From: Baekduia alba
GTDB taxonomy: Bacteria > Actinomycetota > Thermoleophilia > Solirubrobacterales > Solirubrobacteraceae
Length of the DNA: 64,000 nucleotides
Assembly: GCF_028416635.1 (NCBI RefSeq)
Contig: NZ_CP114013.1
Location: 1,240,001 to 1,304,000 of the forward strand
Reading direction: 5' to 3'
In this document: positions 1-64,000 of the stretch, piece after piece
Position numbering within the stretch: the first letter of the stretch is position 1
Layout of the letters: each line of letters begins with the position of its first letter
The notes under the pieces: generated by a model
What the model was told of the DNA's origin: nothing
The model's database searches: none
The model's input: the letters and a program-made list of their open reading frames with translations, nothing else
Translations under genes and position numbers: made by a program

Positions 1-1317
1 AAGCACTCCTACGGCCTGGACATGACCGGACTGGCGCAGAAGGGCGGCCCGGTCGTCTCCGACGTCCGGATCGCGCGCGACCCGATCGAGGGCTCCAACA
101 AGGCGGGCGCCGGCGCGGCCGACCTGATCCTCGGGTTCGACGTGCTCGGCGCGGCCAACCCCAACAACCTGCTCGTCGCCGACGCGGCGCGCACGGTGGC
201 GGTCGTCAACACGCACGCGGTGCCGACGGCGGCGATGGTGACCGACACCGGGGTCACGTTCCCCGCCTTGGAGCGCAACGTCGCGGCGATCGGCAAGGCG
301 ACGCGCGCCGGCGAGAACGTCTACGTCGACGCCGAGGCGCTGAGCGAAGCGCTGTTCGGCGACCACATGCCGACCAACACGGTGTTGATCGGCGCCGCCT
401 ACCAGGCGGGCTGCCTGCCGCTGAGCGCCGACGCGCTGGAGCAGGCGATCCGGCTCAACGGCGCGGCGGTCGAGAAGAACCTGGCCGCGTTCGCGTGGGG
501 GCGCGCGGTCGTCGCCGCGCCCGACCTGGTGCGCGGGGTCCTGGAACGCGGCGTCGCGGAGCTGGGCCACCCGCCCGCCGCCGCGACGCCGCAAGAGCTT
601 GACGGCGCGGCGCGCGCGATCGTCGACGCGGCCGGCGCCGAGGGCGAGCTGCGCCGGCTGCTCGAGGTTCGCGTGCCGGAGCTGATCGCCTACGCCGGAG
701 ACGGCGGGGCGCTGGCGACGCGGTACGTCGAGGACGTCGCCGCGGTGGCGAAGGCCGAGGCCGAGCGCGGCGCGCCCGGCGAGTCCGCGATCGCCGAGGC
801 CTACGCGCGCGGCCTGTTCAAGTTGATGGCCTACAAGGACGAGTACGAGGTCGCGCGCCTGCACCTCGACACGGTCGAGCGCGCGAAGGTCTCCGGCGAG
901 TTCGGCCAGAAGGCCAAGGTGTACGTCATGCTCCACCCGCCGCTGCTGCGCGCGCTCGGCATGAAGAACAAGCTCAAGCTGCGTCGCACCGCGGTCCCGA
1001 CGTTCCGGATGCTGCGCGCCATGCGCCGCCTGCGCGGGACCAGGCTCGACCTCTTCGGCCTGCCGCGCGTGCGCCGCGTCGAGCGCGCGCTGCCGGCCGA
1101 GTACCGCGCGCTGGTCGACCGGGCGCTGGAGCGCCTGACGCCCGTGACCCACGCGGCGGTCGCCGAGATCGCCGACCTGCCCGACGTCGTCCGCGGCTAC
1201 GAGGACATCAAGCTCGCCAACGTCGAGCGGTTCCGCACGCGCGCGGCCGAGCTGGAAGAGCGCCTGGCGCACGGCGCGCAGTCCGGCGGCTTCACGCTGC
1301 CGATGGCCCAGGGCTAG
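1..1317 (+). CDS. Indolepyruvate ferredoxin oxidoreductase, C-terminal part (5' end outside window)
   Basis: Only the last 438 residues are in the window; the frame is open from base 1 to a TAG stop. They look like the end of the long fused indolepyruvate:ferredoxin oxidoreductase family (full proteins usually exceed 1,100 residues). The tail of the gamma catalytic domain (first ~190 residues, with NTHAVPTAAMVTD and IGAAYQAGCLPL) is followed by a DUF6537-like carboxy domain (~215-415). The family oxidatively decarboxylates aryl-pyruvates to aryl-acetyl-CoA using thiamine diphosphate and Fe-S clusters, with ferredoxin as acceptor. Those cofactor domains would lie upstream and are not visible, so the substrate is inferred from family only. 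It converges with the gene at 1386-2024 across a hairpin at 1337-1365. Confidence 0.85.
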   Translation, partial: KHSYGLDMTGLAQKGGPVVSDVRIARDPIEGSNKAGAGAADLILGFDVLGAANPNNLLVADAARTVAVVNTHAVPTAAMVTDTGVTFPALERNVAAIGKATRAGENVYVDAEALSEALFGDHMPTNTVLIGAAYQAGCLPLSADALEQAIRLNGAAVEKNLAAFAWGRAVVAAPDLVRGVLERGVAELGHPPAAATPQELDGAARAIVDAAGAEGELRRLLEVRVPELIAYAGDGGALATRYVEDVAAVAKAEAERGAPGESAIAEAYARGLFKLMAYKDEYEVARLHLDTVERAKVSGEFGQKAKVYVMLHPPLLRALGMKNKLKLRRTAVPTFRMLRAMRRLRGTRLDLFGLPRVRRVERALPAEYRALVDRALERLTPVTHAAVAEIADLPDVVRGYEDIKLANVERFRTRAAELEERLAHGAQSGGFTLPMAQG

Positions 1318-1336
1318 GGCTTGGGGCGAGCGTCCA

Positions 1337-1365
1337 GCGACCTCCCCCGAGTCGGGAGAGGTCGC
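1337..1365. terminator. Hairpin between convergent genes
   Basis: GCGACCTC..CCC and GGGAGAGGTCGC form an interrupted stem of about 11 bp around a short loop, between two convergent stop codons (1317 and 1386). There is no long T tract on either side, so it is called a terminator from structure and position. Confidence 0.5.
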
Positions 1366-1385
1366 CGGCGCGCTGTGACGCAGCG

Positions 1386-2024
1386 TCAGTCGTAGAAGGA
1401 CCAGTCGCGACCGTAGTCGCTCTTGGCGAGCTCGAGCTCGAGGTCGGTGATGACCTCGTGCCGCAACGCCGCGTGGAAGGGCACCTCGATCGGCCCGTAC
1501 CACGGTCCGTCGTGACCGGCCTCCTTCAGGAGGGCCACGACAGCCTCGTACGTGAGCCGCCGGGGTTCCTCTTCCAGAACCCGGCGCTGGAACTCCGCTT
1601 CGCGGGCGGCATGGATCTCCGCCCACTCGGCGCGCTCGCGAGCCCAGTGCTCTTGCCGCGCTGCCTCGATCTCCGGCAGCACGGCGCGGGCCTGCTCGAC
1701 GAGCTGGCTGATCTCGACGGCTCGACGAGCGAGCCGGTCGATCCTCAGCTCCTGCAACTCGGCCTTCCAGGAGAGCAGGTCGCCGGTGAACAGCGAGGCT
1801 TCGAGCGCCTCGCCGTCCTGGCGGCCAAACTCGCGGGTCAGCGTGCGACGCAGGTGGCGCCGCATCCCTTCCAGCTCGTCGGCCAGCTCGTCGATCCGGT
1901 AGTCGTGCAGGGACTCCGGTCCCTCGATCGCGCGGGACGCGATCGCGGCACGGATCTCCTGCATGACGAGGTCGACGTGCTGACGACGCTCCTGCCGGGC
2001 GTTGTTTTCGGTCTGACGAGCCAT
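1386..2024 (-). CDS. Conserved-looking hypothetical protein, helical and charged
   Basis: A 212-residue protein of unknown function. The start ATG at 2024 is chosen because AAGGGAG lies 5-6 nt upstream; the frame stays open further upstream but loses coding character. The product is soluble, has no signal peptide or membrane segment, and is rich in E, R, A and L. Long predicted helices cover residues ~5-160, consistent with a coiled coil, and the end is compact and aromatic (YGRDWSFYD). No catalytic motif is recognisable. It stands alone on the minus strand, with 307 non-coding bases upstream that contain a palindromic operator-like site (2244-2264), so it may be separately regulated. Confidence 0.7.
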   Translation of the reverse strand: MARQTENNARQERRQHVDLVMQEIRAAIASRAIEGPESLHDYRIDELADELEGMRRHLRRTLTREFGRQDGEALEASLFTGDLLSWKAELQELRIDRLARRAVEISQLVEQARAVLPEIEAARQEHWARERAEWAEIHAAREAEFQRRVLEEEPRRLTYEAVVALLKEAGHDGPWYGPIEVPFHAALRHEVITDLELELAKSDYGRDWSFYD

Positions 2025-2331
2025 CCCTGGCTCCCTTCTCCCAAGGCACTGGGCCTTGAGGCGTCTAACACGACCCCGGACGGGGGCGTGCGCGGACTCC
2101 ATTCCCTGCGTCACCATCGCTCTGTCACCGGGGCGACCCGCTTGCCTGTCGGTCCCCAGACACCCATCTGACCTCTCGGGCGGACCCGATCGGTGTGACC
2201 TGCCGGAGGCAGGCGAGGGCGAGCCCATGGTGGTGTCGTTGGAATGAACGCGTTCATATGAACGTGGTGAGAGGTCGTTGACGATCGTGCAAGCCGGACC
2301 GCTGCGCAACGCGAGTCCGTGATCGGCCCGT
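2025..2331. other. Intergenic region, no gene seen
   Basis: 307 bases between two minus-strand genes. No frame with convincing codon use and no RNA gene was seen. The one clear structure is the palindrome ATGAACGCGTTCAT at 2244-2257 followed by another ATGAACG at 2258-2264. Confidence 0.6.
2244..2264. promoter_or_regulatory. Palindromic operator-like site
   Basis: ATGAACGCGTTCAT (2244-2257) is a perfect 14-bp palindrome, immediately followed by a third half-site ATGAACG. It is AT-richer than its surroundings and lies upstream of the minus-strand hypothetical gene at 1386-2024. The spacing resembles TetR-type operators, but no TetR gene lies nearby. Confidence 0.5.
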
Positions 2332-3399
2332 TCACGAACCCCGACACGGGGCGTCGTCGAGCTCGCGCGGGCGCTGGTGGTGGAGCGCGGCGACGTCGAG
2401 GTCGTCGAGCAGGCCGATCGCGACCGGGTCGGCGGCGTCGTCAGCGATGAGCACGGCGCCGCCGGGCCAATAGGGGTGGGGCGGGCCGCCGCGGTGCAGG
2501 ACGAGCGGCTCGTAGACCCAGGAGCCGGTGTTGGCGACGCGCGGGCGGCCGCCGGGGCCGGCCCAGAGCGCGGGCTGGTCGCCTGCGCGGGGGCCGCTGC
2601 GGTGGACGTGGCCGAAGATGACCCAGTCGGGGTCGACGCCGACGCGGGCCGTCGCGTGGGCCAGCGCCGGGATCGAGGCGCGCTGCATCTGGCGGCCGAG
2701 CAGAAGGCGGATCAGCGGCGCGATGCGGTGCGGCTGCAGCTTGCGCGGGCTCGGCATGGTCGCGGCGCGCAGCAGCTCGGCGACGTCCTCCAGCAGGGTG
2801 GCCAGCGGCCGCGGCAGCGCGCGCACGAGCCGCGACTCCGCGCCGGTGCGCGGCCGGCGCGCGTGCTCGTAGGCGACCGGGCCGACGACCCGCGGCGGCG
2901 TCGTGTGGACGTGCGCGCGGCGCAGGCCCCACGCCGACTCGGGCAGCAGGTGGTGGTCGAGGTAATGGCCATGGGTCGCCCAGATCCGCGGGGTCAGCCA
3001 GACGCCGGGCGTGCGGACCTCGACCGGTGCGGGCGCCAACCACCCGCAGACCTCGGCCAGCAGCGCGGTCGCGTCGTTGGGAACGAGCGCGTCCGGCGCC
3101 AGCGTCGGGCCCTGGGCTCGCGCCCACGAGCGCGCCAGCGCGCCGTCGTGGTTGCCCGGGACCAGCACGATCGGCCGCTCCGGGCCCATCCGCCGGCCCA
3201 GCGCCCGCAGCACGGGCTCGGCGACGGCCAGCGCCTGCTTCGGCTTGCCTTCGGCCAGCTCGACCGCGTCGCCGAGCAGCACGAGCCGGTCGACCTCGTC
3301 GAGCTTGCCCAACAGGATCGCGAGCGCCTCGGGATGGCGCAGCACGTCGCGGCCCAGCCGGCTGCCGAGGTGCAGGTCGGAGATGACGAGGGTCTTCAA
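2332..3399 (-). CDS. Calcineurin-like metallophosphoesterase
   Basis: A 355-residue cytosolic protein with the metallophosphoesterase ligand blocks in order: D8-x-H10 (SDLHLGS), GD at 43-44, GNHD at 82-85, HGH at 143-145 and GHVH at 263-266. These residues bind the dinuclear metal centre that hydrolyses phosphoesters. The N-terminus resembles UDP-2,3-diacylglucosamine hydrolase (LpxH-like) members, but lipid A synthesis is not expected in an actinobacterium, so the substrate is unknown. The start is TTG, 3 nt after the stop of the glycoside hydrolase gene, with a poor ribosome-binding site, so translation is probably coupled. It is the last gene of the minus-strand run beginning with the efflux pump at 9624. 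Confidence 0.85.
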   Translation of the reverse strand: MKTLVISDLHLGSRLGRDVLRHPEALAILLGKLDEVDRLVLLGDAVELAEGKPKQALAVAEPVLRALGRRMGPERPIVLVPGNHDGALARSWARAQGPTLAPDALVPNDATALLAEVCGWLAPAPVEVRTPGVWLTPRIWATHGHYLDHHLLPESAWGLRRAHVHTTPPRVVGPVAYEHARRPRTGAESRLVRALPRPLATLLEDVAELLRAATMPSPRKLQPHRIAPLIRLLLGRQMQRASIPALAHATARVGVDPDWVIFGHVHRSGPRAGDQPALWAGPGGRPRVANTGSWVYEPLVLHRGGPPHPYWPGGAVLIADDAADPVAIGLLDDLDVAALHHQRPRELDDAPCRGS

Positions 3400-3402
3400 G
3401 GG

Positions 3403-4599
3403 TCAGCCCAATGTAGGCGGCGGCGCGGGGTCGAGCAGCTCCCACAGCAGCGTCGACCAGCCGAACGCGTGCGCGCCCATGCCGTAGCCCAGGCGGGCCT
3501 CGTAGTACTCGCGGAAGCCCTCGCGGGCGACGACGGCGTGCAGGCGGGCGGCCAGCGCGTCGGCCTCGGGGTCCAGGCCGAGGCGGCGCAGGCCGAGCGA
3601 GACCAGCCAGGCGCTGTTGACCCACGACGGGCCGCGCCAGTGGCGGTGCCGGCCCCACCAGGTCTCCTGCGCGGTGTAGGTCGGATCGTCGAGCGACACC
3701 GCCGGCAGCGGGATGCCGCCGGCGAAGCCGGGCGAGCGCAGGACCTCGGCGACCAGCCGCTGCGCGATCGCGTCGGGCAGGTCGGGGAGCGCGAGCGGTG
3801 CGAGCGTGTCCCACGTGAGCGGCCGTGCCGCCGGCGGCGTGGGGTCGGCGGCGTTGCGCACGTCGTCGGCGAAGCGCCCGCGGCGCTCGTCCCACAGGCG
3901 CGCGACCAGCGCCGGCGTCGGCGACGGCCGCCCCAGCGCCTGCTCGCTCAGCGACCAGGCGACGTTCGTCAGCACCTCGCACACCACGGGGTGGCCGGCC
4001 GCGGCGATCCGGCGCGCGTCGAAGCCGAGCCGCCGGTTGCGCGCGATCAACACGGGGAACAACGGCCGGCCCTGGCCGAGCCGGCCCCAGACGTGGTCGA
4101 ACTTCGGCGACGCGTCCAGCCCGGACTCGTCGCTCTGGATCAGCCACAGCAGCCCGTCGTCCTCGAGCGCGCGGTGCTCGCGCAGCCACGCGTGGTGGGC
4201 CAGGATGCGCGGCTCCTCGATCGGCGCCGACCCCGCCGCCCACGCCCAGGCCCACGCGAGCAGCGGCGGTTGGATCGTCCGCGTCATCAGGTCCTCGCGC
4301 GACGCGATGTTGTAGCGGATCGCCCGCTGGGCGTCGAGCGGGCGGCCCCAGAGGATCGTGTGGCCGATGAAGCCGTCGGGGTCGGCGGCGGTCACCAGCG
4401 TCCGCAGCTCGGCGCGCGCGCCGGCCGGGTCGAAGCGCCGGCGCACGATCGCGTGGAAGCACGAGTCCCAGTACCACTGCCACGGATAGGAGCGCGGGCT
4501 CGGGACCGAGAACGCGTAGCGCCGTCCGCGGTACTCGCCCTCGCGCCAGTTGCCGTCCAGGAGGGCCCGCGCGGCGACGCCGACGTCGAACGTCGTCAG
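3403..4599 (-). CDS. MGH1-like glycoside hydrolase (mannosylglycerate-hydrolase type)
   Basis: About 398 residues forming an (alpha/alpha)6 barrel like the MGH1/GH63-type hydrolases. Visible family blocks are ARALLDGNWREG and YPWQWYWDSCFHAI near the N-terminus, WRGPSWVNSAWL at ~320, and GFREYYEARLGYGMGAHAFG near the C-terminus; the Asp of WDS and a Glu of EYYE are candidate catalytic acids. The family cleaves mannosylglycerate, glucosylglycerate or related alpha-glycosides. The first ATG/GTG/TTG in frame (4446) would remove the conserved WDS block, so translation must begin upstream. CTG at 4597-4599, overlapping the metalloprotease TGA, is the only reasonable candidate and implies translational coupling. 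Substrate is inferred. Confidence 0.75.
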   Translation of the reverse strand: MTTFDVGVAARALLDGNWREGEYRGRRYAFSVPSPRSYPWQWYWDSCFHAIVRRRFDPAGARAELRTLVTAADPDGFIGHTILWGRPLDAQRAIRYNIASREDLMTRTIQPPLLAWAWAWAAGSAPIEEPRILAHHAWLREHRALEDDGLLWLIQSDESGLDASPKFDHVWGRLGQGRPLFPVLIARNRRLGFDARRIAAAGHPVVCEVLTNVAWSLSEQALGRPSPTPALVARLWDERRGRFADDVRNAADPTPPAARPLTWDTLAPLALPDLPDAIAQRLVAEVLRSPGFAGGIPLPAVSLDDPTYTAQETWWGRHRHWRGPSWVNSAWLVSLGLRRLGLDPEADALAARLHAVVAREGFREYYEARLGYGMGAHAFGWSTLLWELLDPAPPPTLG

Positions 4600-7500
4600 T
4601 GCTGCTGCGCGGGCTTCTTGTAGGGCTTGATCGTCAGCGTCGCGGTGAACGGCGTGACCCCGATCCGGATGGTGGCCTTGACCTTGACGCTGTGCGCCTT
4701 GCTCTTGCGCAGCGCCGTCAACAGCTTCTTGGTGGCCTTGATCGTGATCTTGACGCGTCCGTTGGACGGCACCGTGAAGGACGTGGTCCCGGCGCTGCTC
4801 TTGCTGACCAGGGCCTTGATGATGCCCTTGGCCTTGGCCGGCGTCGCGCGGAAGGTCAGCGTGTAGCGCCCCTTCTTGTCCAGCCGCACGGAACGGGTCA
4901 GGCTCTTCATGGTGGCCTTGGGCACCTTGAAGAGCGGGGTGGCGTTCCCGGCGCCGCCGGTGCCGCCCGTCCCGCCGCCACCGGAGCCCGGGTCGGTCCC
5001 GCCGCCGCCGCTGCTGCCGCCGTCGCCGCCGCCCGCGTCACCGCCGTCGCGCGGCGTGCCCGGGCCCGGCTGGCTGCCGGCGACGAACGTGCGGTCGGCG
5101 CCGGTGGCCACGACCGCGCCGTTGCGCAGCGCGACCGCGCGCACGTGGTAGGTCGTGCCGGCGGCCAGGCCGCCGGTGGCCACGGTGAAGTCCTGCAGGC
5201 CGCCGCCGGCCGTCAGCGTGGTCGCGGGGGAGCGGGCGCCGTAGGTCGTGGTCGTGCCGAGCTCGAACGCGGCGGTCGTCCCGGCCACCGTGCCCGGGTC
5301 GATCCGGGCGTGGAAGGTCGCGGCGTCGTCGATCAGGCCCGTCGGCGCGTCGGTGACCGCGCACGTCGGGTCCGCGGTCTGCAGCGACCACGACGTCAGC
5401 TTGCCCTCGTCGCCCTGGCCGGAGTCGGTGATGCGCAGCGTCCAGGTGCCGGCGCGGTCCTCGCCGGCGAAGCGCGCCAGCGGCTGGTTGGGCTTCCACG
5501 CGCCGCTGACGGTCGTCGTCGTGGTCACCAGCTCCTGGATCGGGTTCGGCGCGCTGTCGTCGAAGATCAGCGGCGCGGCGGCCACGAGGTGGCCGGGCGA
5601 GTAGAAGTGCTGGGTGTCGATGCCCGGCCGCTCCATCAGGTCGACGGTCGTCCCGGACGGCGAGGTCAGCCACGCGTGCAGGTCCCCGATCCAGTTCTGC
5701 GTCGCGGCGAGCGTGACGCGCAGCGCGCCGACGCGGCGGTGCGCCGGGACCTCGAGCGTCGAGGCCAGGCCGGCGGCCGGGGCGTTGTCGGTGATCGTCG
5801 CCGCCGGTGCGTAGGTGCGGGCGAACGCGCCCGACGTCCCGCTGCCGACGGGCAGGCTGATCGGGAAGCTCTGCGTGCCCTGGTCGGAGGCGATCGTGAG
5901 CGTCGTCGCGGCGACCGCGCCGCAGCCCAGGGTGGCCGCGACGCGCAGGCTGAACGGCGCGCTGGCCTGCGCGTGGCCGGCGATCGTGCCGAGGTCGGCG
6001 CTGCCCTGCCCGATGGTGACGCCGCCCGACGCGGCGGCCAGCGTCGCGCGCACGTGCGTCAGCGGCGCGTCGCCCGGGTTGGTGATCGGGATCGTGAGCG
6101 GCGTGTCCTGCTCCAGCTGCGCGGCGGCGGTGCTCGGCGCCCCGGGCGCGGCGACCGGCGGGGTGTCGAAGGCCTCGGTGACGTGCGTGGAGTTGGCCGA
6201 CGTCGCGCTCGCGCTGAAGCCCATGCCGCGCTGGGCGAACACGTCCCAGATGTCGGCGCGGTGCGTGCCGCCGGCGATCGTGTCGGCCGCCAGGATCTCG
6301 TCGCGCATCTCCAGGAAGTCCGGCTGCTTGGGGGAGAGGCGCAGCGCGCTGGTGATGAGGTCGCGCGCCGTGTAGGCGCCGATCCGCTCGCGCAGGTCCC
6401 ACAGCGTCTCGGCCCAGATCTCGCCGTCGGCGTGGACCTCGAAGAGCGGGTGGTCGGAGTTGTAGGCGTCGATCCGGCCCATGTCGCCGTAGGTGAAGCC
6501 GCCGGGGCCCGCGAGCGGCGTGCCGGGGCAGTGCGGGCCGGTGTCCTGCACGTGGCAGTCGACCGCGTTGAAGCGGATCCCGGTCTGGTCGTCGTTCGTG
6601 GCGTAGGCGCCGATCAGCTCGTCGCCGGGGGTGGCCGGGTCGTCGACGAGCTGGCCCTCGTCGGTGAGGTAGTCCAGGGCGTACCAGTCGCTCCAGCCCT
6701 CGCCCATCGCCTGCGACTGGCGCGCGACCAGGCCGTCGGCCTTGCCGTCGCCGCCGACCAGGCGGCTCGTGAGCCCGTGCGCGTACTCGTGGTAGACGAC
6801 GGTCGCGTCGTCGCCGCCGTTGACCGCCGGGTAGGGCGTGGTGAACAGGTACATCTGCATGACCGGCGACTGGCCGTCGGGCTTGGTGGTCATGTTGGCG
6901 TTGTTGACGCCCGAGTAGTCGTCGGTCTCGGCCTTGAGCGGGTCGTCGTCCTGGAACGCGTCCGACGCGGGCGTGAACTCGATCGGCGCCTGGGCGAGCC
7001 AGTCGTGGAACTTGTTCGTGTAGTAGAAGACCTGCGTCGTGACCGGGCTGACGTTGGCGGCGGCGGTGCTCGGCGAGGCGCCGTCCCACGTGCAGACGCC
7101 GCCGAAGTGCGTCGGGCAGGTCCGGCCGGTGGCCGGCGCCACGCCCGTCGTCGTGAAGCTGAAGTTGCTGCCGCCGCTGGTCGCGATCTCGGCGTCGCCG
7201 CCGATCCCGTCCGGCGCGACGCGGTCCGGGTAGGCGTGGACGTTGGGCCCCGCCAGCCCGCTGACCGGCGTGCTCAGCCACGGCCCGATGGTGCGCGTCG
7301 CGAGCGTCCCGTCGCCCGGATGCTGCTCGAGGACCTTGGCGTTGGCGGTGACGAAGTCCGTCAGCGAGTGGCGCGTGAGGACCGCGCCGCTGGCGGCGTC
7401 GACGAGCAGCTCGTACACGTACGGCGCCGCGCCCGCGACCGTGAGCTCCCAGGCGAGGTGGTCGCCGTCGGGGTCGGCGAGGGTGACCAGCGACGCTTGG

Positions 7501-8168
7501 TCGCCGTTGGCGAAGGTGGTGGTCTGGGCGGCGTCGGCTCCGACGGTGCCGGGGTCGCCGTCGACCGCGACGCCGAGGTCGCGCTGGGCGGCGCCGCGGG
7601 CGGCGGCCGGGCCGAGCGGCGGCGCGGTGCTCGGCGCGTCGAGGTCGTGGACCGGCGCGCCGGCGGTGTTGACCAGGCGCCCGTCGGCCGTGACGTTCGC
7701 GGTCAGCGCCGAGTCGTAGGCGGGGATGCCGTCGTCGACCTGGCGGAAGGCGAGGTGGGTGACGCCGTCGCCGGTCGTCGAGCGCTGGGCGAGCCGCAGC
7801 GACGCGAGGTCCTGGTCGTCGAGGCCGTAGGCGCCGGCGTGGTCGCGGACGTAGCCGAGCGCGACCGCGGCCGGGTCGGCGCCGCTGGGCCCCGTCAGGA
7901 AGCCGTCGGCGCGGCCGACGTTGCGCACGCCGCCGGTGATCGCGTCGGTCGCGACCGTGCCCTGGGCGCCCAGCTTCTTGGCCAGCGCGGCGCGCGCGTC
8001 CGCGGTCGCCGGGGGCACCACGGCGACGTCTCCCGCGCGCGCGTCGAAGTCCGGCCGGCCCTCCGTGGAGGGCGGCGCGACGGCCTGCGCAGGCGTGCCG
8101 GCGAGGGCGATCAGCGCACTGCTGAGCGCACACGTGGCGAGCACCTCCCGGATCGGCCATCTCCGCAC
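4596..8168 (-). CDS. Secreted fungalysin-like (M36) zinc metalloprotease with P domain
   Basis: A 1,190-residue secreted protein. Residues 1-29 are a signal peptide ending at AQA. An FTP-type propeptide follows (~40-280), then an M36 catalytic domain with zinc motif HEYAH at ~460-464 and the third-ligand Glu in GEGWSDWYALDY at ~490. A proprotein-convertase-like P domain lies at ~800-915, a fibronectin-like segment at ~920-1000, and a Gly/Ser-rich linker at ~1010-1060. The end is a Lys/Arg-rich beta domain (~1065-1190) that may attach to the envelope. It probably degrades proteins outside the cell. The start GTG at 8168 has GGAGG 5-6 nt upstream and follows the MFS stop by 10 nt. Confidence 0.88.
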   Translation of the reverse strand: MRRWPIREVLATCALSSALIALAGTPAQAVAPPSTEGRPDFDARAGDVAVVPPATADARAALAKKLGAQGTVATDAITGGVRNVGRADGFLTGPSGADPAAVALGYVRDHAGAYGLDDQDLASLRLAQRSTTGDGVTHLAFRQVDDGIPAYDSALTANVTADGRLVNTAGAPVHDLDAPSTAPPLGPAAARGAAQRDLGVAVDGDPGTVGADAAQTTTFANGDQASLVTLADPDGDHLAWELTVAGAAPYVYELLVDAASGAVLTRHSLTDFVTANAKVLEQHPGDGTLATRTIGPWLSTPVSGLAGPNVHAYPDRVAPDGIGGDAEIATSGGSNFSFTTTGVAPATGRTCPTHFGGVCTWDGASPSTAAANVSPVTTQVFYYTNKFHDWLAQAPIEFTPASDAFQDDDPLKAETDDYSGVNNANMTTKPDGQSPVMQMYLFTTPYPAVNGGDDATVVYHEYAHGLTSRLVGGDGKADGLVARQSQAMGEGWSDWYALDYLTDEGQLVDDPATPGDELIGAYATNDDQTGIRFNAVDCHVQDTGPHCPGTPLAGPGGFTYGDMGRIDAYNSDHPLFEVHADGEIWAETLWDLRERIGAYTARDLITSALRLSPKQPDFLEMRDEILAADTIAGGTHRADIWDVFAQRGMGFSASATSANSTHVTEAFDTPPVAAPGAPSTAAAQLEQDTPLTIPITNPGDAPLTHVRATLAAASGGVTIGQGSADLGTIAGHAQASAPFSLRVAATLGCGAVAATTLTIASDQGTQSFPISLPVGSGTSGAFARTYAPAATITDNAPAAGLASTLEVPAHRRVGALRVTLAATQNWIGDLHAWLTSPSGTTVDLMERPGIDTQHFYSPGHLVAAAPLIFDDSAPNPIQELVTTTTTVSGAWKPNQPLARFAGEDRAGTWTLRITDSGQGDEGKLTSWSLQTADPTCAVTDAPTGLIDDAATFHARIDPGTVAGTTAAFELGTTTTYGARSPATTLTAGGGLQDFTVATGGLAAGTTYHVRAVALRNGAVVATGADRTFVAGSQPGPGTPRDGGDAGGGDGGSSGGGGTDPGSGGGGTGGTGGAGNATPLFKVPKATMKSLTRSVRLDKKGRYTLTFRATPAKAKGIIKALVSKSSAGTTSFTVPSNGRVKITIKATKKLLTALRKSKAHSVKVKATIRIGVTPFTATLTIKPYKKPAQQH

Positions 8169-8178
8169 GTCCTCCGTT

Positions 8179-9624
8179 CTATCGGCCCGAAGGGGTCAGT
8201 GCGTGAGAATTTGCATGCACCTGGCGTATCGCCGACGGCCGCCACAGGGTCAAACCGGCCGCGATCAGGGCGCCTCCGGCGGTCCACAGGCCCAGCGCGG
8301 CTAAGGCATCACTGAATCCACCGGGAGTCGGTGGATCGCCCGCGAGGCCGAAGAACAGCGTTCCGCCGAGCGCGATGCCCAGGACGGCGGCCGTCTGCTG
8401 CGTGGTCGCGAGCAGACCGGACGCCGAGCCCGCGGACGCGACCGGCACGTCGCGCAGGACGAACGCGATGGCGCCGGGCATCAGCAGGCCCTGACCGGCG
8501 CCCATCAGGGCCAGGCCGAGGACGAGGGGAACGGTGGGGAGGTGCGCGTCGCTCTGGTTCAGGACGAGCGCTCCGGAGGTCGCGAAGGCGCCGAGCGCGG
8601 TGACGAGCGCGCCGAGCGTCATCACGCGCTGCGGACCGCCGACGCGGGGCGCGATCCGGGGCGCGGCGAGCGACGTCGCGAAGAACGCGGCGGCCAGCGG
8701 CGTGAAGACGACGCCGGAGAGCACCGGGCTCAGGCCCTCGCCGCGCTGGAGGTACTGGGCGAGGCCGACGAAGTAGACCGGGACCGCGCCCCAGAACGCG
8801 AGGACGATCCCGATGCCGGTCACGAACGGGCGGACGGCGAACAGCGAGAGGTCGACGAGCGGCGCCGCGCCGCGGGCGCTCAGCCGGCGCTCGTGGCGCA
8901 GGAACAGCGCGCCGACCGGCAGCGCGGCGGCGATCGCGACCGGCACCCACAGCGGCCAGCCGGCCTCGCGGCCCTCGACCACGGGCGCGACGACGAGCAG
9001 GAGCGCGAGCGTGCCGAGGGCGACGCCCACGACGTCGAGGCGGCGCGCCTCCGCGGCCTTGGACTCCGGCAGCACGCGGCCGGCGAGGACGATCGTGACG
9101 ACGCCGATCGGGACGTTGATGGCGAACACCGCGCGCCAGCCGGCCAGGGCGATGAGCGCCCCGCCGACGATCTGCCCGGCGACCGACGCGACGCCGATCA
9201 CGCTGCCCAGGAGCGCGAACGCGCGCGGGCGCTCCTGGGGCGAGAACTCGACCTGGATGATCGAGAGCACCTGCGGCTGCATGAGCGCGGCGCCGAGGCC
9301 CTGGACCACGCGGGCGGCGATCAGCGTCGCCGAGGTCGGCGCGGCGCTGCACGCGGCCGAGGCGAGCGTGAAGAGCCCCATGCCGGCCCGGAACGCGCGC
9401 CGGCGGCCGATCGCGTCGCCGATCCGGCCGCCGGTGATCAGCATCACCGCGTAGGCCAGGACGTAGCCGGCGACGATCCACTGGATCGCCGAGGCCGGCG
9501 CGTGGAGGTCGCGCTGGATGGCGGGGTTGGCGACGTTGACGATGAAGACGTCGAGGATCGCCATGAACATCGCCGTCAGGACGGTGCCGAGGACGAGCCC
9601 GCGGGGCGCTCGGGTTGCGGTCAT
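8179..9624 (-). CDS. MFS drug efflux transporter, DHA2 (EmrB/QacA) type
   Basis: A 481-residue integral membrane protein of the 14-helix drug:H+ antiporter family. Visible signatures are the first helix with LDVFIVNVANPAIQRDL, the motif-A region GGRIGDAIGRRRAF after helix 2, and the motif-C-like helix IGVASVAGQIVGGALIALAGW. The likely role is proton-driven export of a hydrophobic compound; the substrate is unknown. ATG at 9624 is chosen because the first helix follows about ten residues later; an open frame upstream is non-coding. It diverges from an XRE/MmyB-type regulator, a common arrangement for locally repressed efflux pumps, and leads into the metalloprotease gene 10 nt downstream. Confidence 0.9.
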   Translation of the reverse strand: MTATRAPRGLVLGTVLTAMFMAILDVFIVNVANPAIQRDLHAPASAIQWIVAGYVLAYAVMLITGGRIGDAIGRRRAFRAGMGLFTLASAACSAAPTSATLIAARVVQGLGAALMQPQVLSIIQVEFSPQERPRAFALLGSVIGVASVAGQIVGGALIALAGWRAVFAINVPIGVVTIVLAGRVLPESKAAEARRLDVVGVALGTLALLLVVAPVVEGREAGWPLWVPVAIAAALPVGALFLRHERRLSARGAAPLVDLSLFAVRPFVTGIGIVLAFWGAVPVYFVGLAQYLQRGEGLSPVLSGVVFTPLAAAFFATSLAAPRIAPRVGGPQRVMTLGALVTALGAFATSGALVLNQSDAHLPTVPLVLGLALMGAGQGLLMPGAIAFVLRDVPVASAGSASGLLATTQQTAAVLGIALGGTLFFGLAGDPPTPGGFSDALAALGLWTAGGALIAAGLTLWRPSAIRQVHANSHALTPSGR

Positions 9625-9649
9625 GGGTCGAGGGTGCGACCATCGGGAT

Positions 9650-9710
9650 CCAGGTACAAGAGAGGGGCTCATCCTGGTATTCCCAGCACCACCCTTGGAG
9701 ACGACGGAGG
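9650..9710. promoter_or_regulatory. Divergent regulatory region between efflux pump and regulator
   Basis: The 97-bp divergent spacer (9625-9721) holds CCAGGTAC at 9650-9657 and CCTGGTATTCCCAG at 9673-9686. The latter is an inverted CTGG/CCAG pair with a 5-nt centre. GGAGG at 9706-9710 is the likely ribosome-binding site of the regulator. The CTGG/CCAG sites are candidate binding sites for the adjacent regulator. Confidence 0.45.
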
Positions 9711-9721
9711 ATGACGGCGCC

Positions 9722-10549
9722 GTGCGCCGGCGCGAGCTGGCCGACTTCCTGCGCACGCGCCGCGCGGCGCTGACGCCGCGAGACGTCGGGCTGCCCGAGG
9801 GCGGGCGGCGGCGCACGCCGGGGCTCCGGCGCGAGGAGGTCGCCGCGCTCGCCGGGGTCGGGACCACGTGGTACACGTGGCTCGAGCAGGCGCGCGACGT
9901 GCGCGCGTCGCGCTCCGTCCTGGAGGCCGTCGGCGAGGCGCTGCGGCTGACGCCGGCCGAGCATCGCCACCTGGTGCGCCTGGGGCGCGGCGAGGAGCTC
10001 GCGCTGCCCGGTCCGCAGCGCGAGGTCGTGAGCGGCACGCTGGACCGGCTGATCGCCAACCTCGGCGCGAACCCGGCCTACGTGCTCGGTCGCCGCTGGG
10101 ACTACCTCGCGTGGAACGACGCGACCGCCGCGCTGTTCGGCGATCCGGCCGCGCGGCCGCCCGAGCGCCGCAACCACGTCTGGGCGCTGTTCACCGATCC
10201 CGAGCGCCAGGCGCTGGTCACCGACTGGGACGACACGACGCGGGCGGTGGTCGCGCGCTTCCGCGGCGACGCGGCCCGCCACGTCGGCGATCCGGCGTTC
10301 GAGGAGCTGATCGCCGACCTCAAGGCCGTCAGCCCGGAGTTCCGGCGCCTGTGGAAGCGCCACGAGATCGTCGGCGACCTGGTCGGCCGCAAGGTGCTGC
10401 GCCATCCGGACGTCGGCCTGCTGGCCTTCGAGCACGCCGCGCTGCGCCCAGCCGAGGCGCCCGAGCAGCGCCTGATCCTGTACTCGCCGCTGCCCGAGCA
10501 CGACACGGCGAGCAAGATGATGCGCTTGATGGCGGCCTGGCGTGGCTGA
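9722..10549 (+). CDS. XRE-family regulator with MmyB-like ligand-binding domain
   Basis: 275 residues. A helix-turn-helix spans ~10-75 (RRTPGLRREEVAALAGVG, then TWYTWLEQAR), followed by an MmyB-type sensor domain (~95-270) recognised by WDYLAWNDATAALFGD and NHVWALFTD. Such proteins control divergently transcribed transporters or oxidoreductases. The MFS pump starts 97 bp away on the other strand and is the probable target. GTG at 9722 is preferred (GGAGG about 11 nt upstream); TTG at 9695 is an alternative. The 3' end overlaps the next gene by 8 nt, so the two are translationally linked. The ligand is unknown. Confidence 0.85.
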   Translation: MRRRELADFLRTRRAALTPRDVGLPEGGRRRTPGLRREEVAALAGVGTTWYTWLEQARDVRASRSVLEAVGEALRLTPAEHRHLVRLGRGEELALPGPQREVVSGTLDRLIANLGANPAYVLGRRWDYLAWNDATAALFGDPAARPPERRNHVWALFTDPERQALVTDWDDTTRAVVARFRGDAARHVGDPAFEELIADLKAVSPEFRRLWKRHEIVGDLVGRKVLRHPDVGLLAFEHAALRPAEAPEQRLILYSPLPEHDTASKMMRLMAAWRG

Positions 10550-11348
10550 CGATCCCGCCGACGCGCTGTACGCGGGCGAGTTGGAGGACTTCGTCGGGGC
10601 GCGCGACGCGCTGGCCAAGGCGCTGCGCGCGGACGGCGACCGCGACGGCGCGGTGGCGGTCAAGAAGCTCGCGAAGCCGACGCGCGCGGCGTGGGCGGTC
10701 AACCGGCTGGTGCGCGAGCGGCCGGAGGAGATCCGGGCGCTGGTCGCGGCCGGGGAGGCGCTGGCCGGCGCGCAGGAGCAGCTGCTGGACGGCGCGGACG
10801 CCGCCGTGCTGCGCGGCGCCGCCGAGGCCGCGCGCCGGCTGGTCGACGCCCTGGCCGCCGAGGCGTCGGTCGACGGCGCGGCGCGCGACAAGGTCCGCGC
10901 GACGCTGCACGCGGCGACCGTCGACCCGGAGGTGCGCGCCGAGGTGGCCGCCGGCCGGGTGGTCAAGGAGCGCAGCGCGGCGGGCTTCGGTGGGCTGGAG
11001 GCGCTGATCGCGGCGGGCCGCGGGACGACGAGCGCCCCATCGCGGCCGACGAAGGGCAAGGGCAGAGCTAAGGCGAAGCGCGCCGCGGAGCCGCCGGCGC
11101 CGCCCGAGCCCGCCGGCCCCGACCCGCGTGAGGTCCGGCGCCGCCGCGACGCGCTGCGCCGCGCCAACGAGGCCGAGGCCGACGCCGAGTCAGAGCTCGA
11201 CGGCGCGCGCCGCGCGCTCGAGCAGGTCGAGGCGACGCTCGTCGCCCGCCGCCGCGACCTCGAGCAGGCCGAGGCCGCGGTCTCCTCCGCCCGCGACCGC
11301 CGCGAGCGCGCCGAGGCCGCCGCCGCCGAGCTGGACGAGGTCGGCTGA
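10542..11348 (+). CDS. Hypothetical coiled-coil protein coupled to XRE regulator
   Basis: 268 residues, no signal peptide or membrane segment. The N-terminal half (~10-150) is helical, with the pattern FVGARDALAKALRADGDRD...KKLAKPTRAAWAVNRL. As far as I recall this pattern occurs in uncharacterised actinobacterial proteins. An Ala/Pro/Lys-rich linker (~170-200) leads to a long heptad-like coiled coil (~205-268). The GTG start lies 8 nt before the end of the regulator gene, indicating co-translation. No enzymatic motif is visible; a structural or nucleic-acid-binding role is possible but not shown. It ends convergent to the acyltransferase gene, with a 90-bp spacer lacking clear features. Confidence 0.75.
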   Translation: MADDPADALYAGELEDFVGARDALAKALRADGDRDGAVAVKKLAKPTRAAWAVNRLVRERPEEIRALVAAGEALAGAQEQLLDGADAAVLRGAAEAARRLVDALAAEASVDGAARDKVRATLHAATVDPEVRAEVAAGRVVKERSAAGFGGLEALIAAGRGTTSAPSRPTKGKGRAKAKRAAEPPAPPEPAGPDPREVRRRRDALRRANEAEADAESELDGARRALEQVEATLVARRRDLEQAEAAVSSARDRRERAEAAAAELDEVG

Positions 11349-11438
11349 GGGCACCTTCCAGGTCGTCTTCACCCCACCTATGAGGGCGAGAACGACCCGG
11401 ATCCCCGGCGGCCGGTGATGCGGGCGCGAAGCGCCGAG

Positions 11439-11990
11439 CTAGCCGCGCACGATCGCGTGGGCGGCGATCGTCGCGCCGGACGGGACCTGCGCCCCGGAGA
11501 GGATCGCGGCGCTCGGCCCGACGCGGACGTCGTCGCCAACGGCGACCGCCGCGGCGCTCAGGCCCTGCTCGCGCAGCGGGCGCTCGACGTCGTCGGCGTT
11601 CGGCTCGGCGTCGATGAGGACGACCTCGTCGGCGAGCAGGCAGCGGGCGCCGATCGACGCGCCCTGGAAGGCGGTCACCACGCAGCGCTCGCCGAGCGTG
11701 GTGCCGGCGCCGATGCTCAACCGTGCGCCCGGGCCGACGTGGAAGCGACAGCCGGCGCCCAGCGCGACGCCCGCGCCGATCGCGACGCGCGCCCCGTCGG
11801 CCAGGTCGAAGACGACGTCGCGGTCGATGACGACGTCGGCGCCGAGCTCGACGCCGAGCCGGCGCGCACGACCCGCCCGCCGGCGGTCGCGCCGCCCGGG
11901 CGCGCGGCGCGGCCGGCTCGGCGGCGCCACCGCGGCGGGGCCGGCGAAGACGGGCGGGGGTGCCTCAGAACGACGAAGGGCGGCGCACAT
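11439..11990 (-). CDS. Hexapeptide-repeat (left-handed beta-helix) acyltransferase-like protein
   Basis: About 183 residues. From ~55 to the end it reads as hexapeptide repeats ([LIV]-G-x4 pattern: ARVAIGAGVALGAG, ARLSIGAGTTLGE, VRVGPSAAILSGAQVPSG), the left-handed beta-helix fold of O-acetyltransferases and related enzymes. The catalytic His typical of active acetyltransferases is not certain, so activity is unproven. The start is uncertain: ATG at 11990 and ATG at 12002 both fall in the hairpin at 11978-12000, and GTG at 11930 is a third option; none has a good ribosome-binding site. The N-terminal ~50 residues are Arg/Pro-rich and low complexity. It lies 40 nt downstream of the sigma-factor gene on the same strand. 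Confidence 0.7.
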   Translation of the reverse strand: MCAALRRSEAPPPVFAGPAAVAPPSRPRRAPGRRDRRRAGRARRLGVELGADVVIDRDVVFDLADGARVAIGAGVALGAGCRFHVGPGARLSIGAGTTLGERCVVTAFQGASIGARCLLADEVVLIDAEPNADDVERPLREQGLSAAAVAVGDDVRVGPSAAILSGAQVPSGATIAAHAIVRG

Positions 11991-12000
11991 GGCGCCGCCC
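11966..12000 (-). terminator. Rho-independent-like terminator of the sigma-factor gene
   Basis: A perfect 9-bp stem GGGCGGCGC/GCGCCGCCC (11978-11986 with 11992-12000) around a 5-nt loop is followed on the minus strand by TTCGTCGTTCTG. It starts 30 nt after the sigma-factor stop. It overlaps both ATG candidates of the acyltransferase gene. Confidence 0.65.
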
Positions 12001-12030
12001 ATCGTTGCAACTGATCGCGCTCGAAGCGGC

Positions 12031-12891
12031 CTACGCGGCGACGCGGAGGCCCTTGACGTCGCCGTCGGCCGCGAGGCGGCGCAGGGCGCGCTCCTCGGCC
12101 TGGCGAGCCTTCGAGGGCGGCATCCCGAGACGGCGGGCGGCCTGGACGAGCGTGTGCTCGCCGTCGCCACCGGTGCCGAAGCGCAGGTGGATGACCTCGC
12201 GCTCGTCCTCGGGGAGGCGGTTGACGGCGTCGCGCAGCGACGACGCCTCGGTCTCGCGCTCGACCTCCTCGTCGACGGTCTCGCCGTCGGCGGGAAGCAG
12301 GGCGCCCAGCGCGGTCTCGCCGTCGTCGCCGACGGTCTGATCGAGGCTGGCCAGCGCGCGGTCGCGCTCACGGAGCAGCGCGACTTCCTCGAGCTCCAGC
12401 TCGGCCGCGGCGGCGATCTTCTCGTCCGTCGGCGGCTCGCCGTGCTCGGCGGTCAGCTCCCGCTCCACACGCGCGATCCGGCGTGCCCGCTGCGACATAT
12501 GGGAGGGCAGGCGGATCGTGCGGCCCGTGTTGTCGAGGCCGCGCTGCAGCGCCTGGCGGATCCAGATCGTCGCGTAGGTCGAGAAGCGGTAGCCCTTGCG
12601 GTAGTCGAACTTCTCGACGGCGCGGATCAGGCCGAGCATGCCTTCCTGGACGAGGTCGTCCAGGGTGAGGCCCTGCCCCACGTAATGCCGCGCCACGGAG
12701 ACGACCAGCCGAAGGTTGGAGTTGACCAGCAGGTCCTTGGCGTCGAGATCGCCCTTCTCGATGCGCTGGGCGAGCTCGATCTCCTTGGCGGGATCGAGGA
12801 GCTGGTACTGGCTCGCACGCCGCAGGAGCTGGTCGAGCGGCGACGCGAGGACGTCGTTCGTGAACGTGGGGGTGAGGGTGGAGGGGGTCAA
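12031..12891 (-). CDS. Sigma-70 family RNA polymerase sigma factor (group 1/2 type)
   Basis: 286 residues with regions 1.2 to 4 and no long region 1.1. Region 2 is clear: NLRLVVSVARHYVGQGLTL, DLVQEGMLGLIRAVEKFDY, then FSTYATIWIRQALQRGL. Region 3 follows (~125-200), and region 4 is LPEDEREVIHLRF...AARRLGMPPSKARQAE. It directs RNA polymerase to housekeeping-like promoters. Its size suggests a non-essential group 2 factor. TTG at 12891 is chosen over the longer frame to 12963 because AAAGGA lies about 6 nt upstream and a -35/-10 pair (12935-12963) sits in the would-be extension. A terminator follows the stop. Confidence 0.88.
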   Translation of the reverse strand: MTPSTLTPTFTNDVLASPLDQLLRRASQYQLLDPAKEIELAQRIEKGDLDAKDLLVNSNLRLVVSVARHYVGQGLTLDDLVQEGMLGLIRAVEKFDYRKGYRFSTYATIWIRQALQRGLDNTGRTIRLPSHMSQRARRIARVERELTAEHGEPPTDEKIAAAAELELEEVALLRERDRALASLDQTVGDDGETALGALLPADGETVDEEVERETEASSLRDAVNRLPEDEREVIHLRFGTGGDGEHTLVQAARRLGMPPSKARQAEERALRRLAADGDVKGLRVAA

Positions 12892-12934
12892 CAAAGGTCC
12901 TTTCCCGGGCAGAAACCCGATAACTACACTCGGA

Positions 12935-12963
12935 ATTCTACGCCAGATTCGTTGCTCGCGCAA
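12935..12963 (-). promoter_or_regulatory. Sigma-70-type promoter for the sigma-factor gene
   Basis: On the minus strand TTGCGC (12958-12963) and TAGAAT (12935-12940) are separated by exactly 17 bp. The start point would fall near 12928, giving a ~37-nt leader that contains a small CGGG/CCCG hairpin and the AAAGGA ribosome-binding site before TTG at 12891. Confidence 0.65.
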
Positions 12964-13128
12964 CTGTGCAACGTGTCACGGAGGCACGGAGTTGCGGTGG
13001 GGGAGGGGATTCGGGGTCGGAGCCGCCTGCCTCGGCGACAGCGAAACCTTCCCATCCTCCGATGAAGCGCTCCTAAGGAGGGACGTGCTGCCCTCTTCGG
13101 CGCACATTGATACGTCCCCTGCCCGGGG

Positions 13129-13854
13129 TCAAACGTTACGTTCGACCGCTCTACGCCGCCAATCTCGGACCAGATGAGCGATCTGGCGTGTGGCCGCGTA
13201 CGCGGCGTCGGCGCGCCATCCCGCGCGGACGGCAGCCAGCGCCGGCGGCGATACGTCCAGATCCAGTGCGTCGGCGGCGCGGCGGGCGATCTCGAGCTGG
13301 CCGAGCGCGGTCGGGTGGACGGCGTCAGGAAACTGATGCCGCCAGCCGCCGAAGTCGTCGAGATCGACCACCGTCGAACCCTTGGAGGCCGCAAGGTTGC
13401 GCACGATCGCGTTGAGATCGGCCACTTTGGCACCGGCCCGCGGCCGGCCGAGGTCGAGCGGCACGGTCGCGACGCAGACGCGCGCGGCGCGGGCGCCGAC
13501 CGCGTCGAGGATCCGCTCCAGCGCGGCGGCGAACACGCGCGGTTCCCAGTCGAGCGCACGCACGTCGTTGGTGCCGACGCCCACGCACGCCAGCGCGTAG
13601 TCGCCCCGCAGCCGGCCGAGGAACCCGTCCGCGACCTGCGGCGCAGATGCACCCGGTCGGGCTAGTCGGTGGAAGGGCAGGTCGAGGGTCTCGGCCAACC
13701 ACTGGGGCCAGACGCGCGGCGGGACCCCGAACGCGCCCTCCTCCGGCCCGCAGAGGATCGAGTCGCCGAGCGCCAGGACCGGGCCGCCCTCGGGCAAGCC
13801 GGCGGGCATGCCTGCAGCGAACGCCGGAGGCTCGCCACCGGCGAGGTCAGGCAC
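13129..13854 (-). CDS. SGNH/GDSL-family hydrolase
   Basis: 241 residues with the SGNH esterase blocks: GDSI near residue 31 (nucleophile Ser), the oxyanion Gly of block II (RPGAS), GVGTND (block III Asn) and HPTALGQ (block V His, with a preceding Asp). The family hydrolyses esters of lipids, sugars or small acyl groups. No signal peptide is evident, so it probably acts in the cytosol. The GTG start overlaps the malQ stop by 8 nt, so it is likely co-translated with malQ and could deacylate a sugar-linked substrate; that link is inference. Confidence 0.82.
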   Translation of the reverse strand: MPDLAGGEPPAFAAGMPAGLPEGGPVLALGDSILCGPEEGAFGVPPRVWPQWLAETLDLPFHRLARPGASAPQVADGFLGRLRGDYALACVGVGTNDVRALDWEPRVFAAALERILDAVGARAARVCVATVPLDLGRPRAGAKVADLNAIVRNLAASKGSTVVDLDDFGGWRHQFPDAVHPTALGQLEIARRAADALDLDVSPPALAAVRAGWRADAAYAATRQIAHLVRDWRRRAVERNV

Positions 13855-15091
13855 GCCCGGCCTCTTCGGTCGCCGCGCGCAGCCGCTTGGCGTGCGTCGC
13901 CCGCAACTGCCCCTTGCGCAGCGCGAACTTCCACGCGCCGCCCGCGGTCCCGGGCAGGTTCATCCGCGCCTCCGACCCGAGCCCGAGGACGTCCTGGACC
14001 TGGAGCATCACCACCGGCGCCGGCGACGACATCCACAGCCGGATCAGGCCCCACACGACGGAGTCGTGGTCGTCGACGTCGTCGCCCTCCAGCCCCGCCG
14101 CGCGCAGCGCGCGCTGCGCCTCCTCGCGCCGCGGCGCCTCCAGCGTCGACCACCAGCCGCGCAGGGTGTCGGTGTCGTGCGTGCCGGTGTAGGCGACGAC
14201 GTCTTCCCGGTGGTTCTCCAGCCGGTGCGGTCCGCGCGGGTCCTCGGGGTCGAACGCGAACTGGAGCACGACCATGCCCGGGTAGCCGAGCTCGCGCCGC
14301 AGCCGCGTGACCGGCGGCGTGATGACGCCGAGGTCCTCGGCGATGAAGGATCCGGACCCGGTCCACCCGAGCGCGGTGCGAGCGGCCGCGAACGGCGCGC
14401 GCCCCGGCCCGCGCTGCCACGTCCCGCCGCGCGCGTCGCGGTCGGCGGCCGGCACCGCCCAGTAGGCGACGAACCCGCGGAAGTGGTCGATGCGAGCCAT
14501 GTCATACAACTCGAACGTGCGCCGGAAGCGCTCGACCCACCAGCGGTAGCCGCGCCGCTGACTGGCCGGCCAGTCGTAGATCGGGTTGCCCCAGCGCTGG
14601 CCCGCCGCCGTGAAGGCGTCCGGCGGCACGCCGGCGACGATGCCGTCGAGGAACAGCTCCGGCCACGCCTTCTGGTCGTAGGACCCGGGCGCGACGTAGA
14701 TCGGGACATCGCCGATCAGCCCGACGCCGCGCTCGGCCGCGTAGGCGCGCAGCGCCGCCCACTCGCGGTCGAAGCGCACCTGGTCGGGCAGCATCTTCGG
14801 TGGCAGCGAGCCGGCCCAGAACGCGTGGCGCCCGACGAACGCGTCGATCTCCTCACGGTCGACCGGCGCGTCGGGGCGCTCGAGGAACCCGTTCCACGCC
14901 GCGAACGCCGACGACGCCTTGTACGGCGACCCATAGCGATCGGGCGGGCCGAGTGGGAGCATCTGCCACCAGCGCTGCCCGGCCGCCGCCAGCCAGTCGA
15001 CGAACCGACGGGCCTCGGGGCCCAGCCGACCGCCCGGCAGCGAGGTGAGATGAAGCTGGACGCCGCTCGCGCGTCCGGTGAGGTGGTTCAT
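13847..15091 (-). CDS. malQ: 4-alpha-glucanotransferase (amylomaltase)
   Basis: 414 residues of GH77. It begins with [13 protein letters not shown] and [23 protein letters not shown], has the nucleophile region [10 protein letters not shown], the acid/base [12 protein letters not shown] and the third acid [13 protein letters not shown]. It transfers maltodextrin segments between 1,4-glucans and releases glucose. It is shorter than most GH77 enzymes (about 500 or more), mainly because the segment between the SPY motif and IGDVPIYV is reduced. ATG at 15091 is chosen; GTG at 15103 is possible and neither has a clear ribosome-binding site. It diverges from the glgE operon across about 60 bp, consistent with joint control of alpha-glucan turnover. 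Confidence 0.88.
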
Positions 15092-15151
15092 GCGGTCGGT
15101 CACTGAAAATCCACGTTGATAAGACGCCAATCTGGGAAGAGTCGCCACTAC

Positions 15152-17154
15152 GTGCCCGCTCGTCCGACCGATCAACCTGCCTCGTCCCGCGTCGTGAAGA
15201 ACGGTGGCGGGACCAAACGCGCCAAGCCCGCGGCACCGCCGCGCATCGTGCTCCTGGAGCCCGGTCCCGTCATCGACGGCGGTCGCTTCGCCCCCAAGCG
15301 CACGGTGGGCGAGGCGGTCGACGTCCGCGCCACCATCTTCGCCGACGGCCACGACGTCCTGCGCGCGGTCGTCAAGTGGAAGGCGCCCGGCGGCCGGCGC
15401 TGGAACGAGGCGCCGCTGACGCACGTCGACAAGCACGTCGAGGGCGACACGTACGCCGGGACGTTCACGGTCGAGCAGCTCGGCCGCCACCAGTGGACGA
15501 TCGAGGCGTGGATCGACCGCTTCGCGTCGTGGCGCGAGGAGATCCGGCGCAAGGTCCAGTTCGGCCAGCACGACCTCGCCGGCGAGCTGAGCGAGGGCGT
15601 CGTGCTGCTCCAGGCCGCGGCCGAGCGCGCCAAGGCGTCCTCCGACCGCCGGCTCATCCAGCACGCGATCGCCACGCTGACCGACGACGAGGCGCCCGAG
15701 GAGGCCAAGCACGACGCCGTGCTCGGGCCCGAGCTGGCCGCCGCGATCGACCGCTACCCCGACCGCACCGACGAGGCGGCCTCGCTGCCCGAGCCGTTCG
15801 AGGTCGACGTCGACCGGCCGCTCGCGCGCTTCGGCTCCTGGTACGAGCTGTTCCCGCGCTCGTGGGGCGGCCTGGCGGGCACGGCCGAGGTCCTCCCGCA
15901 GATCGCCGCGCTCGGCTTCGACGTCCTCTACCTCACACCGATCCACCCGATCGGCGTCACGAACCGCAAGGGCGCCAACAACGCGCTGACCGCGGGCGAG
16001 GGCGACCCGGGCTCGCCGTGGGCGATCGGGCTGGCCGGCGTCGGCGGCCACGACGCCATCCATCCGGAGCTCGGCACGCTCGACGACTTCCAGCACCTGG
16101 TCGACGTCGCTCGCGACCACGACGTCGACATCGCGATCGACTTCGCGATCCAGTGCAGCGCCGACCACCCGTGGCTGACCGAGCATCCGGAGTGGTTCCA
16201 CCGCCGCCCGGACGGCTCGCTCAAGTACGCCGAGAACCCGCCCAAGAAGTACCAGGACATCTACAACGTCAACTTCCAGTGCGAGGACTGGAAGAACCTG
16301 TGGAACGCGCTGCGCGACGTCGTCCTCACCTGGGTCGAGCGCGGCGTCAAGGTGTTCCGCGTCGACAACCCGCACACCAAGCCCATCGCCTTCTGGGAGT
16401 GGCTGCTGCGCGAGGTCCGGGCCAAGCACCCGGACACGATCTTCCTGGCCGAGGCGTTCACGCGCCGCGCCGTGATGCGCACGCTGGCCAAGGTCGGGTT
16501 CAACCAGTCCTACACCTACTTCACGTGGCAGCAGTCGCGCTGGGAGCTGGAGCAGTACCTGCACGAGCTGGCCCACGAGACGGCCGACTACTACCGCCCC
16601 AACTTCTTCGCCAACACGCCGGACATCCTCACCGAGCAGCTGCAGCACGGCGGTCGCGCGGCGTTCGAGTCCCGGCTCGTGCTCGCCGCGACGCTCAGCC
16701 CGACCTACGGGATCTACTCCGGCTACGAGTGGATCGAGCAGACCGCGGTCAAGCCCGGCAGCGAGGAGTACCTGGACTCCGAGAAGTACGAGGTCAAGGA
16801 GCGCACGCTGGACGGCGCGCCGCTGCTCGGCCTCGTCCGGCTGCTCAACGAGGCGCGCCGCGCGCACCCCGCGCTCCAGCACCTGTCCAACCTCACGTTC
16901 CTGGACACGCGCAACGACGGCCTCATCGCCTACATCAAGCAGCACGAGGACGACGCGGTCCTCGCGGTCGTCTGCCTCGACCCGCAGTGGGCCCAGGAGG
17001 GCTCCGTCTACGTGCCCGACAACCTCGGCCTGCCCTGGAGCTTCCAGGTCCAGGACCTGCTCGACGGCAGCCGCTACGACTGGCGGGTCGGCGACAACTA
17101 CGTCCGGCTCGCGCCCGGCGACCGCCAGGCGCACCTCTTCCGGGTGGTGAACGG

Positions 17155-17158
<4 letters not shown>
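15152..17158 (+). CDS. glgE: Alpha-1,4-glucan:maltose-1-phosphate maltosyltransferase
   Basis: 668 residues of GH13_3. It transfers maltose from alpha-maltose-1-phosphate to the non-reducing end of alpha-1,4-glucan. An N-terminal domain starts at [21 protein letters not shown]. The catalytic barrel has nucleophile D405 in [11 protein letters not shown] and acid/base E434 in [11 protein letters not shown], spaced 29 apart as in characterised GlgE. The loop [11 protein letters not shown] is typical of the family. GTG at 15152 (GGGAAGAG about 10 nt upstream) is preferred; TTG at 15116 and GTG at 15194 are alternatives. It is the first gene of the operon, and its stop overlaps the treS start (GTGA). 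Its donor would be made by the maltokinase two genes downstream. Confidence 0.95.
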
Positions 17159-18971
<1,813 letters not shown>

Positions 18972-18975
<4 letters not shown>

Positions 18976-20381
18976 CGACGCCGGTCCGCGAGCTGCGGCT
19001 CCCCAGCGAAGACGACCTGCGCGAGTTCGTGATCGCGCAGCGGTGGTTCGGCTCCAAGTCGCGCGAGGTCGCGCACTTCCGCGTGCTGGAGACGATCCCG
19101 CTGACCGAGCAGCCGCTGGGCATCGCCGTGCTCGAGGTCGAGTTCCTGCCCGGCACGCACGAGCTCTACCAGCTGCCGATCGGCGCGCGCCCCGCGGGCG
19201 AGTGGAACGAGGGCATCATCTGCGTCAACGAGGGCATGGCGATCTACGACGCCATGAGCGACCCGGAGACCGCGCGCCAGCTCGTCCGGCTGATCGCCCG
19301 CGACACCGCGATCGAGACCGGCCAGGGGACCGCCGAGTTCCGGGCGGTCGGCGAGGGCGCCCACCCGCTGCCCGCCGAGGTCGGCGTCGTCCGGCCGATG
19401 GGCGCCGAGCAGTCCAACTCCTCGGTCGTGCTCGACGAGAAGTACGTGTTGAAGGCCTACCGCCGGCTCGGCGCAGGTCCCAACCCCGAGCTCGAGATCC
19501 TGCGCTTCCTGACCGACCTCGACTTCCCGCACATCGCCGCGCTGCGCGGCTGGTACGGGCACTCTGGCCGGCTGATCGACACGACGCTCGGCATCGTCCA
19601 GGACTTCCTCGGCGGCGCGACCGACGGCTGGGACCTGGCGCTCGCCGACCTGCGTGAGGACCCGTCGCGGTTCGTCGCCCGGGCGCGGGCGCTCGGCGAG
19701 GTCACCGGGCGGCTGCACACGGCGCTGGGCTCCGACAACCAGGACCCGGCGTTCGCGCCCGAGGACACCTCGGCCGAGGCGCTGGGGCTGCTGACCGCGA
19801 CCGTGGACGAGGAGATCGAGCGCGTCTTCCTCGACCTCCCCGACGACCGCGAGGACCTCGCCACCATCCGCGGCCGCGGCGAGGAGGTGCGCGAGAAGCT
19901 GCGCCTGCTCACCCAGGTCGGGTCGGCGGGGCGCGTCATCCGCCACCACGGCGACTACCACCTCGGCCAGGTGATGCACACCGCCGACGGCGACTGGGTC
20001 GTCCTGGACTTCGAGGGCGAGCCCGCCCGCACGCTGATCGAGCGGCGCCGCAAGCGCTCGCCGCTGCGCGACGTCGCCGGGATGCTGCGGTCCTTCGCCT
20101 ACGCCGCGACCGCGTCGGAGCTGCTGCACGGCGCCGCCGCGCCGGCGGGCTGGGAAGACGATGTGCGCGCCGCCTACCTCGACGGGTACGTCGAGGAGAC
20201 CGACCAGTCGCTGCTGCCGCCCGGACGGGCGGCGGTCGAGCGGCTGCTGGCCGTCTTCGAGCTGGAGAAGGCGGTGTACGAGCTGCGCTACGAGTTGGAC
20301 AACCGGCCCGACTGGGTCAAGATCCCGGTGGCCGGGATCGCGCGGCTGCTCGACCCCGAGACGACGGAGCCGGAGGCATGA
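18972..20381 (+). CDS. mak: Maltokinase
   Basis: 469 residues. It phosphorylates maltose with ATP to maltose-1-phosphate, the GlgE donor. The kinase fold is eukaryotic-like, with an N-terminal cap ([15 protein letters not shown]) and conserved [20 protein letters not shown] as the nucleotide-binding lobe. The catalytic and metal-binding blocks are [14 protein letters not shown] and [13 protein letters not shown], with [18 protein letters not shown] after them, all typical of Mak/Pep2. The start overlaps the treS stop and the end overlaps the glgB start by 4 nt, so it sits where the pathway needs it, between maltose supply and glucan branching. Confidence 0.94.
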
Positions 20382-22609
20382 CCCGCACGATGCAGGACGA
20401 GCGCTTCACCAAGGCCTGGCAGAGGGACGCGGAGGCGCTGTCGCACAACGAGCTGGCCGATCCGCACGCGCTGCTCGGCGCGCACCCCGACGGCGACGGC
20501 GGCACGGTCGTGCGCGCCTGGCGCCCGGGCGCGTCGCACGTCGTCGTCAAGGTCGCCGGCGGCATGGACTACGGCTGCGAGCTGGTCCACGACGCCGGCG
20601 TCTGGGCCGCGCACCTGGACGGCGTCAAGCCGTCCCCGCCCTACGAGGTCGAGACGCGCTACCCGGACGGCGTCCGCGCGACGGGACCCGACGCCTACGC
20701 CTTCCCGCCGACCGTCGGCGACCTGGACCTCCACCTCGCCGGCGAGGGCCGCCACGAGGAGATCTACGAGCACCTCGGGGGCCACCTGCGCGAAGTTGAA
20801 GGGGTTGCCGGCACCGCGTTCGCGGTGTGGGCGCCGAGCGCGAAGGCCGTCGCCGTCGTCGGCGACTTCAACGCGTGGGACGGGCGGCTGCACCCGATGC
20901 GCTCGCTCGGCTCGTCCGGGATCTGGGAGCTGTTCCTGCCCGGCGTCGGCGAGGGCGCGCTCTACAAGTTCGAGCTCCGGACGCAGGGCGGCGCGCTGCG
21001 GGTCAAGACCGACCCCTACGCGCAGCAGGTCGAGATCTCGCCGAAGACGGCGGCGATCGTGACCCGGTCCGGGCACGAGTGGAACGACGCCGAATGGGTC
21101 AAGGACCGCGGCGACCAGCTCCAGCACGAGCGCCCGATCTCGGTCTACGAGGTCCACCTCGGCTCGTGGCGGCGCGACCCCGACGACCCCGCGCGGCTGC
21201 TCAACTACACCGAGCTCGCCGACCAGCTCGCCGAGTACGCCACCGACATGGGGTTCACGCACGTCGAGCTGCTGCCGGTCATGGCGCATCCGTTCACGGG
21301 CTCCTGGGGCTATCAGGTCACCGGCTACTTCGCGCCCGATCCGCGGCTCGGCACGCCCGACGACCTGAAGGCCTTCGTCGACCGCATGCACGAGCATGGC
21401 GTCGGCGTCCTGCTCGACTGGGTGCCCGCGCACTTCCCGCGCGACGACTGGGCGCTGGCGCGCTTCGACGGCACGGCGCTCTACGAGCACGACGACCCGC
21501 GCCGCGGCGCGCATCCGGAGTGGGGCACGTTGGTGTTCAACTTCGGCCGCAACGAGGTCCGCAACTTCCTGCTGGCCTCCGGCCTGTTCTGGTGCCGCGA
21601 CTTCCACGCCGACGGCCTGCGGGTCGACGCGGTCGCGTCGATGCTGTACCTCGACTACTCGCGCAAGGCCGGCGAGTGGATCCCGAACGAGTTCGGCGGG
21701 CGCGAGGACCTCGAGGCGGTGGAGTTCCTCAAGGAGCTCAACACCGTCCTGCACGCCCGCGAGCCGGGCGTCATCAGCGCCGCCGAGGAGTCGACGGCGT
21801 GGCCGGGCGTCTCGCGGCCGACCTACGTCGGCGGCCTGGGCTTCGGGTTCAAGTGGAACATGGGGTGGATGCACGACACCCTGGACTACTTCGCGCACGA
21901 CCCGATCCACCGGCGCTACCACCATCACGAGCTAACGTTCTCGTTGATGTACGCCTTCAGCGAGAACTTCATCCTGCCGCTCTCGCACGACGAGGTCGTC
22001 CATGGCAAGGGCACCATCTACTCGCGGATGCCCGGCGACCACTGGCAGAAGCTCGCCAACGTGCGCGCGCTGTACGCCTACCAGTGGGCGCACCCGGGCA
22101 AGCAGCTGCTGTTCATGGGCCAGGAGTTCGCGCAGCCGGAGGAGTGGAACGCCGAGCGATCGCTGGACTGGCACGTGCTCGACGAGCGCGACGAGAGCGG
22201 CGCGCCGACCTACGGCGGCGTCCAGGCGCTGGTGCGCGACCTCAACTTCGCCTACCGCGAGGAGCCCGCGCTGTGGCAGCGCGACAGCGACCCCGAGGGC
22301 TTCGCGTGGATCGAGGCCAACGACGCCGAGAACTCGGTGGTGGCGTTCATGCGCACCGCGCGCGACGGCCGCGCGCTGGTCTGCGTGATGAACCTGACGC
22401 CGATCCCGCGCGAGAGCTACCGCGTCGGCCTCCCGCACGGCGGCCGCTGGCGCGAGGTCATCAACACCGACGCGCAGCAGTACGGCGGCTCGGGCGTGGG
22501 GAACATGGGCGGCGTCGCGGCCGAGGAGCTGCCCTGGCACGGCCAGCAGCACTCGGCGGCGATGACCCTGCCGCCGTTGGGCGTCCTGTGGTTCGCCCCC
22601 GAGGGTTGA
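20378..22609 (+). CDS. glgB: 1,4-alpha-glucan branching enzyme
   Basis: 743 residues. It cuts alpha-1,4 chains and re-attaches them by alpha-1,6 bonds. Two N-terminal carbohydrate-binding modules precede the barrel: ADPHALLGAHPDGDGGTVV (~25-110) and FAVWAPSAKAVAVVGDFNAWD (~145-240). Catalytic residues are D417 (GLRVDAVASMLYLDYSR) and E470 (ISAAEESTAWPGVSRP), with LPLSHDEVVHGKG downstream. Full family length. It acts after GlgE to give branched alpha-glucan. The ATGA overlap with mak upstream and a 4-nt gap to treZ place it in the same operon. Confidence 0.96.
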   Translation: MTRTMQDERFTKAWQRDAEALSHNELADPHALLGAHPDGDGGTVVRAWRPGASHVVVKVAGGMDYGCELVHDAGVWAAHLDGVKPSPPYEVETRYPDGVRATGPDAYAFPPTVGDLDLHLAGEGRHEEIYEHLGGHLREVEGVAGTAFAVWAPSAKAVAVVGDFNAWDGRLHPMRSLGSSGIWELFLPGVGEGALYKFELRTQGGALRVKTDPYAQQVEISPKTAAIVTRSGHEWNDAEWVKDRGDQLQHERPISVYEVHLGSWRRDPDDPARLLNYTELADQLAEYATDMGFTHVELLPVMAHPFTGSWGYQVTGYFAPDPRLGTPDDLKAFVDRMHEHGVGVLLDWVPAHFPRDDWALARFDGTALYEHDDPRRGAHPEWGTLVFNFGRNEVRNFLLASGLFWCRDFHADGLRVDAVASMLYLDYSRKAGEWIPNEFGGREDLEAVEFLKELNTVLHAREPGVISAAEESTAWPGVSRPTYVGGLGFGFKWNMGWMHDTLDYFAHDPIHRRYHHHELTFSLMYAFSENFILPLSHDEVVHGKGTIYSRMPGDHWQKLANVRALYAYQWAHPGKQLLFMGQEFAQPEEWNAERSLDWHVLDERDESGAPTYGGVQALVRDLNFAYREEPALWQRDSDPEGFAWIEANDAENSVVAFMRTARDGRALVCVMNLTPIPRESYRVGLPHGGRWREVINTDAQQYGGSGVGNMGGVAAEELPWHGQQHSAAMTLPPLGVLWFAPEG

Positions 22610-22613
22610 GGGG

Positions 22614-24382
22614 TTGCCTTCCGAACTGCCCTGGGAGCGGCCGCTCGGCGCGGTCCCGCTCGGCGACGGCACCGCGCGGTTCCGCGTGTTCTCGCTCGAG
22701 CACGAGCCGACGCTGGTCGTCGGCGACGTCGCGCACGTGATGGAGTCTGAGGGGCACGGGACGTGGACGGCCGTCGTGGAGGCGGGTGCGGGCGACGACT
22801 ACGTCTACGAGATGGACGGCGTCCGGCTTCCGGATCCGCACACGCGGCTGCAGCCCGCGGGGCTGCGCGGGCCGTCGCGGGTCGTCGACCCGCGGGCCTG
22901 GACCTGGGGCGACCAGGCGTGGGACGGCGTCGCGCTCGAGGACCTCGTCGTCTACGAGCTGCACGTCGGCACGTTCACCGAGGCGGGCACGTTCGACGCG
23001 GTCATCCCGCACCTGTCCGAGCTGGCGGAGCTCGGCGTCACCGCCGTCGAGCTGATGCCGATCGCCGACTTCCCGGGTCGCCGCGGCTGGGGCTACGATG
23101 GCGTCTACATCTGGGCCGCGCACGAGGCCTACGGCGGGCCGGACGGGCTGCAGCGGCTCGTCGACGCCGCGCACCGCCTCGGGATCGGCGTGATCCTCGA
23201 CCTGGTGCTCAACCACGTCGGCGCGTCGGGGGAGCAGGCCATGCGCGCCTTCGGCCCGTACTTCACCGACAAGTACTCGACGTTCTGGGGCGGGGCCATC
23301 AACTACGACGACGAGTGGTCGGGGCCCGTCCGCGAATGGGCGATCCAGGCGGCGGAGATGTGGGTGCGCGACCTGCACCTGGACGGCCTGCGCCTCGACG
23401 CGATCCACGCGATCTTCGACGGCGGGGTCGAGCATCTCGTCGCGGAGCTGACGCGGCGCGTCCACGCCGAGCGCTGGCGCGCGCTGGTCATCGCCGAGTC
23501 CGGCCTGAACGACCCGAAGGTCGTCCGCGACGCCGCGGCCGGCGGCTGGGGCTGCGACGCGGCGTGGGCCGACGACGTCCACCACGCGGTCCGGACACTG
23601 GTCACCGACGAGCACGAGGGCTACTACGCGGAGTTCGGGACGATCGGGGACCTCGTGCACGCGCTGCGCGACCCCCACGTCCACGACGGCAGCTGGTCGG
23701 CGTTTCGCAAGCGGCGGTTCGGCGCGCCCGCGCACGGGTGCCCGCCGGAGCGCTTCGTCGTCTTCGACCAGAACCACGACCAGGTCGGCAACCGCGCGTT
23801 CGGCGACCGCCTGCCGCACGCGGCGCGGCCGCTCGCCGCGTTCTGCACGCTGCTGTCCCCGTACACCCCCATGTTGTTCATGGGCGAGGAGTACGGCGAG
23901 GACGCGCCGTTCCAGTTCTTCACCGATCACATCGACGAGGAGATCGCGACCGCGACGCGCGACGGACGCCGGCGGGAGTTCGCGTCGTTCGCGTCGTTCG
24001 CCGGCGAGGAGGTCCCGGACCCGCAGGCCGTCGCGACCTTCGAGGCCTCCAAGCTGACCCGCGAGGGCGACCCCGCGCTGCGCGAGCTCTACGTCGAGCT
24101 CCTGCGCGCGCGGCGGGCGCTGCCGCGCGGCCCGGTCGACGACGTGCGGGCCGACCCCGAGGCGCGCTTAGTGCGTGTCCGGCGCGGTGACTACACCTTG
24201 ATCATGAACTTCTCCGACGTCGAGCAGGTGGTCCCCAGCGAGGCTGCGCGGACGCTTGTCCTCGCCACCCACGACGCCGCACGGCTGCGGGCCGACGGCC
24301 ACGTGATCCTGCCGCCGCTGGCCGGTGCGCTGACCGCGGGCGTGCGCGCCGGCGATCGCGTGCCCTCGGGCGGAGGCGTCGT

Positions 24383-24386
<4 letters not shown>
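22614..24386 (+). CDS. treZ: Malto-oligosyltrehalose trehalohydrolase
   Basis: 590 residues of GH13_10. It releases trehalose from maltooligosyl-trehalose made by TreY. An N-terminal CBM48-like domain (~1-95) precedes LVVYELHVGTFTEAGTFDAV. Nucleophile is D262 (GLRLDAIHAIFD), acid/base E295 (VIAESGLNDPKV), and VVFDQNHDQVGNRAFGDR and LFMGEEYGEDAPFQFFTDH are diagnostic of TreZ. The start is TTG, 4 nt after the glgB stop, with only GAGGGG directly before it, so initiation probably depends on ribosomes finishing glgB. Its stop overlaps the treX start (ATGA). Confidence 0.93.
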
Positions 24387-26517
<2,131 letters not shown>

Positions 26518-26521
<4 letters not shown>

Positions 26522-28575
26522 GCCGGGTTCCCTTCCGCGCGACGTACCGGCTGCAGCTCGGGACCGATCTGGACTTCGCGGCGGCGCGGGACCTTGTTCC
26601 TTATGTCGCGGAGCTGGGCGCGTCGCATCTCTACCTGTCGCCGTCGTTCCAGGCGCGCGAGGGCTCGACGCACGGCTATGACGTGATCGACCCGGGGCGC
26701 GTCAGCGACGCGCTCGGTGGCGAGGAGGGCCTGCGCGAGCTGTCGCGGGTCGCCCGCGAGCACGGCATGGGCATCATCTTGGACATCGTCCCCAACCACA
26801 TGGCGACCGACGACGGCAACCGCTTCTGGGCGGATCCGGCGTTGCGCGAGCGGTTCTTCGACGTGGATCCGGTAACCGGGCGCTGGCGGCGGTTCTTCGA
26901 CATCGACGAGCTGGCCGCGGTCCGGATCGAGGATCCGGAGGTGTTCGCCGCGGTGTCCGGGTTGGCCTTGCGGTTGGTCGAGGAGGGCGTCATCGACGGG
27001 CTGCGCGTCGACCATCCGGACGGGCTCGCCGACCCGGCCGAGTACCTGCGCCGGCTGCGGGAGGGTGGCGCTTCGCATGTGTGGGTCGAGAAGATCCTGA
27101 GCTCGGCCCACCCACCCGAGGCGCTGCGCGCGGACTGGCCCGTGGAGGGGACGGTCGGCTACGAGTTCGCCAACGACGTCGCGGCGCTGTTCGTGGACCC
27201 GGCGGCCGAGGTCGTGCTGACCGAGTTGTACGTGTCGCTGGTGGGCGACGCGCGGTCGTTCGCCGCGGTGGGGGCGGAGGCCAAGCTGGAGCAGGCGACC
27301 TCTTCGTTCGCGCCCGAGGTCGATCGCCTGCGTCGCATCTGGCCCGACGCGCCGGACCTCGCCGCGGCCGTCGCGTCGCTCCCGGTCTACCGCACGTACG
27401 TCGAGCCCGCGAGCGGCCACGTCGCGGCCGCCGACCGCGAAGCTCTGGTCCACCTGCCGGACGCGCTGCGGGCCGTGCTGACCCTCGACGACCTCCGCTC
27501 CGCGCCGTCGGAGTTCGTGACCCGCTTCCAGCAGACGACACCGGCGGTGATGGCCAAGGGCGTCGAGGACACGGCGTTCTACCGCTACGTCCGGTTGTTG
27601 GCGCTCAACGAGGTCGGCGGCGATCCGGGCCGGTTCGGGATCGGGCTGGAGGAGTTCCACCGCGGGAACGCCGGGCGGCTGCCGCAGAACCTGCTGGTGT
27701 CCTCGACGCACGACACGAAGCGGACGGGCGACGTCCGGGCGCGGCTGGTGGCGTTGACGTGGATGGCCGACGAGTGGGCCGGCGCGGTGCGGTCGTGGTT
27801 CGAGGTCAACGCGGAGCTGCGCGACGCGGCGCTGAACGCCCCGACGCCCGCCGAGGAGCTGTTGGTCTACCAGACGCTGGTTGGTGCGTGGCCCATCGAC
27901 GCCGAGCGGCTGGAGGCCTACCTCGAGAAGGCGCTGCGCGAGGCCAAGGTGTCGTCGAACTGGATCGTGCCGAACCTGGAGCACGAGGCGGCGGTCAAGG
28001 CCTTCGCCGTCGCGTTGTTGGACCATGGCCCGTTCCGGTACGGCTTCGACGTGATCGCCTCGCGCGTGGAGGAGATCGGGGCGCGGGTGTCGCTCGCGCA
28101 GACGCTGTTGAAGCTGACCGTGCCCGGCCTGCCCGACACCTACCAGGGCGACGAGCTCTGGAAGCTCGCCCTGGTCGACCCCGACAACCGCCGCCCCGTC
28201 GACTGGCCGGCGCACGCCGCGTTGTTGAAGGACTTGCGCGCCGGCGCACCACCGACCGGCGACACCGTCAAGTTGCACGTGACCGCCGCGGCGCTGGACC
28301 TCCGCCGCCGCCGTCCGGAGGCGTTCGCGACCAACAACTACACCTCGATCGCCGCCGGCGACGACGTGATCGCCTTCCTGCGCGGCACCGACGTGCTGGT
28401 CGCCGTCGCCATCCGCGACGGCGCGACGGGCAGCGCCGGTTGGGAGCTGCCCGCCGCCGCGTCCGGCCACTGGCGCGACGTCCTGACGGGCGAGGAGTAC
28501 GACCTGCCGGACGGAGCATCCCTGGGCGGGATCGTCGGGCCGGCGTCACGGGCGCTGCTGGAACGCATCGGCTGA
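26518..28575 (+). CDS. treY: Malto-oligosyltrehalose synthase, short form
   Basis: 685 residues of GH13_26. It isomerises the reducing end of maltodextrins to a trehalose unit. FRATYRLQLGTDLDFAAARDLVPYVAELGASHLYLSP (read in parts: FRATYRLQL, LGASHLYLSPS) and GSTHGYDVIDP are typical. Catalytic residues are D165 (GLRVDHPDGL) and E191 (VWVEKILSS); STHDTKRTGDVRAR is also conserved. Most TreY are about 720-800 residues. Here the stretch between ILDIVPNHMA and WRRFFDIDEL is very short (about 40 residues), so an internal subdomain is missing while the catalytic residues remain. GTG at 26518 overlaps the treX stop. Last gene of the operon. Confidence 0.92.
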
Positions 28576-29038
28576 CGGGCCACCATTCCGCTGGCGGCGC
28601 CGCTGCCTCTGGCGGTTGTCGCCGTCTCGCCGCGGCCGCTTTCGCACCCCTCCACTCCGCTCCCGCTCGCTCCACCGCGAGGTGACGCGTTGCGATCGCC
28701 AGGTGCTGCGCTCGTGTCGGCCGCGATCGGCGACGACGCTCGCCGCCACCCGTCGGCCGTGTGCGTGATCCGGCAGCTTGGCCCCGGCACCCAACTTCTG
28801 ACCCCGAAAGTTGGGTGCGATGGCGGCCGACCCAACGTTGGTTGAGCGCGACGACCGCCGGAGGCGGCAGCTCCGCGCTGCCCGCGGTCGAGTGCGGTTG
28901 CGGGAAGACGGCGTGGCGCGTCGGCCGCCCAGCACGTGGGAGGTGGAGGGGTGCGAAGGCAGCGGCGGGGAGCGGGCGAACGGCGAGGCCGACGGCGTTC
29001 GCTGGGCCAGGGGAGTCGAGGCGCGTGACGCGAGGGTG
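28576..29038. other. Intergenic region after treY, no gene seen
   Basis: 463 bases between the treY stop and the convergent EamA-type gene. Short open frames here lack codon bias or homology cues. The notable content is the operator-like cluster of ACCCAAC half-sites at 28787-28841. No T-tailed terminator for the trehalose operon was found. Confidence 0.6.
28787..28841. repeat. Inverted repeat and palindrome sharing CCCAAC half-sites
   Basis: GCACCCAACTT (28787-28797) and AAGTTGGGTGC (28808-28818) form a perfect 11-bp inverted repeat around 10 nt. Fourteen bases on is the perfect palindrome CCAACGTTGG (28832-28841). The four half-sites share (C)CCAAC. It could be a hairpin, a regulator binding cluster, or a dispersed repeat; copy number elsewhere is unknown. 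Confidence 0.55.
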
Positions 29039-29932
29039 TCAGGCGGTCGACGGGGTTGGCACCGGCGTCGGCGCGCGAGCGGGCATGGATCGCGTCGACA
29101 CCGCCACGCCCGCGATCACCAGGCAGGCCGCGACGATCTGGGGCGGGCCGAGCGGTTCGCCGAGGAGCAGGGCGGAGAAGCCGAGGCCGAAGGGTGGGAC
29201 GAGGAGGGCGAAGGAGGCGACTTGGCCGGCGGGGTAGGTGCGCATCAGCCAGGACCAGGCCGCGAAGCCGCCGAGGGTCGAGAAGGCGGCGATGTAGACG
29301 ATGGCCCCGATGGAGCGGAGGTCGAGGCCGGTCAGCGCCGCGCCCACGGCGCCCGGGCGATCGACGAGGAAGGACAGCAACAACAGCGGCAGCGGCGGCA
29401 CCAAGGAGATCCACACCATCAACGCCACGGGCTCGGCGTCGGCGGCGCGCTTCATCAGCAGGTTCGCCACCGACCAGGCCGCCGCGGCCCCGACGCACAT
29501 CACCAGGCCGGCCGTCGTGACGCCGCCGCCGTTGTCGGCGGCGATCAGCGCGATGCCGAACAGCGCCGCGCCCAACCCCACCAACTGCTGCCCCGAGGGG
29601 CGCTCGCGGATCAGCGCCGCGGCCAGCAGCAGCGTGAACGGCGCCTGCGCCTGGAGCACGACCGACGCCAGCCCGGCCGGCATCCCCACGTCCATCGACG
29701 TGAACAGCAACCCGAACTTGACGACGCCGAGCGCGACGCCGATCCCCACGATCAGCCGCCACGGGAGCGGCGGCCGGCGGACGAAGAAGCACAGCGGCAC
29801 CCCGACGAGCGCGAAGCGCAAGGCGCACAGCAACAGCGGCGGGACCGCTTCCAACCCCACGTCGATGACGACGAAGTTCAGTCCCCAGGTCGCGGCGACG
29901 GCGACGGCGAGCAACGCGTGGCGCAGAGGCAT
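29039..29932 (-). CDS. EamA/DMT-superfamily metabolite exporter
   Basis: 297 residues forming about ten hydrophobic helices in two EamA repeats (~5-135 and ~150-285). Signs are ATWGLNFVVIDVGL in helix 1, LRFALVGVPLCFFVRRPPLPW, and the end of repeat two PPFGLGFSALLLGEPLGPPQIVAACLVI (in parts: LLLGEPLGP, QIVAACLVI). Such proteins export amino acids or other small metabolites; the substrate is unknown. ATG at 29932 is chosen because the first helix follows directly. It diverges from a LysR regulator 76 bp away, a frequent regulator/exporter pairing, so the exporter is probably controlled by it. Confidence 0.87.
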   Translation of the reverse strand: MPLRHALLAVAVAATWGLNFVVIDVGLEAVPPLLLCALRFALVGVPLCFFVRRPPLPWRLIVGIGVALGVVKFGLLFTSMDVGMPAGLASVVLQAQAPFTLLLAAALIRERPSGQQLVGLGAALFGIALIAADNGGGVTTAGLVMCVGAAAAWSVANLLMKRAADAEPVALMVWISLVPPLPLLLLSFLVDRPGAVGAALTGLDLRSIGAIVYIAAFSTLGGFAAWSWLMRTYPAGQVASFALLVPPFGLGFSALLLGEPLGPPQIVAACLVIAGVAVSTRSMPARAPTPVPTPSTA

Positions 29933-29968
29933 CTCCCGACAACGTTCACCGCTCCGACACTTCAGGAC

Positions 29969-29999
29969 AAGCGAACGCTTCTTCCTCAACCCGTAAGCT
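29969..29999. promoter_or_regulatory. Divergent promoter region of EamA exporter and LysR regulator
   Basis: AAGCGAACGCTT (29969-29980) is an inverted repeat AAGCG-AA-CGCTT in the 76-bp divergent spacer. TAAGCT at 29994-29999 is a likely -10 box for the LysR gene, 9 nt before its ATG and with no ribosome-binding site, so the message may be leaderless. Confidence 0.45.
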
Positions 30000-30008
30000 G
30001 TGCTTCAC

Positions 30009-30896
30009 ATGCCGCTCGACGTCAAGCGCCTCCGCGTCCTCCGCGAGCTCGCCGAGCGCGGCACTGTCGCCGCGACCGCCGAGGCGCTCGCGTTCACGCC
30101 GTCCGCGGTCTCGCAGCAGCTCTCCGCGCTGGAGCGCGAGGCGGGCGTCGTCCTCCTCGAACGCGAGGGACGGCGCCTCCAGCTCACCGACGCCGGCCGC
30201 ACGCTCGTCGCCCACGCCGACACCGTCCTCGCCCAGCTCGAACGCGCCGAGGCCGACCTCCACGCCGGCGCCGGCGAGATCTCCGGGACGCTGAACGTCG
30301 CGGCGTTCTCGTCGTTCGCCCGGTCGCTCCTGCCGCGCGCCGCCGCCGCGATGCTCCACCACGAGCACCTGCGGCTCCACGTCCGCGACGCGGAGCCGCA
30401 GGACAGCGTCCCGCTGCTGCGCCTCGGCGAGCTGGACGTCGTCGTCGCCCAGCGCTTCCCGTACGTCCCGCGCGACTTCGGCCCGGCCTTCCACGTCGTC
30501 GAGCTCTTCGACGACCCGCTGCATCTCGCCACCGGCCCCGGGCACCACGACGCGCCGCCGCGGTTCGCCGACCTCGCGAACCGCCCCTGGGTCGCCGGCC
30601 ACCCGGGCACCAGCTGCCACGAGGTCGTCATCCACGCCTGCCACGCCGCCGGCCACGAGCCGCGGATCGTCGGCTTCAGCAACGACTTCGCGGTCGTCTC
30701 CGCGCTCGTCGCCCAAGATGTAGGCGTCGCGTTGATCCCGAAGATGGCCCACGACCAGGCGCCGCCCGAGGTCCGGCTGCGCCCGCTCGACCCGCCGCTC
30801 TCGCGCCAGGTCCTCGCGGTCGTGCGCGCCGGCGCCGAGGAGCGCCCGGCCGTCGCCGCGTTCCTGCGCGAGCTGCGCGCCGTCACGCCGGACTAG
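30009..30896 (+). CDS. LysR-family transcriptional regulator
   Basis: 295 residues. A winged helix-turn-helix at ~1-62 (LRVLRELAERGTVAATAEAL, FTPSAVSQQLSALEREAG, LLEREGRRLQLTDAGR) is followed by a linker helix and a type-2 periplasmic-binding-like effector domain (~90-290). It probably controls the divergent EamA exporter in response to that exporter's substrate. ATG at 30009 is chosen; GTG at 30000 lies too close to the -10 box. The TAG stop (30894-30896) is inside the 6-bp target duplication ACTAGA of the IS element that follows, so the coding sequence was not shortened by the insertion. Confidence 0.88.
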   Translation: MPLDVKRLRVLRELAERGTVAATAEALAFTPSAVSQQLSALEREAGVVLLEREGRRLQLTDAGRTLVAHADTVLAQLERAEADLHAGAGEISGTLNVAAFSSFARSLLPRAAAAMLHHEHLRLHVRDAEPQDSVPLLRLGELDVVVAQRFPYVPRDFGPAFHVVELFDDPLHLATGPGHHDAPPRFADLANRPWVAGHPGTSCHEVVIHACHAAGHEPRIVGFSNDFAVVSALVAQDVGVALIPKMAHDQAPPEVRLRPLDPPLSRQVLAVVRAGAEERPAVAAFLRELRAVTPD

Positions 30897-30897
30897 A
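30892..30897. repeat. Target-site duplication, left copy (ACTAGA)
   Basis: ACTAGA directly abuts the left inverted repeat of the IS element and recurs at 32058-32063 next to the right repeat. It fits the NCTAGN target described for Bordetella IS481. It includes the TAG stop of the LysR gene. Confidence 0.85.
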
Positions 30898-30932
30898 CTG
30901 AACAGACTCCATGTTCTCGCGACAGTTGTCTG
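30898..30932. repeat. Left terminal inverted repeat of IS element
   Basis: Starts CTGAACAGACTCC and pairs imperfectly with 32023-32057; the outer 13 bp differ at one position, and similarity fades after about 35 bp. Confidence 0.8.
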
Positions 30933-30959
30933 TCGTTTGAGATCTATGCCTTGACCTCA

Positions 30960-30986
30960 GACGGGCCCGCCGAAGGCGGGCCCGTC
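30960..30986. terminator. Strong hairpin inside the IS, upstream of the transposase
   Basis: GACGGGCCCGCC and GGCGGGCCCGTC form a perfect 12-bp stem with a GAA loop, inside the element and 52 bp before the transposase start. There is no T tract. Its place suggests it blocks read-through from the LysR side, or hides the ribosome-binding site in long transcripts. Confidence 0.55.
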
Positions 30987-31038
30987 CGGGTTGCGACTCA
31001 GGCTCCGAAGTCGCCAAACCAAGGAGTCGAGGAGTCGC

Positions 31039-32022
31039 ATGACCAAGGATGACGTGCTGTTCGGCTATCGCCTGCAGCTGTTCTCGCTGGCCGCTGAGCG
31101 CGGAGTCTCAGAGGCCTGCCGTCTGATGGGTGTTCATCGTTCGACCTACTACCGCTGGAAGCAGCAGGTCCAGAAGTCCGGCCTCGAGATGCTGCGGCCC
31201 CGAGAACGACGCTCGCCGCAGATGCCCAACCAGCTCTCGCCGATGGTCGAACAACGGATCGTCGCCTTCGCGCTGGGCCATCCCGGGCTCGGCCCGCGGC
31301 GGATCGCTACGCGCCTGGCCCGACCGCAGTGGGGCGGGCTGATCGTCTCGCCCAACGGCGTCTACAAGACCCTGGTTCGCCACGGCCTGAACACGCGGGC
31401 TAAGCGCCTGGCGTTGGTCGCCGGCTACCGCGCTCCGTTTGAGCCGCCGCGCGAGCCCGAGCCCGAGCCCCACATCGACAGCAACCGTCCCGGCGAGCTG
31501 GTCGGCATCGACTGCTTCTTTGTCGGGCGCCTGCATGGCAGCGCCGGCCCGGTCTGGCAGATCACCGCCTGCGACACCTACAGCTCCTTTGCCTGGGCCG
31601 ACCTGGTCGTCTGCCCACCGAGCGGGCCGACCGTCGAACACACCTCAAAACTCGCCCACCGCATCGCCAAAGAGCTCTCGGCCGCCGGCTGGCAACTGGA
31701 GCGGGTCCTGACCGACAACGGCAACGAATTCGGCCGGCGCGCCTTCGCCGCGGCCCTGCCCGACGGCGTCGCTCACACCCAGACCCGCTCCGGACGCCCA
31801 CAGACCAACGGCCACGTCGAACGCCTACACCGCACCGTCCTGGAAGAGTGCTGGCGACCGGCCTTCGCCCGCTTCTTACAGGTCCGCTTCACCGGCCTAC
31901 GCCGCCACCTCAACACCTACATCAACGAATACAACTACGAGCGAGATCACCACGGACGACACACGGCCGGGCGCTGCCCGGCCGAGCTCGTCTACGGTGC
32001 CAAAAAGATGGAGCCCCGATGA
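31039..32022 (+). CDS. IS481-family transposase (DDE, rve integrase core)
   Basis: 327 residues. An N-terminal helix-turn-helix (~15-45: RGVSEACRLMGVHRSTYYRW) and a second helical DNA-binding segment (~60-120) precede the integrase core. The acidic triad is visible: Asp in LVGIDCFFVG, Asp in LTDNGNEFG and Glu in QTNGHVERLHRTVLEE. The end is NEYNYERDHHGRHTAGRCPAELVYG, usual for IS481/IS3-like enzymes. Length is normal and there is no frameshift, so it may be active. ATG at 31039 follows GAGGAG by 4 nt. Third positions are slightly less GC-biased than the neighbours, in keeping with recent arrival. Confidence 0.92.
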   Translation: MTKDDVLFGYRLQLFSLAAERGVSEACRLMGVHRSTYYRWKQQVQKSGLEMLRPRERRSPQMPNQLSPMVEQRIVAFALGHPGLGPRRIATRLARPQWGGLIVSPNGVYKTLVRHGLNTRAKRLALVAGYRAPFEPPREPEPEPHIDSNRPGELVGIDCFFVGRLHGSAGPVWQITACDTYSSFAWADLVVCPPSGPTVEHTSKLAHRIAKELSAAGWQLERVLTDNGNEFGRRAFAAALPDGVAHTQTRSGRPQTNGHVERLHRTVLEECWRPAFARFLQVRFTGLRRHLNTYINEYNYERDHHGRHTAGRCPAELVYGAKKMEPR

Positions 32023-32057
32023 GCCACACCCGTCGGCACAACTCGGAGTCCGTTCAG
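32023..32057. repeat. Right terminal inverted repeat of IS element
   Basis: Ends GGAGTCCGTTCAG at 32045-32057, the imperfect complement of the left end. It begins directly after the transposase stop. Confidence 0.8.
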
Positions 32058-32063
32058 ACTAGA
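32058..32063. repeat. Target-site duplication, right copy (ACTAGA)
   Basis: Same hexamer as at 30892-30897, adjoining the right end of the IS element. Confidence 0.85.
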
Positions 32064-32115
32064 CCAGTCGTCCAGACGACGGTTGAACAGGCCTCGCAAA
32101 GGCCATCATGTCGGT

Positions 32116-32982
32116 GTGGTCCAGCTCTCTGCACGCCGCGCGCTCGTCGCGGCGCTCGTCCTGCTCGTCTGCGGCCTCGCCGCCGGGACGGCCGTCGCCC
32201 ACGACGACACCTCCCATTGGTGGAAGACCCACCACGGTCACCGCCACGGGCACGGCGGCGGTACGGACACCGGCGACGGCGCAGCGACGTCGACGACCAC
32301 CGCCTCGGCGACGACGCCCACCGCGACGACGCCCGCCACCACGGCCGCGACCACCGACACCATGCCCGCCCCGCCGCCGGCGCCGCCCGCGCCCGCAGCG
32401 CCGCCCGCCACCGCGGCCGCACCCCAGCTCGGCCGCAGCGTCGCGCTCGCCGCCGCCTCCGGCACCGTCCTCGTCCGCGCGCCCGGCGGCGCGACGACGA
32501 AGCTCACCGCGGTCCAGGCCGCGCTCCCGACCGGCACCCACGTCGACACCCGCCGCGGCACCGTCGCCCTCACCAGCGCGATCGACGCCGCGGGCACGAC
32601 CCAGACCGGGCGCTTCAGCGGCGGCGTCTTCGCGGTCCGCCAAAGCGGCACCTGGACCCAGCTCGTGCTCGTCGGCGGCGCGTGGAAGCGCTGCGCCGCG
32701 CCGGCGACCGCGTCCGCCGCCTACGTCGGCGCCCGCGCCATCGCGGCCGCTACCAAGAAGAAGAAGCCCATCCGCCGCCTCTGGGGCAGCGACGACCACG
32801 GGCGCTTCCAGACCCGCGGCTCCGGCTCGGTCGCGACCGTCCGCGGCACCCGCTGGCTGACCGAGGACACCTGCGCCGGGACCCGGACCACCGTCACCCA
32901 GGGCGCCGTCGCCGTCCGCGCGCTGCGCACCGGCAAGACCGTCACGGTCACCGCCGGCCACAGCCTCCTCGCCCGGCGCTGA
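32116..32982 (+). CDS. Secreted FecR-like domain protein
   Basis: About 288 residues. A signal peptide (hydrophobic ALVAALVLLVCGLAAGTAVA) is followed by a His-rich stretch (HHGHRHGHG, ~40-50) and a Thr/Ala/Pro-rich spacer (~55-110). A FecR-like beta domain begins at ~110 (SGTVLVRAPGG, LPTGTHVDTRRGTVAL), and a second similar region follows after KKKKPIRRLWG (RGSGSVATVRGTRWL to TVTAGHSLLARR). Surface-exposed, function unknown; His-rich segments may bind metal. GTG at 32116 is the likely start. The IS element now lies 58 bp upstream, so the native promoter context may have been altered. Confidence 0.72.
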   Translation: MVQLSARRALVAALVLLVCGLAAGTAVAHDDTSHWWKTHHGHRHGHGGGTDTGDGAATSTTTASATTPTATTPATTAATTDTMPAPPPAPPAPAAPPATAAAPQLGRSVALAAASGTVLVRAPGGATTKLTAVQAALPTGTHVDTRRGTVALTSAIDAAGTTQTGRFSGGVFAVRQSGTWTQLVLVGGAWKRCAAPATASAAYVGARAIAAATKKKKPIRRLWGSDDHGRFQTRGSGSVATVRGTRWLTEDTCAGTRTTVTQGAVAVRALRTGKTVTVTAGHSLLARR

Positions 32983-32998
32983 CGCGCCGCGTCGCGTC

Positions 32999-33020
32999 TT
33001 GGCCGGCCGGCCAATATCCT
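32999..33020 (+). promoter_or_regulatory. 16-bp palindrome abutting a -10 box before the glycosyltransferase
   Basis: TTGGCCGGCCGGCCAA (32999-33014) is a perfect palindrome that runs straight into TATCCT (33015-33020), a plausible -10 box 8 nt before GTG at 33029. It could be an operator covering the promoter spacer, or a terminator of the FecR-like gene. Confidence 0.5.
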
Positions 33021-33028
33021 CCTGAACG

Positions 33029-34243
33029 GTGCCGTTCCGCGTCCTCGTCGTCTCCTGGGAGTACCCGCCGATCGTCGAGGGCGGCCTGGCGCGGGCTGTC
33101 CGCAAGCTGAGCGAGGCGCTGGTCGCCGACGAGGACGTTGAGGTCCACGTCCTCACGCGCGCCGGCGAGCACGGGCCGCTGGACGAGGTGCGCCACGGCG
33201 TGCACGTCCACCGCGTCCGCGAGCCGCACTACCCGACCGCGCTCCCGGAGTTCGTCCAGTGGGTCGGGCGGATGAACCACGACCTGCTCGAGCGGGGCCG
33301 CGCGCTGACCGACGAGCTCGCGTTCGACCTCGTCCACGGCCACGACTGGCTCGTGGCCGTCGCCGCCAAGCGCCTGGCCGACCGCGCGCAGGTCCCGTTC
33401 GTCGCGACCGTCCACGCCACCGAGCACGGCCGCCACCAGGGCTGGGTCCACAAGCCGCCGCAGTCCGACATCCACCGAACCGAGCGCTGGATGGTCCACG
33501 TCGCCGACCAGGTGCTGGTCTGCTCGCACTACATGCGCGGCCACGTCTCCGACGTGTTCGGCATCGACGAGGACCGCATCGTGGTCGCGCCCAACGGCAT
33601 CGACCCCAGCGACCTGCAGCCCGTGCAGGACCTCGCCGCGCTCAGGGCGCGGTTCGCGCAGCCCGACGAGAAGCTCGTCCTGCTCGTCGGCCGCCTCGTC
33701 TACGAGAAGGGCTTCCAGCACGCGCTCGAGGCGCTGGCCGGCCCGGACGGCGTGATCGCGCGCGTCGGCGGCGTGCGCTTCCTCGTCGCCGGCTCGGGCA
33801 CCCACGAGTGGGAGCTCAAGGACCAGGCGCGCCGCCTCGGACTGACCGAGCACGGCACGTTCATGGGGTGGATCGGCGACGACGTCCTGCACTCGCTCTA
33901 CCGGATCGCCGACCTGACAGTGGTCCCGTCGATCTACGAGCCGTTCGGCCTGGTCGCGCTGGAGGCGATGGCGTCGGGCTGCCCGTGCATCGTCGCCGAC
34001 ACCGGCGGCCTGCGCGAGGTCGTCCCCAACGAGCGCGTCGGCCTGCGCTTCGAGGCCTCCGACCCGCGGTCGCTGGGCCGAATGGTCGAGCGCGTGCTGA
34101 CCGACGACGCGCTGCGCGACCGGCTCGTCGCCGAGGCCTCCGAGCACGTCCTGCGCTTCGACTGGACCGACGTCGCGCGCCAGACGCACGCGGCCTACCG
34201 CTCGCTGCTCGCGCAGCGCGCGGCTACCGCGTCGTCTTCGTGA
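33029..34243 (+). CDS. GT4-family glycosyltransferase, possible alpha-1,4-glucosyltransferase
   Basis: 404 residues, GT-B fold. The N-terminal domain begins VLVVSWEYPPIVEGGLARAV and the C-terminal domain has LLVGRLVYEKGFQHALEAL and the EPFGLVALEAMASG donor-site motif (E-x7-E). The opening and overall form resemble mycobacterial Rv3032, an alpha-1,4-glucosyltransferase acting on glycogen and methylglucose polysaccharides, and glycogen-synthase-like enzymes. Given the trehalose/glucan operon 5 kb upstream, a role in alpha-glucan synthesis is likely but not proven; other GT4 acceptors are possible. No ribosome-binding site precedes GTG at 33029, which fits a leaderless message. Its 3' end overlaps the convergent protease gene by 20 bp. 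Confidence 0.82.
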   Translation: MPFRVLVVSWEYPPIVEGGLARAVRKLSEALVADEDVEVHVLTRAGEHGPLDEVRHGVHVHRVREPHYPTALPEFVQWVGRMNHDLLERGRALTDELAFDLVHGHDWLVAVAAKRLADRAQVPFVATVHATEHGRHQGWVHKPPQSDIHRTERWMVHVADQVLVCSHYMRGHVSDVFGIDEDRIVVAPNGIDPSDLQPVQDLAALRARFAQPDEKLVLLVGRLVYEKGFQHALEALAGPDGVIARVGGVRFLVAGSGTHEWELKDQARRLGLTEHGTFMGWIGDDVLHSLYRIADLTVVPSIYEPFGLVALEAMASGCPCIVADTGGLREVVPNERVGLRFEASDPRSLGRMVERVLTDDALRDRLVAEASEHVLRFDWTDVARQTHAAYRSLLAQRAATASSS

Positions 34244-35741
34244 CCTTGGTCGCCTTGGCCTGGCGGTGGCCGGCGACGTCGAGGCCGTAGAGCGCGAACA
34301 CGTGCTTGCCGACGTGCATCCGCGGCGTCGTGATCTTGTAGGTGTTGGTCTCGGAGAGCTTCGCGGTCAGGCGCTGGACGACCGACCTGGTGCACGCCTT
34401 GCGCCTCTTCTTGACCTTGCAGATCGTCCTGTAGGACGTGGTGACGCTGCCCGACAGGCCCTTGACGCCGTCGCTCGGCGCCGGGTCGACGACCTTGACG
34501 TCGAGGAGGCACACGGTGCGCGCGCAGCGGACCTTGACCACCTTCGCGGTCGGCGCGGTGATGTCGTGCTTCTCGACCACCGGCGGCGGCAGGGGCGGCG
34601 CGGGCACGATCACCGGCGGCTGCGTCGGCGGCGGGGTGCCGCCGGTGAGCGGCAGGACCAGCACCGAGGGCGACGCGGCCTGCACCGAGCCGCGCAGGCC
34701 GGTCGCCACGACCAGGCAGCTGATCGCGTGGCCGACGTCGGAGCTGCTCAGCGCCAGCGTGTCGCCGTCGTCGACCGGCGCGCCGTCGACGCGCCACTGC
34801 ACCGCGTAGGTGTAGGCGTTGGTGTACGTGCCCGGGTCGCACGTGACGGTCTGGCCGGGCTTGGCCGTGCCGGTCACCGCCGGCGCGCTCGTGAACGCCG
34901 GCGCCGAGAGCGAGTAGCCGGCGCCGCGGTTGACGAGGAAGCCGTGCAGGGACGGGGAGGCGACGCGCGCGTAGTAGCCGGGGTAGCCGGCCCACGCGCA
35001 GCCCGCGCCGCCGGTCACGATGCCGGCCAGCTTCCAGGCGCCGCCGTCGTCGACGGCCAGCGGGCCGCCGCTGTCGCCCTGGCAGGCGTCGAGGCCGGCC
35101 TCGCCGGCGCAGAGCAGCGCGGCGTCGTCGAACGGCTGGTACTCCGGGGTCGTCGAGCAGGCGCTCGTCGCGTGGACGTCGGGCGCGACCTGGAGCGTCG
35201 TCGGGATCGTCGGGTTGTCGGGGACCGGCGCGTAGGGCGAGCGCGCGGTGGTCAGGCCCCAGCCGCTGAGGCGCAGGCTCGTCACGCCGTCGACCGGGCG
35301 CCAGCCGACGTCGGTGAGGCCGATGGCCGTCAGCGTCGTGCCGTTCAGCGCCAGGGCGGTGCTGAGCGTGAGGATCGCGGCGTCGTTGGTCTGCGTCTCG
35401 GGCGAGTAGTCGGGGTCGATCGCGATCGCGCTGACGGCGCGGTCGGGGCCGACGTTGCGGTTCGTGCTCCCGGCTCGCACGGTCACCGTGTTGGGCGCGA
35501 TCGGCGTGTAGTGGTCCTCGTCGTAGATGCAGTGCGCGGCGGTGACGACGTGCGTGCTGTCGAGGATCGCGCCGCCGCAGAGGTAGCCGTTGGGCAGGAC
35601 GAGCGCCTGCCACGGGGCGTCGGTGCTCGTGGCGTTGTGGCCGCCGACCACGCGTGGGGTGGTCGTCATCGCGCCGGCGGAGGGGGCGATGGCCAGCACG
35701 GCGGCGAGCAGGGGTACGACAGACGCGAGAACGCGACGCAT
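34224..35741 (-). CDS. Secreted trypsin-like serine protease (S1) with basic C-terminal domain
   Basis: 505 residues. Signal peptide at 1-24, then PR|VVGG at 30-31 as the expected activation cleavage. The catalytic triad is H70 (TAAHC), D120 (TNDAAIL) and S224 (GDSGGP). D218, six residues before the Ser, predicts cleavage after Lys/Arg. Cys pairs fit extracellular disulfides. After the protease domain (to ~275) comes an Ig-like domain (~280-380), a Pro-rich linker, and a Lys/Arg-rich beta domain (~400-505), similar in character to the end of the metalloprotease at 4596-8168. ATG at 35741 has AAGGA upstream. It probably acts outside the cell on proteins. Confidence 0.9.
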   Translation of the reverse strand: MRRVLASVVPLLAAVLAIAPSAGAMTTTPRVVGGHNATSTDAPWQALVLPNGYLCGGAILDSTHVVTAAHCIYDEDHYTPIAPNTVTVRAGSTNRNVGPDRAVSAIAIDPDYSPETQTNDAAILTLSTALALNGTTLTAIGLTDVGWRPVDGVTSLRLSGWGLTTARSPYAPVPDNPTIPTTLQVAPDVHATSACSTTPEYQPFDDAALLCAGEAGLDACQGDSGGPLAVDDGGAWKLAGIVTGGAGCAWAGYPGYYARVASPSLHGFLVNRGAGYSLSAPAFTSAPAVTGTAKPGQTVTCDPGTYTNAYTYAVQWRVDGAPVDDGDTLALSSSDVGHAISCLVVATGLRGSVQAASPSVLVLPLTGGTPPPTQPPVIVPAPPLPPPVVEKHDITAPTAKVVKVRCARTVCLLDVKVVDPAPSDGVKGLSGSVTTSYRTICKVKKRRKACTRSVVQRLTAKLSETNTYKITTPRMHVGKHVFALYGLDVAGHRQAKATKVTKTTR

Positions 35742-35822
35742 GAGTCCTTCAACGGCAATCTCGCGGCGGAACTTGAGCGGTGGGAGCGGGTTCTTCGACC
35801 GCGCGGACGTCCATAATTGCTC

Positions 35823-35848
35823 CAAAGTCGACTGACTTTGTGTAGAAT
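35823..35848 (+). promoter_or_regulatory. Palindromic operator and -10 box of the amidohydrolase gene
   Basis: CAAAGTCGACTGACTTTG (35823-35840) has 7-bp perfect arms CAAAGTC/GACTTTG around GACT. Two bases on is TAGAAT (35843-35848), 8 nt before the ATG. The palindrome therefore covers the -35/spacer region, an arrangement expected of a repressor site. Confidence 0.6.
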
Positions 35849-35856
35849 CGCTGGCG

Positions 35857-36858
35857 ATGGTCGATGACATGGGCACGATGGTCGCCACCGACGTTCACCA
35901 GCACCTCTGGCCTGAGGGCTTCGTCGCCGCGCTCGCGTCCCGCACGGACGCCCCGGCGGTCCGCCGTGACGGCCGCGGTTGGCTGATCAGCGTGCCCGGC
36001 GAGCCCGACAGCCCGTTCGGCCCCGCGACCCACGACCCGGTCGCGCGCGCCGCCGACCTGCGCGCCACCGGCCTGGAGCGCGCGCTGCTGTGCAACTCGA
36101 CGCCGCTGGGCATCGAGGCGCTGCCCGAGGACGCGGCGCGGCCGCTGCTGGACGCCTGGCACGACGGCGTGTTCGCCGCGGGCAAGGCCTTCGGCGTCTG
36201 GGGCGCGCTGCCCGTCCACGGCGCGGTGCCGGCCGACGTCGAGGCGCTGCTGGACCGCGGCGCGGTCGGCGTGTCGCTGCCGGCGGCGCTGCTCGCCGCC
36301 CCGGACGCGATCGAGCGCATCGAGCCGCTGCTGGCCGTGCTGGAGCGCCGCGGCGCTCCGCTGCTCGTCCATCCCGGGCCGATCGCCAGCGCGCCGCGCG
36401 ACGACGCCGGCCGCGGCGCCGCGTGGTGGCCGGCGCTCACGACCTACGTCTCCGACGTCCACCTCGCGTGGCACGCGTTCCTCGGGTGGGGCCGGCCGCA
36501 GCACCCGACGCTCCGCATCTGCTTCGCGATGCTCGCCGGCCTGGCACCGCTGCACGCCGAGCGCCTCGCGGTGCGCGGCGGGCCGGCCCACGCGATCAAC
36601 GACCCCAACACCTTCTACGACACGTCCTCCTACGGCCCGCGCGCGATCGCGGCCATGGCCGACGTCGTCGGGCTCGACCAGCTCGTGACGGGCACGGACC
36701 GTCCCGTGGTCGACCCTCCGCTGCGACCGCCGCTCGGCCCGCGTGCCGCGGTCGCGATGTCCACCGCCAACGTCCACCGGTTGCTGGGCGAATCGCCGAA
36801 GACGCATGCATCGACCGTCGGCGTTCGCAGCGACGAATTGCACGGGAGAAGCGCATGA
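35857..36858 (+). CDS. Amidohydrolase-family protein
   Basis: 333 residues of the metal-dependent amidohydrolase (TIM-barrel) superfamily. The N-terminal metal motif reads TDVHQHLW; further residues are LLVHPGP (~172) with its His, and LVTGTDRPVVDPP (~285) with the terminal Asp. Related proteins include ACMSD-like decarboxylases and uncharacterised hydrolases, so the reaction is open. The start at ATG 35857 is 8 nt after a TAGAAT box, consistent with leaderless transcription. The stop overlaps the cysteine dioxygenase gene (ATGA), so both are made together, hinting at a role in sulfur or amino-acid catabolism. Confidence 0.82.
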   Translation: MVDDMGTMVATDVHQHLWPEGFVAALASRTDAPAVRRDGRGWLISVPGEPDSPFGPATHDPVARAADLRATGLERALLCNSTPLGIEALPEDAARPLLDAWHDGVFAAGKAFGVWGALPVHGAVPADVEALLDRGAVGVSLPAALLAAPDAIERIEPLLAVLERRGAPLLVHPGPIASAPRDDAGRGAAWWPALTTYVSDVHLAWHAFLGWGRPQHPTLRICFAMLAGLAPLHAERLAVRGGPAHAINDPNTFYDTSSYGPRAIAAMADVVGLDQLVTGTDRPVVDPPLRPPLGPRAAVAMSTANVHRLLGESPKTHASTVGVRSDELHGRSA

Positions 36859-37379
36859 TCCGACGTCCCCACCATGATCAAGACCTGTCGCGCGCCGAGC
36901 TCGAGCTCGCCGCCGTGGACCTCCTCGCCCGCCCCGAGGAGTGGGCCGAGCACGTCTTCCACGACCCGTCCGGCGCGCGCACCTACCACCAGCTGCACGC
37001 CGACGACCACGTCGAGGCGTGGCTGATCTGCTGGAACGACGGCAACGACACCGGCTTCCACGACCACGACCTCAGCCACGGGGCGGTCGGCGTCGCCGCC
37101 GGCCACGTGCGCGAGGAGGTCCTGACGCTCGGCGGCGACCCCGCGGTCCGCGAGGTCGGGCCGGGCGGCGTCTTCAGCTTCGACGCGACCGACATCCACC
37201 GCGTGCTGCACATCGGCGACCAGGCGGCCGTCACGCTGCACCTCTACTCGCCGCCGCTGCGCCGGATGGGCGCCTACGAGGTCCTGGCCGACGGGCGCCT
37301 CGCGCGCAGGTCGATCTCCGCCGAGCAGGAGCTGGGCGCGGAGGAGCCGGCGGTCGTGGAGGCGGTCCCCGCGGGCTGA
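36855..37379 (+). CDS. Cysteine dioxygenase-type cupin
   Basis: 174 residues of the cysteine/thiol dioxygenase cupin family. It binds Fe(II) by three His: two in GFHDHDLSHG (cupin motif 1, ~70) and one in TDIHRVLHIG (motif 2, ~115); EEV with its Glu follows motif 1. Known members oxidise L-cysteine, or related thiols such as 3-mercaptopropionate, to sulfinic acids. The protein is short like bacterial members. It is translationally coupled to the amidohydrolase and followed 19 nt later by an FAD-dependent reductase with its own apparent promoter. Confidence 0.85.
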   Translation: MIRRPHHDQDLSRAELELAAVDLLARPEEWAEHVFHDPSGARTYHQLHADDHVEAWLICWNDGNDTGFHDHDLSHGAVGVAAGHVREEVLTLGGDPAVREVGPGGVFSFDATDIHRVLHIGDQAAVTLHLYSPPLRRMGAYEVLADGRLARRSISAEQELGAEEPAVVEAVPAG

Positions 37380-37386
37380 TCCGCCC

Positions 37387-37392
37387 TAGGAT
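37387..37392 (+). promoter_or_regulatory. Candidate -10 box for a leaderless reductase message
   Basis: TAGGAT ends 6 nt before the ATG at 37399, and no ribosome-binding site is present in between. The same spacing is seen before sufR and the acyl-CoA ligase gene in this window. Confidence 0.45.
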
Positions 37393-37398
37393 CGGTCC

Positions 37399-38589
37399 AT
37401 GGCCGATCGCTCAGTGGACCACCTCCTGATCGGCGGCGGCATCGCCGCCGCGACGTGCGCGCAGACGCTGCGCGAGGAGGGCGCGACAGGCTCGATCCTG
37501 CTCGTCGCGCGCGAGCTCGACCCGCCCTACCACCGGCCGCCGATCACCAAGGGCTACCTGGGCGGGACCGAGACCAAGGAGGAGGGGCTGATCGACCTTC
37601 CCGAGGACGTCGAGGTCCTGACGCGCACGTCGGTCATGGCGCTGGACCTGGCCACGAAGACCGTCACGCTCTCCAACAAGGAGACCGTGGCGTACGGCAC
37701 GGCGCTGCTGGCGACCGGCGCGATGGTGCGCCGCCTGCAGATCGACGGCGTCCACCTCGACGGCATCCACTACCTCCGCGCGCACGGCAACGCCGACTCG
37801 CTGATCGAGGACGCGGAGGCCGTCACGGACGTCGTCTGCGTCGGCGGCTCCTACATCGGCTGCGAGAGCGCGGCGACGCTGACGACGCTCGGCAAGCAGG
37901 TGACGGTCGTGCTGCTCGAGGAGGAGCCGATGGAGCGCGCGTTCGGCCTGCAGGTCGGCGCGTGGGTCCGCGGGGTCCTGGCCGGCCACGGGATCCAGGT
38001 CGTGAGCGACGTCGAGGTCGAGCGCTTCGAGGGCGAGGGCGACCGCGTCCAGCGCGTCGTGCTGGCCGGCGGGCGCAGCATCGATGCCGAGCTCGTCGTC
38101 GCGGGCGTCGGCGTCACGCCCGACGTGATGCTCGCGCGCAAGTCCGGATTGGAGATCGGCGAGCGCGGCGGCGTCCGGGCCGACGCCCAGCTGCGCGCTC
38201 ATGGCGCCGACGGGCTCTACGTCGCCGGCGACATCGCCGAGTACGACAGCCCGGTCCACGGTGGCGCGATCGTCCGCGTCGAGCACGAGGAACACGCCGC
38301 CGCCCAGGGCCGCACCGTCGCGCGCAACATGCTCGGCGCGGCCGTCGACCACACCGAGGTGCCCTACTTCTTCTCCGACCTCGCCGACTGGGCGTCGTTC
38401 GAGTACGTCGGCCCGGCGCTGGCCTGGGACGAGGAGGTGCTCGAGGGCGACATGGCCGAGGGCGAGTTCACCGTCTGGTACGTCGCCGACGGCAAGGTCG
38501 CCGCGATGCTCAGCGCGGGCGGCCACGGAGACATCGACCGCGGCAAAGAGCTGATCGCCACCGGCGGCGCGCCGCCGACGAACAACTAG
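37399..38589 (+). CDS. FAD/NAD(P)-dependent reductase (ferredoxin/rubredoxin-reductase type)
   Basis: 396 residues. The FAD-binding Rossmann motif LLIGGGIAAATCAQTLRE is at ~8-25, PPYHRPPITKGYL follows the first strand, and a second nucleotide-binding motif VVCVGGSYIGCESAATL is at ~148. GLYVAGDIAEYDSPV is the C-terminal FAD motif, after which comes a reductase C-terminal domain (~315-390). Relatives pass electrons from NAD(P)H to ferredoxin, rubredoxin or Rieske proteins of oxygenases. No partner ferredoxin is adjacent. It could serve an oxygenase elsewhere or act as a general disulfide/redox enzyme. Confidence 0.87.
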   Translation: MADRSVDHLLIGGGIAAATCAQTLREEGATGSILLVARELDPPYHRPPITKGYLGGTETKEEGLIDLPEDVEVLTRTSVMALDLATKTVTLSNKETVAYGTALLATGAMVRRLQIDGVHLDGIHYLRAHGNADSLIEDAEAVTDVVCVGGSYIGCESAATLTTLGKQVTVVLLEEEPMERAFGLQVGAWVRGVLAGHGIQVVSDVEVERFEGEGDRVQRVVLAGGRSIDAELVVAGVGVTPDVMLARKSGLEIGERGGVRADAQLRAHGADGLYVAGDIAEYDSPVHGGAIVRVEHEEHAAAQGRTVARNMLGAAVDHTEVPYFFSDLADWASFEYVGPALAWDEEVLEGDMAEGEFTVWYVADGKVAAMLSAGGHGDIDRGKELIATGGAPPTNN

Positions 38590-38705
38590 GCCGATCGTCC
38601 GGCCCGGATGTCGTGGCTGACGTCGCCGGCCCAGCGGCAGCGTGCACCCGCACGTGAAGCGGGTTGGCGACCGTCAGGCGCGCCGAGGCGGCCCGGACAA
38701 TCGCC

Positions 38706-38888
38706 CTAGTACGTCTGCTTGGTGTCTTCGCCGCTCTCGAACAGCTCGAGGTTGTCCGCGTGCTCACCGGCGGACTGCGCGAGCGCGAAGCCGATGAGCC
38801 CGTGCAGGAGCAGCGGGAAGATCACGAAGAAGACGACCACGAGGCCGAACGAGGCCTTGAAGGCGCTGAGGGCGAGGACGGCAGTCAT
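38706..38888 (-). CDS. Small membrane protein
   Basis: 60 residues with one hydrophobic helix (~5-38: FKASFGLVVVFFVIFPLLLHG, listed as FKASFGLVVVFF and VIFPLLLHG) and an acidic tail ending FESGEDTKQTY. Codon third positions are almost all G/C, as in neighbouring true genes, which supports real coding. No ribosome-binding site is obvious. No function can be assigned; it stands alone between the reductase and the lysyl-oxidase-like gene. Confidence 0.6.
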   Translation of the reverse strand: MTAVLALSAFKASFGLVVVFFVIFPLLLHGLIGFALAQSAGEHADNLELFESGEDTKQTY

Positions 38889-38959
38889 GCGCCGTGAATC
38901 GTACCCGGTGAGACCCGGTTTCGCCCTCTCGGCGAATACCGGCTAGGAAAGCCGAGCCC

Positions 38960-39784
38960 TCAGGGCGAGCGCTTTCGCGGGCAGTCGCGCGGCGCGACGC
39001 TGTCGTGGCGCGGCGGCAGCTGGATCACGCGCTCGCCGATGTTGTCGTCCTCGCGCTCCTCGACGAGGTCGCCGAGCGGATCGGCGCGGTGCACGAAGGC
39101 GAAGCAGCCCCGCAGCCCGGTGACGCTGATCCAGTTGTCGTCGTAGGTCGAAGGGTAGATGTCGGCCCAGCCGGGGGAGACGCCGAGGCGCAGCTCCTTG
39201 CGGCCGAAGGACTGGCTGCACGCCGGGTAGGCGCGGTGCTTGGGCGAGCGCGCGAAGGTCCGGACGCGCTTGAGGTCGCGGAAGCAGTACGACAGCTTCG
39301 GCCCGGTCCGCTGGAGCTTGGCGCGCGCGCCGTCGGGGTCGAGCGTCCACAGCTCGAAGCGCGCTGCCCGCCAGAACTTCCAGTAGTGGCCCTGGCCGGG
39401 GATCGCCTTCCAGTAGATCCAGCCGGCGAGCGGGAAGAAGACCGGGGCGCCGGACCGGGAGCGGACGACCTGCGTGGCCGAGGCGAAGCGGTAGGACGTC
39501 GTCCTCGGGTTGCCGCGGTGCGGCGTCCGCAGCTCGAGCGGGCCGGCGCCGACGTTGACGATGCGGTTGGTCGCCAGCAGCCGCACGACCTTGCCGACCT
39601 TGCGGACGTGGAGGTCGGACGGCGGCGCCATCCGCAGGTTCGGGCACTCCAGCGTCAGGATCGGGTCGTCGCACGGGTTGGTGTCGGCCGGCGGCTCGCC
39701 GTCCTGGCCGAGCGCGGCGGTGGGGGCGAGGGCGAGCGTGGCGGCGAGCGCGACCACGGCGGCCAGGGGACGGCGGACCGGCAT
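38960..39784 (-). CDS. Secreted lysyl-oxidase-like protein with altered copper site
   Basis: 274 residues with a signal peptide (1-26, ends ALGQ). The body follows the bacterial lysyl-oxidase-like pattern: NRIVNVGAGPLELRTP (~73), WIYWKAIPGQGHYWKFW (~123), ARFELW, KLSYCFRD, GVSPGWADIYPSTYDDNWI (in parts GVSPGWADIYP, DDNWI), and VTGLRGCFAF with ADPLGDLVEE. In canonical members the central block carries three copper-binding His (G-H-x-H-x-H). Here only the first His remains and Trp replaces others, so oxidase activity is doubtful. Likely extracellular. Family call is from pattern memory, not a search. Confidence 0.6.
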   Translation of the reverse strand: MPVRRPLAAVVALAATLALAPTAALGQDGEPPADTNPCDDPILTLECPNLRMAPPSDLHVRKVGKVVRLLATNRIVNVGAGPLELRTPHRGNPRTTSYRFASATQVVRSRSGAPVFFPLAGWIYWKAIPGQGHYWKFWRAARFELWTLDPDGARAKLQRTGPKLSYCFRDLKRVRTFARSPKHRAYPACSQSFGRKELRLGVSPGWADIYPSTYDDNWISVTGLRGCFAFVHRADPLGDLVEEREDDNIGERVIQLPPRHDSVAPRDCPRKRSP

Positions 39785-39851
39785 GCGGGCGCGTCAGTCT
39801 GCCAGGAAGTCCAGCGTCCTCCGCCGTCAGAGCCTTCTCCGACCGGCGCGG

Positions 39852-39857
39852 TAGGAT
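39852..39857 (+). promoter_or_regulatory. -10 box of the suf operon regulator
   Basis: TAGGAT ends 8 nt before the ATG at 39866 with no ribosome-binding site between, suggesting leaderless transcription. The Rrf2 regulator would be expected to bind nearby, but no clear palindrome was seen. Confidence 0.45.
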
Positions 39858-39865
39858 TAGGACCG

Positions 39866-40390
39866 ATGATCTTCACGACCAAGGCGGAGTACGGCGTGCG
39901 GCTCCTCGTCGAGCTGGGGCGCCAGCACGACGGCGCCGGTGTTCCGGGTGGGGGGGTCCCGACGTCGCTCAAGGCGATCGCCGAGGCCGAGGCCCTGCCC
40001 CTCGCCTACCTCGAGCGGATCGTCGCCCTGCTGAAGAAGGCCGGCCTCGTCGAGGCCACCCGCGGCGCGCACGGCGGCTACCGCCTGACGCGCCAGCCCG
40101 CTGAGATCCACATGGACGAGGTCGTCCTGGCGCTCGAGGGCGGGGTCGCGCCGATGACGTGCTTCGTGGCTGAGGACGGGCAGTCCTCGCACGGTCGCGT
40201 CGTCTGCAGCCACGAGGCCGACAGCGGTCACGGCTGCGCTACGAAGCTGCTCTGGACCCGCGTCCAGGGCGGTGTCGTCAAGGCGTTGGCCCAGACCACG
40301 CTCGCCGAGCTCGTCGCCTTCTCCAACCGCACCCTCCCGACTTCGACCTCCACGCCCGTCGTGACCGGCAGCCCGGTCGCGGCGGCCTGA
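39866..40390 (+). CDS. Rrf2-family regulator of the suf operon
   Basis: 174 residues. An Rrf2 winged helix-turn-helix (~1-85: TTKAEYGVRLLVEL, LPLAYLERIVALLKKAGLV, GAHGGYRLTR) is followed by a segment with C99, C114 and C124, positioned to bind an Fe-S cluster as in IscR-like sensors, though the spacing differs from IscR. It heads the sufC-sufS-sufU group and is probably its Fe-S-responsive autoregulator. In many actinobacteria the suf regulator is of another (DeoR/ArsR-like) type, so an Rrf2 protein here is notable. A Thr/Pro-rich tail ends the protein. Confidence 0.85.
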   Translation: MIFTTKAEYGVRLLVELGRQHDGAGVPGGGVPTSLKAIAEAEALPLAYLERIVALLKKAGLVEATRGAHGGYRLTRQPAEIHMDEVVLALEGGVAPMTCFVAEDGQSSHGRVVCSHEADSGHGCATKLLWTRVQGGVVKALAQTTLAELVAFSNRTLPTSTSTPVVTGSPVAAA

Positions 40391-40414
40391 ACACTCTCTT
40401 AGAAGGACATGAAC

Positions 40415-41185
40415 ATGGCCGCCGAACTCGAGATCCGCAACCTGCACGTCCAGGCCGGCGAGAAGCAGATCCTCAAGGGCCTGGACCTCACCGTCACCAA
40501 GGGCGAGATCCACGCGCTGATGGGGCCCAACGGCTCCGGCAAGTCGACCCTCGCCAACGCGATCATGGGCCACCCGGGCCTGGAGATCACCGAGGGCGAG
40601 ATCATCTTCCGCGGTGAGGACATCACCGAGGCCGACCCCGACGAGCGCGCGCGCGCCGGGTTGTTCATGGCCTTCCAGTACCCGGTCGCGATCCCGGGTG
40701 TCACGATCACGAAGTACCTGCGCATGGTCATGAACGCTCACCGTGAGGCGCGGGGCGAGAAGGAGATCTCGCTCAAGGACTTCCGCAAGACCGTCGAGGC
40801 GGCGATGGAGCTGACGAACGTCCCGAAGGAGTTCGTCGCCCGCTACCTCAACGACGGGTTCTCCGGCGGCGAGAAGAAGCGCCTCGAGATCCTGCAGCTC
40901 GCGCTCCAGCAGCCGTCGATGGCCGTCCTGGACGAGACCGACTCCGGCCTCGACATCGACGCGCTCAACGTCGTCGCCCACGGCGTCAACACGGTCGCCA
41001 AGGAGTCCGAGATGGGCGTCCTGATCATCACCCACTACCAGCGGATCCTGCACCTCGTGCAGCCGACGCGGGTGTCGATCATGTTCAACGGGCGCATCAT
41101 CAAGGAGGGCGGGCCGGAGCTCGTCACGCAGCTTGAGTCCGAGGGCTACGCGAACATCAAGGAAGCGGCGGGCGTCGGCGCGTAG
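40415..41185 (+). CDS. sufC: Fe-S cluster assembly ATPase SufC
   Basis: 256 residues, ABC-type ATPase. Walker A is GPNGSGKST (~36), the signature is FSGGEKKRLEIL (~150), Walker B is MAVLDETDSGLD (~172) and the switch His is in IITHYQRI. SufC drives the SufBCD scaffold that builds Fe-S clusters. ATG at 40415 is chosen over 40409 because AGAAGGA (40401-40407) then lies 7 nt upstream. It follows the regulator by 24 nt and precedes sufS by 15 nt. Its partners sufB and sufD are about 11 kb downstream, not adjacent. Confidence 0.95.
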   Translation: MAAELEIRNLHVQAGEKQILKGLDLTVTKGEIHALMGPNGSGKSTLANAIMGHPGLEITEGEIIFRGEDITEADPDERARAGLFMAFQYPVAIPGVTITKYLRMVMNAHREARGEKEISLKDFRKTVEAAMELTNVPKEFVARYLNDGFSGGEKKRLEILQLALQQPSMAVLDETDSGLDIDALNVVAHGVNTVAKESEMGVLIITHYQRILHLVQPTRVSIMFNGRIIKEGGPELVTQLESEGYANIKEAAGVGA

Positions 41186-41200
41186 GCCGGGCTGATCGCG

Positions 41201-42412
41201 ATGGCTGCCACCGCCGGACTCGACGTTCGCTCGCAGTTCCCGACGCTCGCGCGTGAGGGCGTCGTCTACCTCGACAGCGCCGCCACGTCGCAGACGCCCG
41301 AGGCCGTGCTCGCGGCCATGGACGACTACTACCGCCACCACCGCGCCTCGGTCCACCGCGGCGTCTACCCGCTGGCCGCCGAGGCGACCGACCTGTTCGA
41401 GGGCGCGCGCACGCGCATCGCGCAGTTCGTCAACTGGGCGGCGCGCGACACCGTCTTCACGCGCAACGCATCCGAGGCGCTGAACGTCGTCGCGCACGGC
41501 TGGGGCCGGCGCCACGTGGGTCCGGGGGACAAGATCCTGGTCACGCGGATGGAGCACCACTCCAACTTCGTGCCGTGGTGGATGCTCGCCCGCGACACCG
41601 GCGCCGAGCTGGTCGAGGTGCCGCTGGACGCCGAGGGCCAGGTGGACCTCGGTGCGCTCGACGCGCTGCTGCCGGGCGCCAAGGTGCTCGCGTTCGCCCA
41701 CGTGTCCAACGTGCTCGGGACGATCACGCCGGCGGCGGAGATCGCGCGGCGCGCTCGTGAGGCCGGCGTCGTGACGGTCGTCGACGGCTCGCAGGCCGTG
41801 CCGCAGATGCCGGTCGACCTGGCCGCGATCGACGCGGACTTCTACGCCTGGACCGGCCACAAGGCCTACGGGCCGACGGGCGTCGGCGTCCTGCACGGCC
41901 GCCACGACCTGCTGCTCGACACCGAGCCGCTGATCGGCGGCGGGCACATGATCTCGTCGGTGTCGTTCGAGGACGTCCGCTGGGCCGCGCCCCCCTCGCG
42001 GTTCGAGGCGGGGACGTCGGCGATCGCCGAGGTCATCGGCCTCGGCGCGGCGGTCGACTGGTTGAGCGACCTCGGCATGGAGGCGATCCGCTCCCACGAG
42101 GTCGACGTCACCGCCTATGCGCTCGAACGCCTCGGCGAGCTCGACGACGTCACGCTCCACGGGCCGCGCGACGTCGCCCAGCGCGGTGCGCTCGTCTCCT
42201 TCGCGCTGACGGGCATCCACCCGCACGACGTCTCCGAGATCATCGGCCGCCGCGGCGTCTGCGTCCGGGCCGGCCACCACTGCGCCCAGCCGCTGATGCA
42301 GCACCTCGGCGAGTCGGCCACCACCCGCGCGTCCTTCGCCGTGCACACCACCCGCGACGAGATCGACCAGCTGGTCGACGGGCTCGCGGAAGTGCGGCGG
42401 ATCTTCGCCTAG
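41201..42412 (+). CDS. sufS: Cysteine desulfurase SufS
   Basis: 403 residues, PLP-dependent group II cysteine desulfurase. It takes sulfur from cysteine and passes it on as persulfide. Visible are the fold signature [15 protein letters not shown], the PLP lysine K221 ([12 protein letters not shown]), and the catalytic loop C361 ([13 protein letters not shown]). [11 protein letters not shown] and RFEAGT are typical. It acts with SufU, encoded 13 nt downstream. Length and motifs are complete. Confidence 0.95.
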
Positions 42413-42425
42413 CCTGGAGAGCCTG

Positions 42426-42863
42426 ATGGACGACCTGTATCGCGAGGAGATCCTCCAGCACTACAAGCGACCCCACAACTGGGGGCCGATGGAGTCGCCG
42501 GACCTCTCCGCCGAGGACCACAACCCGCTCTGCGGCGACCAGCTCAAGGTGATGCTGAAGGTCGGCGACGACGAGCGCGTCGAGGAGATCCGCTTCGAGG
42601 GCCACGGCTGCGCGATCTCGCAGGCGAGCGCCTCGATGGCCTCCGACGAGATCGTCGGCATGCCGGTGTCCGACCTGCTCAAGCTCGACCGCGCCTTCGT
42701 GCTCGACCTGCTCGGCATCGACATCTCCGCGACCCGCATGAAGTGCGCGCTGCTGTCGCTGAAGGTCCTGAAGTCCGCCGGCCTCGGCCACGAGGTCGAC
42801 TGGGAGCCGGAGACGCCGGAGGCAACCGCCCCGACGTCCCCGGCGCAGCGCGACCAGGTCTAG
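42426..42863 (+). CDS. sufU: Fe-S assembly sulfurtransferase SufU, without the usual insertion
   Basis: 145 residues. It accepts persulfide sulfur from SufS via a zinc site. Conserved ligands are C36 and D38 (NPLCGD), C62 ([13 protein letters not shown]) and C107 (RMKCALL). Only 45 residues separate C62 and C107, as in IscU; typical SufU has an extra ~18-20 residues there. RxKC with Arg near the last Cys is SufU-like, while IscU has His before Cys. So it looks like a SufU lacking its hallmark insertion. GGAGAG lies upstream of the ATG. The TAG stop shares a CTAG with the stop of the convergent gene. Confidence 0.88.
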
Positions 42864-43927
42864 GGTCGGTCGCCGACCTTCGCCACGTAGCCGCCCGACA
42901 GGACGGTCCGGGTGAGGTTCGGGGTCCAGCGGTCGGGGACGTCGGGGCCGATGGACCACTGCAGGATCTCGGAGTTGTCGGGGTTGAAGATGATCACGAA
43001 GCGGTTGGCGCCGAAGAGGAACTGCTCGCCGGGGTAGTGCAGCTGGACGCCGCGGCCCTCGCGGCCTTCGTTGTCCTTGACCGTGCCGAGGTCCTTGGCG
43101 GACGGGTCGTTGCTCAGGACGTCGAGCATGGCCGCGCGCTGGGCGGGCGTGACGCGGGCGAAGCTCAGGAGGTTGAGCATCGAGTAGGTCACGTAGCTCT
43201 CGATCGGGCGCTTCGGAGCCACGCGGTTGTCCTTCCCGCGTTGCGCAGCGTCGGCCGACCACTGGTTGGTGTCGATGCCGTGGCGCAGGGCCTGAGCGAT
43301 GCCGTTGCGGTCGGACGGGAGATCGGCCGGGTCGAGCTCGGCGAGTGGCCCGTCCCCGTAGGCGTAGCGCGTGTCGCGCGGCTTGAGCGAGGGGTCCGGA
43401 GTGTTGCCGTCGCGCAGCTGCAGCCAGCCCTTGCTCGCGGCGGCCCAGTCGCCGACGAACTGCTGGGTGCCCTGGGCGTAGACCTCCCGGCCCGTCCACT
43501 TCGCCCCGACCCACGCCTCCGAGTCCTGCTGCTCGCGCAGCTCGAGCGAGGCGGTGCCCTTGGTCTCGGTGTAGACGCTCGAGGTCTTCAACTTGGTGTA
43601 GCGGAACGGCGCGTCGAGGACGCTGGGCACCGGCTCGCCGGCGGCCTCGGCCGCGGCGGTGTGCAGGATCGAGACGCCGGCGCCGCCGCCGGACTTGTTG
43701 GTGGTGTCGCTTCCGGGCAGGACGGCGAGGCCGACGCCGACGGCGATCGTCGCGGTCGCCACGGCCGCCACCGGCTTCCAGGTCAGGCGCGGGCGGGCGG
43801 GTGCGGCGGGCGCGTCGGCGAGCGCGACGCGCAGGGCGTGGCGCTCGGCCGGCGTGGGCTCGTCGGCGCTCAGCGGCGCGAACAGCGCGCGGAGGTCGTC
43901 GTCGTTGTGGGTGGGTGTGGGGATCAT
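42860..43927 (-). CDS. Membrane-anchored anti-sigma-like protein (CU044_5270-like)
   Basis: 355 residues. A short acidic cytoplasmic N-terminus ([19 protein letters not shown]) is followed by one membrane helix (~53-72: [20 protein letters not shown]) and a ~280-residue external domain with no recognised catalytic motif. As far as I recall this layout, encoded directly after an ECF sigma factor, is common in actinobacteria as the CU044_5270 family. It probably holds or senses for the sigma factor. ATG at 43927 overlaps the sigma stop (ATGA). The classic zinc-binding anti-sigma HxxxCxxC motif is absent, so binding to the sigma factor is inference. Confidence 0.72.
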
Positions 43928-44517
43928 CGGGCGTCCTCGTCGATTCGGGTGCGGACCGCGTCACGGCCTCGGGAGAGCAGGGAGCGGACCGTTCCGGGCC
44001 GGCAGCGCAGGGCGCGCGCGATGGCCGCGTCGGGCAGGTCGTGGAGGTAGCGCAGGGTCAGCGCGGCGCGCTGGCGGGGCGGGAGGCCGTCGAGGACAGC
44101 GAGCGCAACGGCGAGGTCGGCGTCGCCCGGATCGTCGTCCGGTGGGACACCGCCGCGCAGCGCGACGCGCGCCTCCTCGGCCGCGCGCCGCCGCCGCGCC
44201 TTGCCGGCCTCGCGCAGCGCGGCGCGCACGGCGATCCGGTGGACCCAGGCGTCCAAAGCGTCCGGATCGCGCAACGCGCCGCGGCGCATCACGACCTGGA
44301 GCGCGACCTCCTGGGCGACGTCGGCGGCGGCCTCGCGGTCGCCGAGCACGCCGAGCGCGGTCCGCCGCGCGACGGTCAGGGCCCGCAGCGCGAGCTCGTC
44401 CCGGCTCGCGACGGCGGCGCCGCCCGGCTTCGGCACGTCCACGACGCGGGTGGGGCTCAGCGCCGCCACGGCGGAGGAGAGGGGTTGTTCATGCCCCTTA
44501 AGAGGCGCCGACACCAC
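43924..44517 (-). CDS. ECF-type sigma-70 factor
   Basis: Up to 197 residues. Region 2 spans ~45-110 (ALTVARRTALGVLGDREAAADVAQEVALQVV, in parts GDREAAADVAQEVALQVV; then DALDAWVHRIAVRAAL), and region 4 lies at ~140-195 (LPPRQRAALTLRYLHDLP, AIARALRCRPGTVRSLLSRG). It is an extracytoplasmic-function factor without region 3. GTG at 44517 overlaps the upstream MarR gene by 20 nt; GTG at 44472 would give a more usual 182-residue protein and is a good alternative. It is coupled (ATGA) to the membrane protein gene downstream, its likely regulator. Confidence 0.83.
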   Translation of the reverse strand: MVSAPLKGHEQPLSSAVAALSPTRVVDVPKPGGAAVASRDELALRALTVARRTALGVLGDREAAADVAQEVALQVVMRRGALRDPDALDAWVHRIAVRAALREAGKARRRRAAEEARVALRGGVPPDDDPGDADLAVALAVLDGLPPRQRAALTLRYLHDLPDAAIARALRCRPGTVRSLLSRGRDAVRTRIDEDAR

Positions 44518-45010
44518 CGAGATGTTGCAGCAGCTTGCGCAGGAGCCGATCGAGCTGTGCCTGCTCCCGGTCGTTCAGCCCGGCCAGCATCTCCTGCTCG
44601 TTGGCGACGTGGCGGTGGATCGCGACGTCGAGCGCCTGCACCGCGGCCGGGGTCAGCTCGACCTGGGTGGAGCGCCGGTCCGACGGATGCGGGACGCGCC
44701 GGATGAAGCCCTTGCGCTCCAGGCGGTCCAGCCGGTTGGTCAGCGTCCCGGACGACACCAGCAGCGACGCCGACAGCGCCGACGGGCTCAGCCGGAACGG
44801 CGCACCCGCGCGTCGCAGCGTGAACAGGATGTCGCCCTCGGCGAGGTCGACGCCGACCTCCGCCGCCCGAGCGGCGATCCGCGCCTCCATCGTCCGCGCG
44901 ACCTCCATGATCCGCGCGGCGCGGGCCATCGTCTCGAGGTCGAGGTCGGGATGCTGGGCGGCCCATTGGCCGACGAGGGCGTCGATCTGGTCGGGCGAGC
45001 GCGGCGACAT
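44498..45010 (-). CDS. MarR-family regulator
   Basis: 170 residues with the winged-helix MarR fold: FRLSPSALSASLLVSSGTLTNRLDRLERKG (recognition region, in parts LSASLLVSSGTLTNRLDRL), then RVPHPSDRRSTQVELT as the wing. The C-terminal helix dimerises. It is divergent from a cupin gene with an 18-bp palindrome in between (45049-45066) and is probably the repressor of that gene and of itself. The 3' end overlaps the longest form of the ECF sigma gene by 20 nt, so it may also be read with it. The ligand is unknown. Confidence 0.88.
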   Translation of the reverse strand: MSPRSPDQIDALVGQWAAQHPDLDLETMARAARIMEVARTMEARIAARAAEVGVDLAEGDILFTLRRAGAPFRLSPSALSASLLVSSGTLTNRLDRLERKGFIRRVPHPSDRRSTQVELTPAAVQALDVAIHRHVANEQEMLAGLNDREQAQLDRLLRKLLQHLGGVGAS

Positions 45011-45048
45011 GGGGGCTAACCGTACTTCCCGACTCGCTCGGGCCCGGT

Positions 45049-45066
45049 TATCTTGATTTCAAGATA
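45049..45066. promoter_or_regulatory. MarR-type operator palindrome
   Basis: TATCTTGATTTCAAGATA is a palindrome with 8-bp perfect arms TATCTTGA/TCAAGATA around TT, in the 87-bp spacer between the divergent MarR and cupin genes. It is the AT-richest stretch around. Form, size and place match operators bound by MarR dimers. Confidence 0.7.
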
Positions 45067-45097
45067 CTTGATCTCATGATGAAAGGATCCCGCGTCG

Positions 45098-45535
45098 ATG
45101 CCCGTCCCCGGCGACACGTTCAGCCTCACCGACCATGAGCACCTCACGGTCACCACGCTCACCGACGACCTCCTCGAGGTCGACGCGCGCTGGGACCCCA
45201 GCGACGACGAGCCGCACCCGCTGCCGCACCGCCATCCCAACCAGGACGAGCACTTCGTCGTCCTGGAGGGCGAACTGACCGCGCGGACCGACGGCGTCGA
45301 GCACGTGCTCCGCGCGGGCGACACGATCGACGTCCCGCGCGGCACGACGCACGCGATGTGGAACACGCACGCCGGCCCGACCCGCGCGACGTGGCAGGTC
45401 CGGCCGGCGCTGCGGACGGCCGAGATGTGGGCGACGCTCGACGGCCTGCGCCGCGCCGCCGGCCGGATGCCGACGCCCGAGGAGGGCGCCGCGTTCCTGG
45501 AGACCTACGCGCCCGAGTTCGAGCTGGCGCTCTAG
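45098..45535 (+). CDS. Cupin-domain protein
   Basis: 145 residues, single cupin barrel. Motif 1 is HRHPNQDEHFVVLEGELTAR (~47) with two His and a Glu as metal ligands, and motif 2 is PRGTTHAMWNTHAGP (~86) with the last His. It could be a dioxygenase, isomerase or sensor-like binding protein. Its divergent MarR neighbour and shared palindrome suggest induction by a small, perhaps aromatic or oxidising, compound. AAAGGA lies 11 nt before the ATG. It ends 16 nt before the convergent typA stop. Confidence 0.8.
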   Translation: MPVPGDTFSLTDHEHLTVTTLTDDLLEVDARWDPSDDEPHPLPHRHPNQDEHFVVLEGELTARTDGVEHVLRAGDTIDVPRGTTHAMWNTHAGPTRATWQVRPALRTAEMWATLDGLRRAAGRMPTPEEGAAFLETYAPEFELAL

Positions 45536-45551
45536 GCGGTCGGCGCGGCGA

Positions 45552-47411
<1,860 letters not shown>

Positions 47412-47413
47412 GC

Positions 47414-47454
47414 GGCAGGGGAGGGTAGGAGATCGGGCTCCCACCCTCCCTGCC
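47414..47454 (-). terminator. Long hairpin between FAD oxidase gene and typA
   Basis: GGCAGGGGAGGGTAGGAG and CTCCCACCCTCCCTGCC pair over about 17 bp with one bulge and one G-T pair, around a 6-nt loop. It lies 7 nt after the FAD oxidase stop and ends 2 nt before the typA ATG. It most likely ends the upstream message; because it almost touches the typA start it could also act on typA translation. Confidence 0.6.
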
Positions 47455-47461
47455 GGGTCAG

Positions 47462-48880
47462 CTAGGCCGGCGCGATGTTCTGGTTGCGGTGGAACACGTT
47501 GTCGGGGTCGTACTTGGCCTTGACGGCCGCCAGGCGCGCGTATGTCTCGTCGCCGTACGCGGCGCGGACGCGGTCCTGGCCCTCGTCGCCGAGGAAGTTG
47601 ATGTAGGCCCCGCCGGTCGTGTGCTCCTCGAGCGAGGCGTACACGTCGCGGCCCCAGGCCAGGCACTCCTCGTCCTGCGTCGGGTCCTCCCAGCGCGACA
47701 TGAAGTTCACGACGTAGGGCGCCGAGCGATGCGGGAACGCGGACGCGTCGGCCGGGACGCGTGCCGCGGCGCCGCCCATCGTGTGGATGTGCAGCTCGCA
47801 GGCGGGCGCCGGGCGGCCGGCGTGACCCTCGGCGAGGCGGTCGATCACCGCGTCGCTGAGCTCGGGCAGGTACCCGGCCTTCATGTGGTTGCGGGCGCCC
47901 TTCTCGAACAGCGGGTCCAGCAGCGACTGCAGCGCGGTGTACGGGATCGGGCCGAGCAGGTCGACGCCGGGCCCGAGCGCGCGAATCGGCGCGAGCGCGG
48001 CCTCGCCGTCCTCCAGCGGGCCGGACCAGCACGCGGCGACGGCGACGCCGGGGTGGCCGTGCATCTCCTCGGGCAGGAACGGCGCGGGCGGCGCGGTGGT
48101 CATGTTGACGAGCAGCGTCAGCTCCTCGGGCATGCCGGCGTCCACCATCTCCCGGACGCGGACGAGGATCTCGCGCAGCTGCGTCGCGGGGAAGAACGCC
48201 GCGCCGCCGTAGACGACCGGGCCGACGGACGCGAGCTGGAAGTCCAGCGACGTGACGATCCCGAAGTTGCCGCCGCCGCCCTTGAGCGCCCACAGCAGCT
48301 CGGCCTCCTCGTCGGAGCCCATGCCGGCGCGGACGACCTGGCCGTCGGCGGTGACCACGTCGGCGCCGATCAGGCGGTCGCACGCCAGGCCGTGCGCGCG
48401 CACGAGGTGGCCGATCCCGCCGCCGAGCGTGAAGCCGGCGACGCCGGTCGTCGACACCAGCCCGCCGGTGGTCGCGAGGCCGAAGGCCTGCGTCTCGTGG
48501 TCGAGCTCGTTCCACTGGAGCCCCGCCTGGGCGGTGGCGCGGCGGCCGCGCGGGTCGACGCGGACGCCCTTCATCGGGCCGAGGTCGATGACGATCCCGC
48601 CGTCGGAGGAGGAGAACCCCGGCAGGCTGTGGCCGCCGCCGCGGACGGCGATCTCGAGGCCCTCGCTGCGGGCGAACTGGACGGCGCGGATCACGTCGGC
48701 GACCCCGGCGCACCGCACGACGATCGCGGGCCGGTCGTCGTCGAACATGCCGTTCCAGACCGTGCGGGCCTCGTCGTAGCCGGCGTCGCCGGGCGTGAAG
48801 CAGGCGCCGCGCAGCCCCTCGCGGAGCTCCTGGACGGTGCCGGCGTCGAGCGTGGTGGAAGCGGGGTGGAGAGAGGTCAT
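47462..48880 (-). CDS. FAD-binding oxidase of the berberine-bridge-enzyme/PCMH type
   Basis: 472 residues. The PCMH FAD domain contains VRGGGHSLPGFSSSDGG, whose His is the covalent FAD attachment site in this family, and GVAGFTLGGGIGHLVRAHGL. The Cys that forms a second FAD bond in bicovalent members is replaced (TTGGLVSTTGVAG), so single attachment is expected. The BBE C-terminal motif is YINFLGDEG...YARLAAVKAKYDPDNVFHRNQNI (in parts). Relatives oxidise sugars, aromatic alcohols or secondary metabolites; substrate unknown. No signal peptide. A SARP regulator lies directly upstream on the same strand. Confidence 0.87.
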   Translation of the reverse strand: MTSLHPASTTLDAGTVQELREGLRGACFTPGDAGYDEARTVWNGMFDDDRPAIVVRCAGVADVIRAVQFARSEGLEIAVRGGGHSLPGFSSSDGGIVIDLGPMKGVRVDPRGRRATAQAGLQWNELDHETQAFGLATTGGLVSTTGVAGFTLGGGIGHLVRAHGLACDRLIGADVVTADGQVVRAGMGSDEEAELLWALKGGGGNFGIVTSLDFQLASVGPVVYGGAAFFPATQLREILVRVREMVDAGMPEELTLLVNMTTAPPAPFLPEEMHGHPGVAVAACWSGPLEDGEAALAPIRALGPGVDLLGPIPYTALQSLLDPLFEKGARNHMKAGYLPELSDAVIDRLAEGHAGRPAPACELHIHTMGGAAARVPADASAFPHRSAPYVVNFMSRWEDPTQDEECLAWGRDVYASLEEHTTGGAYINFLGDEGQDRVRAAYGDETYARLAAVKAKYDPDNVFHRNQNIAPA

Positions 48881-48904
48881 GGCGGCGATGGTGCTCCCGC
48901 GCGT

Positions 48905-48933
48905 CTTTGCGCCGGCTTAGCGCCGGCGCAAAG
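48905..48933 (-). terminator. Hairpin overlapping the stop codon of the SARP regulator gene
   Basis: CTTTGCGCCGGC and GCCGGCGCAAAG form a perfect 12-bp stem with a 5-nt loop. On the minus strand the first arm encodes the last residues (LRRR) and the TAA lies in the loop. No T tract follows. It may end the message or slow ribosomes at the stop. Confidence 0.55.
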
Positions 48934-51900
48934 CGGCGGCATCGGCGTCGAGCAGCGCCAGGCCGCGCGTGTCGCCGAGCAGCGCGAACGTCTCGCGCGA
49001 GCGGCGGCGGACCTCGTCGCGCTCGGCGCGCTCGCCGAGCGCGTGCAGCGTCCCGATCAGCCCCACGTTGCACCACGCCGCCCAGCGCGCGAGGCCCTGA
49101 CCGGCCCAGAGCCCGGCGGCCAGCGCGTACAGCTCACGAGCGCGGGCGACGTCGCCCGCCCGCTCCTCGACGATCGCCCAGTTCTGGTGCGTGCCGGCCA
49201 TCGCGGGCAGGTCGTCGGTGGCCTCGAAGCGCTCCAGCGCGGCGGCGCAGACGTCGCGCGCGGCGTCCGGCCGGCCCGCGGCGCTGTGCACGAGCCCGAG
49301 GCCGAGGGAGACGACGACCGCGTCGCGGCCCTCGCCGAGCTCCTGGCGCAGCGCGAGCGCCGCCTCCAGCCGCGCGGCCGCGGTGTCGAGGTCGCCGGCG
49401 GTGCGCGCGAGGTGGCCGAGGTGGGCGAGCGTCAGCGCCTCGCCGCTGCGGTCGCCGGCCGAGCGGAAGCGCCCGAGCGCCTCGTCCAGCGCGACGCGCG
49501 CGGTCGCCAGGGCCGCCGGCTCGGTCGAGCCGGCGCGCGTCGCCCAGGCGAGGTTGTTGAGTGCCAGGCCGAGCGCCTGCTCGCGGTCCAGCCGCCGGAA
49601 CGGGAAGAGCGTGGCCTCCCAGACCATGCGGGCCGCGCCGTCGGGGCCTTCCGGGAGCGCGAGCATCCCGAACGTCACGGCGTCCAGGAAGCGCTCGCCG
49701 CCGGACGGCAGGGCGCGGAGGCGGTCGCACGCGGCGTCGAGCGCGGTCAGCGCCGCGGCGACGTCGGAGCGCTGCCAGGCCGCCATCGCGGCCGCGTGCG
49801 CGGCGTTGGCGGCGACGCGCGGGCTGTCGTGGCGCTCGGCGGTCGCGATCGCCTCCTCGCACAGCTGCGCGGAACGCTCCGAAGCGCTCACGTAGGCCTC
49901 GTAGAGGGCGTGCTGGATGTGCGCCTCGGCGGTCGCGAGCGGGTCGCCGAGGTCGTCGTAGATCCCGAGCGTCTCCTCCAACCGCCGCAGGTAGGCATAG
50001 GGGTCGCCCCGGCGCAGCGCCAACCCCGCGGCGGCCAGGAGCGCCTCGACGCGCAGCGGCGTCCGCTCCGGGGCCGCGCGCAGGACCGCGTCCAGCCACG
50101 CCGTGCCCTCCAGGAACCAGGAGCGGTCCAGCCAGAAGCGCCACAGCTGCGTCGCGAGCTCCAGCGCGGCCTGCGGGTCGTGCTTCAAGGCATAGGTCAA
50201 CGCGGCGCGCAGGTTGTCGTGCTCGTCCTCCAGCGCGTGCAGCGAGTCGTGCTCGCGCGCCAGGCCCAGGCACCAGTCCAGGTGGCGGCGGGCGACCGCG
50301 TCGCCCTCGCCGGACGCGTCGAGCTGCTCGTCGGCGAACTGCCGGATCGTGTCCATGCAGCGGAAGCGGCCGTCCTCGGCGACGACGAGCGACTTGTCGA
50401 CCAGGCGCGCCACGAGGTCGGCGACGCGCCGCGGCGGGACCGCGCCGTCGGCGACGACGGCCTCGGCGGCGTCGAGCGTGAAGCCGGACGAGAAGACCGC
50501 CAGCCGGCGGAACATCATGCGCTCGGAGTCGTCGAGCAGGTCGTGGCTCCAGGCGATCGTCGCGCGCAGCGTCTGCTGGCGGGTGCGCGCGGTGCGCGGG
50601 CCGGAGCCGAGGACGTCGAGCGCGTCGTCGAGGCGCTCGGCGATCTGCTGGAGCGTCAGCGCGCCGGAGCGCGCCGCGGCGAGCTCCACGGCCAGCGGCA
50701 TCCGGTCCAGGCGGAAGCAGATGTCGGCGATCAGCGCGTCGTCGTCGGCCGCCGTCCACGTCGCGGCGGCCTGCGGCGCGACCGCGGCGGCGCGGTCGCG
50801 GAACAGCTGCGGCGCCTCGGCCAGCGACGGCACGCGCCAGGCGACCTCGGGCGCGCTGCGCAGCGGCTCGCGGCTGGTGGCGAGGAAGCGGACCTCCGGC
50901 GCGGTGGCCAGCAGCGCCTCGGTCAGCTGCGCGCACGCGTCGAGGACGTGCTCGCAGGTGTCGAGGACGACCAGCACGCCGGAGGACCGCGCGAGGTGGG
51001 CGATCAGCGCGTCGACCGCCGGGCGGTTGGCCGGGATCGGGACGCCGAGCGCCGTCGCGACCGACTGGGCGACGAGCGCGGGGTCGCGCAGCACGCCGAG
51101 GTCGACGAGCCACGCGCCGCCGGGCAGGTCGTCGGCGCGGGCCTGCGCGGCCTGGAGCGCCAGGCGCGTCTTGCCGGCGCCGCCCGGGCCGGTCAGCGTC
51201 ACCAGGCGCGCGCGGTCCAGGAGGCGGTGCAGCTCCTCGAGCTCGCGCTCGCGCCCGATGAAGCTCGTGTGCTGGACCGGGAGCGCGGCGCGGCGGCGCG
51301 GCGCCGGCGTGTCGCGCTCGCCCAGCAGCTCGCGGTACAGCGCGCGCGTCTCGGGGTCCGGGTCGGCCTCGTTGTGCTTGCGCAGGGCGGTGCGCAGCCG
51401 CTCGAACTCGGCGAGCGCGTCCTGCCGGCGGCCGGCGCCGGCGAGCGCGCGCATGAGCGCGCGGCGGACGGGCTCGTGGCGGGGCGCGTCGACCGCGGCG
51501 CGGCTCAGGCCGGCGATCGCCGCGCCGGGGTCCCCGCGCGTGGCGTGGCGCTCGGCAACGCGCACGACGAGGTCGAGGTGCAGCTCGCGCAGCGCGGCGC
51601 GCCGGCCCTCGGTCCACTCCTCGAAGCGGTCCTCGGGCAGCAGCTCGCCGGGATAGAGCGCCAGCGCCTCGTCGAGCCCGTCGGGGCGCGCGGCGGCGGC
51701 CTCGAAGGCGTCGACGTCGACGTGCGCGTCCGGCGTCAGGGCCAGCACGTCGTCGGCCAGCGCGAGCGCGCTGGGGTCGCCCAGCGCGCGCCGCGCCGCG
51801 TGCAGCGCCTGGTGGAGGTTGTTGGCGGCGGCGCTCGCGTCGCGGTCGGGCCACAGCAGCTCGCAGACGATGTCGCGGTGGACGCGCCGCCCGGGCGCCA

Positions 51901-52024
51901 GCGCCGCGACCTTGACGAGCGAGCGGGCCTTGCGCAGGCGCCACGCGCGGTCGTCGACGTCGACTCCGTCGATCACGACGGAGAAGCCGCCCAGCAGGGT
52001 GATGCTCAGCGTGCCGGTGTCCAC
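48917..52024 (-). CDS. SARP/AfsR-type regulator (BTAD, NB-ARC ATPase, TPR)
   Basis: 1,035 residues. The N-terminus is a SARP winged-helix domain (~5-95: LLGGFSVVIDGVDV, LLWPDRDASAAANNLHQAL) followed by a bacterial transcriptional activator domain (~100-245). An NB-ARC-type STAND ATPase starts at ~255 (FIGRERELEELHRLL), with Walker A GPGGAGKTRLAL (~280) and Walker B VLVVLDTCEH. TPR-like repeats fill ~600-1030. Such proteins activate pathways for secondary metabolism or stress after sensing through the STAND switch. The adjacent FAD oxidase is a possible target; no biosynthetic cluster is in view. GTG start at 52024, 21 nt after the channel-like gene. Confidence 0.88.
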   Translation of the reverse strand: MDTGTLSITLLGGFSVVIDGVDVDDRAWRLRKARSLVKVAALAPGRRVHRDIVCELLWPDRDASAAANNLHQALHAARRALGDPSALALADDVLALTPDAHVDVDAFEAAAARPDGLDEALALYPGELLPEDRFEEWTEGRRAALRELHLDLVVRVAERHATRGDPGAAIAGLSRAAVDAPRHEPVRRALMRALAGAGRRQDALAEFERLRTALRKHNEADPDPETRALYRELLGERDTPAPRRRAALPVQHTSFIGRERELEELHRLLDRARLVTLTGPGGAGKTRLALQAAQARADDLPGGAWLVDLGVLRDPALVAQSVATALGVPIPANRPAVDALIAHLARSSGVLVVLDTCEHVLDACAQLTEALLATAPEVRFLATSREPLRSAPEVAWRVPSLAEAPQLFRDRAAAVAPQAAATWTAADDDALIADICFRLDRMPLAVELAAARSGALTLQQIAERLDDALDVLGSGPRTARTRQQTLRATIAWSHDLLDDSERMMFRRLAVFSSGFTLDAAEAVVADGAVPPRRVADLVARLVDKSLVVAEDGRFRCMDTIRQFADEQLDASGEGDAVARRHLDWCLGLAREHDSLHALEDEHDNLRAALTYALKHDPQAALELATQLWRFWLDRSWFLEGTAWLDAVLRAAPERTPLRVEALLAAAGLALRRGDPYAYLRRLEETLGIYDDLGDPLATAEAHIQHALYEAYVSASERSAQLCEEAIATAERHDSPRVAANAAHAAAMAAWQRSDVAAALTALDAACDRLRALPSGGERFLDAVTFGMLALPEGPDGAARMVWEATLFPFRRLDREQALGLALNNLAWATRAGSTEPAALATARVALDEALGRFRSAGDRSGEALTLAHLGHLARTAGDLDTAAARLEAALALRQELGEGRDAVVVSLGLGLVHSAAGRPDAARDVCAAALERFEATDDLPAMAGTHQNWAIVEERAGDVARARELYALAAGLWAGQGLARWAAWCNVGLIGTLHALGERAERDEVRRRSRETFALLGDTRGLALLDADAAALRRR

Positions 52025-52045
52025 GGGGTTCGCCCCGCGGCGAGC

Positions 52046-52420
52046 CTACTCCGGCGCGTGCTGCTCGCGGTAGCGATGGTGGAAGAACGAGGCGAACGCG
52101 CCGGCGACCGAGGTGACGACGACCAGCGCGTAGACCTCGAGCGCGACGTCCAGGACCTTGCCGCCGGTCGTCAGCGGGTTCGGGAACTGCGAGGACACCG
52201 TGAGCATCTGGGTCGTCGTCCAGAACAGCGCGTTGCCGAACGTCGTGATCTCGCCGTGATGGCGCTCCAGGAGCCAGCCGGCGAGCGCCGCGAGCAGGTC
52301 CAGGACGATCGTGAGCAGCACGACGCCGGTGATGCGGCCGCGCAGCTCGGCGTGCGCCGCGGTCTCGGCCCGCAGGGTCATCCGGACCCCGCGCAGCACG
52401 CGCATCACGGGATGGTGCAT
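52046..52420 (-). CDS. Two-helix channel-like membrane protein with atypical pore loop
   Basis: 124 residues with a helix at ~31-50 (TGVVLLTIVLDLLAALAGWL) and another at ~92-113 (VYALVVVTSVAGAFASFF). Between them a pore-loop-like segment reads FWTTTQMLTVSSQFPNPLTT. It aligns by eye with the K+ channel pattern W-x-x-x-T-x-x-TVGYGD-x-x-P-x-T, with TVSSQF in place of TVGYGD. It therefore looks like an Ion_trans_2 relative without the K+ filter. Ion selectivity or even channel activity is unknown. It precedes the SARP gene on the same strand and may be co-transcribed. Confidence 0.68.
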   Translation of the reverse strand: MHHPVMRVLRGVRMTLRAETAAHAELRGRITGVVLLTIVLDLLAALAGWLLERHHGEITTFGNALFWTTTQMLTVSSQFPNPLTTGGKVLDVALEVYALVVVTSVAGAFASFFHHRYREQHAPE

Positions 52421-52470
52421 GGCGGCGAGTCTGGTCGGCGCGCCGGACGAGCCCGCGCCGCCGCTGTCGG

Positions 52471-52476
52471 TACAAT
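52471..52476 (+). promoter_or_regulatory. -10 box of the Rieske-sufB-sufD operon
   Basis: TACAAT lies 30 nt before the TTG start at 52507. The region 17 bp upstream is G+C-rich with no good -35, so an activator or a relaxed promoter is possible. Confidence 0.5.
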
Positions 52477-52506
52477 CCCTCCTGCGAAAGTCGGATTTGA
52501 ACTTCG

Positions 52507-52824
52507 TTGCCTGAGATCATCGACATCTGCCCCGTCACCGAGCTCCCGCCGGGCGCCATGCGCGTCGTGGAATGGGAGGACCTCGAGATCGCCGTCGTCA
52601 ACTGCGCCGGCACGCTCTTCGCGATCGAGGACCGCTGCTCGCACGACGACGGTCCGTTGGCCGAGGGCGAGCTGCACGAGGCCGAGTGCACGATCGAGTG
52701 CCCGCGCCACGGCTCGCTGTTCGACCTGCGCACCGGTGCCCCGAAGACCCTTCCTGCCTACGAGCCCATCGAGACCTTCCCGGTGCGGATCGACGGCGAC
52801 CTGATCAAGCTGGAGGTCGAGTAG
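52507..52824 (+). CDS. Rieske-type [2Fe-2S] ferredoxin of the suf operon
   Basis: 105 residues. A Rieske domain whose two cluster-binding motifs are C-x-H (RCSHDDGPL, ~44) and C-x2-H (ECPRHGSLFDL, ~65). It resembles the small non-heme oxygenase ferredoxin component often found inside actinobacterial suf operons, where it may feed electrons to cluster assembly or be an early client. TTG at 52507 is used; the conserved start PEIIDICPVTELPPG follows. It lies 3 nt before sufB, so co-expression is certain if the promoter at 52471 is right. Confidence 0.88.
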   Translation: MPEIIDICPVTELPPGAMRVVEWEDLEIAVVNCAGTLFAIEDRCSHDDGPLAEGELHEAECTIECPRHGSLFDLRTGAPKTLPAYEPIETFPVRIDGDLIKLEVE

Positions 52825-52827
52825 CCC

Positions 52828-54294
52828 ATGGCTGCCACGCCCACGCCCATTGAGACCACCGAGGCCGGCAAGGTCCTCACCCCCGAAGAGGCCGCGCTGC
52901 GGAACCTGGGCTCCGACTACACGGAGCGCTACGGGTTCCACGAGGCCGACAACTACCTCTACAAGGCGCCCAAGGGGATCAACCGCGAGGTCGTCGAGAC
53001 CATCTCGCGGATGAAGGACGAGCCCGAGTGGATGCTCGAGTTCCGTCTCAAGGCGCTGCAGTACTTCCTCGACCGCCCGCAGCCGACGTGGGGCTCGCCC
53101 ATGCTCGCCGAGGTCGACTACGACGACATCCACTACTTCGTCCGCTCGACGGAGCGGCCCAGCCGCTCCTGGGACGACGTGCCCGACGACGTCAAGCGCA
53201 CGTTCGACCGCCTCGGCATCCCGGAGGCCGAGCGCCAGTTCCTCTCCGGCGTCGGCGCGCAGTACGAGTCCGAGGTCGTCTACCACCAGGTGCGCGAGGA
53301 CCTCGAGCAGCAGGGCGTCATCTTCATGGACATGGACTCGGGGCTCCGTGAGCACGAGGACCTGATCCGCGAGTACTTCGCCACGATCATCCCGCCGAAC
53401 GACAACAAGCTGGCGGCCTTGAACAGCGCCGTGTGGTCGGGCGGCTCGTTCGTCTACGTCCCGCCGGGCGTGCACGTCGAGATGCCGCTGCAGGCCTACT
53501 TCCGGATCAACACGGAGAACATGGGCCAGTTCGAGCGCACGCTGATCATCGCCGACGAGGGCTCCTACGTGCACTACGTCGAGGGCTGCACGGCACCGAC
53601 GTGGTCCAGCGACTCGCTCCACTCCGCGGTCGTCGAGCTCATCGCCAAGCCGGGCGCGCGCATCCGCTACACGACGGTCCAGAACTGGTCCAACAACGTG
53701 TACAACCTGGTCACCAAGCGCGCGATCGCCGAGACCGACGCGACCGTCGAGTGGGTCGACTGCAACCTCGGCTCCAAGCTGACGATGAAGTACCCGGCCG
53801 TCTACCTGATGGGCGAGCGCGCCCACGGCGAGGTGCTGTCGATCGCCTTCGCGGGCGAGGGCCAGCACCAGGACGCGGGCGCGAAGATCGTGCACGCGGC
53901 GCCGAACACGACGTCCAACATCTTCGCCAAGTCGATCTCCAAGGACGGTGGGCGCTCCTCGTACCGCGGCCTGCTCGAGGTCGCCAAGGGCGCGCACGGC
54001 TCGAAGTCCAAGGTCGTCTGCGACGCGCTGCTGCTCGACGAGCACTCGCGCTCGGACACCTACCCGACGATCCGCATCGGCGAGGACGACGTCGACGTCG
54101 GGCACGAGGCCACCGTCTCCAAGGTCGGCGACGAGCAGCTCTTCTACCTCATGTCGCACGGCCTGACCGAGGAGGAGGCGGGCAAGCTCATCGTCAACGG
54201 CTTCATCGAGCCGATCGTCAAGGAGCTGCCGATGGAGTACGCGGTCGAGATGAACCGCCTGATCGAGTTGCAGATGGAGGGCTCCATTGGCTAG
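52828..54294 (+). CDS. sufB: Fe-S cluster scaffold protein SufB
   Basis: 488 residues, full length. SufB is the scaffold of the SufBC2D complex. Typical blocks are [53 protein letters not shown] (in part), [11 protein letters not shown] with the conserved Cys, and the C-terminal [19 protein letters not shown] that contacts SufC. It is separated from the sufC-sufS-sufU group by about 9.6 kb. Its stop overlaps the sufD start by 8 nt. Confidence 0.95.
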
Positions 54295-55465
54295 CGCGGC
54301 TATCGCGGCGAGCGTGCCGCAGGTCTCGGTCGAGCTGCCCCAGCACAAGGGCGTCGCCGGCTGGGAGTTCACCCCCATCGACAAGCTGGACCTCGCGAAG
54401 TTCCCGCCGGCGGCCGCCGCCGGCGGCGAGGTCAGCGGCCTGTTCTCGCCGGAGGGCGCGATCGTCGCGTCCGAGGGCGACGCCGCCTCAGGCGTCATCG
54501 TCGCGCCGCTGCGCGTCGCGCTCGAGCGCCACGCCGAGGTCGTCGGCCGCCACTTCGGCACGGTCGTCCGCCCGGGCTACTTCGCCAACGCCAACGCCGA
54601 CTCCTGGACCGACGGGACGCTCGTCTACGTCCCGCGCAACGTCAAGGTCGAGGCGCCGATCCTGATCACGACGATCCAGGACAAGCCCGGCACCGCGCTG
54701 CACCACCGCACGCTGATCGTGCTGGAGGAGGGCGCCGAGGCCGAGGTCTGGGACCAGGTGTCGTCCGCGCACGACGAGGAGGCCGTGGTCAACGGCGTCG
54801 TCGAGCTCGTGGTCGGCGACAACGGGTCGCTCAAGTACATCGGCGCGCAGTCGCTGAACGAGAAGACGTGGGTCTTCGGCGCGCAGCGCTCCGTCGTCGC
54901 CCGCGACGCGACGCTGGACTGGACGACGCTCGCCTTCGGCGGCGGCAACGGCAAGGTCTTCCTGGAGTCCACGCTGGACGGCAAGGGCTCGACCGCCAAG
55001 GTCACCGGCGCCTACGCCACGCGCGGCCGCCAGCACGTCGACTACGACACGCTGCAGGAGCACGCGGCGGCCGACACGGTCAGCGACCTGGCCTTCCGCG
55101 GCCTGATCTCCGGCCGGTCGTCGACCGTCTGGCGCGGCATGATCAAGGTCGACGAGGGCGCCCAGCGCACCGACGCCTTCCAGGAGGCGCGCAACCTGCT
55201 GCTCGGCAAGAAGGCCCACGCCGACGCGATCCCGGGCCTCGAGATCCTCGCCGACGACGTCCGCTGCACGCACGCCGCGGCCATCGCCCAGATCGACCCC
55301 GAGCAGATCTTCTACCTCCGCTCGCGCGGCCTGTCGAAGCCGACAGCCGAGCGCCTGGTCGTCGAAGGCTTCCTCGGCGCGATCGTCGAGCGCTACGACG
55401 AGGGCCCGATCCGCGACGCGATCGCCGGCGCCCTCGAGGGGCGGCTGGCGGAGGTTCTGGGTTAG
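54287..55465 (+). CDS. sufD: Fe-S cluster assembly protein SufD
   Basis: 392 residues. It pairs with SufB through the right-handed beta-helix core (~100-320: [19 protein letters not shown], in part, and [18 protein letters not shown]) and carries the conserved His near [21 protein letters not shown]. It helps iron entry and complex assembly. The start is TTG at 54287 inside the end of sufB, with GGAGG (54277-54281) a few nt upstream, so it is translationally coupled. A perfect hairpin after the stop (55496-55520) probably ends the operon. Confidence 0.94.
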
Positions 55466-55495
55466 GGCACCGCCGTCGGCGTGGATGGTGTTTCG

Positions 55496-55520
55496 ACGGC
55501 CGCCCCTTAGGGGCGGCCGT
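55496..55520 (+). terminator. Terminator of the Rieske-sufB-sufD operon
   Basis: ACGGCCGCCCC and GGGGCGGCCGT form a perfect 11-bp stem with a TTA loop, followed by TGTGCGTTGT, a moderately T-rich tail. It lies 30 nt after the sufD stop. Confidence 0.75.
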
Positions 55521-55914
55521 TGTGCGTTGTGGGCGAGCGGCCCGTTGTGGACTGGCGTCGTGCTGCTGTACGGGCGGGCTTGTGAGCGTGGCGGGACAGC
55601 GCGGGCGCTGGTCGGCGCTGCGAGGCGCGATGCGTTCGCTCATCAAGGACGACGAGCCGTTCGTGGCGGCGCCACCGCTTTCACGCGATCGACGGCGCCT
55701 CACTCGACGATTCGGCCCCGAACGGCCCCGGACTCTGGATCCATGTCGCCTGGCGTCCCCATGTGGGACACCAGACGACACAGACCGAGACGATCCCTCG
55801 TTTCGGTCCCGAACCGTCCGCCCTGCGCTGTCCCGTCAACCTCCCAGCCCATCGACCCACGGAGCACGACCCAGTCCACGACAGACCGCCCGCCGCGCTC
55901 GGCCTATCCAGCAG
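55521..55914. other. Intergenic region between suf terminator and peroxiredoxin gene, no gene seen
   Basis: About 390 bases without a frame of good codon use on either strand. Minor structures: TTCGGCCCCGAACGG (55711-55725) and TTTCGGTCCCGAACCG (55801-55816) are two similar short inverted repeats, and GTCCCCATGTGGGAC is another. It could be decayed sequence or regulatory DNA. Confidence 0.55.
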
Positions 55915-56394
55915 CTAGTCGGCCGTCGCCGTGGTCTGCGCTGGCACCGACGCCAGCGCCGTCGTGAGCTCGTCGACCGACACGTAGTCCAGGCCGAGGG
56001 CGTGGACCTTGCACCAGGCGACGGTGCCGGTGGTGTCGACGATGAAGGTCGCGCGCTGGGTGCCGAGCATCGGGCGGGTCACGCCGTAGAGCTTGGCGAC
56101 GGCCTTGTCGGGATCGGCGAGGAGCGGGACCGTCAGACCGTGGTTGGTCGTGAAGTCGCGGTGGGACTCGACGTCCTGGCCGGAGATGCCGACGACGACG
56201 GCGTCCAAGGCGGACATGTCGTCGGCGCGATCGCGGTAGGAGCAGAACTGCTTGGTGCAGACCGGCGTCTCGTCGCCCGGGTAGAACAGCAGGACGACGC
56301 GCTGCCCGCGCTGCTCGCTGAGGTGGAAGCGCCCCTCGGTGCCCTGGAGTTCGAAGTCCGGGGCGGCATCGCCCACACGCGGTCCCTTGGCCAT
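55915..56394 (-). CDS. bcp: Peroxiredoxin, Bcp type
   Basis: 159 residues of the thioredoxin-fold AhpC/Bcp family. The peroxidatic C46 and likely resolving C51 are in DETPVCTKQFCSYRD, matching the C-x4-C layout of Bcp proteins that form an intramolecular disulfide. PDFELQGTEGRFHLSE and TQRATFIVDTTGTVAW are typical. It reduces hydroperoxides using thioredoxin. In place of the most common PGxxTPxC motif it reads PGDETPVC, a mild variant. ATG at 56394 is 22 nt from the divergent M20 gene start. Confidence 0.9.
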   Translation of the reverse strand: MAKGPRVGDAAPDFELQGTEGRFHLSEQRGQRVVLLFYPGDETPVCTKQFCSYRDRADDMSALDAVVVGISGQDVESHRDFTTNHGLTVPLLADPDKAVAKLYGVTRPMLGTQRATFIVDTTGTVAWCKVHALGLDYVSVDELTTALASVPAQTTATAD

Positions 56395-56416
56395 GACGTG
56401 GCACTCTACGGAACCC

Positions 56417-57568
56417 GTGAACCAGTGGATCGCCGATAGTTCAGCTTCGATCGCGGAGCGCGCGCTGCCGCAGCTGGAGGCGCTGGTCGGCGTCTCGACG
56501 CCCTCCGGAGACGTCAAGGGCGCCAACGAGGCCGCGGCGATCGCCGCCGCGCTCCTGCCCGATGGCGCGACCGTCGAGCACCTGCCGTGCTCGTCGCCCG
56601 ACCACGCGCCGGACTTCTGCGCCCGCGTCACCGGCACGGGCACCGGCCGGATCCTGCTCCTGGGTCACCTCGACACGGTCGTCGCGCACGCCGAGCACCG
56701 GCCGCTGGAGCTCGACCCCGACGACCCGGACAGGGTGCACGGGTCGGGCACGGTCGACATGAAGGGCGGCGACGTCCTCGCGCTCGGCGTCCTGGGCGCG
56801 CTGGCCCCCCGGCCGGAGCTGTTTGCCGAGATCGCGCTGCTGCTCGTCGTCGACGAGGAGTGGCGAGTCGGCCCGTTCGCCCACGTCGAGCGCTTCGCCG
56901 GCTTCGACGCGTGCCTGTGCTTCGAGGCGGGCGAGCTCGACGCCGACGGCAACGACGCGGTCGTCGTCAAGCGCAAGGCGGCCGGGACGGTCGAGGTCCT
57001 CGCGCACGGGCGCAACGCGCACTCCGGCTCGGCGCCCGACGCCGGGATCAACGCGCTGCTCGCGCTCGCCACCGCTGCCCACGCGATCGCCGCCCAACAC
57101 GCGCCCGACGGCCCCGACCGCCTCACCGCGGTCCCGACCGTCGTGCGCAGCGGCGACGCCTTCAACGTGGTCCCGGCCAACGGGCGCCTGATCGCCGACG
57201 TCCGCGCCGACCGCCTCGACGCCTTCCAGCGCGTCCTCGACGCGGTGCCGAACCGGCTCGACTCGGGAGCCACGCTCAGCGCCGGCCTGGCCCGCGAGTG
57301 GCCCGGGATGGACGCCCGCGAGCCGACCAAGCCGCTGCTGGCGCGCGCGTCGGACCTCCTCGGCCGCCCGATTGTCGCCGCGCAGCGCGGCGGCGCGTCG
57401 GACGCGAGCCACTTCGCCGCGACGATCCCGCTGACCGTCGACGGCCTCGGCCCGCGCGGCGGCGCGGCACATAACCCCGGCGAGTTCGTGCGGCGCTCCT
57501 CGCTGCAGCCGCGGGCCGCGGTCGCGCTCGCCTTGGCGCTGGCGGCCTTGGAGCTCAGCGCCCGCTAA
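56417..57568 (+). CDS. M20-family metallopeptidase (carboxypeptidase G2-like)
   Basis: 383 residues. The zinc-binding residues of M20 are visible: His in LLGHLDTVV (~75), Asp in GTVDMKGGDVLAL (~112), the catalytic Glu pair in VVDEEWRVGPF (~148), and the final His in AAHNPGEFV (~350). A dimerisation domain is inserted at ~180-290. Relatives cleave C-terminal Glu from folate or peptides, deacylate N-acyl amino acids, or hydrolyse dipeptides. No signal peptide, so cytosolic. GTG at 56417 is chosen near GGA; the divergent spacer to the bcp gene is only 22 nt, so promoters must overlap coding sequence. Confidence 0.87.
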   Translation: MNQWIADSSASIAERALPQLEALVGVSTPSGDVKGANEAAAIAAALLPDGATVEHLPCSSPDHAPDFCARVTGTGTGRILLLGHLDTVVAHAEHRPLELDPDDPDRVHGSGTVDMKGGDVLALGVLGALAPRPELFAEIALLLVVDEEWRVGPFAHVERFAGFDACLCFEAGELDADGNDAVVVKRKAAGTVEVLAHGRNAHSGSAPDAGINALLALATAAHAIAAQHAPDGPDRLTAVPTVVRSGDAFNVVPANGRLIADVRADRLDAFQRVLDAVPNRLDSGATLSAGLAREWPGMDAREPTKPLLARASDLLGRPIVAAQRGGASDASHFAATIPLTVDGLGPRGGAAHNPGEFVRRSSLQPRAAVALALALAALELSAR

Positions 57569-57644
57569 ACCGAACATGTGGCCTAGGTAAGCGTGCGGAC
57601 GTCGTTATGACGACATCCCGCCGCCGCCTTCGCTACGCTTCCGC

Positions 57645-57797
57645 GGTCGTTTCACCAAGCCGAATCCCCGGCGAGCCATCGTCGGGGAGCGGGGGACCCA
57701 CTGGCCTGAGCGTGCTCAGGTCCGGGGCGAATCATCGCTTTCCTGCGACGTAGCGCCGCTCTCATGGCGCGAGCCCGACAGCTAACCCCGTAGGCGC
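57645..57797 (+). ncRNA. Cyclic di-AMP riboswitch (ydaO/yuaA type)
   Basis: The spacer before the NlpC/P60 gene carries the conserved ydaO-motif blocks in order: AGCCGAATCC (57658-57667), GGGGGACCCA (57691-57700), GGGGCGAATCA (57724-57734), and GAGCCCGACAGCTAACCCCG with GTAGGC at ~57771-57796. These riboswitches bind two c-di-AMP molecules and usually turn expression off; in actinobacteria they commonly precede cell-wall hydrolases and osmolyte genes. The element ends only a few bases before the first ATG, so it may control translation or a terminator overlapping the start. Boundaries are by eye. Confidence 0.88.
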
Positions 57798-57801
57798 CGC
57801 C

Positions 57802-58929
57802 ATGAGAGGGGTTCCACCGTTGTCGCCGTCGCCGTTCCGATCGTCCGCCCTAGGCGCAGTCCTTGCCTTCGTGGCGGCCGCTGTCCTCTTCGTCCCCGCG
57901 CTCGCGCAGGCGGACACGACGACGGTCAGCGCGAGCACTACGGCCTCGTCGGCGGCCGCCGCCAAGAAGGTCGGCACCAAGCCCCTCCACTCCGGTGACC
58001 GGGGCGCGCGCGTCAAGGCGCTGCAGACGCTCCTCTCCCAGGCCGGCTTCAAGACCAGCACCGACGGCCAGTTCGGCGCGACGACGGTCAAGGTCGTGCG
58101 CAAGTTCCAGCGCGCCGCGAACCTCAAGCCGTCCGGCGTCGCCGACGCCCCGACGCTCGCCGCGCTGAAGACCGCGACCGACGGCTCGGCCGCCAAGAAC
58201 ACCGCCGGCGGCTTCGACGTCCGCTCGACCGGGACCGGCAGCTGGCACCTCGGCGACCGCATCCCGCTCCGCAAGGGCATGAGCGGCCACGACGTCAAGA
58301 TCCTCCAGGACTACCTCGAGCGCGCCGGCTTCGACACCTCGGTCGACGGCGAGTTCGGCACCGGCACCGTCAAGAGCGTCAAGCAGTTCGAGACCGACCA
58401 GCAGGTCGCCGTCGACGGCGTCATCGACGCCGCCGACATCGACGTGCTGCGCTCGCTGGTCGACGGCGAGGCCGGCACCGCGCCCGCCACGCCGACCGAG
58501 CCCGCGCAGCTCGCGCCCGGCGACAAGGCGACGGTCGGCGCCGACGGCCTCGCGATCGCGCCCGCCAACGCGCCGGACCCGGTCAAGCAGATCATCGCCG
58601 CGGGCAACGCGATCGCCAAGAAGCCGTACCACTACGGCGGCGGTCACGGGCAGTGGGACGACTCGGGCTACGACTGCTCGGGCTCGGTCTCCTACGCGCT
58701 GCACGCCGCTGGCCTGCTCGACCAGGCGCTGCCGTCGGGCGACTTCACGAGCTGGGGCGAAGCCGGCCCGGGCCAGTGGGTGACCATCTACGCCAACGGC
58801 GGCCACATGTACATGGTCGTGGCCGGCCTGCGCTTCGACACGAGCGGCCGCGCCCAGGACGGCACGCGCTGGCACGCGCCGTCGCGGCCGTCGAGCGGGT
58901 ACACCGTTCGCCACCCCACCGGCCTGTAG
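57802..58929 (+). CDS. Secreted NlpC/P60 cell-wall peptidase with two peptidoglycan-binding domains
   Basis: 375 residues. Signal peptide (~10-38, ending AQA), two PG_binding_1 domains (~62-120: SGDRGARVKALQTLLSQAGF; ~158-218: KGMSGHDVKILQDYLERAGF), a linker, and an NlpC/P60 domain (~250-375) with nucleophile C292 (GYDCSGSVSYAL) and H335 (GGHMYMVVAG). It is expected to cut peptide cross-bridges in the wall during growth or turnover. It sits directly under a c-di-AMP riboswitch. ATG at 57802 touches the riboswitch; TTG at 57820, with GAGAGGGG 8 nt before it, may be the true start and still leaves a full signal peptide. Confidence 0.9.
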   Translation: MRGVPPLSPSPFRSSALGAVLAFVAAAVLFVPALAQADTTTVSASTTASSAAAAKKVGTKPLHSGDRGARVKALQTLLSQAGFKTSTDGQFGATTVKVVRKFQRAANLKPSGVADAPTLAALKTATDGSAAKNTAGGFDVRSTGTGSWHLGDRIPLRKGMSGHDVKILQDYLERAGFDTSVDGEFGTGTVKSVKQFETDQQVAVDGVIDAADIDVLRSLVDGEAGTAPATPTEPAQLAPGDKATVGADGLAIAPANAPDPVKQIIAAGNAIAKKPYHYGGGHGQWDDSGYDCSGSVSYALHAAGLLDQALPSGDFTSWGEAGPGQWVTIYANGGHMYMVVAGLRFDTSGRAQDGTRWHAPSRPSSGYTVRHPTGL

Positions 58930-58955
58930 TTGTAGAACTTCTCGCAGGGGTACGG

Positions 58956-58995
58956 GAAGATGGCGGGCGGCTCGGGAGGCGCGCCCGCCATCTTC
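58956..58995 (+). terminator. Strong hairpin after the cell-wall peptidase gene
   Basis: GAAGATGGCGGGCG (58956-58969) and CGCCCGCCATCTTC (58982-58995) form a perfect 14-bp stem with a 12-nt loop, 27 nt after the stop. No T tract follows; called a terminator from stem strength and position. Confidence 0.65.
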
Positions 58996-59023
58996 GCTCA
59001 TCGCGACTGATAGAAGTCACGCG

Positions 59024-59752
59024 GTGAGCCCCGCCGCCGCGTCGCCCGAGCCTGCCCGTCCCCACCCGCCCGCGACGCCCGACGAGGAGCTGCTCGGGAC
59101 CAAGCGCCGGTCGGTGATCGCGACCCGCACCGAGCAGGAGCGGATCGACCGCATCGACCGCGACCTCGAGGCGGGCTTCGAGGCGCTGCGCAACCTCGGG
59201 CCGGCGGTGACGTTCTTCGGGTCGGCGCGGGTGGCACCCGACCACCGCCTCTACGGGCTCGGCCGCGAGGTCGCCAGGCGCGTCGGCGGCGAGGGCTTCG
59301 CGATCATCACCGGCGGCGGTCCCGGCTTGATGGAGGCCGCCAACCGGGGCGCGCGCGACGCCGGCGTCACGTCGGTCGGCCTGAACATCCAGCTGCCGTT
59401 CGAGCAGGCGCCGAACCCGTACCAGGACATCGCGCTGACCTGCGCGTTCTTCTTCACGCGCAAGATGATGTTCGTGCGCTACGCGACCGCGTTCGTCGTC
59501 CTGCCGGGCGGGTTCGGGACCCTCGACGAGCTGTTCGAGGCGCTCGTCCTGGAGCAGGTCGACAAGATCCGGGACTTCCCCATCATCCTGGTCGGCGAGT
59601 CCTACTGGGGCGGCCTGGTCGACTGGATCCGCGACAAGCTGCTGGCCGAGGGCATGATCGCCGAGCGCGACGCGAGGCTGCTGATGGTCACCGACGACGT
59701 CGACGAGGTCGCGCGCGCGGTGTGCCGGGCGCGCGACGTGCAGGAGGCGTAG
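59024..59752 (+). CDS. LOG-family Rossmann-fold protein (cytokinin-riboside-monophosphate hydrolase type)
   Basis: 242 residues. After a Pro/Ala-rich N-terminus (~1-45) it has the LOG fold: VTFFGSARVAPDHRLYGLG, ITGGGPGLMEAANRGARD, and the signature PGGFGTLDELFEALVLEQ. LOG enzymes split nucleoside monophosphates into base and ribose-phosphate. Proteins of this family were often mislabelled lysine decarboxylases. The motif TRKMMFVRYATAFVVLPGG (in part) is typical of the longer LOG subgroup. Start is GTG; no partner gene is obvious. Cytokinin-like signalling is not implied; nucleotide salvage is as likely. Confidence 0.87.
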   Translation: MSPAAASPEPARPHPPATPDEELLGTKRRSVIATRTEQERIDRIDRDLEAGFEALRNLGPAVTFFGSARVAPDHRLYGLGREVARRVGGEGFAIITGGGPGLMEAANRGARDAGVTSVGLNIQLPFEQAPNPYQDIALTCAFFFTRKMMFVRYATAFVVLPGGFGTLDELFEALVLEQVDKIRDFPIILVGESYWGGLVDWIRDKLLAEGMIAERDARLLMVTDDVDEVARAVCRARDVQEA

Positions 59753-59778
59753 GGCCCGCGACGGCGAAAGCGGGGGCG

Positions 59779-62148
59779 ATGTCCTCCGCCGTCCGCGCGC
59801 TCCTGGTCGGGTCGCTTGCCGCGCTGCTGCTCGCGGCGGCCGGTTCGGGCGTCGCCGCGGCGCGGGTGGCGCTGCTGGCGACCGGGACCAACGACGTCGC
59901 GCTGCTCGACGTCGGCTCGGGCAAGCTCATCCGCCGGCTCGCGCTGCCGGGCCCGACGACGGCGGTGGCGATCGGCCGCGACGGCCGGGTCGGTTTCGCG
60001 GCGGGCGGCGGCGCGGTGCTGGCCCTGGACCTGCGCGCGCCGTCGGTGATCGGGTCGGCCACGGCGCCGGGCGGCGGGACGGCGGACGGCAGCGGCGGGG
60101 CGGCCGCCGCCGTGACCGACGGCATGACCCTCGCCACCCCGACCGTCGGCCCGCGCGCGCTGGGCGGCGATCCGGTCGTCGGGCTCGCCACCTCGCCGGC
60201 CGGTGGCACGGTCTACGCCGCGGCCGGGACCAAGGTGTACGCCTTGGATGCGCGGACGCTCGCCGCCACCGGCTCCGTCGACCTCCACGGCACCGCGCTG
60301 GACTTCGCGGTCTCCGCCGGCGGAACGCTCGCCGCGGCGACCCTGCGCGGGGGCCGCGTCGCGCTGGTCGACCTCGGCGCGCCGCGCCTGCTGCGGCGCG
60401 TCAAGGTCAAGGGCGCCGCCGGTGTCGCGCTCGCCGCAGGCCGCACCTGGGTCTCGACCGCCTCGGGCCGGCTGCGCACGATCGCGCGCGGCGCGGCCAA
60501 GGCGACCAAGGGCATCAAGTTGGGCAAGGGCGTCGCCGGCCGCATCGCGGTCGCCCCCGACGGCGCGCACCTCGCGGTCGGTGCCGGCCCCGGCCGCACC
60601 AGCGCCGCGATCGTCGACCTCGCGCCGCAGGGCGCCCACGTGTTCCGCTCGGCGGCCGGACCCGGCGCGCCGGCCTACGCGCCCGACGGCGGTCGCGTGT
60701 ACCTCGCCGGCGGCGGCGCGCTCTCGCTCGTCAGCACGATCGCCCACCGGCGCACCGGCACGCTGCCGATCGCCGCGACCGCCGTCGCCGTCCAGGCCGG
60801 CCTCGCGCTCAGCCTCGGCGGCGACGGACCCGACGTCCTGCTCGGCACGCGCTCGCAGGACCTCCTGGAGGGGCTCGGCGGCGACGACCGCCTCGACGGC
60901 GGCCGCGAGAACGACATCCTGCACGGCGACGACGGCAACGACGTCCTGCAGGGCGGGCCGTTCGACGACCGCCTCGACGGCGGCGCCGGTGACGACCAGC
61001 TCAGCGGCTCGTCGGGCAACGACGCGATCGCGGGCGGCGACGGCGCCGACACGGCCACGGGCGGCACCGGCAACGACCGCATCCACGGCGGCCCCGGCGA
61101 CGACCACCTCGACGGCGGCGCGGGCGACGACCGCATCTCCGGCGAGGCCGGCAACGACGCCATCGACGGCGGCATCTTCGGCAACGACGCCCGGCTGCTG
61201 GGCGGCGACGGCGACGACACGATCCACGGCGGGCGCGGCTCGGACCGGATCATCGAGGGCAACGCGGGCAACGACAAGCTCTACGGCGAGTCCGGGACCG
61301 AGCACATCCTCGGCGGCGACGGCGACGACCTGATCGACGGCGGCAGCGCGCGCGACCTGCTCGAGGGCAACAACGGCAGCGACACGATCGCCGGCTCCAG
61401 CGGCGACGACCTGGTCGAGGGCGGCGCCGGCGCCGACCTGCTCGACGGCGGCGAGGACGCCGACGAGATGTACGGCGACGACGGCGCGGACACGATCGTC
61501 GGCGGGCCGGGCGCCGACGTCATCGACGCCGGCGACGGCGACGACACGATCCGCGCGGCCGACGCCAGCGGCGACAGCGTCGACTGCGGCGAGGGCAACG
61601 ACACCGTCTACGTCGAGCAGGGCGCGCCGGCGCGCGACCGCCTCGTCGGCTGCGAGTCGGTCGTCCCGATCCCGCCGGAGCTGGCCACCAACACGACGAC
61701 GACCTCGCTCGTCCGCGGCACGAAGGGCGACGACGTCCTGCGCGGCACGCCCGGCCCGGACTCGCTGTTCGGCAAGCAGGGCGACGACCAGCTGTTCGGC
61801 GGCGGGGGCGACGACTACGTCGACGGCGAGTGGGGCGCCGACGAGCTGCACGGCGGCGCCGGCGACGACACGATCGCCGGCCGCTCCGGCGACGACCGCA
61901 TCTTCGGCGAGGACGGCGACGACCAGATCACCGGCGACCGCGGCGCCGACCGCATCTCCGGCGGGGCCGGGAACGACGCGCTGTTCGGCAACCTCGGGCC
62001 CGACGTCCTCGCCGGCGGCTCCGGCGACGACCGCATCAACGTCGTGCGCGGCGAGATCGACAGCGTCCGCTGCGGCTCGGGCCACGACGTCGTCCTGGCC
62101 GACGCGGGCGACCACGTCGCGTCGGACTGCGAAGACGTCCGCCGCTAG
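59779..62148 (+). CDS. Secreted beta-propeller and RTX-repeat calcium-binding protein
   Basis: 789 residues. Signal peptide (~1-27). Residues ~28-345 are short beta repeats of a YVTN/propeller-like domain (LLATGTNDVALLDVGSGKLIRRL, in part; VVGLATSPAGGTVYAAAG; IAVAPDGAHLAVGAG). From ~350 on it is tandem glycine/aspartate nonapeptides of the RTX type (GGxGxDxLx, e.g. GGAGDDQLSG, GGPGDDHLDG), over 25 copies in two blocks separated at ~620-660 by a Thr-rich link and a Cys pair. RTX repeats fold as parallel beta-rolls on binding Ca2+ outside the cell. No catalytic domain is seen; a surface or adhesive role is inferred. Confidence 0.85.
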   Translation: MSSAVRALLVGSLAALLLAAAGSGVAAARVALLATGTNDVALLDVGSGKLIRRLALPGPTTAVAIGRDGRVGFAAGGGAVLALDLRAPSVIGSATAPGGGTADGSGGAAAAVTDGMTLATPTVGPRALGGDPVVGLATSPAGGTVYAAAGTKVYALDARTLAATGSVDLHGTALDFAVSAGGTLAAATLRGGRVALVDLGAPRLLRRVKVKGAAGVALAAGRTWVSTASGRLRTIARGAAKATKGIKLGKGVAGRIAVAPDGAHLAVGAGPGRTSAAIVDLAPQGAHVFRSAAGPGAPAYAPDGGRVYLAGGGALSLVSTIAHRRTGTLPIAATAVAVQAGLALSLGGDGPDVLLGTRSQDLLEGLGGDDRLDGGRENDILHGDDGNDVLQGGPFDDRLDGGAGDDQLSGSSGNDAIAGGDGADTATGGTGNDRIHGGPGDDHLDGGAGDDRISGEAGNDAIDGGIFGNDARLLGGDGDDTIHGGRGSDRIIEGNAGNDKLYGESGTEHILGGDGDDLIDGGSARDLLEGNNGSDTIAGSSGDDLVEGGAGADLLDGGEDADEMYGDDGADTIVGGPGADVIDAGDGDDTIRAADASGDSVDCGEGNDTVYVEQGAPARDRLVGCESVVPIPPELATNTTTTSLVRGTKGDDVLRGTPGPDSLFGKQGDDQLFGGGGDDYVDGEWGADELHGGAGDDTIAGRSGDDRIFGEDGDDQITGDRGADRISGGAGNDALFGNLGPDVLAGGSGDDRINVVRGEIDSVRCGSGHDVVLADAGDHVASDCEDVRR

Positions 62149-62214
62149 TTGTCGCGGCTGCTGGCCGCCGCGCCGCGCTTGACGGTCGCCACGGCGCTTG
62201 ACGTGCCAGAGGCA

Positions 62215-62233
62215 CGCCGGCGCTGCGCCGGCG
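62215..62233 (+). terminator. Hairpin after the RTX-repeat gene
   Basis: CGCCGGCG occurs twice around CTG, giving an 8-bp stem, enclosed by wider TGACGT/ACGTCA pairing. It is 67 nt after the stop; no T tract. Weak support as a terminator. Confidence 0.35.
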
Positions 62234-62292
62234 ACGTCAGCCACGATGCTGCGAGCCGCAGCCGCCACGGCGTGCTGCCACGATGTGGGCGT

Positions 62293-62709
62293 ATGCCCGA
62301 GGACGCCCTGCACCCGACGCGCTCCGTGCGCATCCCGCTCGACGAGGTCGTCGTGCGTGCGTCGCGGTCGTCCGGGCCGGGCGGCCAGCATGCCAACGTC
62401 ACCGCGTCGCGCATCGAGGTGAGCTTCGACGTCGCGGCCTCGGCGTCGCTGAGCGATGCGCAGAAGCAGCGGGTCATCAGCCGCAGCGGGCCGGTCGTCC
62501 GGGCCGTCGCCCAGGACGCGCGCAGCCAGACCCGCAACCGCGAGCTCGCGCTGCGGCGCCTTGAGGAGCGGCTGGGCCGGGCGCTGCACGTCGCCCGGCC
62601 GCGGACCGCGACCAAGCCGACGAAGGGCTCTCGGCACCGGCGGCTGGAGGCGAAGTCCAAGCGCGGCGCGGTCAAGCGCGATCGGCGGAGGCCGAACGGG
62701 GAGGACTGA
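62293..62709 (+). CDS. arfB: Peptidyl-tRNA hydrolase of the ArfB/ICT1 type (ribosome rescue)
   Basis: 138 residues with the release-factor catalytic motif GGQ at 30-32 in SSGPGGQHANVTASRIEVSF and a basic flexible tail (TKPTKGSRHRRLEAKSKRGA, and RRRPN), the hallmarks of ArfB/YaeJ. ArfB enters stalled ribosomes lacking a stop codon and hydrolyses peptidyl-tRNA; the tail threads the empty mRNA channel. Actinobacteria often keep this alongside tmRNA. ATG at 62293 fits the domain start. It is followed 51 nt later by the SigB/SigF-type gene on the same strand. Confidence 0.9.
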   Translation: MPEDALHPTRSVRIPLDEVVVRASRSSGPGGQHANVTASRIEVSFDVAASASLSDAQKQRVISRSGPVVRAVAQDARSQTRNRELALRRLEERLGRALHVARPRTATKPTKGSRHRRLEAKSKRGAVKRDRRRPNGED

Positions 62710-62760
62710 CGCCGCTCGGACACCGTTTATCGGGTGGTCCGCACGGGAACCTGGAAACGC

Positions 62761-63549
62761 ATGACGGCCGTGACCACGCACCGCTCCGCAGCGAACGAAG
62801 CCCTGCGCGCGCCCCTGTCCGATGCGCACGTGCTCGAGCAGTTCGCCGAGACCCGCGATCCACGGCTCCGGGAGGCGCTCGTCGAGCGGTTCCTGCCGCT
62901 GGCGCGCTCGATCGCCAAGCGCTACCGCAAGGCCGAGGAGCCTTTCGACGACCTGCTCCAGGTCGCGAGCCTCGGCCTCCTGAAGGCCGTCGACCGCTTC
63001 GATCCGGCCCGCGGGATCGCCTTCTCCTCGTTCGCCGTGCCGACCATCGTCGGCGAGCTGCGCCGCCACTTCCGCGACCGCTGCTGGTCGGTTCGTCCGC
63101 CGCGCGAGCTCCAGGAGCGCGCGCTGGAGGTCGATAAGTACCGCACCGAGCTGACCACGCGCTTCGGCCGCGCGCCGAGCGTGCGCGAGCTCGGCCAGGC
63201 GCTGGAGCTCGACGACGAGCAGGTCCTCGAGGCGCTGCAGGCTCAGCAGGGCATGCGCGCGACGTCGCTCGACGCGCCGCGCGGCAGCGGCGAGGACAAC
63301 GACGCGACGCTGGCCGACGCGCACGGCGTCGTCGACCCCGAGCTGACTCGCGCCGAGCACCGCGCGACGCTCGACCGGCTCTTCGAGCGCCTCGACGAGC
63401 GCGAGCAGCGCGTGCTGCGCCTGCGCTTCGAGGAGGACCTGACGCAGGAGCAGATCGGCCAGCAGGTCGGCGTCTCCCAGATGCAGGTCTCGCGGATCAT
63501 CCGTGGGGCGGTCGCGAAGCTCGCGGCCGCGCGCGGCGACACCGCTTGA
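62761..63549 (+). CDS. SigB/SigF/SigG-type alternative sigma factor
   Basis: 262 residues, group 3 sigma-70. Region 2 is LVERFLPLARSIAKRYRKAEEPFDDLLQVASLGLLKAVDRFDPARG (in parts, e.g. DDLLQVASLGLLKAVDRFD, FSSFAVPTIVGELRRHFRD), region 3 is ~115-175 with APSVRELGQALEL, and region 4 is ERLDEREQRVLRLRFEED with TQEQIGQQVGVSQMQVSRII. This type drives general stress or differentiation genes and is normally held by an anti-sigma kinase, but no rsbW/rsbV-like gene lies beside it here. ATG at 62761 chosen; GTG at 62734 possible. Confidence 0.9.
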   Translation: MTAVTTHRSAANEALRAPLSDAHVLEQFAETRDPRLREALVERFLPLARSIAKRYRKAEEPFDDLLQVASLGLLKAVDRFDPARGIAFSSFAVPTIVGELRRHFRDRCWSVRPPRELQERALEVDKYRTELTTRFGRAPSVRELGQALELDDEQVLEALQAQQGMRATSLDAPRGSGEDNDATLADAHGVVDPELTRAEHRATLDRLFERLDEREQRVLRLRFEEDLTQEQIGQQVGVSQMQVSRIIRGAVAKLAAARGDTA

Positions 63550-63590
63550 ACGCCGACGCCCTGACGACGCGCAGGCAGCGGGCGCGGGGG

Positions 63591-63596
63591 TAGGCT
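63591..63596 (+). promoter_or_regulatory. Candidate -10 box for the acyl-CoA ligase gene
   Basis: TAGGCT ends 6 nt before the ATG at 63603 with no ribosome-binding site, like the presumed leaderless genes at 37399 and 39866. Confidence 0.4.
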
Positions 63597-63602
63597 CCCG
63601 AC

Positions 63603-64000
63603 ATGGGCAGCAACCTCGCCACGATCCTGACCGACTCGGCGTCGAAGTTCGGCGACCGCCCGGCCATCAAGCTCGACGACGCCGTCTTCAACTACACGCT
63701 GCTCGACGAGGCTTCGGCCCGCGTCGCGACGATGTTGAAGTCCATGGGCCTGGAGCCCGGCGACCGCGTCGGGATCATGCTCCCGAACGTGCCGTACTTC
63801 CCGGTCGCCTACTACGGCATCCTCCGGGCGGGCGGCGTCGTGGTCCCGATGAACGTGCTGCTCAAGGGGCGCGAGGTCGGCTTCTACCTCAAGGACCCGG
63901 GCGCGAAGGTCGTCTTCGCCTGGCACGACTTCCTCGACGCCGCGCAGACCGGCGCCGACGACGCCGGCGCGCAGCTGATCGACGTCAAGCCAGGGGAGAT
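63603..64000 (+). CDS. Acyl-CoA synthetase / AMP-dependent ligase, N-terminal part (3' end outside window)
   Basis: The first 132 residues are in the window and the frame is still open at the end. NLATILTDSASKFGDRPAIK, LKSMGLEPGDRVGIMLPNV and YYGILRAGGVVVPMNVLLKG are the N-terminal blocks of the long-chain fatty-acid-CoA ligase group of AMP-forming enzymes. They activate a carboxylate as acyl-AMP and transfer it to CoA. The adenylate-binding motifs would lie further on and cannot be checked, so the substrate is not known. It is preceded by a likely -10 box and no ribosome-binding site. Confidence 0.85.
   Translation, partial: MGSNLATILTDSASKFGDRPAIKLDDAVFNYTLLDEASARVATMLKSMGLEPGDRVGIMLPNVPYFPVAYYGILRAGGVVVPMNVLLKGREVGFYLKDPGAKVVFAWHDFLDAAQTGADDAGAQLIDVKPGE

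What the first reader, a model, noticed from the sequence alone, without database searches (positions are those of the whole stretch)
52046..52420. K+-channel-like pore loop without a GYG filter
FWTTTQMLTVSSQFPNPLTT matches the two-helix channel pore pattern position by position except that TVGYGD is TVSSQF. Conservation of the pore helix with loss of the K+ filter suggests a different ion, a non-selective pore, or a sensor. It is next to a STAND-type SARP regulator, which might respond to it.
Basis: partly seen in the sequence, partly recalled or inferred. Interest (0 to 1): 0.55.

Follow-up and report, generated by a model that had tools for sequence, protein, structure and literature searches.

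The report
Channel pore with glycine-free filter
The window carries a small ion-channel-like protein whose pore resembles potassium channels but whose ion filter has lost its hallmark glycines; the altered filter is kept in its relatives across a class of bacteria, so it is probably a working pore that is not selective for potassium.

Summary
The minus-strand ORF 52046-52420 (124 aa) is a two-helix P-loop protein homologous to KcsA (family profile against PDB, E 1.3e-8, ungapped over the filter), with TVSSQF where KcsA has TVGYGD. The replacement is not random: 58 distinct two-helix sequences (the window's included) from five family-level groups of the class, ranked by a profile blind to the filter, all carry T-x-S-S and none carries G[YFL]G. 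With filter columns left out they form one clade (SH-aLRT 98). As a control, 28 of 32 other channel pores read from the class keep G[YFL]G. Other conserved features are a pore-helix Gln, two acidic residues in helix 2, and a His before helix 1 that one alignment places on KcsA's pH sensor H25. Best reading: a tetrameric, non-K+-selective cation pore, perhaps proton-gated; conduction is untested, and the structure model was too poor to help. NaK, NaKTs and NirBac are characterised non-selective precedents, so this is a new variant of a known kind. The suggested SARP link is not supported. A phospholipase-D-family gene is a recurrent neighbour in relatives.

The parts
52046..52420 (-). Two-helix P-loop channel-like protein, 124 aa
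   Evidence: ORF; orthologues; KcsA homology
52352..52354 (-). His23, just before helix 1; His in 55 of 55 aligned members; set on KcsA H25 by the single-sequence alignment
   Evidence: KcsA H25 as pH sensor: PMC5669632, passages
52265..52333 (-). Helix 1 (M1), residues about 30-52, ending in the conserved Glu52
   Evidence: hydropathy, conservation
52202..52243 (-). Pore helix, about residues 60-73, with Gln71 conserved
   Evidence: alignment to KcsA, conservation; limits are approximate
52184..52201 (-). Filter TVSSQF (residues 74-79) in place of TVGYGD
52082..52159 (-). Helix 2 (M2), residues about 88-113, with acidic Asp91 and Glu95 and conserved Ala106, Gly107, Phe112

Best explanation
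A tetrameric P-loop cation channel reduced to the bare two-helix pore. Shown by sequence: homology to the KcsA pore; loss of both filter glycines; a strictly kept T-x-S-S filter in one clade. Inferred: without glycines at the positions of KcsA G77 and G79 the backbone cannot take the usual four-site K+ filter shape (recalled structural knowledge), so the pore is lined at its inner end by Thr74/Val75 and higher up by Ser, Ser and a polar third residue, making a wider, hydrated path that passes monovalent cations with little selectivity, as in NaK, NaKTs and NirBac. Also inferred: protonation of the conserved His23 at the cytoplasmic end of helix 1 helps to open an inner gate, as H25 does in KcsA. 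Conduction, ion, gating and oligomer are untested.
For: KcsA homology, ungapped across the filter. T-x-S-S in 58 of 58 distinct two-helix sequences and G[YFL]G in 0 of 58, ranked with a profile whose filter columns were masked; a masked search of 399 genomes of the class brought up no two-helix relative with a glycine filter. One clade without filter columns, SH-aLRT 98. Gln in the pore helix in 57 of 58 (the other is an alignment shift), acidic residue at helix-2 position 91 in 57 of 58 and at 95 in 55 of 58, His at 23 in 55 of 55. The genome has a separate TVGYGD two-helix pore (L155), so K+ selectivity is served elsewhere. Characterised non-selective pores with altered filters: NaKTs (PMC5052707, parts 1-2 of 7 read), NirBac (PMC4607889, parts 1-2 of 4), NaK (passages in PMC8689586).
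Against: No functional data and no usable structure model. NaK and NaKTs keep both glycines, so the analogy is not exact. The His-H25 match rests on a single-sequence alignment with a two-residue gap right after it, and the profile alignment does not reach it. The gene is dispensable: missing from 3 of 7 congeners searched, one of them complete in one contig, and only a remnant was found in G014 and G103. The Arg116/Glu119 motif near KcsA's second pH-sensing patch is kept in 34 and 33 of 58 and is not reached by the alignment in 21 and 23.
Confidence: 0.55

Rival explanations
1. A selective pore for another ion (such as Na+, NH4+ or a divalent cation), with the conserved polar side chains acting as the filter.
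For: Strict conservation of Ser-Ser and of the acidic pair in helix 2 is more than a merely open pore would seem to need.
Against: The third position varies (Q, S, A or N) and no acidic residue lies in the filter itself, unlike known Na+ and Ca2+ channels (recalled).
Confidence: 0.17
2. A non-conducting sensor or a subunit that mixes with canonical two-helix subunits and tunes them.
For: Some channel families have silent subunits (recalled); the window's genome has a canonical two-helix partner candidate, L155.
Against: In genome G249 (95% complete) the family member is the only Ion_trans_2 match at E <= 0.001, so a canonical partner is not always present; this is a single case. A silent subunit would not need so strict a filter.
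Confidence: 0.17
3. Still a K+-selective pore that builds K+ sites from a different backbone.
For: Threonine and valine that line the inner K+ sites in KcsA are kept: Thr in 58 of 58, Val or Ile after it in 52 of 58.
Against: Neither glycine is kept in any of the 52 with the full-length filter; in PMC8689586 a smaller change (NaK, TVGDG) leaves two sites and no selectivity (passages).
Confidence: 0.06
4. A degenerate gene or an ORF without function.
For: Patchy distribution and two remnants.
Against: Orthologues down to about 40% identity with the filter as one of the best-kept stretches; purifying selection and codon bias.
Confidence: 0.03

Closest known systems
KcsA (two-helix pH-gated K+ channel)
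   Same: Two-helix pore, ungapped alignment over the pore loop; His before helix 1 at or near the place of H25
   Different: TVSSQF for TVGYGD; about 124 aa
NaKTs of Tsukamurella paurometabola (PMC5052707, parts 1-2 of 7 read)
   Same: Actinobacterial, two-helix, filter far from the K+ signature; non-selective when tested
   Different: Filter LPMGNGPLSP keeps both glycines and has prolines that make a Ca2+ site; its authors found no other channel with that sequence, whereas T-x-S-S is kept in a large family
NirBac channels (PMC4607889, parts 1-2 of 4 read)
   Same: K+-channel relatives whose filter lost the signature; assemble as tetramers and pass monovalent cations non-selectively
   Different: Carry a Kir cytoplasmic domain; the filter differs even between close relatives
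NaK (passages in PMC8689586; listing of PMC9822992)
   Same: Two-helix, non-selective
   Different: TVGDGN keeps both glycines
Actinobacterial six-helix Ion_trans proteins with TV[GSA]S[ED], QGDP or ASNL-type filters
   Same: Nearest sequence relatives; two of the three filter types group with this family in the filter-free tree (SH-aLRT 90); most also lack GYG (45 of 50 lower-scoring rows, one of the 45 being a two-helix-like fragment, L078)
   Different: Have a voltage-sensor-like domain (Pfam Ion_trans over cut-off in 2 of 3 tested) and a filter one residue shorter in the alignment

Membership tests
K+-selective channels (TxGYG) | Filter signature T-x-G-[YFL]-G | tested here: not met
   TVSSQ; 0 of 58 family sequences carry G[YFL]G
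K+-selective channels (TxGYG) | Selectivity for K+ | not testable with these tools
   needs flux or electrophysiology
P-loop two-helix pore superfamily (Pfam Ion_trans_2) | Sequence homology to solved members over the whole pore | tested here: met
   family profile against PDB: KcsA E 1.3e-8, KCNQ5 E 2.8e-7
P-loop two-helix pore superfamily (Pfam Ion_trans_2) | Pfam gathering score 22.5 bits | tested here: inconclusive
   window protein 16.2 bits; family member in G249 22.8 bits
P-loop two-helix pore superfamily (Pfam Ion_trans_2) | M1-pore helix-filter-M2 fold in a tetramer | tested here: inconclusive
   AlphaFold monomer shows three helices (4-52, 59-77, 84-121) at mean pLDDT 59.9, pTM 0.28; Foldseek none at E <= 0.001; tetramer not modelled
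NaK / NaKTs type | Two-helix pore with non-K+ filter that keeps GxG | tested here: not met
   no GxG in the window filter
NirBac | C-terminal Kir domain | tested here: not met
   the protein ends some 11 residues after helix 2

The most novel reading that the evidence does not exclude
A separate class of P-loop pores whose filter has no glycine and is lined by serine side chains, fixed once in Thermoleophilia and kept across the class, gated by protons through a universal histidine, and in some lineages made together with a phospholipase-D-family protein, so that it would act in membrane or lipid stress rather than in K+ balance.
Probability: 0.25. Interest if true: 0.72.

Novelty: new variant of a known kind. 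Interest (0 to 1): 0.5.

Why it matters
K+ filters are among the most conserved motifs in membrane proteins, and the non-selective bacterial pores with altered filters that I found in print are few. A family of dozens of bare two-helix pores with one fixed glycine-free filter is a simple system for asking how little of the filter a P-loop pore needs and what it passes, and the members are about the size of KcsA.

Tried and rejected
SARP partnership: rejected as a family feature. Spurious ORF: rejected. Random filter: rejected. Viral origin: a scan of viral contigs with the family alignment found no relative; tblastn of an orthologue (P0003) in phage records gave one hit at E 6e-3, not followed. 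Plasmids: one hit, a Deinococcus six-helix-type ion transporter whose filter region reads TSLGSEYWP.

The second AlphaFold job was not used.

Cautions. The 58 were cut off at 68 bits after I had seen the scores; the next row, a six-helix type, is at 65.7, so the split rests also on architecture and on the tree. One fragment below the line, L078 (LTIPSS), may belong and was not counted. Three of the 58 (L189, L020, L074) have a damaged or unaligned N-terminus. Six of the 58 have a one-residue-shorter TGSSV or TASSV filter, where the glycine, if counted, sits at an ambiguous position. 'Two-helix' is read from the alignment; some open frames run further upstream. Outside the class only 27 loci of the hits were read; no hit there exceeded 73.8 bits. 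The tree used 80 columns for 139 rows, with many unresolved forks. The control of 32 pores is 32 of the 61 matches (two of them fetched); 28 carry G[YFL]G, one GMG, three lack the second glycine and none lacks the first.

Literature: searches, in an open-access library only, brought up no paper on this filter in what was listed; one search listed 10 of 262 papers and one search listed 10 of 1,720.

Full report
What is there. The ORF 52046-52420 on the minus strand encodes 124 aa with a basic N-terminus, two hydrophobic segments and a pore loop between them. A single-sequence search of PDB chains puts KcsA first at E 0.00099; a profile of 16 family members puts KcsA at E 1.3e-8 and KCNQ5 at 2.8e-7, with no gap across the filter. 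The KcsA filter TVGYGD is TVSSQF here. Pfam Ion_trans_2 is below its cut-off for this protein but above it for a family member in G249. Two of 16 members also match Pfam Lig_chan weakly.

Is the filter conserved? Family search: 25 of 101 genomes of the family-level group match at E <= 0.001, counting more distant channels. With the family profile, 47 of 232 genomes of the order, 36 of 249 of the class and 70 of 396 of the phylum match at E <= 1e-6; many of these are six-helix relatives. In 40 sequences under 90% identical, Ser-Ser, the Thr two before them, the Gln and the Pro are invariant. To avoid choosing by the filter I masked 12 columns and searched 399 genomes of the class again: 64 match at E <= 1e-5. 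All two-helix matches were read. Together with those fetched earlier, 58 distinct sequences score 68 bits or more: TVSSQ 35, TVSSS 13, TVSSA 2, TVSSN 1, TISSQ 1, and the shorter TGSSV 5 and TASSV 1. None has G[YFL]G. Of the 50 rows below, 5 have it.

One origin. A tree without the filter columns puts all 58 on one side of a branch (SH-aLRT 98), next to six-helix proteins whose filters are also unusual (SH-aLRT 90); it has few columns and many open forks. The members fall in five family-level groups of the class. In contrast, 28 of 32 other pores read from the class carry G[YFL]G. The window's own genome has three further Ion_trans_2 pores, reading TVGYGD, TTGFGD and STGLSD.

The class is Thermoleophilia by inference: ortholog L004, titled Solirubrobacterales, is the same sequence as the hit in G195, which is in the window's family-level group.

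Other conserved features. His23 is His in 55 of 55 aligned sequences; the acidic position 91 is D or E in 57 of 58, position 95 in 55 of 58; Ala106 58 of 58, Gly107 57 of 58, Phe112 58 of 58. In the single-sequence alignment His23 falls on KcsA H25, which is that channel's strongest pH sensor (PMC5669632, passages); a two-residue gap follows, so the equivalence is tentative. By the ungapped pore alignment, Asp91 and Glu95 stand at KcsA positions 92 and 96, which I take from recalled numbering to lie close to the pore helix; their role is conjecture.

Mechanism. NaK, NaKTs and NirBac show that two-helix pores with altered filters can be open and non-selective. NaKTs has LPMGNGPLSP and needs Ca2+ (PMC5052707, parts 1-2 of 7). 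NirBac channels form tetramers without the signature, pass monovalent cations and are activated by anionic lipid (PMC4607889, parts 1-2 of 4). NaK, with TVGDG, forms two of the four sites (PMC8689586, passages). On that ground I expect a non-selective cation pore. That both glycines are needed for the canonical filter shape is recalled, not taken from a call.

Neighbours. In the window the channel's stop lies 21 bp before the SARP start. G045 has the same order, G030 has SARP, FAD oxidase, channel, TypA, and the 6.5 kb contig of G071 has TypA, channel, Rieske with no SARP. None of 37 loci outside the genus gave a SARP, FAD-oxidase, TypA, Rieske or Suf match at E 1e-20. A phospholipase-D-family gene (Pfam PLDc and PLDc_2 over cut-off; NCBIfam cardiolipin synthase far below cut-off) lies near the channel in 6 of 40 loci of relatives, in G135 as well, and beside channel remnants in G014 and G103. 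In G134 and G143 it ends 12 and 10 bp before the channel's ATG. In 232 genomes of the order it occurs in 20 of 32 with the channel and 38 of 200 without (Fisher p 1.2e-6, not corrected for kinship). The window's genome has one, far from the channel. Strand arrangement varies, so this is a lead, not a demonstrated partnership.

Against. No conduction data; a poor model; absence from 3 of 7 congeners; remnants.

Noticed in passing
L122:4623-6161, L129, L131, L120, L126, L121; L224; remnants in L222 and L223: A phospholipase-D-family gene lies near the channel in several genera, with gaps of 12 and 10 bp in G134 and G143; co-occurrence 20 of 32 against 38 of 200 genomes of the order, uncorrected for kinship.
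   Followed up: partly
L087-L113, L021-L025, L027, L075, L079, L082, L183-L187: Six-helix Ion_trans-type proteins of Actinomycetota with filters TV[GSA]S[ED] (17 rows), QGDP-type (14) and ASNL-type or other (14, one of them the fragment L078) instead of GYG.
   Followed up: partly
L031:1378-2445 (reverse strand frame): TrkA_N/TrkA_C-linked pore whose filter region reads TTGSIPNP (Pfam).
   Followed up: no
L157; L204; L207; L220: Other pores with partly altered filters: STGLSD in the window's own genome, TVGFQE, TVGFME and TVGMGS in class relatives.
   Followed up: no
45552-55465: Around the channel: TypA, FAD-binding/BBE oxidase, SARP-type regulator (BTAD plus NTPase), and, divergent, a Rieske protein with SufB/SufD-like ORFs; gene order differs between congeners. 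The names TypA, SufB and SufD are from recall.
   Followed up: partly

What the first reader, a model, noticed from the sequence alone, without database searches (positions are those of the whole stretch)
57645..57822. c-di-AMP riboswitch controlling a two-PGB NlpC/P60 peptidase, possibly by occluding the start
Conserved ydaO blocks are all present. The element ends about 5 nt before the first ATG and 23 nt before a TTG that has a proper GAGAGGGG site. No terminator lies between, so control may be translational, unlike the usual terminator mechanism.
Basis: partly seen in the sequence, partly recalled or inferred. Interest (0 to 1): 0.6.

Follow-up and report, generated by a model that had tools for sequence, protein, structure and literature searches.

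The report
c-di-AMP riboswitch pseudoknot covers ribosome site
A genuine c-di-AMP-sensing RNA switch sits directly in front of a cell-wall enzyme gene, and comparison with more than 130 relatives indicates that the sensor's own pseudoknot covers the ribosome-binding site, so it probably shuts off translation rather than ending transcription as the textbook members do.

Summary
Confirmed. Window 57648-57813 (+) is a full-length c-di-AMP (ydaO/yuaA, RF00379) aptamer: 71.6 bits, gathering score 38, E 1.2e-14. The genome has eight copies and a diadenylate cyclase. In fact the aptamer's conserved pseudoknot strand lies further on, at 57801-57808 (CATGAGAG). It pairs with loop CTCTCATG (57759-57766) and contains both the first ATG (57802) and most of the GAGAGGGG Shine-Dalgarno (SD) site of TTG 57820. 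Orthologs in the same genus keep TTG/GTG, not ATG, as the start. They change both pseudoknot strands together: CTCTCAT/ATGAGAG here, CTCTCTT/AAGAGAG and CTCTATT/AATAGAG elsewhere. Across Solirubrobacterales, the start lies a median 9 nt after the pseudoknot (107 of 118 copies within -3 to +20). The SD overlaps the pseudoknot in 95 of 103, and no copy has a terminator before the start. A sister family in the same class has the gene about 80 nt away behind a terminator. Best reading: translational OFF switch, aptamer pseudoknot = SD blocker. A translational c-di-AMP riboswitch was already reported in C. glutamicum (2023), with a pseudoknot suggested, so this is a new member of a known kind. No ligand response was tested.

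The parts
57648..57813 (+). c-di-AMP (ydaO/yuaA) riboswitch aptamer, RF00379, full length
   Evidence: cmscan 71.6 bits, E 1.2e-14, model 1-134/134
57658..57661 (+). P1 helix, 5' strand (AGCC)
   Evidence: cmscan alignment; position
57793..57796 (+). P1 helix, 3' strand (GGCG)
   Evidence: cmscan alignment; position
57753..57770 (+). Hairpin GCGCCGCTCTCATGGCGC whose loop carries the 5' pseudoknot strand
   Evidence: cmscan alignment; position
57759..57766 (+). Pseudoknot strand 1 (CTCTCATG) in the hairpin loop; acts as anti-SD
   Evidence: 8-9 nt perfect complement of 57801-57808; covaries with the tail across orthologs
57801..57808 (+). Pseudoknot strand 2 (CATGAGAG), overlapping ATG and SD
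   Evidence: equivalent strand is part of the c-di-AMP-bound crystallised RNA (PMC5393176)
57804..57811 (+). Shine-Dalgarno GAGAGGGG for TTG 57820 (spacing 8 nt)
   Evidence: sequence; 16S 3' end GGATCACCTCCTTTCT in the same genome
57802..57804 (+). First in-frame ATG, inside the pseudoknot; not conserved in same-genus orthologs, probably not the start
57820..57822 (+). TTG start codon, conserved in position in same-genus orthologs (GTG in one)
57820..58929 (+). Secreted cell-wall protein, 369 aa: apparent signal peptide, two PG_binding_1 domains, C-terminal NlpC/P60-like domain
58501..58926 (+). NlpC/P60-like catalytic domain (conserved DCSG and GH motifs)
   Evidence: alignment A1; AlphaFold pLDDT 87; Foldseek top hits are P60 domains

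Best explanation
This is a c-di-AMP riboswitch that most likely turns its gene off at translation. When c-di-AMP binds, the aptamer folds and its conserved pseudoknot closes: loop 57759-57766 pairs with tail 57801-57808. That tail is the 5' part of the SD site of TTG 57820, so the 30S subunit cannot load and less of the NlpC/P60-like wall hydrolase is made. With little c-di-AMP, P1 and the pseudoknot open and the site is free. The aptamer is therefore its own expression platform. Shown: the aptamer, the complementarity, its covariation, the position of SD and start, and the absence of a terminator. Inferred: ligand binding by this RNA, ligand-dependent pseudoknot closure, and the OFF direction (from the class).
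For: The Rfam hit is full length. The crystallised c-di-AMP-bound ydaO RNA carries the same core and the same loop:tail pseudoknot, CUCCUUCG/CGAAGGAG (PMC5393176). Same-genus orthologs show compensatory changes. Loop-tail complementarity in the order beats re-paired controls: 13.3 vs 11.34 +/- 0.17, 0 of 300; non-consensus loops 12.4 vs 9.74 +/- 0.24, 0 of 500. Start median +9 nt after the pseudoknot, 107/118 within -3..+20; SD overlap of at least 2 nt in 95/103. A terminator before the start in 0/118, against 8/10 in sister families. A DAC-domain gene is present. The C. glutamicum nlpC switch acts on translation and lacks a terminator (PMC9960051).
Against: No binding, probing or expression data for this RNA. 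The nested-only energy model pairs the window's SD strand with the loop even without ligand (SD-strand unpaired probability 0.003), by a long helix that breaks the aptamer, so a free ON state is not obvious from energetics. Across the order the same model gives a median unpaired probability of 0.42 and no conserved alternative partner. A Streptomyces rpfA switch is reported to terminate transcription although it lacks a canonical terminator (PMC10117811 and PMC9960051).
Confidence: 0.76

Rival explanations
1. c-di-AMP binding ends transcription early, by a Rho-dependent or non-canonical site or polymerase pausing, as reported for Streptomyces rpfA; the SD overlap is secondary.
For: A review states that c-di-AMP causes premature termination at S. 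coelicolor rpfA, which lacks a canonical terminator. A 2025 RNA-seq method reports termination at some ydaO-yuaA loci.
Against: No terminator-like site at 57450-58000 or before the start in any of 118 copies in the order. The start follows the aptamer by about 9 nt. In C. glutamicum, transcript level did not respond to c-di-AMP while protein did.
Confidence: 0.13
2. The pseudoknot is always formed; it only supports aptamer folding, and its tail happens to look like an SD site because both are purine-rich. Control works through P1 or RNA decay.
For: The pseudoknot is also present in terminator-type copies, where it is far from the start. The nested model keeps the window strand paired without ligand.
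Against: The SD overlaps the pseudoknot in 95 of 103 copies with a clear SD, with start spacing as for ordinary SD sites. In terminator-type copies another SD near the gene is used.
Confidence: 0.08
3. Translation starts at ATG 57802, so the start codon itself lies in the pseudoknot.
For: ATG is in frame and gives a 375-aa ORF.
Against: No same-genus ortholog has an ATG there, while TTG or GTG with GAGAGGG or a similar site is kept. The ATG has no SD at a usual distance upstream. It arises from the compensatory change CTCTCTT/AAGAGAG to CTCTCAT/ATGAGAG.
Confidence: 0.07
4. A decayed or non-binding copy of the riboswitch.
For: Two other copies in this genome lack the pseudoknot and score lower.
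Against: The core is intact, the score is well over cut-off, and the pseudoknot is maintained by compensatory change across the genus.
Confidence: 0.03

Closest known systems
Corynebacterium glutamicum nlpC c-di-AMP riboswitch (PMC9960051)
   Same: Same class; actinobacterial; upstream of an NlpC/P60 peptidase gene; no canonical terminator; control reported at translation; authors suggested a CTCC:GGAG pseudoknot with the RBS.
   Different: Here the blocking helix is identified as the aptamer's own conserved pseudoknot by covariation over many loci. No experiment has been done here. Different class of Actinomycetota (Thermoleophilia).
Bacillus subtilis ydaO (kimA) riboswitch
   Same: Same aptamer family, RF00379.
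   Different: The prototype ends transcription at a terminator and controls a potassium importer (as cited); here there is no terminator and the gene is a wall hydrolase.
Streptomyces rpfA and other wall-hydrolase ydaO riboswitches
   Same: Same regulon type (secreted wall hydrolases). Probable Streptomyces loci here (identified by copy number and genome size) have the pseudoknot strand directly against the SD.
   Different: Reported as transcription termination.
SAM-II, SAM/SAH and preQ1 riboswitches with the SD in an aptamer pseudoknot
   Same: Works like them: the ligand-stabilised pseudoknot takes up the ribosome site, with no separate expression platform (general knowledge; pseudoknot structure of SAM/SAH in PMC7367207).
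   Different: Unrelated aptamers and ligands; an analogy, not membership.

Membership tests
c-di-AMP riboswitch (RF00379) | Covariance-model score over the curated cut-off | tested here: met
   71.6 bits vs 38, full-length 1-134
c-di-AMP riboswitch (RF00379) | Conserved core (GGGGGACC, GGGGCGAATC, CGAGCCCG-CAGCTAACC-CG) as in the crystallised aptamer | tested here: met
   compared with the 4QLM sequence given in PMC5393176
c-di-AMP riboswitch (RF00379) | Loop:tail pseudoknot | tested here: met
   8-9 bp perfect; compensatory changes between orthologs; covariation against shuffles
c-di-AMP riboswitch (RF00379) | Binds c-di-AMP | not testable with these tools
   only indirect: a DAC-domain gene in the same genome
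Translational c-di-AMP riboswitch (C. glutamicum nlpC type) | No terminator between aptamer and gene; RBS complementary to an aptamer segment | tested here: met
Translational c-di-AMP riboswitch (C. glutamicum nlpC type) | Protein but not transcript falls with c-di-AMP | not testable with these tools
   needs a reporter experiment
NlpC/P60 peptidase (PF00877) | Pfam match over gathering score | tested here: not met
   21.0 bits vs 23 for the isolated domain; full-length protein not reported at E 0.001
NlpC/P60 peptidase (PF00877) | P60 fold with catalytic Cys and His | tested here: met
   DCSG Cys and GH His invariant in 10 relatives; model pLDDT 87; best PDB fold matches are P60 domains, E 5.9e-4, TM 0.57

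The most novel reading that the evidence does not exclude
The ydaO aptamer comes in two builds sorted by the gene controlled, across phyla. In one the pseudoknot strand is itself the SD site and the gene is a wall hydrolase. In the other the gene lies beyond a terminator or a longer leader and is mostly a transporter. If so, the pseudoknot alone is the switch for a large share of all c-di-AMP riboswitches, and c-di-AMP silences wall hydrolases by translation as a general rule.
Probability: 0.55. Interest if true: 0.62.

Novelty: new member of a known kind. Interest (0 to 1): 0.46.

Why it matters
How terminator-less c-di-AMP riboswitches of Actinomycetota work is unsettled: termination is claimed for Streptomyces and translation for Corynebacterium. 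This locus and its relatives give a concrete helix, exact bases and natural compensatory variants, so the question can be answered with a few mutants. They also tie a second messenger for osmotic and cell-wall stress to direct translational silencing of a whole set of secreted wall hydrolases in a little-studied order.

Tried and rejected
ATG 57802 as the start: rejected on ortholog comparison. Intrinsic terminator: none found. Nested RNA folding to show a free ON state: inconclusive, because the model cannot hold the pseudoknot, pairs the same two strands another way in the window, and shows no conserved alternative partner. A first start-caller based on ORF length chose wrong frames in GC-rich loci and was replaced by a codon-position GC rule; numbers moved only slightly. 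A MAFFT alignment of the 3' half did not put the tails in register, so covariation was measured by re-pairing shuffles instead. The key primary papers (Nelson 2013, Block 2010, and the crystal papers of Gao/Serganov and Jones/Ferre-D'Amare) were not held, so whether they already remark on SD overlap could not be checked.

Full report
WHAT IS THERE. The window holds one RNA-family match over its curated cut-off: RF00379, the c-di-AMP riboswitch, at 57648-57813 on the + strand, 71.6 bits against a cut-off of 38, all 134 model positions. The Rfam model and the c-di-AMP-bound crystal RNA include a further 3' strand that pairs with a hairpin loop as a pseudoknot (sequence and mention of the pseudoknot in PMC5393176). 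In the window that strand is CATGAGAG, 57801-57808, and the loop strand is CTCTCATG, 57759-57766. So the aptamer runs through the first ATG (57802) and into GAGAGGGG (57804-57811), the SD site 8 nt before TTG 57820.

WHICH START. In the four same-genus orthologs examined, the leader reads SD-spacer-TTG (GTG in one) at nearly the same place, and none has an ATG in the pseudoknot. The start is therefore most likely TTG 57820, giving a 369-aa protein with an apparent signal peptide. The ATG looks like a by-product of a compensatory change. The pseudoknot strands are CTCTCAT/ATGAGAG in the window, CTCTCTT/AAGAGAG in three relatives and CTCTATT/AATAGAG in a fourth. Pairing the window's loop with the other species' tails shortens its helix from 9 bp to 5-6 bp, and doing the same for the fourth relative shortens it from 9 bp to 4-5 bp.

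COMPARATIVE EVIDENCE. The genome has eight copies. In a sample of the class, 69 of 199 genomes have the riboswitch, often 5-11 copies per genome in the same order. I took 155 loci. In the own order (Solirubrobacterales, judged from named records with matching contig lengths), 118 of 131 analysable copies have a pseudoknot of at least 6 bp. The start codon lies a median 9 nt after it, 107 of 118 within -3 to +20. Of 103 copies with a clear SD, it overlaps the pseudoknot strand by 2 nt or more in 95. Loop and tail covary: mean helix score 13.3, against 11.34 +/- 0.17 when tails are re-dealt (0 of 300 reach it), and 12.4 against 9.74 +/- 0.24 for loops that differ from the CTCTTTC consensus (0 of 500). 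Among 29 ortholog leaders of the window's own gene it is 14.09 against 12.66 +/- 0.28, 0 of 2000. These shuffles do not remove relatedness; the same-genus double changes are the cleaner evidence.

CONTRAST. No own-order copy has a terminator-like site before the start (0 of 118). In families f8/f9 of the same class 8 of 10 do, with the gene about 80 nt away; among the non-order copies as a whole the SD overlap drops to 2 of 10. Thus the same aptamer and pseudoknot are used with a terminator platform in one lineage and fused to the SD in another.

OUTSIDE THE CLASS. Among named genomes from one pattern scan, fused leaders occur in Paenibacillus, Selenomonadaceae, Streptomyces, Arthrobacter, Frankia and others, while Bacillus mojavensis and other Paenibacillus loci have terminators. 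Proteins behind 23 fused leaders fall in wall families: NlpC/P60, CAP, Rpf-type transglycosylase, 3D, CHAP, LysM, PG-binding. Proteins behind 34 non-fused leaders are mostly amino-acid permeases and TrkH-type cation transporters, with no wall hydrolase among the 25 families shown. Caveat: of the 34, 20 are all distinct terminator-type loci, and 14 were picked by eye from 37 leaders with neither feature because their reading frame looked reliable. That part is not an unbiased sample. Presumed Streptomyces loci have the pseudoknot strand GGAAGG directly against the SD AAAGGAG.

GENE. The protein has two PG_binding_1 domains. Its C-terminal domain is a divergent NlpC/P60: below the Pfam cut-off (21.0 vs 23 bits), but with invariant DCSG and GH motifs and a predicted fold whose best PDB matches are P60 domains. 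Over the order, the genes behind the switch are largely wall enzymes: of 131, PG_binding_1 in 42, M23 peptidase 29, DPBB lytic transglycosylase 14, Rpf-like transglycosylase 10, and a GGxH..DC(S/T)G motif in 51. The genome encodes a DAC-domain diadenylate cyclase.

MECHANISM. Shown: aptamer, pseudoknot complementarity and covariation, SD and start inside or next to it, no terminator. Established for the class: c-di-AMP binding and OFF control (PMC9960051 and PMC10117811). Inferred: ligand closes this pseudoknot and blocks 30S loading. Weak point: nested-only folding pairs the window's SD strand without ligand, so basal expression and dynamic range cannot be judged here.

NOVELTY. A translational c-di-AMP riboswitch in front of nlpC was reported in C. 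glutamicum in 2023, with a pseudoknot offered as a possibility (PMC9960051). The window element is a new member of that kind. What is added is the identification of the blocking helix as the aptamer's own pseudoknot, from covariation and start position over more than 100 loci, and the hint that platform type follows gene function. I could not read the original ydaO and crystal papers, so prior mention of SD overlap cannot be excluded.

Noticed in passing
L007 (G000:C1:2869901-2870033) and L008 (G000:C1:2912543-2912670): Two of the eight copies in the same genome lack the loop:tail pseudoknot. One has an ATG 11 nt after P1 with no SD, the other a separate SD further on. 13 of 131 copies in the order have a pseudoknot under 6 bp; either decaying copies or another platform.
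   Followed up: partly
L009, L010, L016, L017, L024, L025, L027, L030, L032 (family f9): A sister family in the same class keeps the pseudoknot but has an intrinsic terminator and the gene about 80 nt away, so the expression platform has switched within one class.
   Followed up: partly
window 57759-57766 and loops of relatives: The pseudoknot loop (CTCTTTC, CTCCTTT) resembles the 16S rRNA anti-SD sequence, as expected if it competes with the ribosome for the same bases.
   Followed up: no
L164, L176, L227, L251, L259, L260, L272 and others: c-di-AMP riboswitch-like leaders before amino-acid permease-type transporters in MAGs labelled Acidobacteria, Opitutia and Phycisphaerae, among other contigs.
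   Followed up: no
window 59722-62148: ORF of 808 aa with many GGxGxDxL-type repeats (RTX-like) downstream of a LOG-family (lysine decarboxylase-like) gene at 59024-59752.
   Followed up: no
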